DNA from: an uncultured Candidatus Melainabacteria bacterium
GTDB lineage: Bacteria > Cyanobacteriota > Vampirovibrionia > Gastranaerophilales > Gastranaerophilaceae
Assembly (NCBI GenBank): GCA_934747325.1
Contig: CAKVGW010000039.1
Span: forward strand, 1 to 17,781
Direction of reading: 5' to 3'
Length of the DNA stretch: 17,781 nt
In this document: positions 1 through 17,781 of the stretch, one piece after another
Layout of the letters: each line of letters begins with the position of its first letter
How positions within the stretch are numbered: the first letter of the stretch is position 1
Program-made: the position numbers and the translations under genes
The notes under the pieces: model-generated
Seen by the model: the letters and a program-made list of their open reading frames with translations, nothing else
Database searches by the model: none
Told to the model about the DNA's origin: nothing

Positions 1-1280
1 CCCCAAATTTCATCGTCATAATAGCCGAGTTCCAAATGTCCGAGAATTACAGTATCGCCATTTTTCAAACCATATTGGTGTAATTTTTCAAAAACACCCA
101 TGCTCTTCATGATGTTTTGAAGTCTAACGACTTGTTCAGTATTTCTTGCATCAGTTACTTTTGCCAAACGATTAATTTTTCCGCCTGAAATAATATAAAC
201 ATCTTTCGCGACTTTATTAACTTCAAATGCGCTATCGTCGTTATCGTAAGCACCCAAATCTTCTTCAACATCAATATCAAATTCAGGTTTAGGAATTTCG
301 TCAACTTTATTTGAAATAAAATAAAGTAATTCATCTAAGCCTTGTTTAGTAACTGCAGAAATTGTGAAAATATCTTTAGCTAAAGGTTTAAATTCTTTTT
401 TTAGTTCTTCTAAATCTTCTTCCAAAATTGCGTCAATCTTATTAAGAACAAGAATTTGATAAAGATTTGCCAAACCTTCCGAATGCTTTTTTAATTCATT
501 ATTAATAATCTTATAATTTTCAACAGGATTTTCTGCCGTTAAATCAACAATATGAACCAAGAAACGGCATCTTTCTACGTGACGTAAAAATTCATGACCA
601 AGTCCGACCCCTTCTGATGCGCCTTCAATAAGTCCGGGAATATCCGCGATAACGTAAGAACCGCCATCAGGCTTTTTCACAACGCCCAAATTTGGCACAA
701 GTGTTGTAAAAGGATAATCCGCAATTTTTGGTTTAGCAGAACTTACTGCACTAATAAATGTTGATTTGCCCGCATTCGGCATTCCTAAAAGCCCAATATC
801 TGCAATTAATTTTAATTCAAGTTCCAAAACTCTTTCAATTCCAGGTTCACCCGGTTCGCAAAATTGTGGTGCTCTTTTTTGAGCAGTTGCAAATCTTGCA
901 TTCCCACGACCACCGCGACCGCCTTTTGCGATAAGAACTGTTTGCTCGTGTTCTGTTAAATCAGCAATTATATTACCCGTTTTAGTATCTCTAACAATTG
1001 TCCCCATTGGAACTTTTAAATACAAATCTTTAGCACAAGCACCATGCATGCCCTTGATACCACCGTTTTCACCGGATGGTGCTTTGAAAACAGATTTGAT
1101 TTTGAAGTCCAAAAGTGTTGACATGTTTTCATCCGCAACAAAATAAATATCTCCACCGCGTCCGCCATCACCACCTGCAGGACCGCCTTTATCTACATAT
1201 TTTTCACGACGCCATGCAACCATACCGTTTCCGCCATGACCTGATATTACTCTGATTTTTGCTTTATCTAAAAACTTCAT
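1..1280 (-). CDS. obg: GTPase Obg/CgtA, 3' end cut off by window edge
   Basis: Obg is an essential GTPase that binds the large ribosomal subunit and takes part in ribosome assembly and stress control. Reading back from ATG at 1280, the frame stays open to base 1 (about 426 codons), so the C-terminus lies outside. It has the glycine-rich Obg fold at about residues 1-158 (including GGDGGRGG and KGGRGGRGNARF), then a G domain: P-loop GMPNAGKST at 166-174, DIPG at 213-216, NKID at 280-283 and the SA of G5 near 308. A C-terminal OCT-type domain follows from about 350, with text such as MGVFEKLHQYGLKNGD. All GTPase motifs are intact. A weak GGTG ribosome site precedes the start. It diverges from tsaD across about 120 bp. 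Identification is firm; only the last few residues are missing. Confidence 0.96.
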   Translation of the reverse strand, partial: MKFLDKAKIRVISGHGGNGMVAWRREKYVDKGGPAGGDGGRGGDIYFVADENMSTLLDFKIKSVFKAPSGENGGIKGMHGACAKDLYLKVPMGTIVRDTKTGNIIADLTEHEQTVLIAKGGRGGRGNARFATAQKRAPQFCEPGEPGIERVLELELKLIADIGLLGMPNAGKSTFISAVSSAKPKIADYPFTTLVPNLGVVKKPDGGSYVIADIPGLIEGASEGVGLGHEFLRHVERCRFLVHIVDLTAENPVENYKIINNELKKHSEGLANLYQILVLNKIDAILEEDLEELKKEFKPLAKDIFTISAVTKQGLDELLYFISNKVDEIPKPEFDIDVEEDLGAYDNDDSAFEVNKVAKDVYIISGGKINRLAKVTDARNTEQVVRLQNIMKSMGVFEKLHQYGLKNGDTVILGHLELGYYDDEIW

Positions 1281-1297
1281 TTTTTCACCATTTGGGC

Positions 1298-1347
1298 GGG
1301 TGACATTCCATCTTATTACAAGTTTATTTTCTTATTCCAAGTCACCC
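1298..1347. repeat. Inverted repeat plus direct repeat between obg and tsaD
   Basis: GGGTGAC at 1298-1304 is matched by GTCACCC at 1341-1347, with a 36-base gap. Inside lie two near-identical 12-mers, CTTATTACAAGT (1312-1323) and CTTATTCCAAGT (1331-1342), 19 bp apart and differing at one base. The element falls in the obg leader and upstream of the tsaD promoter, so it could be an operator for a dimeric regulator or a leader structure in the obg mRNA. No known binding-site family is recognised. Confidence 0.4.
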
Positions 1348-1369
1348 TTTGGAACAAACTACTTAAACA

Positions 1370-1398
1370 TTGTTTCCACGATACATTTGTACTATAAT
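1370..1398 (+). promoter_or_regulatory. Candidate sigma-70 promoter of tsaD
   Basis: TTGTTT (1370-1375) and a perfect TATAAT (1393-1398) are separated by 17 bp. The expected transcription start is around 1405, the A of the first in-frame ATG of the short tsaD reading. The message would therefore be leaderless from 1405, or would have a leader of about 65 nt if translation starts at 1471. Confidence 0.6.
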
Positions 1399-1404
1399 GC
1401 TACT

Positions 1405-2433
1405 ATGAACAAGATTAAAAATACATTATTCAGTAACAAACCTGTTACAATTGATAAAAATTCAGTAATCATGGCGATTGAATCAAGCTGTGATGAAACC
1501 GCATGCGCTATCGTAAAAGGTGGACGAGAAGTTTTAGCAAACGTAGTCGCTTCTCAAATCAAAATTCACGAAGCTTATGGCGGAGTTATTCCAGAAATTG
1601 CAGCTAGAGAACACTTAGAAGCGATTAATGTGGTTATTGATGAAGCGTTTAAGCAAGCAAACTTAAAAGGCGATGATATTACAGCTTTTGCAGGAACAGT
1701 AGGTCCGGGGCTTGTAGGTTGTCTATTAGTTGGCTTAAATGCAGCTAAATCATTAGCTTTAGCTTATGACAAACCGTTTATCGGCGTTAATCACTTAAAC
1801 GCACATTTAGCAGCTAATTTTATTGATACAGAACTGGAACCACCTTTTATTGCGCTTTTAGTAAGCGGTGGTCATACACAAATAATCAAAGCAAGTTCTT
1901 ATTCTGATTTGGAAATTATCGGTGAAACAATTGATGACGCTGTAGGTGAAGCTTATGATAAAGTAGCAAGATTAATTGGTTTACCGTACCCTGGTGGGCC
2001 AAAACTTGATAAACTTGCTCAAGAAGGTAATCCTCATGCGTTTAAATTGCCTGAAGCAAGAGTTGGCGGATATGATTTCAGCTTTAGCGGACTTAAAACA
2101 GCAGTTTTAAGATTGGTCAAAAGTTTCGATGGTAAAGAATTACCTGTAAATGACATTTGTGCAAGTTTCCAAGAATGCGTTTCTTCAACTTTGTTCAAAA
2201 AAGTTAAACGCGCACTGGAAGAAACCGGCTATAAACAAGTTGTTTTAGCAGGTGGTGTTGCGGCAAACTCTGAAATCAGAAAGAAAATTTTTAGCTTGAA
2301 GGATGAAGGGTACTCCGTATATGCACCAATAATGAAGTATTGTACGGATAACGCTTCAATGGTAGCATCCTCAGCATATTTCTTTAATAATACTTTTGAT
2401 AATATCGATGTTGAAGTATTTTCAAGAGCATAG
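1405..2433 (+). CDS. tsaD: tRNA N6-adenosine threonylcarbamoyltransferase TsaD
   Basis: TsaD transfers the threonylcarbamoyl group onto adenosine 37 of ANN-decoding tRNAs, working in the cytoplasm with TsaB and TsaE. Numbered from 1405 (342 residues, close to the usual ~340), the protein shows ESSCDETA at 26-33, the iron-binding HxxxH at H130/H134, the nucleotide-binding SGGHT at 154-158, AGGVAANSEIR at 282-292 and the metal-binding aspartate at D315 in YCTDNA. The same frame is open back to 1300, but that stretch contains the promoter, so a start there is unlikely. The family usually starts a few residues before ESSCDET, so ATG 1471 (MAIESSCDET, 320 residues) is a serious alternative. Neither start has a clear Shine-Dalgarno sequence. 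Function is certain, start is not. Confidence 0.96.
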   Translation: MNKIKNTLFSNKPVTIDKNSVIMAIESSCDETACAIVKGGREVLANVVASQIKIHEAYGGVIPEIAAREHLEAINVVIDEAFKQANLKGDDITAFAGTVGPGLVGCLLVGLNAAKSLALAYDKPFIGVNHLNAHLAANFIDTELEPPFIALLVSGGHTQIIKASSYSDLEIIGETIDDAVGEAYDKVARLIGLPYPGGPKLDKLAQEGNPHAFKLPEARVGGYDFSFSGLKTAVLRLVKSFDGKELPVNDICASFQECVSSTLFKKVKRALEETGYKQVVLAGGVAANSEIRKKIFSLKDEGYSVYAPIMKYCTDNASMVASSAYFFNNTFDNIDVEVFSRA

Positions 2434-2447
2434 TTTTAAAATCAATA

Positions 2448-2487
2448 AAAAAACAGTGGTTAATATTTTTATTAACCACTGTTTTTT
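2448..2487. terminator. Bidirectional intrinsic terminator, tsaD / Spy-like gene
   Basis: A perfect 14-bp stem (2451-2464 with 2471-2484) closes a 6-nt loop. It is flanked by A-rich sequence on the left and T-rich sequence on the right, so both strands present a hairpin followed by a U run. It sits between two convergent stop codons (2431-2433 plus, 2502-2504 minus) and should end both transcripts. Confidence 0.92.
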
Positions 2488-2501
2488 ATTGGATAACCTT
2501 G

Positions 2502-3023
2502 TTATTTTGCTATTTCAGGCGGATTGTTTTGTTCAGGACAAGGGCAAGGTCTTTGTCCTGCTTCAAATTTTTGTCTGCCTTCTTTTTTCATTTCTTCAAG
2601 AATTTTCTTTTGGTCTTTTGTTAAAATTGACTCAAATTCTTTCATGTTTTTCTTACGAATAACATTTGCTTTTTTCTCTAGATTTTTGATGTCTTTATCA
2701 ATAGCATTTAATCTTGCTTCTTGGTCTTGTCCTACTATTCTGGACATTTTAACCATATCGGCTTCTTGACGTTTTTCTCTAAGTTTACTCATAATAGGTT
2801 TCATTTCTTTGTGACCTTTTTGGCGAATTTCTTTTGCTTTTGCTTTTTGAGCTTCTGTTAAACCTAATTTTTGTTCAAAAGCTGCTTCTCTAGCTTTTCT
2901 CATTTTAATCATTTCTTCTCTGGAAGGTGGATTTTTGCAATTTGGTCGTTTGAATTCTTCACCGGCAAAAACTGCAGTGGACATTAAACATAATGCGCAA
3001 GCTAAAATTACTAATTTTTTCAT
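2502..3023 (-). CDS. Periplasmic Spy/CpxP (LTXXQ-motif) family protein
   Basis: This 173-residue protein begins with a clear signal peptide (MKKLVILACA..., likely cleavage after AVFA at residue 20). The mature part is helical, highly charged and carries two LTXXQ-type motifs, LTEAQ at 55-59 and LTKDQ at 134-138, the hallmark of the Spy/CpxP/ZraP/CnrX family of periplasmic chaperones and stress or metal sensors. The C-terminal tail has a CPC (C160, C162) in a proline-rich stretch, a possible metal or redox site. It is the last gene of a three-gene operon, 15 nt after the ECF sigma gene, with a good ribosome site (AGAGAGG, 7 nt before ATG). By analogy with CnrX in the cnrYXH system it may be the periplasmic sensor, or a chaperone product under sigma control. 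Family assignment is good; the ligand is unknown. Confidence 0.8.
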   Translation of the reverse strand: MKKLVILACALCLMSTAVFAGEEFKRPNCKNPPSREEMIKMRKAREAAFEQKLGLTEAQKAKAKEIRQKGHKEMKPIMSKLREKRQEADMVKMSRIVGQDQEARLNAIDKDIKNLEKKANVIRKKNMKEFESILTKDQKKILEEMKKEGRQKFEAGQRPCPCPEQNNPPEIAK

Positions 3024-3038
3024 TTTTTACCTCTCTTT

Positions 3039-3536
3039 TTATAATAAATCTTGTAAAACTTCTGCTAATTCTTTTTTTGCATTATAAATTCTTGATTTTA
3101 TAGTACCAATTGGACAATTTAATTTTTTTGAAGCTTCTTCGTAAGTAAAACCGTATATTTCACAAAGCATAATAATTTCTCGAAACTTCGGTTTTAAATT
3201 ATCTACAGCTTTAATAATTCTTTTTTGTCTTTCGTTTACTATAACGCAATCTTCAGGTGAACGTTTTTTATCTTTTATGTTGCATAAAACTAAATCATCA
3301 GAAGTAGAGTTTTGCTCATATTTCACAACTGCTGATTTTAGGTAATCTTTTGATGTGTTTTTTGCAATAGTATTTACCCAACTTTTTAGAGAACCCCGTT
3401 CTTCATACTTTTCGGCATTCTTCCAAAGCTTGATATAAACCTCTTGCTCAATATCTTCGTTTTCTTGTTTTGTTATTAGTTTTATTATGTTTTTAATGTT
3501 TTGTTTGTTTGCATTAATTATTTCGTTGAAATTCAT
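3039..3536 (-). CDS. ECF-type RNA polymerase sigma factor
   Basis: At 165 residues this has the compact size of an extracytoplasmic-function sigma factor. Region 2 lies at about 7-72 (NEDIEQEVYIKLWKN at 26-40, then GSLKSWVNTIAKN at 48-60). Region 4 lies at about 105-158, with LKPKFREIIML and the helix-turn-helix YGFTYEEASKKLNCPIGTIKSR (128-149) that reads the -35 element. Its ATG overlaps the TGA of the anti-sigma gene (ATGA, 3533-3536), so the two are translationally coupled and made in linked amounts. No domain beyond sigma-2 and sigma-4 is visible. The subgroup cannot be assigned from sequence alone. Confidence 0.93.
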   Translation of the reverse strand: MNFNEIINANKQNIKNIIKLITKQENEDIEQEVYIKLWKNAEKYEERGSLKSWVNTIAKNTSKDYLKSAVVKYEQNSTSDDLVLCNIKDKKRSPEDCVIVNERQKRIIKAVDNLKPKFREIIMLCEIYGFTYEEASKKLNCPIGTIKSRIYNAKKELAEVLQDLL

Positions 3537-3880
3537 TCATCCACCATTAAAAGTCCGTATGAGTCAACAGGAAAGCCCAAATCTTCCGCAGACAATGTAT
3601 CACCATATTTTAAAGAATCCAAAATATCGTCATTAGAAACAACAATTCCGGCTGTTAGTGTTGAGAATAACAACAATAATATAGCGCAAGCAACTCTATA
3701 TTTTGGACGTTTTTTATTTTTTGCGTGATAATAAAGTTTTACTTCGTCCAATAAGTCTGAAACTTTTTCCATTTTTTCAGCTTCTTTGCGGCATTCGTCA
3801 CATTCAGCAATGTGTTTTTTTAATGTTTCATCATCAGAAAAAACAAATAATCCTTCATATTTGGTACATTTATTATCCAT
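3533..3880 (-). CDS. Membrane-bound zinc-finger anti-sigma factor
   Basis: This 115-residue protein carries the ZAS signature H23-x3-C27-x2-C30 (HIAECDEC), with C5 as a possible further ligand, in an N-terminal cytoplasmic domain that would clamp the sigma factor encoded next. One hydrophobic segment at about 62-82 follows a basic stretch (KNKKRPKYR). Only about 33 residues remain outside the membrane, rich in acidic residues. It is the first gene of the operon, has a good ribosome site (AAGAGGT) and overlaps the sigma gene by 4 bp. The very short periplasmic tail leaves little room for a built-in sensor, which fits signal sensing by the Spy/CpxP-like partner or by proteolysis. Role is inferred from motif plus context. 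Confidence 0.87.
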   Translation of the reverse strand: MDNKCTKYEGLFVFSDDETLKKHIAECDECRKEAEKMEKVSDLLDEVKLYYHAKNKKRPKYRVACAILLLLFSTLTAGIVVSNDDILDSLKYGDTLSAEDLGFPVDSYGLLMVDE

Positions 3881-3900
3881 TTGTATTACCTCTTATATAA

Positions 3901-3930
3901 GTATAACGAAAAAGAAGTTAGAATTGTTCA
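3901..3930 (-). promoter_or_regulatory. Candidate ECF sigma autoregulated promoter
   Basis: Read on the minus strand, TGAAC (3930-3926) is followed after 17 nt by CGTTATAC (3908-3901). This is the usual ECF pattern of an AAC-containing -35 and a CGT-containing -10. It lies about 20-50 bp before the anti-sigma start codon, where a self-activating promoter for the operon is expected. Confidence 0.6.
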
Positions 3931-3935
3931 AATAT

Positions 3936-3969
3936 AAAAAAAAGACCTTGTGTATATGAAACAAGGCCT
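3936..3969 (-). terminator. Intrinsic terminator upstream of the sigma operon
   Basis: On the minus strand AGGCCTTGT (3969-3961) pairs fully, with one G-U, with ACAAGGTCT (3951-3943) around a 9-nt loop, and eight T residues follow (through 3936). The plus strand lacks a U run, so the signal is directional. No open reading frame ends here; it terminates a short non-coding transcript or an attenuated leader. Confidence 0.8.
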
Positions 3970-4012
3970 GTCCGTTTAAATAAGAAGAGAGAGCTTTATG
4001 TTTTTATAAAAA
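3936..4012 (-). ncRNA. Putative small RNA or attenuated leader of the sigma operon
   Basis: A near-consensus promoter (4047-4019) and an intrinsic terminator (3969-3936) on the same strand bracket about 77 nt without an open reading frame. The predicted RNA has a U-rich 5' part, a pyrimidine run CUCUCUCUUCUU in the middle and the terminator hairpin. It could be a free small RNA. Alternatively, it could be the leader of the anti-sigma/sigma/Spy mRNA, with read-through controlled at the hairpin. The pyrimidine run can pair (7 bp plus one G-U) with the AAGAGAGG ribosome site of the Spy-like gene, though such low-complexity matches arise by chance. Confidence 0.5.
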
Positions 4013-4018
4013 AGCGTA

Positions 4019-4047
4019 AATATAAAATTTTGCTAGTTGCATGTCAA
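4019..4047 (-). promoter_or_regulatory. Near-consensus sigma-70 promoter, minus strand
   Basis: On the minus strand a perfect TTGACA (4047-4042) and TATATT (4024-4019) are separated by exactly 17 bp. It is the best housekeeping promoter in the window. Expected start is about 4012, leading into the non-coding stretch and terminator before the sigma operon. Confidence 0.75.
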
Positions 4048-4050
4048 ATT

Positions 4051-4070
4051 GTTTACAAAACGTTACAAAA
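4051..4070. repeat. Tandem 10-bp repeat between divergent promoters
   Basis: GTTTACAAAA (4051-4060) is followed at once by CGTTACAAAA (4061-4070), so TTACAAAA recurs at one helical-turn spacing. It lies just upstream of the minus-strand -35 box and about 30 bp before the plus-strand promoter of the PurN-like gene, a typical place for a regulator site. No specific factor is recognised. Confidence 0.35.
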
Positions 4071-4101
4071 GGCTCTGAAAAATATTTTGAAACGATTAAT
4101 A

Positions 4102-4110
4102 TGCTAAAAT
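4102..4110 (+). promoter_or_regulatory. Extended -10 promoter, leaderless PurN-like gene
   Basis: TGCTAAAAT (4102-4110) is an extended -10 element. Its last base is 6 nt before the ATG at 4117, which puts the expected transcription start on or next to the A of the start codon. No Shine-Dalgarno sequence is present, in keeping with leaderless translation. Confidence 0.5.
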
Positions 4111-4116
4111 ATTTTT

Positions 4117-4599
4117 ATGAAAAAAGTTGCAATTATATATTCAGAATACACACCTGTAATTGATGCAATAATCAGTTATTTGAAAGGTTTTGAGGTTCAA
4201 ATTTTTGATTTGTATACTAAAGAATTAAATGACTTTGATTTGATTGTGAATATAAATTATAAAAATGAAATTCCTGAAAATCACATTAATGTTCATTATT
4301 CGCTTTTACCCGCTTTTCAGGATGAAGAACCTGTTAAGCAAGCATTTTTAGCGGGTGTAAAAGTAACAGGCATTACTTTTTATTATACAAAACCTCAAAG
4401 AATTATTGCTCAATATCCTATTTTTATCTCCAATTTTTCTCATTATGATGATGTTGAGCGTGAGTTGCAATATTTGGAACAAACAATTTATCCTTTAATT
4501 TTGGAAAAAATTCTAAATAATGAACCGTTTGAAATAAGGCAGTTGTTGTCACAAGGATGCTCCGGAAACTGTGGAGGCTGTAGCTCTTGCAAACATTAA
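4117..4599 (+). CDS. PurN-like formyltransferase relative with Cys-rich tail
   Basis: This 160-residue protein aligns with the second half of glycinamide ribonucleotide formyltransferase (PurN). NVHYSLLPAF at 58-67 matches the folate-site NIHPSLLP segment, keeping the catalytic Asn and His (N58, H60). VKVTGITFYY and EQTIYPLILEKIL match later family segments. It is shorter than PurN (about 200) because the N-terminal phosphate-loop region is reduced. The loop that carries the catalytic Asp (D144 in E. coli PurN, in DELDGG) is replaced by TKPQR, so normal activity is doubtful. The C-terminus adds C148-x3-C152-x2-C155-x2-C158-K-H, a likely metal or Fe-S site foreign to PurN. It overlaps and is probably translationally coupled to the PurD-like gene. 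Homology is fairly clear; function is unknown. Confidence 0.72.
   Translation: MKKVAIIYSEYTPVIDAIISYLKGFEVQIFDLYTKELNDFDLIVNINYKNEIPENHINVHYSLLPAFQDEEPVKQAFLAGVKVTGITFYYTKPQRIIAQYPIFISNFSHYDDVERELQYLEQTIYPLILEKILNNEPFEIRQLLSQGCSGNCGGCSSCKH
4573..4577 (+). promoter_or_regulatory. Shine-Dalgarno that fixes a TTG start
   Basis: GGAGG lies 9 nt before TTG 4587 and is embedded in the codons for the Cys-Gly-Gly-Cys part of the upstream protein's tail. It is the only strong ribosome site near the beginning of the PurD-like frame and supports TTG as its start. Confidence 0.65.
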
Positions 4600-5357
4600 A
4601 TGTATTAATAGCCGGTGAAGGAAAGTTGTTACCTTTAGTAAAAAGTTCAAAATTTTTGAAAAAACTTTATGCAACATCTGATATAGAAGGGGCTGTAAAT
4701 GTTAAATTTAATACGTTTGCAGAATTAGCAAAAAAATGTAAGGCTTTGCAAATTGATGTTGTGTTAGTTGAAAACGAAAAATGGATTTTGCAGGGAATTG
4801 CAGATGTTTTGAGAAAAAGTTTTGTAAATTGTATTGCTCCGAATGCTTTGATTTCAGATATTTTAACGAATAGTCTTTTGTCAAGAAAATTTCTTTCAAA
4901 GTATCATATAAACATTCCTCAAAAAATGAAATACCCAAGTAAATATCCATTGCTTTTAAGGGGAAATGGATTTAAATTTAAGGCGAATTCTTTGGATGAA
5001 GTTTTGCAAGTAAAGGATTTAATTAATAAAAATTATCCGCAAGAAATTGTCGACACGACGTTTTTAGAAGAATTTATTGAAGGTGAAGTTTTTAGTGTAA
5101 CTTCTTTTTTTGATGGTAAAACGCTTAAGACTTTTTCTAAAGATTTACAGATTTTAGAATATTCCAATCTTTTAGAAAAAGCACTAAAGCAAGAAAAATT
5201 CGATTTTATTGGATTTTTCAATTCAAGATTGATTAAAAGTGAAGATAAAATTTATAATCTTGGTTTTGGCTTAAATTATGCTCAGACAGTGTTTGAGAAG
5301 GATTTTTTGTTTGTCGTATATTGCGGAATTTATCAAAAATTAAATGAACTTAACTAA
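4587..5357 (+). CDS. Truncated, degenerate PurD-like (GAR synthetase) protein
   Basis: The 256-residue product follows the order of phosphoribosylamine-glycine ligase. An N-terminal NVLIAGEG (5-12) matches NVLVIGGG, a middle part runs through LLSRKFLSKYHINIP (97-111), and an ATP-grasp segment FLEEFIEGEVFSVTSFFDGK (159-178) matches the EEFLEGEE.S....DG of PurD. PurD is about 420 residues, so much of the ATP-grasp and C-terminal parts is missing. The glycine-rich KADGLAAGKG loop reads LLRGNGFKF, and the metal-binding EFN.RFGDPE near the end reads YNLGFGLNYAQ, so the Mg/ATP ligands are lost. Translation most likely begins at TTG 4587, 12 codons before which no better start exists. The frame overlaps the PurN-like gene by 13 bp, and the ATG at 4600 is out of frame. 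It is probably a non-catalytic paralogue or a new activity. Confidence 0.68.
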   Translation: MQTLNVLIAGEGKLLPLVKSSKFLKKLYATSDIEGAVNVKFNTFAELAKKCKALQIDVVLVENEKWILQGIADVLRKSFVNCIAPNALISDILTNSLLSRKFLSKYHINIPQKMKYPSKYPLLLRGNGFKFKANSLDEVLQVKDLINKNYPQEIVDTTFLEEFIEGEVFSVTSFFDGKTLKTFSKDLQILEYSNLLEKALKQEKFDFIGFFNSRLIKSEDKIYNLGFGLNYAQTVFEKDFLFVVYCGIYQKLNELN

Positions 5358-5378
5358 AAGTATTTTTCTTATTTTTTG

Positions 5379-5387
5379 TGCTAAGAT
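5379..5387 (+). promoter_or_regulatory. Extended -10 promoter of small exported protein gene
   Basis: TGCTAAGAT (5379-5387) ends 6 nt before ATG 5394, the same geometry and nearly the same sequence as the element before 4117. The predicted mRNA is leaderless, and no Shine-Dalgarno sequence is seen. Confidence 0.45.
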
Positions 5388-5393
5388 TTCAGT

Positions 5394-5723
5394 ATGAAAA
5401 TAATATCAAAAATATTATTAATAATATTCTTTTTTATTTTTTCATTTCTTAACAATAGTCCGATTTTTGATAACTATGTTCAAGATGGCTTTTCTTGTGC
5501 AAAAAAACAAGAACATCGTTGCAGTATTGAGCCTGTTGAGAATGAAGGTTTTATTGTTCTGCCTTCAAATTCTAACAGCAATAACTCTATTTCAAGTCTT
5601 GGTAGTTCGTACGTTATACCAACTTTGAAAAATTTATTTTTCGCAAAAAATCGTTATATTGTAAAAAATCAATATACAATAGCTCACTTATATGAAACTG
5701 AAATTTTTCCAAACGCGCCTTAA
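5394..5723 (+). CDS. Small exported protein of unknown function
   Basis: The product has 109 residues. The first ~24 (MKIISKILLIIFFFIFSFLN) form a basic start plus a long hydrophobic stretch, either a signal peptide or a single N-terminal membrane anchor. The rest is polar, with two cysteines (C35, C43), a low-complexity SNSNSNNSISS run at about 58-68 and a C-terminal hydrophobic/basic mix. No family is recognised. It lies 36 bp after the PurD-like gene but has its own putative promoter, and 48 bp before the ion transporter gene. Codon use resembles its neighbours, so it is probably a real gene. Confidence 0.55.
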   Translation: MKIISKILLIIFFFIFSFLNNSPIFDNYVQDGFSCAKKQEHRCSIEPVENEGFIVLPSNSNSNNSISSLGSSYVIPTLKNLFFAKNRYIVKNQYTIAHLYETEIFPNAP

Positions 5724-5745
5724 TTAAATTTTTATCAAAAAGATT

Positions 5746-5766
5746 TATAATATTTTAGAAAGGAAA
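5746..5766 (+). promoter_or_regulatory. -10 box and ribosome site of the transporter gene
   Basis: A perfect TATAAT (5746-5751) is followed by a strong purine-rich Shine-Dalgarno (AGAAAGGAAAG, about 5757-5767) ending about 5 nt before ATG 5772. No good -35 box is seen 16-18 bp upstream. Unlike several neighbours, this gene has a normal leader. Confidence 0.45.
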
Positions 5767-5771
5767 GAAAC

Positions 5772-7094
5772 ATGGAATTAATTCAGAATTTTGTTTCGGC
5801 GCATAATGTGCTGATTTCGGCAGGAATATTAATTCTTGCATATATATTCATTGCGATGGAAAAAATACCAAAAGTTACAATCGCACTTTTAGGTGCAGGT
5901 ATTACCATTGTGTTAGGGCTAGTTAGCCAAATAAAAACAGTTGGCGGAGTTTTAAACCCACACTATTTTATAAACTTCATTGATTTTAACGTTATTTTCT
6001 TACTTGTTTCAATGATGATTATTGTTAATATCACAACAAGAAGTGGCGTGTTTACATATTTGGCAAACGAATTGATGAAGGCTACAAAAGGTCATCCTGT
6101 TTTGATTTTGGCAGCTCTTGGTGTATTCACAGCAGTTGTAAGCGCGTTTTTGGATAACGTAACAACCGTAATTTTGATATTGCCTATTACTTTTGCAATT
6201 GCTAGAAAATTGGATATCGACCCGATTCCGTTCTTGTTAACAGAAGTTTTTGCATCTAATATCGGTGGTACTGCAACATTAATCGGTGACCCACCAAACA
6301 TTATTATTGGTAGTGCTGCCGGATTTAGTTTTATGGATTTCATAAATAATTTAACCGGTGTTATCTCAATAATTTTGTTTACGGTAATTGTGTTCTTATC
6401 AATAATGTTTAAATCAAAACTTCATGCAGATGAAACTAAGATGAAAGAAATTGCAGAAATTGATAACTCAAAAACAATTACGGATAAAAACTTGATGATT
6501 CGTTCAATGCTAGTTTTAGGCTTGGTAATTTTAGGTTTTGTAACGCATGATATTACACATATTGAAACTTGTGTTGCAGCTATGCTTGGTGCGAGCGTAT
6601 TGTTACTGTTTGAGAAACCAACAGATATTTTAAAAGATGTTGAATGGAATACAATTTTCTTCTTTATCGGTTTATTTATTATTATCGGTGGTGTTGAAGC
6701 ATCAGGTGGTATTAAATTAATGGCTGAATGGATTTTGAAAGTTACACAAGGTTCTCAAGAAGCAACTTCAATGCTTATTTTGTGGGGTTCAGGTTTGATT
6801 TCAGGTATTATTGATAATATTCCATATACAGCAACAATGTCACCAATGTTGGTAGAAATTCAAAGAACAATGGGCGAAGTTTATACAACTCCATTGTGGT
6901 GGAGCTTGTCACTAGGTGCTTGCTTAGGTGGTAACTTAACAATTATTGGTGCAGCTGCTAACGTAATTGTTTCAGAAAATGCAGCAAAAGAAGGCCATCC
7001 GATTGCATTTTTAAGATTCATGAAATATGGTGTTGCAGTAGTAATTCTATCATTGCTTATTAGCACAGTTTATTTGAATTTGAGATTTATTTAA
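5772..7094 (+). CDS. ArsB/NhaD-family (P-permease type) ion transporter
   Basis: This 440-residue, very hydrophobic inner-membrane protein has about 11-12 membrane segments in two inverted halves, as in the ion transporter superfamily that holds ArsB, NhaD, the human P protein and SLC13. Diagnostic motifs are present in both halves: DNVTTVILILP at 128-138 and SNIGGTATLIGDPPN at 162-176, then DNIPYTATMSP at 348-358 and GGNLTIIGAAANV at 386-398. Length is full and the substrate-site helices look intact. Substrate cannot be told from sequence: arsenite, sodium/proton exchange and organic anions all occur in this superfamily, and no arsR or arsenate reductase gene is nearby to favour arsenite. 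It ends at a strong terminator. Confidence 0.88.
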   Translation: MELIQNFVSAHNVLISAGILILAYIFIAMEKIPKVTIALLGAGITIVLGLVSQIKTVGGVLNPHYFINFIDFNVIFLLVSMMIIVNITTRSGVFTYLANELMKATKGHPVLILAALGVFTAVVSAFLDNVTTVILILPITFAIARKLDIDPIPFLLTEVFASNIGGTATLIGDPPNIIIGSAAGFSFMDFINNLTGVISIILFTVIVFLSIMFKSKLHADETKMKEIAEIDNSKTITDKNLMIRSMLVLGLVILGFVTHDITHIETCVAAMLGASVLLLFEKPTDILKDVEWNTIFFFIGLFIIIGGVEASGGIKLMAEWILKVTQGSQEATSMLILWGSGLISGIIDNIPYTATMSPMLVEIQRTMGEVYTTPLWWSLSLGACLGGNLTIIGAAANVIVSENAAKEGHPIAFLRFMKYGVAVVILSLLISTVYLNLRFI

Positions 7095-7112
7095 CAAATT
7101 CAGGTTATAACA

Positions 7113-7141
7113 AAAAAGGACGCCCGTAGGGCGTCCTTTTT
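7113..7141 (+). terminator. Strong intrinsic terminator after the transporter gene
   Basis: A 13-bp perfect stem (7113-7125 with 7129-7141) with GGACGCCC as its core and a 3-nt GTA loop ends in a T run. The A run on the other side would also allow minus-strand function, but no minus-strand gene approaches it. It isolates the transporter from the next gene. Confidence 0.93.
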
Positions 7142-7193
7142 GATTGTGAATTTTAATAGTAAACTTTTGTTACGAATTTGGGTGAATGTGAAA

Positions 7194-7221
7194 TTGTCAT
7201 TCAAATTAAGACTTTTAATAT
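7194..7221 (+). promoter_or_regulatory. Candidate sigma-70 promoter of coiled-coil gene
   Basis: TTGTCA (7194-7199) and TAATAT (7216-7221) are 16 bp apart. The expected start near 7228 leaves a leader of about 22 nt that contains the ribosome site AGAGG (7236-7240), 9 nt before ATG 7250. Confidence 0.55.
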
Positions 7222-7249
7222 ATGTAAGATTAAGCAGAGGATATTTATT

Positions 7250-7915
7250 ATGTCAGATGTTTGGAAAATTGCAAAACAAACTAATGCAAGTGATATGTAT
7301 CAAATAACAAAATCTATGTTGCTTGGTTCTGAAATAATGGCTGCAAACAGACTTACAAATATGTGTAACCAAATGTCTTTATCTTACGACCAAATCATAG
7401 ACGACCGGAATGAATACATAACAGAAATTGATGCTCAAATTAATGAAATTGAAACTTTGCAAAAAGAATTAGATGCAAAAATAAAAGAACAGGAAGCTGA
7501 AAGAAATAAAATATTGTCAAATGCAGGAAATGATGGATTATCAGAAGAAGATGAAGCAAAAGTCAATACTATAAACTCTGAAATTGAAGCTTTGAATGGA
7601 GATGCAAATGCTAAAATCGGGAGTATTAGCTCTGATATTAAAGGTAGCAGTTCAAAATTGGAAAGCACTACTTCAAAAGCTGATATTGCGACAGATTACG
7701 GAAATACAGCAGTAGAAAAAGGTACTCCGCTTGCAAATACAAAGGACAAAAGAAAATCTTTCTGGAGAAAGCTTTCCGGTAGTTGGAATAAATCAGCAGA
7801 GAGAGAAGCCGGTAAAAAAGCTGTAGAAGCCGGTAATAATTTGTTAGACCAAGTTGAAACAGTGAAAGCTTCAGAAAAAGAAATTACAAAGAAAACTAAA
7901 AAATATAATCAATAA
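7250..7915 (+). CDS. Coiled-coil protein of unknown function
   Basis: The product is 221 residues starting MSDVWKIAKQ. The frame is open from 7178, but ATG 7250 has the ribosome site (AGAGG, 9 nt) and the promoter lies between the two, so 7250 is preferred. No signal peptide or membrane segment is seen. Residues about 54-90 and 97-140 are charged heptad-like helices (EIDAQINEIETLQKELDAKIKEQ), with a short acidic break GNDGLSEED. A basic patch with aromatic residues (KRKSFWRKLSGSWNK, 167-181) precedes a final amphipathic helix. The lack of an export signal together with long coiled coils is seen in structural proteins and in some secretion substrates, but no family is recognised and no secretion genes are in the window. 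Confidence 0.75.
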   Translation: MSDVWKIAKQTNASDMYQITKSMLLGSEIMAANRLTNMCNQMSLSYDQIIDDRNEYITEIDAQINEIETLQKELDAKIKEQEAERNKILSNAGNDGLSEEDEAKVNTINSEIEALNGDANAKIGSISSDIKGSSSKLESTTSKADIATDYGNTAVEKGTPLANTKDKRKSFWRKLSGSWNKSAEREAGKKAVEAGNNLLDQVETVKASEKEITKKTKKYNQ

Positions 7916-7984
7916 GTTTAAAAATTTAAAATAGCCGTTTCGGGGAATTTTAAAATGCTACGTTAATCTTATGATAAATTTACT

Positions 7985-9553
7985 ATGACAAATGATTTTG
8001 ATTACAGATACGACAGCTGCATTTCTCGTGGGATTTGTTCAATGAATCCTCGCACATCTTCCCTTCAAGAAGTTTTGGCTTTATACTTAAAAGCTTCTGC
8101 ATATTATGCGCTTAAACTTTATGAAAACGATATTGTTGATGAAAGAATCAAGGGAATGATTTTGAATACAATTTCAATTCTTGTTTCTAATCCGCAATTT
8201 TCAGAAACAGATTTTAATGTGCTTACTCATGCTTATAATACAGAACTACCGCGCTTAATTAAAGAATACGAAGAAATGTGCAATGAAAAAGGGACAGAAC
8301 CTGAATATTTGAAAACTGTAATCAAATACAATAAAGAGCTTGATATTATTAATGCAATTCAACTTGGCGAAAAGGAATTTCTAAAGCAAGTAAAAGAGCT
8401 TTCACAAGAAACACAAGATTTATACAGAATACTTTTTGTTATTGCAAAAAGTATTTGCATTAACGTTCTAGATTTAGAAACTTTTGATATTGATTCTAAA
8501 GACGGATATTTGATGATTTTAAAAATATTAAATTCTTTGAACATAGAAGAAACAAAAGAAATGGGTTTTAAAGATTTAATAATAGAAGCTGTAGAACTTG
8601 ATAATAAACTTATGAAGCTTCTCAGAAACTCTCAGGAAAAACGTTACGGAAAACAACGCGTAAATGACGTATCTTATACAACAACTCCTGCAAAGGCTAT
8701 TTTGGTAGTAGGTTCAAATATTCGTGAATTGGAAGATGTTTTAGAAGCGGTAAAGGACAAAAACATTGATGTTTATACTCACGATGAAATGATGATTGCG
8801 CATACTTTTCCAAAATTTAGTGAGTATAAAAATTTAAAAGGACAATATGGTCAGGGAATTGAAAACTGTCTTTTGGATTTTGCAACTTTTCCGGGACCGA
8901 TTATTTTAACTCGTCATTCTCTTTATAATATAGAACATCTTTATAGAGGCTTGCTTTATACTACGGACTTCGCGTCTTCAAAAGGTGTAATTCCCATAAA
9001 GAATAAAGATTTTTCTAATGTTATAAAAGCTGCAGAAGATGCAAAAGGTTTTAAAACCGGCAAACAATGTGAAACTGTTTCAATAGGTTATGATTATCAT
9101 AATTCAATGGGAATTATTGAAGAAAAATTGAGTCAAAAAGATTATTCGCATATTTTTATTATTGGTTTGAATGGTTATACTTTAGAACAACAAACTTATT
9201 TTGACAAATTATTAAAACAAACGCCTGATGATGTTTTGATTATTTCACTTTCTTATTGTACACAAAAAGAGAATGTTGTTTGTTTAAACGCTTGCTTTGA
9301 CGTTTTTGCGACGGTTGAATTTGCAGAAGGTTTGTCTGAAAAATATTCAATACCGATTAGTGTATTTTATCCAAAATGCGACAGACATACGATTTCTCAA
9401 ATGATATATTTGAGAGAAAAATTTGATATTGAAGTTTTTATCGGAAAATGTACACCAATTATCCTTAATCCAAATCTTATAAATACTTTAAATAGTGTGT
9501 TTAAAATACAGGAACTTACTTCTGTAAAAAAAGATTTGAGCAAAATTTTATAA
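7985..9553 (+). CDS. Hybrid-cluster-protein (Hcp/prismane) homologue lacking most cluster ligands
   Basis: The 522-residue length and segment order match hybrid cluster protein, a cytoplasmic hydroxylamine/NO reductase of anaerobes. VYTHDEMMIAH (263-273), YGQGIENCLLDFATFPGPIILT (288-309) and the C-terminal part align well with E. coli Hcp. Comparison from memory shows the N-terminal CxxC is absent, leaving only C12 and C18. The hybrid-cluster His is N245, Glu268 is kept, the first cluster Cys is S312, the persulfide Cys is N396, C425 and C437 probably remain, and the last Glu is in a PKCDR context (C465/D466). An in-frame stop at 7964 and no other start codon exclude a longer N-terminus. The hybrid cluster probably cannot form as in Hcp. 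The frame is otherwise intact, so it is a conserved paralogue rather than a decaying gene. Confidence 0.8.
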   Translation: MTNDFDYRYDSCISRGICSMNPRTSSLQEVLALYLKASAYYALKLYENDIVDERIKGMILNTISILVSNPQFSETDFNVLTHAYNTELPRLIKEYEEMCNEKGTEPEYLKTVIKYNKELDIINAIQLGEKEFLKQVKELSQETQDLYRILFVIAKSICINVLDLETFDIDSKDGYLMILKILNSLNIEETKEMGFKDLIIEAVELDNKLMKLLRNSQEKRYGKQRVNDVSYTTTPAKAILVVGSNIRELEDVLEAVKDKNIDVYTHDEMMIAHTFPKFSEYKNLKGQYGQGIENCLLDFATFPGPIILTRHSLYNIEHLYRGLLYTTDFASSKGVIPIKNKDFSNVIKAAEDAKGFKTGKQCETVSIGYDYHNSMGIIEEKLSQKDYSHIFIIGLNGYTLEQQTYFDKLLKQTPDDVLIISLSYCTQKENVVCLNACFDVFATVEFAEGLSEKYSIPISVFYPKCDRHTISQMIYLREKFDIEVFIGKCTPIILNPNLINTLNSVFKIQELTSVKKDLSKIL

Positions 9554-9569
9554 ATTTCATCTAAAAAAA

Positions 9570-9596
9570 TGAACATAAATATTTTCTTGTCGTATA
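9570..9596 (+). promoter_or_regulatory. ECF-like promoter before the efflux operon
   Basis: TGAAC (9570-9574) and CGTATA (9591-9596) are 16 nt apart. This mirrors the element in front of the anti-sigma operon (TGAAC, 17 nt, CGTTATA). A TATAAT overlaps at 9595-9600 but has no -35 partner, so either sigma factor might be used. Confidence 0.45.
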
Positions 9597-9640
9597 TAAT
9601 GTAGAAGTATAATTGTGTTTAAAAATAAACAGATGAATTT

Positions 9641-11185
9641 ATGAAAATTAAAATAAAGCTTGTTATAGTCGCATTATGTTTGAGCTTGAGTCTTCAAGCA
9701 GGCGCGATACAAAATATAAAAATTGAACAAAATTCTGATTTGGGATTGAATGATTGTATAAAAATCGCGCTCAATAACAGTCCTGTAATCAAAAAATATA
9801 TCTTAAATCTTGATGTTGCAAAATCTACGGTCGGAGTTGCAAAATCGGCATATTTTCCGAGTATAAGCTTGGGTGCAGGGTATAAACAGGGCTTTGGCGA
9901 AAGAAGTCATAATTTTGGCAGTTATCAAACAAGAACGCTTCCGGGGTTTGATGCTTCTTTATCACAACTTTTGTGGAATTTTGGTAAAACTGACGCGAAT
10001 ATTAGAATGGAAAAATTTAACAAAATTGCAGCAGAATTTGATTTTGATGAAATGGTTTTGACAACAATTTATAATGTGAAACTTCAATACTATGGAGTTT
10101 TGGCGGCAAAATCTTTGATGGAGGTTGAGCGTTTAAATGTTCAGATTAACGAACGAAACTATCAAAGGACGCTTGCTTATTTTGACGAGGGTTTGAAATC
10201 TAAAATTGATTTAGTTAATGCAGAAGTTAATTTGAGTGATTCAAAAATAGCACTCGTTAAAGCTGAAAATACTTATAAAAACGCAATCGTAAGTTTGAAT
10301 AATTCCATGTATGTAGCTTATGCACCAAGTTATAGTATAAAAAATACAGAAACTTTTAACCTTGGCAATCCTTATGTGCCGATGAGTTTGACAAATATTG
10401 AAAACTACAAAAAGCTTCTTACTTTGCCAGATGATGTTTCAAGCGCGACTTACGCAGTAAAAGCCGAGAAAGCGGATTTTTTGAAGAATTATGTTTTCCA
10501 AAAATATCCTTATACATTTGAAAAATCAGTTAGCATTGCAAAAGAAAATCGTCCTGATTTGAAAGCTCTTAATGCGACGGTTAAAGCAATGCGACAATAC
10601 GTTTTACTTACTAAGCGTCAATATTTGCCTGATTTAAAAGGTGGAGTGGGTTATAGTTACGCAAATAATCGTAATTATGCTGATAGTGGAATGAATGTTT
10701 CCGTGAATTTGAATACAACATTTAATATGATGCAAGTTAAGCACGAAGTTGATATTGCAAATTCTCAACTCAATCTTGCGAAAACTGAAGTGGAATTACT
10801 TAATCAAAATTTGTATTTTGATATCCAAAGTGCTTATGTTGATATGATTCAACTTGAAAAACAAATTCCGCTACTTGAAACAAAAGTACGTCAAACTTTA
10901 GAAAATCTGGAACTTGCGGATGGACGTTACAGCGTTGGTTTGGGTGATTATATTCAATTACAGGATGCGAGAGTAAATTATAATAATGCTCAAAGTTCTT
11001 ATGTTCAGGCGGTTTATAATTATAATGTAGCGAGGGCAACGCTTGAAAGAGAAATTGCACTTCCGCAAGAGGAGACTTTGACGGTAGAAGATGTTAAAGA
11101 TTTTCAAAAGGATTTAAAGAAGCAAGAAAAAAATAAATTAACAGTTAAAAATAATCAAAAGAATTCCAAAAAGGATAACGTATGA
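9641..11185 (+). CDS. TolC-family outer-membrane efflux protein
   Basis: This 514-residue protein has a signal peptide (residues 1-22, cleavage near LQAGA) and two outer-membrane-efflux-protein repeats, at about 33-225 and 296-490, each with long amphipathic helices that form the periplasmic tunnel and strands such as YFPSISLGAGYKQG (71-84) for the barrel. It forms the trimeric exit duct for tripartite efflux or type I secretion. Between the repeats is a linker of about 70 residues, longer than usual. The C-terminal ~30 residues are lysine- and asparagine-rich (KDLKKQEKNKLTVKNNQKN), a tail of a kind often seen after the second repeat. Its stop overlaps the start of the adaptor gene by 4 bp, so the two are coupled. 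Confidence 0.9.
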   Translation: MKIKIKLVIVALCLSLSLQAGAIQNIKIEQNSDLGLNDCIKIALNNSPVIKKYILNLDVAKSTVGVAKSAYFPSISLGAGYKQGFGERSHNFGSYQTRTLPGFDASLSQLLWNFGKTDANIRMEKFNKIAAEFDFDEMVLTTIYNVKLQYYGVLAAKSLMEVERLNVQINERNYQRTLAYFDEGLKSKIDLVNAEVNLSDSKIALVKAENTYKNAIVSLNNSMYVAYAPSYSIKNTETFNLGNPYVPMSLTNIENYKKLLTLPDDVSSATYAVKAEKADFLKNYVFQKYPYTFEKSVSIAKENRPDLKALNATVKAMRQYVLLTKRQYLPDLKGGVGYSYANNRNYADSGMNVSVNLNTTFNMMQVKHEVDIANSQLNLAKTEVELLNQNLYFDIQSAYVDMIQLEKQIPLLETKVRQTLENLELADGRYSVGLGDYIQLQDARVNYNNAQSSYVQAVYNYNVARATLEREIALPQEETLTVEDVKDFQKDLKKQEKNKLTVKNNQKNSKKDNV

Positions 11186-12354
11186 AGATTTTAGATAAAA
11201 TTAAAACGATAAAGAAAAGATATATAACGGCAGTAATTGTGACCATTTTTATTGTGTTTACGGTGATTTCCGGCATGATGAAAAACAAAGTCGAATATGA
11301 AACTGCGCCGATTGAAAGACGAACAATTACTCAAGTAGTTGAAGCTTCAGGTACAATTAACCCTGTAAACACAGTATCAGTCGGTTCTACGGTTTCAGGA
11401 TTGATTAGCGCGATTTATGTAGATTTCAACTCTGTTGTTAAAAAAGGTCAGTTGCTTGCAGAAATTGACCCTAGAACTTTCCAAGCGACCGTTGACCAAA
11501 ATTTGGCGTCTGTTAATTCTGCACAAGCGGATTTAGCTAATAAACAAGCTGCTTATGAGATGAGTGCAAAAACTCTTCGACGTTACAAAAATCTTTATGC
11601 GAGAAGTTTTGTTCCAAAATCAGAACTTGACCAAGCAGAAGCGGATTATAAAGCAGATTTGGCACAAGTAAACGCAGCAAGAGCAAAGATTACACAGGCA
11701 AGAGCGCAATATAATCAGTCTTTGGTTAACTTGAATTATACAAAAATCACTGCGCCTGTTGATGGTATGATTATTTCTCGTGAAATAGACTTGGGACAGC
11801 CGGTTGCTGCAAGCTTCCAGGCTCCTGAATTATTTACAATAGCGCAAGATTTAGAGAAAATGCAAATTGAAGTAAATGTTTCGGAAGCTGATATCGGCGA
11901 GGTTAAAGACGGACAGGATGTAACTTATACGCTTGACGGATATCCGAACAGCGAATTTTATGGAAAAGTTACACAAGTTAGAATTTCACCGACTACGGTT
12001 TCAAATGTTGTAACTTATTCTGTAATTGTAACTGTTGATAACAGTGATTTAAAGCTTAAACCGGGGATGACTGCGAATGTTTCAATTATAACTGCTAAAA
12101 ACGAAAATGTTCTTTGCGTTCCGAATATTGCTTTAAAATTTACTCCTAAAACTGACGGTCAAAAATATAAGACTCAGGGACTTTGGATTAAGGATGGTTT
12201 GAAGCTTGCAAGAATTGATATTAAAACCGGTGCGAGCGATGATTCATATACCGAAGTTATCGGCGATAATATAAAAGAAGGTGAAAAAGTTCTTGTCGGT
12301 ATCAAAGGCGGCGGAAAGAAGAAATCAAACGACGCCCCACCACCAAGAATGTAA
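11182..12354 (+). CDS. MacA/HlyD-family periplasmic adaptor (membrane fusion protein)
   Basis: The 390-residue protein bridges an inner-membrane pump to TolC. A single N-terminal membrane anchor (about 14-32) is followed by the two halves of the lipoyl domain (VSVGSTVSGLISAIYVDFNSVVKKGQ at 65-90 and TKITAPVDGMIISREIDLGQPV at 187-208). Between them is a coiled-coil hairpin (about 100-183, rich in Ala, Gln, Asn), then a beta-barrel and membrane-proximal domain (from about 225, KLKPGMTANV at 291-300). The order and motifs are most like MacA. No macB ATPase/permease or RND pump gene follows; the next gene is convergent and starts 6 bp away. The pump must be encoded elsewhere. Overlap with tolC is ATGA at 11182-11185. 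Confidence 0.9.
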   Translation: MKILDKIKTIKKRYITAVIVTIFIVFTVISGMMKNKVEYETAPIERRTITQVVEASGTINPVNTVSVGSTVSGLISAIYVDFNSVVKKGQLLAEIDPRTFQATVDQNLASVNSAQADLANKQAAYEMSAKTLRRYKNLYARSFVPKSELDQAEADYKADLAQVNAARAKITQARAQYNQSLVNLNYTKITAPVDGMIISREIDLGQPVAASFQAPELFTIAQDLEKMQIEVNVSEADIGEVKDGQDVTYTLDGYPNSEFYGKVTQVRISPTTVSNVVTYSVIVTVDNSDLKLKPGMTANVSIITAKNENVLCVPNIALKFTPKTDGQKYKTQGLWIKDGLKLARIDIKTGASDDSYTEVIGDNIKEGEKVLVGIKGGGKKKSNDAPPPRM

Positions 12355-12360
12355 TAAGCA

Positions 12361-15300
12361 TTAATCACCAAAGACAATAAACGGTAAGTCACGTTCTTTT
12401 GCATATTCTTTTAAGAAATGTGTTTTATTATCTACATTATTTAAGAAATCAATAGGCTGTCCGACTTTATCAGACTCACTGTAAGCAAAGACACCCATTA
12501 CTTGTGGGTTAGAACCGTACATTTCATTGTACTCTCTATTGCCTTTTCTTACATTTGAATTTATTGTTGCAAATTTTTGTATGATTTTTTCTCGGATTTC
12601 TGCAGGTTCAATTTCTAACATGGATTTATTTTCATTCTCTTTTACAAATTGAACATATTCAGCATCGCTCATGCCGGTTGCTTCTTTTACCAAGTTTGAA
12701 ATATACAATCTGTCGGATTCTCTTGCTCCGCCAAAGATATAACGGTCTTTAAATTCTTGAATATTTTTACCGCAGCCTGAACCTGAATCTGTATTACCAC
12801 CGCCATATACATATTTCGTAGGAATATCCAGCAATACACCTTGAGATCTAAAGAATCTGTATTTGCTTTCAGGACGTTCTGCGTAGCTTACTGATAACAA
12901 TGCGTCAGAATCTACAAGTGAGAATGCATCAAATTTTGCTAATTGGTTTGAATGATCTAAACCATGAACAAAGAAGTGAATGTTACCTGTTTCAACATCT
13001 GTTTCTGCTCCATTATTATTAAGACCTTTGGCTTTTACACCTTTAGCTGATGTGCCTTTAGGGAAACCAATTGCTTCCCAGCTTTCGTCTGTCATTTCGT
13101 TGAATTTAATAACAACAACACCATCTTTATCCTGATAAACACCTTTTAAGTTAGTACTGCCATCAGCGTTTACTGTTGTAATAGCTTGTTTCATTCTGCT
13201 TGCTTGTGGAAATTTTGTAACAGGCAAAATTGGTTGAGATTTTTGCAATTCTTTTTGATATTCTTTAATTTTTGCAACATAAACATCCGCAGACTCTCCA
13301 AAACTGCGAACATTACCGTTAAAATCAACTCTTGATTTGCCAACCTTTGTATCGTGGAAAGAATCATCAGCTTTTACTGCTCTTAAATCTGCATGTGTAA
13401 ATATTTCTGCCATATCAACAAGATTATCTTGTTGCAAATCAAAAGCAACTGATTGCAAACGTTTTGTTAATTCACCTTCTGATTTAGAAGTATTAACAAA
13501 ATTTAACCATTCATGGTATTTGCAAATTTTATATAGTTTTGTTTCTTCTTCAGAAGTCAAATTAAATTTCTTAGAAATAAAGAATACATCAAATGCTCCG
13601 TTTTCAGCATGATAACCATCAGGATGCCCTTCTGCCTTAGTTATATCATGCATTAAAGATGCTAGTAGCATAACTTTTTTATCAGATTCATTTAGTTTTA
13701 CAAATTTAGGGTCTTGTGAAATTTTTTGCATAACTTTTAGAGAATGTTTCATTACATCATAATCATGAGCACCACGAGTGCCGTTATTACCATGTTGGGC
13801 TTTGCCAATCATAGTTCGGATTTCAGGCAAAACTTCAACAATTTCATTTAAGAATTGTTCAACTTGTGGATTTTCACATTTGATTCTATTGTTTTTAGAA
13901 AATTTAACAACGTCATTTCTCAAGCTTTCTACAACTGCTTTTGTTTTAACATCACTGATTTCAGCCAACTTATGACCATTATTTAGATTTACGGGATAAC
14001 CATATAATGTGTAACCTGTTTTGTTTGTATCGTTTTTAAGTAGTTCAAAGCCGTAATAGTCAAAAACTTTTTGTCTTTCAGTTTCCGACAAATCTTTAGT
14101 TTTTTCAAGAACAGTATTGATAAAATCTTCTCTTGAGTATTCTTGAGAAATGCTAAATTTTGTAAAATCTTTATCAGAAATTTGTGCAAGAGAATTTGCC
14201 AATTTTTTAGTTGAAGTATTGGTGTTTTTAATTTGTTCTGTACTCAATTTATTAGTTTCAATACCTAACGAACGAACAAGTGATGGTAATAGTTCACAAT
14301 ATTCTTCTTGGTTTCTAGGAATAAGTGGTGCCTTTTCTTTTAATTTATCGCTAATTCCAAATAAGTCAGTATTACAAGATACAAGAGTTTTTAAAATAGA
14401 ACGTTTCTGAGAAAGCGGAATTTCGTTAATATTTTCGTTGCCAATTAGTCCTGATAATTGAGAAGCAATGACAATGTCATTAGCTTCCCAATTGGCAAAT
14501 TCTGCTTTTCCTACTTTTTGTTCTAATGATTTATATTGCTCAACTGTGATTTCATTATATTTCTCTATTAAAATAGAAAGATGTTGAGGGGCTATATCAT
14601 ATTTTTTATAGTTTAAGCATAAATCGATAGCATATTGAGAATTATCAGCATCTGTGATTTGGAGAATTTCAATAATATCTTTTTTCTCAATACCATTCTT
14701 TAAACTTTTATAGATATCGCATCTCGCATCAAAAGTCTCTTTAGGCTTGCGGTCAAAAGGGTCTCTTAACAAATCATTAATGTTTTCTAATTTAAAATCA
14801 TTATCATTTAATAATAATTTTGCAAGTTTAATATTTTTATCTTTTATATATTCTGCGGTTGTTCCAATTTCAGAAATTTCTTCTGATTTATTTTTAATTA
14901 ATTTTAACATTTCGATATCCACATTAGAACATAAAATTGAAGGTAAAGAACCTTTGTCCCAACCATCTTTTATTTTTAAACTTTTAATAAAATCAATTTT
15001 TTCATTAGAAAAGCCGGATAATAATAAGTCAGCAAAATCTTTCTCACCCATAAATAATTTTTGGGGTCTAACTATTTCTGAAATATATTTAAAATCACTT
15101 TTTTCAATCTTTTTCAAATTATTTAAAATAGTTGTTAATACTTCTTTTGAATTTATATTTTTGTAGAAACTTATATTACCTAAATAAGTTACAATAGCTT
15201 CAAAATGTTCTTTAAATTCCGGATGTTTTTCAAGAAAAGCACCGGCTTCTTCTAAGAATTTTTCTTGAAATTCATTTTCTGTATATTCAATAAAATGTTT

Positions 15301-17781
15301 ATAACAATCATTATTTATATTAGATTTTAAATTACCTGTTTTATTCATAAGTTCATACTTTAAAGCAAATGTGTTACCATCACAAGTTTCAGCCAAATTT
15401 TTCAAGAACTTAGCTTCGTTTGTTGTATAATCATTTCTTTCAAAGATTTTTTCGAAAGCTTCTACGCTTTCTTTCGTCGTTAAACATTTATAAATATATA
15501 TATTGTCCCACTTTACAATTTCACTATCTTTTGTAGGGAATTTGCAATTATATTTTAAAGCAAGCTTGACTAAAGAAAGTTGTTCCGGCATTTTTGCTCG
15601 ATTTGTTTCCCTACAAATATTTTTAACATCACTTTCTCTCATGTCTTTGGCTAAATTTTCTATTACAAAATCTAGCTGCCAATCCTGTTGAATATTAGAA
15701 ACAGTCTCAGCTTCTTCCATAGAAAGCATTCTACCTAATTTTTCTTTAAAACTAGGATTGTTTAATATATCTATTATTTTATTTAGTAGTTCTGTACTAT
15801 ATAAATATTCGGTTTTACCGTCTTTAGTAGTTCTATATGCAAAATGTTCATATTCACTTTGGTCGTATTTGACACCGGTCTTATCTAAAGCAGTAAATCT
15901 TCGCAATGTTTCAGGTATTAATGTACGTACTCCATCAATATTCTCGAAACATTTATCCCATTCATATTGTTTATTTTCACTAGGATTTGTTTTCAAAAAT
16001 TCTCTAATATCATTTTTCGTTGCTTCATCAAGTTTCGGGTTTAAAAGTGTTTTTATAATATCTGTGTATGTATCATAACCTCTTTTACCATAGTAATTAG
16101 CGTTATCAAATTGTTCTTTTGTGAATAAAGCTCTATCTTCTGCCGATAGTGACATATATAAATTGTTAAATTCATAAGAGCAGTTATAATTTTGAAGTTT
16201 AAGTATATCTTTAACATCATTTACAGTTGTAATTTTTGTAAAATCAGGAATATAATTATGGCTTACATTCATTTTTTTTAATTGTGTATGTTCAAAGTAG
16301 TATTTCAACGCTTCTACTTGTTCAGGAGTGTTGATGTCATTTAAAATTTTAAGCATTGCATGGTTTTCATTGAACAAATTAGCTATATAATTGTATCTTA
16401 AAGAATTTTTTTCAAATTCCGCAATATTTTTAAATAACATTGAAACAACTTCACGTTTAGAAGCATTGTCTCCTGCTGCGTCCAAGAATAGTTTAACTTT
16501 GTTATCACCATATACACAAGCACCTGCTTCAATTCCTTGCTGAATCAATTTTATATCTTCTGGTTTTGCATTTTTATAATTATTGATAACAAAATTTAAA
16601 TTATCATAATTTAGTTTTTTCAAAACACCTTCTGAAGCAAAAATTTGTGAAATAGTTTTAGTTTCATCTTTTGAAAGTTTTGAAATTTTTTCTAAAGTAG
16701 ATGAAGAAACATTTTCTACAAATTTTAACTGTTTAGCCAATTCTTTTGGGTTATCTGTAACTTTAAAGCCATTCGGAGTTCTTTGAGCAGGAATACCACG
16801 CTCTATTCTTGCTGATTCTGTGTTGATATAATTATTAAAATCTTCTTCTTTAGATTCTAATAAATTAATCAAATCAAAGCCTTGTTCTTTAGCAGTTTTA
16901 ATATGAGAATCAATATTCTTTAAATCTTCGATTGAAATTTTTTCAGATTTGAGAATTTCAACCATTTGTTTTTCAGAAACATCAGGATTTTGAAGCATTT
17001 TTTCAAAGGCTTCTTGTTTTTCAGGATGATTTGCAATTTCATCTTTAATGACAGCACGTTCAGTTGGTGAAAATTTCTTTTCACATTCAACCATAGATTG
17101 TTCTAAAATATTTTCTACAAAATATATAACATCGTATCCTTCTAATCTTCTTTCACGAGATTTTAAGTTTTGTACTACTTTTCCAATATTATTTGGAGTA
17201 ACAAATTTTACTAAATTATTAAATCCTTCTATTTTAACCATTGGTTCTTCATTGCCATTTGGATATTTAATATTAATATCTGATAACACTTTTATAATAG
17301 TTTCAGCGTTTGGATTTTCTTTAATTAAAGCATCGATTTCTTCTTTATAATATTTTAAATTTTCTTCTCCATAAACTTCTTTTAAGGCACTATATAAATC
17401 AACACCTTTTGAATCAGTAAACCATTCAACATCTTGAGCTCTAAAAATGTAGTTACCATCTTTGTCTTTAATACTTAATAACGAATTTGCCAATTCTGAA
17501 TTGTTATTAAGAGCTTTATCAATGAGCTTTTTGTCTAAAGAATTAGAATTTTCTAATCGGCTATTGACTTCACTTGAACGCACACCGCCTTGTTCCCTCG
17601 CCCCTTGTGGGAGAGGGTTAGGTTGAGAAACATTATCGGCTTTTTCAAGTTCAGCTTTAAATTCGCTCACAACTTTCACGCACATAGCCTGATAAGCTGC
17701 GATTGCGCGTTCGGGAGATGAAAATTTTGATACGGTTTTGCCATCGTTCATATCAAATTTTAAAGTTTTGCCGTTTTCTTG
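12361..17781 (-). CDS. Giant helical protein with HD phosphohydrolase domain, 5' partial
   Basis: An uninterrupted minus-strand frame runs from the right edge (no stop before base 17781) to a TAA at 12361-12363. ATG 17751 is only the first Met in view, so the true N-terminus probably lies outside. Numbered from that Met there are 1796 residues. About 1-1270 are mainly alpha-helical and Asn/Lys/Glu-rich, like a solenoid, with no signal peptide seen in this part. An HD domain follows: H1336 in HDYDVMKH, H1368-D1369 in LMHDITKAEGH, H1413 and D1455 in THADLRA, fitting a metal-dependent phosphohydrolase. Residues 1515-1796 form an unidentified globular domain (GGGNTDSGSGCGKN with C1660, and HFFVHGLDH upstream). 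Size and modular shape suggest a large effector or nucleotide-signalling protein, but this is inference. It converges on macA with 6 bp between stops. Confidence 0.85.
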   Translation of the reverse strand, partial: QENGKTLKFDMNDGKTVSKFSSPERAIAAYQAMCVKVVSEFKAELEKADNVSQPNPLPQGAREQGGVRSSEVNSRLENSNSLDKKLIDKALNNNSELANSLLSIKDKDGNYIFRAQDVEWFTDSKGVDLYSALKEVYGEENLKYYKEEIDALIKENPNAETIIKVLSDINIKYPNGNEEPMVKIEGFNNLVKFVTPNNIGKVVQNLKSRERRLEGYDVIYFVENILEQSMVECEKKFSPTERAVIKDEIANHPEKQEAFEKMLQNPDVSEKQMVEILKSEKISIEDLKNIDSHIKTAKEQGFDLINLLESKEEDFNNYINTESARIERGIPAQRTPNGFKVTDNPKELAKQLKFVENVSSSTLEKISKLSKDETKTISQIFASEGVLKKLNYDNLNFVINNYKNAKPEDIKLIQQGIEAGACVYGDNKVKLFLDAAGDNASKREVVSMLFKNIAEFEKNSLRYNYIANLFNENHAMLKILNDINTPEQVEALKYYFEHTQLKKMNVSHNYIPDFTKITTVNDVKDILKLQNYNCSYEFNNLYMSLSAEDRALFTKEQFDNANYYGKRGYDTYTDIIKTLLNPKLDEATKNDIREFLKTNPSENKQYEWDKCFENIDGVRTLIPETLRRFTALDKTGVKYDQSEYEHFAYRTTKDGKTEYLYSTELLNKIIDILNNPSFKEKLGRMLSMEEAETVSNIQQDWQLDFVIENLAKDMRESDVKNICRETNRAKMPEQLSLVKLALKYNCKFPTKDSEIVKWDNIYIYKCLTTKESVEAFEKIFERNDYTTNEAKFLKNLAETCDGNTFALKYELMNKTGNLKSNINNDCYKHFIEYTENEFQEKFLEEAGAFLEKHPEFKEHFEAIVTYLGNISFYKNINSKEVLTTILNNLKKIEKSDFKYISEIVRPQKLFMGEKDFADLLLSGFSNEKIDFIKSLKIKDGWDKGSLPSILCSNVDIEMLKLIKNKSEEISEIGTTAEYIKDKNIKLAKLLLNDNDFKLENINDLLRDPFDRKPKETFDARCDIYKSLKNGIEKKDIIEILQITDADNSQYAIDLCLNYKKYDIAPQHLSILIEKYNEITVEQYKSLEQKVGKAEFANWEANDIVIASQLSGLIGNENINEIPLSQKRSILKTLVSCNTDLFGISDKLKEKAPLIPRNQEEYCELLPSLVRSLGIETNKLSTEQIKNTNTSTKKLANSLAQISDKDFTKFSISQEYSREDFINTVLEKTKDLSETERQKVFDYYGFELLKNDTNKTGYTLYGYPVNLNNGHKLAEISDVKTKAVVESLRNDVVKFSKNNRIKCENPQVEQFLNEIVEVLPEIRTMIGKAQHGNNGTRGAHDYDVMKHSLKVMQKISQDPKFVKLNESDKKVMLLASLMHDITKAEGHPDGYHAENGAFDVFFISKKFNLTSEEETKLYKICKYHEWLNFVNTSKSEGELTKRLQSVAFDLQQDNLVDMAEIFTHADLRAVKADDSFHDTKVGKSRVDFNGNVRSFGESADVYVAKIKEYQKELQKSQPILPVTKFPQASRMKQAITTVNADGSTNLKGVYQDKDGVVVIKFNEMTDESWEAIGFPKGTSAKGVKAKGLNNNGAETDVETGNIHFFVHGLDHSNQLAKFDAFSLVDSDALLSVSYAERPESKYRFFRSQGVLLDIPTKYVYGGGNTDSGSGCGKNIQEFKDRYIFGGARESDRLYISNLVKEATGMSDAEYVQFVKENENKSMLEIEPAEIREKIIQKFATINSNVRKGNREYNEMYGSNPQVMGVFAYSESDKVGQPIDFLNNVDNKTHFLKEYAKERDLPFIVFGD
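17595..17617. repeat. GC-rich palindromic element inside giant ORF
   Basis: CCCTCGCCC (17595-17603) pairs, with one mismatch, with GGGAGAGGG (17609-17617) around a short CTTGT loop. It is far richer in G and C than its surroundings. On the coding strand it reads NPLPQGAREQ in frame. It resembles dispersed palindromic elements (of the CCCTCTCCC...GGGAGAGGG kind) that insert in bacterial genomes, sometimes in coding sequence as with Rickettsia palindromic elements. Confidence 0.55.

What the first reader, a model, noticed from the sequence alone, without database searches (positions are those of the whole stretch)
4117..5357. Coupled PurN-like and PurD-like pair with lost catalytic residues and a new Cys tail
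Two neighbouring enzymes of the purine pathway appear together as shortened, divergent copies. The PurN-like one keeps Asn-Val-His but not the catalytic Asp and gains a C-x3-C-x2-C-x2-C-K-H tail. The PurD-like one lacks the ATP-grasp glycine loop and metal ligands. Both frames are intact and overlapping, so they seem maintained. They could be a regulatory pair, a scaffold for purine enzymes, or enzymes with a new substrate and a metal site.
Basis: partly seen in the sequence, partly recalled or inferred. Interest (0 to 1): 0.7.

Follow-up and report, generated by a model that had tools for sequence, protein, structure and literature searches.

The report
Dead purine enzymes with cysteine tail
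Two overlapping bacterial genes make shrunken, apparently inactive versions of two purine-making enzymes, one of which gained a metal-binding-looking cysteine tail before it lost its active site; relatives show the purine pathway fading while several of its proteins are kept, probably for some other job.

Summary
Window 4117-4599 encodes a 160-aa PurN fold and 4587-5357 a 256-aa PurD fold, overlapping by 13 bases; both lack catalytic features. They are a conserved family: 221 and 81 homologues. In one order of small-genome bacteria, 91 of 192 genomes hold a PurN-like match running into the cysteine-tail columns. Relatives give a graded series: purine operon with full PurN and PurD; full PurN with a Cys tail; tailed PurN plus shortened PurD; then the window's form. 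The tail appeared before catalysis was lost and outlives it. In 23 genomes with advanced forms, purL and purC gave no match and purF, purM and PurN none above cut-off; all 23 keep a PurH-type and 22 a second PurD-type match, degenerate where read. Low dN/dS in relatives indicates selection. So these are probably exapted pseudoenzymes. The tail spacing equals that of synthetic [4Fe-4S] peptide maquettes but varies in distant relatives; metal binding is a prediction and function is inferred.

The parts
4117..4599 (+). purN': 160-aa PurN-fold pseudoenzyme with C-terminal Cys tail
   Evidence: 221 homologues
4288..4296 (+). Asn58-Val59-His60, remnant of the PurN catalytic Asn and His
   Evidence: alignment; Asn kept in 46 of 118, His in 112 of 118 homologues
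4558..4596 (+). Cys tail C148-x3-C152-x2-C155-x2-C158-K-H160; low confidence in the model (pLDDT below 50)
4587..4599 (+). 13-base overlap of purN' end and purD' start (TTG), likely translational coupling
   Evidence: frames also overlap in L001, L072, L073, L076, L077, L078, taking the first possible start of each frame
4587..5357 (+). purD': 256-aa PurD-fold pseudoenzyme (N domain plus reduced ATP-grasp; no C domain, glycine loop or metal ligands)
   Evidence: 81 homologues

Best explanation
purN'-purD' is the surviving, repurposed 3' piece of a purine operon (purS-Q-L-F-M-N-D). In an ancestor, PurN gained a C-terminal Cys-rich tail while it still had its full active site. The purine pathway was then lost piece by piece, PurD lost its ATP-grasp catalysis, and PurN lost its catalytic Asp loop and substrate phosphate loop. 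The folds, the translational coupling and the tail were kept by selection. Most likely the PurN fold is now a platform that presents a Cys3-4 site binding a metal or a [4Fe-4S] cluster, and PurD' is its structural partner (inferred from the overlap and from PurN-PurD fusion proteins in relatives). The pair would act without catalysis, as a metal-, redox- or nucleotide-sensing or carrier complex in an anaerobe that must take up purines. Shown by calculation: homology, folds, loss of motifs, order of events, purifying selection in relatives, absence of most of the pathway in relatives. Inferred: metal binding, complex formation, sensing or carrier role, anaerobic lifestyle, purine uptake.
For: Graded series in one order. 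The Cys tail is absent from the 5 unfused of 8 class A PurN (in the other 3 the PurN domain runs straight into PurD), present together with Asn, His and the Asp loop in L094 and in 5 of 5 class B, and present (at least 3 Cys in the last 25 residues) in 38 of 38 loci of classes T, B, C, E and D read, while the Asp loop falls from 8 of 8 (A) to 0 of 7 (D). PurD metal motif: 9 of 9 (A/T), 5 of 5 (B), 0 of 4 (C), 0 of 13 (D). Tree of 51 rows: D is one clade (100/100) inside a supported E+D group (99/99). In 23 genomes of classes C, D and E: purL 0, purC 0, purF only hits to the first 199-225 positions in 612-635 aa frames, purM none above cut-off. Purifying selection in relatives: dN/dS about 0.04-0.15 in the closest pairs, including class C PurN (L106-L107 0.123/1.11), whose genomes gave no purL or purM match, and class D PurD' (L076-L077 0.176/2.0). 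PurN-PurD fusions of 570-579 aa in L095, L096, L098. The tail spacing 3-2-2 in 102 of 118 close relatives is that of the [4Fe4S] maquettes in PMC10946529, including glycine-rich versions that formed 19-40% as much reduced cluster as the parent peptide (passages read).
Against: Outside the close family the Cys spacing varies (3-2-2 in 7 of 38 loci, C-x2-C-x2-C in 22 of 38), while the same paper says maquette spacing is immutable for cluster formation, so a conserved [4Fe-4S] site is doubtful and Zn, Cu or a thiol role is as open. The loci were found with a profile that includes the tail, which favours tailed members. The two proteins are not always kept together: 13 of 14 class E loci and 7 of 11 class C loci read have PurN' without a detected PurD', and L074, L075, L079-L082 have PurD' without PurN' beside it and none detected elsewhere in those six genomes. 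Six of the 91 tail-reaching matches contain a stop codon: in three that I read (L072, L126, L135) the frame still runs to a Cys tail; G111 (117-aa frame), G118 and G135 were not read. No whole genome is held for the window, so absence of the pathway is shown in relatives only and their completeness is not told. purC is also missing from G092 and G125 (class A) and G018 (T), and purF from G018, so absence of a profile match is not by itself proof of a lost pathway stage. For the window's class PurN' the only finite ratio shown is 0.347/1.09, near saturation.
Confidence: 0.6

Rival explanations
1. Slow decay: the genes are leftovers under weak selection on their way to loss, with no new function.
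For: Patchy retention: PurN' is missing in six class D genomes and PurD' in 13 of 14 class E loci read; 101 of 192 genomes have no tail-reaching PurN' match, and at least one match (G111) has a short frame with a stop.
Against: dN/dS about 0.04-0.15 in the closest pairs of relatives, although dS is above 1 in all of them; intact frames in the class D relatives read at about 50-60% identity; the tail is a gained feature kept in 38 of 38 loci.
Confidence: 0.13
2. New enzyme: the pair has a new catalytic activity, with the Cys tail as a catalytic or carrier thiol/metal site and PurD' as a nucleotide-binding subunit.
For: PurN keeps Asn, His and the Asp loop in 4 of 4 class B and 4 of 4 class C genomes that were both read and found without purF above cut-off and without purC, so a changed substrate was possible at that stage; His60 is kept in 112 of 118.
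Against: In the window's class the Asp loop, the phosphate loop, the GKG loop and the metal ligands are all gone, and no neighbouring gene constant across classes suggests a pathway.
Confidence: 0.15
3. Purine or folate sensor: the degenerate folds still bind a purine-pathway intermediate, nucleotide or folate and regulate uptake, the tail being a zinc knuckle for protein or RNA contact.
For: Several proteins of the same pathway (PurN', PurD', a second PurD-like, a PurH-type domain) are kept in genomes without most of the pathway.
Against: Ligand-binding residues are largely replaced; the models show no part beyond the two enzyme folds and the tail; I recognised no purine uptake gene beside the pair, but most neighbours were not scanned.
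Confidence: 0.12

Closest known systems
PurN, phosphoribosylglycinamide formyltransferase (PF00551 / TIGR00639)
   Same: Fold, His and in the window Asn of the active site, HxSLLPxF core, purN-purD gene order
   Different: About 40 residues shorter than class A/B forms, no Asp loop, no GSGxGSN loop, Cys3-4 tail, no pathway around it
PurD, glycinamide ribonucleotide synthetase (GARS_N/GARS_A / TIGR00877)
   Same: N domain and ATP-grasp fold
   Different: No C domain, glycine loop, lid or metal ligands; 256 against 410-439 aa in unfused class A/T
[4Fe-4S] ferredoxin peptide maquettes (PMC10946529, passages read)
   Same: Identical Cys spacing C-x3-C-x2-C-x2-C with Gly, Ser, Asn between
   Different: Natural tail on a PurN fold; cluster binding untested; spacing not constant in distant relatives
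Class II ribonucleotide reductase Cys-rich zinc finger (PMC5704485, search listing and start of abstract only)
   Same: Cys-rich site on an enzyme of nucleotide metabolism
   Different: There it serves catalysis; here the enzyme body looks dead and is unrelated

Membership tests
PurN (TIGR00639) | Score above curated cut-off 150.1 bits | tested here: not met
   37.6 bits
PurN (TIGR00639) | Catalytic Asn, His and Asp (triad recalled from E. coli PurN) | tested here: not met
   Asn and His present, Asp loop absent in the window; 0 of 117 homologues with the segment found have a D-x-G type loop
PurN (TIGR00639) | Formyltransferase Rossmann fold | tested here: met
PurD (TIGR00877) | Score above curated cut-off 288 bits | tested here: not met
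   39.2 bits
PurD (TIGR00877) | GKG ATP loop and E-x-N-x-R...GDPE metal site | tested here: not met
   0 of 13 class D, against 9 of 9 class A/T for the metal site and 8 of 9 for the loop pattern
PurD (TIGR00877) | PurD N domain and ATP-grasp fold | tested here: met
[4Fe-4S] maquette-type site | Cys spacing C-x3-C-x2-C-x2-C | tested here: met
   window and 102 of 118 close homologues, but only 7 of 38 wider loci
[4Fe-4S] maquette-type site | Cluster binding | not testable with these tools
   needs protein chemistry
Anti-phage defence proteins (PADLOC) | Match to a PADLOC model | tested here: not met
   no match at E 0.01 for either protein

The most novel reading that the evidence does not exclude
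A whole biosynthetic pathway has been turned into a set of non-catalytic proteins. After an order of gut-type bacteria lost purine synthesis, PurN', PurD', a second PurD-like protein and the PurH formyltransferase domain were kept as dead enzymes under selection, perhaps as one complex, and PurN' evolved a natural counterpart of the synthetic [4Fe-4S] maquette as its working part.
Probability: 0.3. Interest if true: 0.85.

Novelty: new variant of a known kind. Interest (0 to 1): 0.62.

Why it matters
Pseudoenzymes are usually met one by one (general knowledge); here many steps of the conversion can be read in living relatives: operon with full enzymes, tailed full enzyme, half-degraded pair, degraded pair. 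That lets one ask why dead enzymes of a lost pathway are kept, and tests whether a gained metal site can take over from an active site. It also warns that PurD- and PurH-like annotations in these genomes need not mean purine synthesis.

Tried and rejected
Considered and rejected: chance open frames (221 and 81 homologues); recent pseudogenes (intact frames and low dN/dS in relatives); phage or defence origin (PADLOC no match; PHROGs gave a PurN family, E 1.4e-8, and a family of unknown function, E 0.0035); extra copies beside a working pathway.

Led nowhere: organism names for the window (TsaD search, no names in the 120 listed; L001 is titled only 'Bacterium isolate RGIG4998 Roe_deer_Rumen-5'). 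The order is unnamed. A phylum-mate (G207) has an ABC transporter whose four best-ranked plasmid matches, of six shown, are Nostoc, Planktothrix, Gloeothece and Gloeocapsa, so the phylum is probably Cyanobacteriota; that the order is Gastranaerophilales is recall, not tested. Literature: seven subject searches showed nothing on these proteins in the rows listed, which were 10 of 46, 3 of 3, 1 of 1, 1 of 1, 6 of 9, 6 of 35 and 0 of 0; eLife 2013 (PMC3787301) has no 'purine', 'purN' or 'purD' in its main text (term search only). Gene neighbours are not constant across classes. Promoter-like sites do not exceed shuffles (11 against 10.5); two terminator-like sites (0.6 expected) both lie inside purD'.

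Limits of counts: only 120 of 221 PurN' homologues are listed, of which two under 150 aa were dropped (118 used); 72 of 81 PurD' homologues are at least 240 aa. A1 has the window plus 43 of the 120, A2 the window plus 46 of the 81, chosen by hand for spread. Classes A, T, B, C, D, E are my own labels and their loci were chosen by hand. A first regular expression for the Asp loop was too strict and was replaced by reading the segments. 'GKG' occurs in 26 of 72 PurD' homologues; in the rows that show it (P0122, P0127, P0131, P0141, P0151) it reads RGKGF, at the place where class A has K-A-D-G, before the real loop. dN/dS rows printed are the six closest pairs of each family (of 231, 171, 21 and 6 pairs) plus window pairs.

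Full report

The family. A search of 5.8 billion proteins found 221 PurN' and 81 PurD' homologues. In 118 PurN' relatives of at least 150 aa (of 120 listed), His is kept in 112 and Asn in 46, and none of the 117 with a recognisable segment has the Asp loop. Cys is 16.0% of the last 25 residues against 1.2% of the rest; 107 of 118 have C-x2-C-x2-C and 102 of 118 have C-x3-C-x2-C-x2-C. No PurD' relative of at least 240 aa (0 of 72) has the E-x-N-x-R or GDPE metal motif.

The graded series. One public contig carries the pair (L001), and its genome, G001, served as the centre for a search of its order. Of 192 genomes of that order (1.3-3.1 Mb), 91 have a PurN'-type match that runs into the tail columns (E 8.7e-24 or better), and 2 more (G003, G010) have canonical PurN matches that stop before the tail. 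Six of the 91 carry a stop inside the match; in the three read (L072, L126, L135) the frame still runs to a Cys tail, while G111 (117-aa frame), G118 and G135 were not read. Twelve genomes have a window-type PurD' (E 7.5e-64 or better). Reading loci across the order gives these stages. Class A: genes of the lengths and order expected of purS-purQ-purL-purF-purM-purN-purD in L092, L093 and L097 (purL, purF, purM confirmed by profile; purQ and purS by length only), with full PurN (Asn, His and Asp loop in 8 of 8 class A rows) and full PurD; three loci have PurN and PurD fused. Stage T (L094): full PurN with triad plus Cys tail, PurD of 413 aa with its motifs; purF is missing from this genome by profile. 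Class B (5 loci): tailed PurN with triad, PurD of 362-378 aa with loop and metal site intact. Class C (11 loci): tailed PurN of 194-216 aa, the Asp kept in 6 or 7 of 11 by reading; PurD' of 250-266 aa without catalytic motifs in four (L104-L107), none detected in the other seven. Class E (14 loci): PurN' of 152-181 aa with tail; no PurD' detected in 13. Class D (window and 6 more PurN' loci; 13 PurD' loci): PurN' of 158-169 aa with tail and PurD' of 256-283 aa. A maximum-likelihood tree of 51 PurN rows puts all D rows in one clade (100/100), nested in an E+D group (99/99), and places L094 beside class A. The drawn root is only a midpoint; taking canonical PurN, the form shared with other bacteria, as ancestral, the tail was gained before catalysis was lost.

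The pathway is largely gone. In 23 genomes of classes C, D and E: purL 0 of 23, purC 0 of 23, purF none above cut-off, with only hits to the first 199-225 positions in 612-635 aa frames, read as GlmS by recall, and purM none above cut-off, with hits of at most 25.6 bits in 6 of 23. None of the 23 has PurN over the cut-off; 13 of 192 in the order do. Class B (4 genomes) keeps a shortened PurL in frames of 511-524 aa, one of four just over the cut-off (G114, 528.6 of 525.75 bits), read with an adjacent PurQ-like protein in L150, and PurM at 195-212 bits, under the cut-off. Against over-reading: purC matched only 2 of 34 genomes and is missing also from G092, G125 and G018, and completeness of these genomes is not told, so single absences are weak; the joint pattern is uniform.

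Other relics. All 34 genomes tested have a PurH match. In the seven class D loci read, only a 295-317 aa formyltransferase part remains, and the KH-x-NPCG and AFGG motifs are gone in 7 of 7 (L138-L143, L148); they are gone too in the class C and E copies read (L145, L146, L149). A second PurD-type match, below cut-off, is present in 22 of the 23 (not G001); the five such proteins read (410-445 aa, four of them from the 23) lack loop and metal site in 5 of 5. So several proteins of one lost pathway appear to be kept as dead enzymes.

Selection. Pairwise dN and dS: class B PurN L100-L102 0.081 and 1.79; class C PurN L106-L107 0.123 and 1.11; class D PurD' L076-L077 0.176 and 2.0; PurH-type L138-L140 0.097 and 2.58. 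Ratios are about 0.04-0.15, with dS above 1 throughout. For the window's class PurN' the one finite ratio shown is 0.347 and 1.09 (window-L078), so selection on the window genes is mainly inferred from relatives and from intact frames. In a phylum sample, 47 of 146 genomes match at 1e-14 and none of them bears a new handle (G193 and up), so the family looks restricted to this order.

Mechanism. The element gained and kept throughout is the tail (at least 3 Cys in 38 of 38 loci, though the search profile includes the tail); among 1,227 open frames of the held loci, two other frames with 4 or more Cys in the last 16 residues are short and look spurious. Its spacing in the close family equals that of peptides that assemble [4Fe4S] clusters, including glycine-rich versions with lower yield (PMC10946529, passages). 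The same paper states that the spacing is immutable, while in wider relatives it varies (3-2-2 in 7 of 38); Zn, Cu or thiol roles are therefore open. I propose a PurN-fold platform presenting a metal or cluster site, with PurD' as a structural partner, in a non-catalytic sensing or carrier role. That the two bind each other is inferred from overlap and from fusions in relatives; separate retention in class E and in six PurD'-only loci speaks against a strict need for each other.

Verdict. New variant of a known kind (pseudoenzyme exaptation), with an unusually full series of intermediates.

Noticed in passing
L138-L143, L148: PurH reduced to a formyltransferase part of 295-317 aa with catalytic motifs lost. 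It is next to a gene of 716-742 aa on the same strand in 7 of 7; in 5 of the 6 with coordinates printed it lies within 30 bases of it or overlaps (160 bases in L139). The one scanned (L138) is a transglycosylase/transpeptidase.
   Followed up: partly
L112-L116: Stand-alone 410-445 aa PurD-like protein without loop and metal motifs; the upstream gene in L114 reads like RuvC (recalled, not scanned).
   Followed up: partly
L150 3312-5394: A class B genome keeps shortened PurL (505 aa) next to a 196-aa PurQ-like protein although purC has no match and purF none above cut-off.
   Followed up: partly
L095, L096, L098: PurN-PurD fusion proteins of 570-579 aa.
   Followed up: partly
window 7985-9553: Divergent hybrid-cluster (Hcp-like) protein, 205 of 360.8 bits, alignment starting at profile position 13; the same family lies about 1.6-4.8 kb from the pair in L001, L073, L075, L078, L079 (2.6 kb in the window).
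   Followed up: partly
L001, L072, L073, L075, L078, L080: A conserved 628-649 aa protein near the pair; the two copies scanned (L073, L075) have no NCBIfam match.
   Followed up: no
L102, L103, L105, L106 (classes B and C): birA, oadA, oadB upstream and glgC downstream of the purN'-purD' remnant (with purM' in L102, L103); functions named from the L106 copies.
   Followed up: no
window 12361-17751: A 1,796-aa minus-strand frame, not scanned.
   Followed up: no
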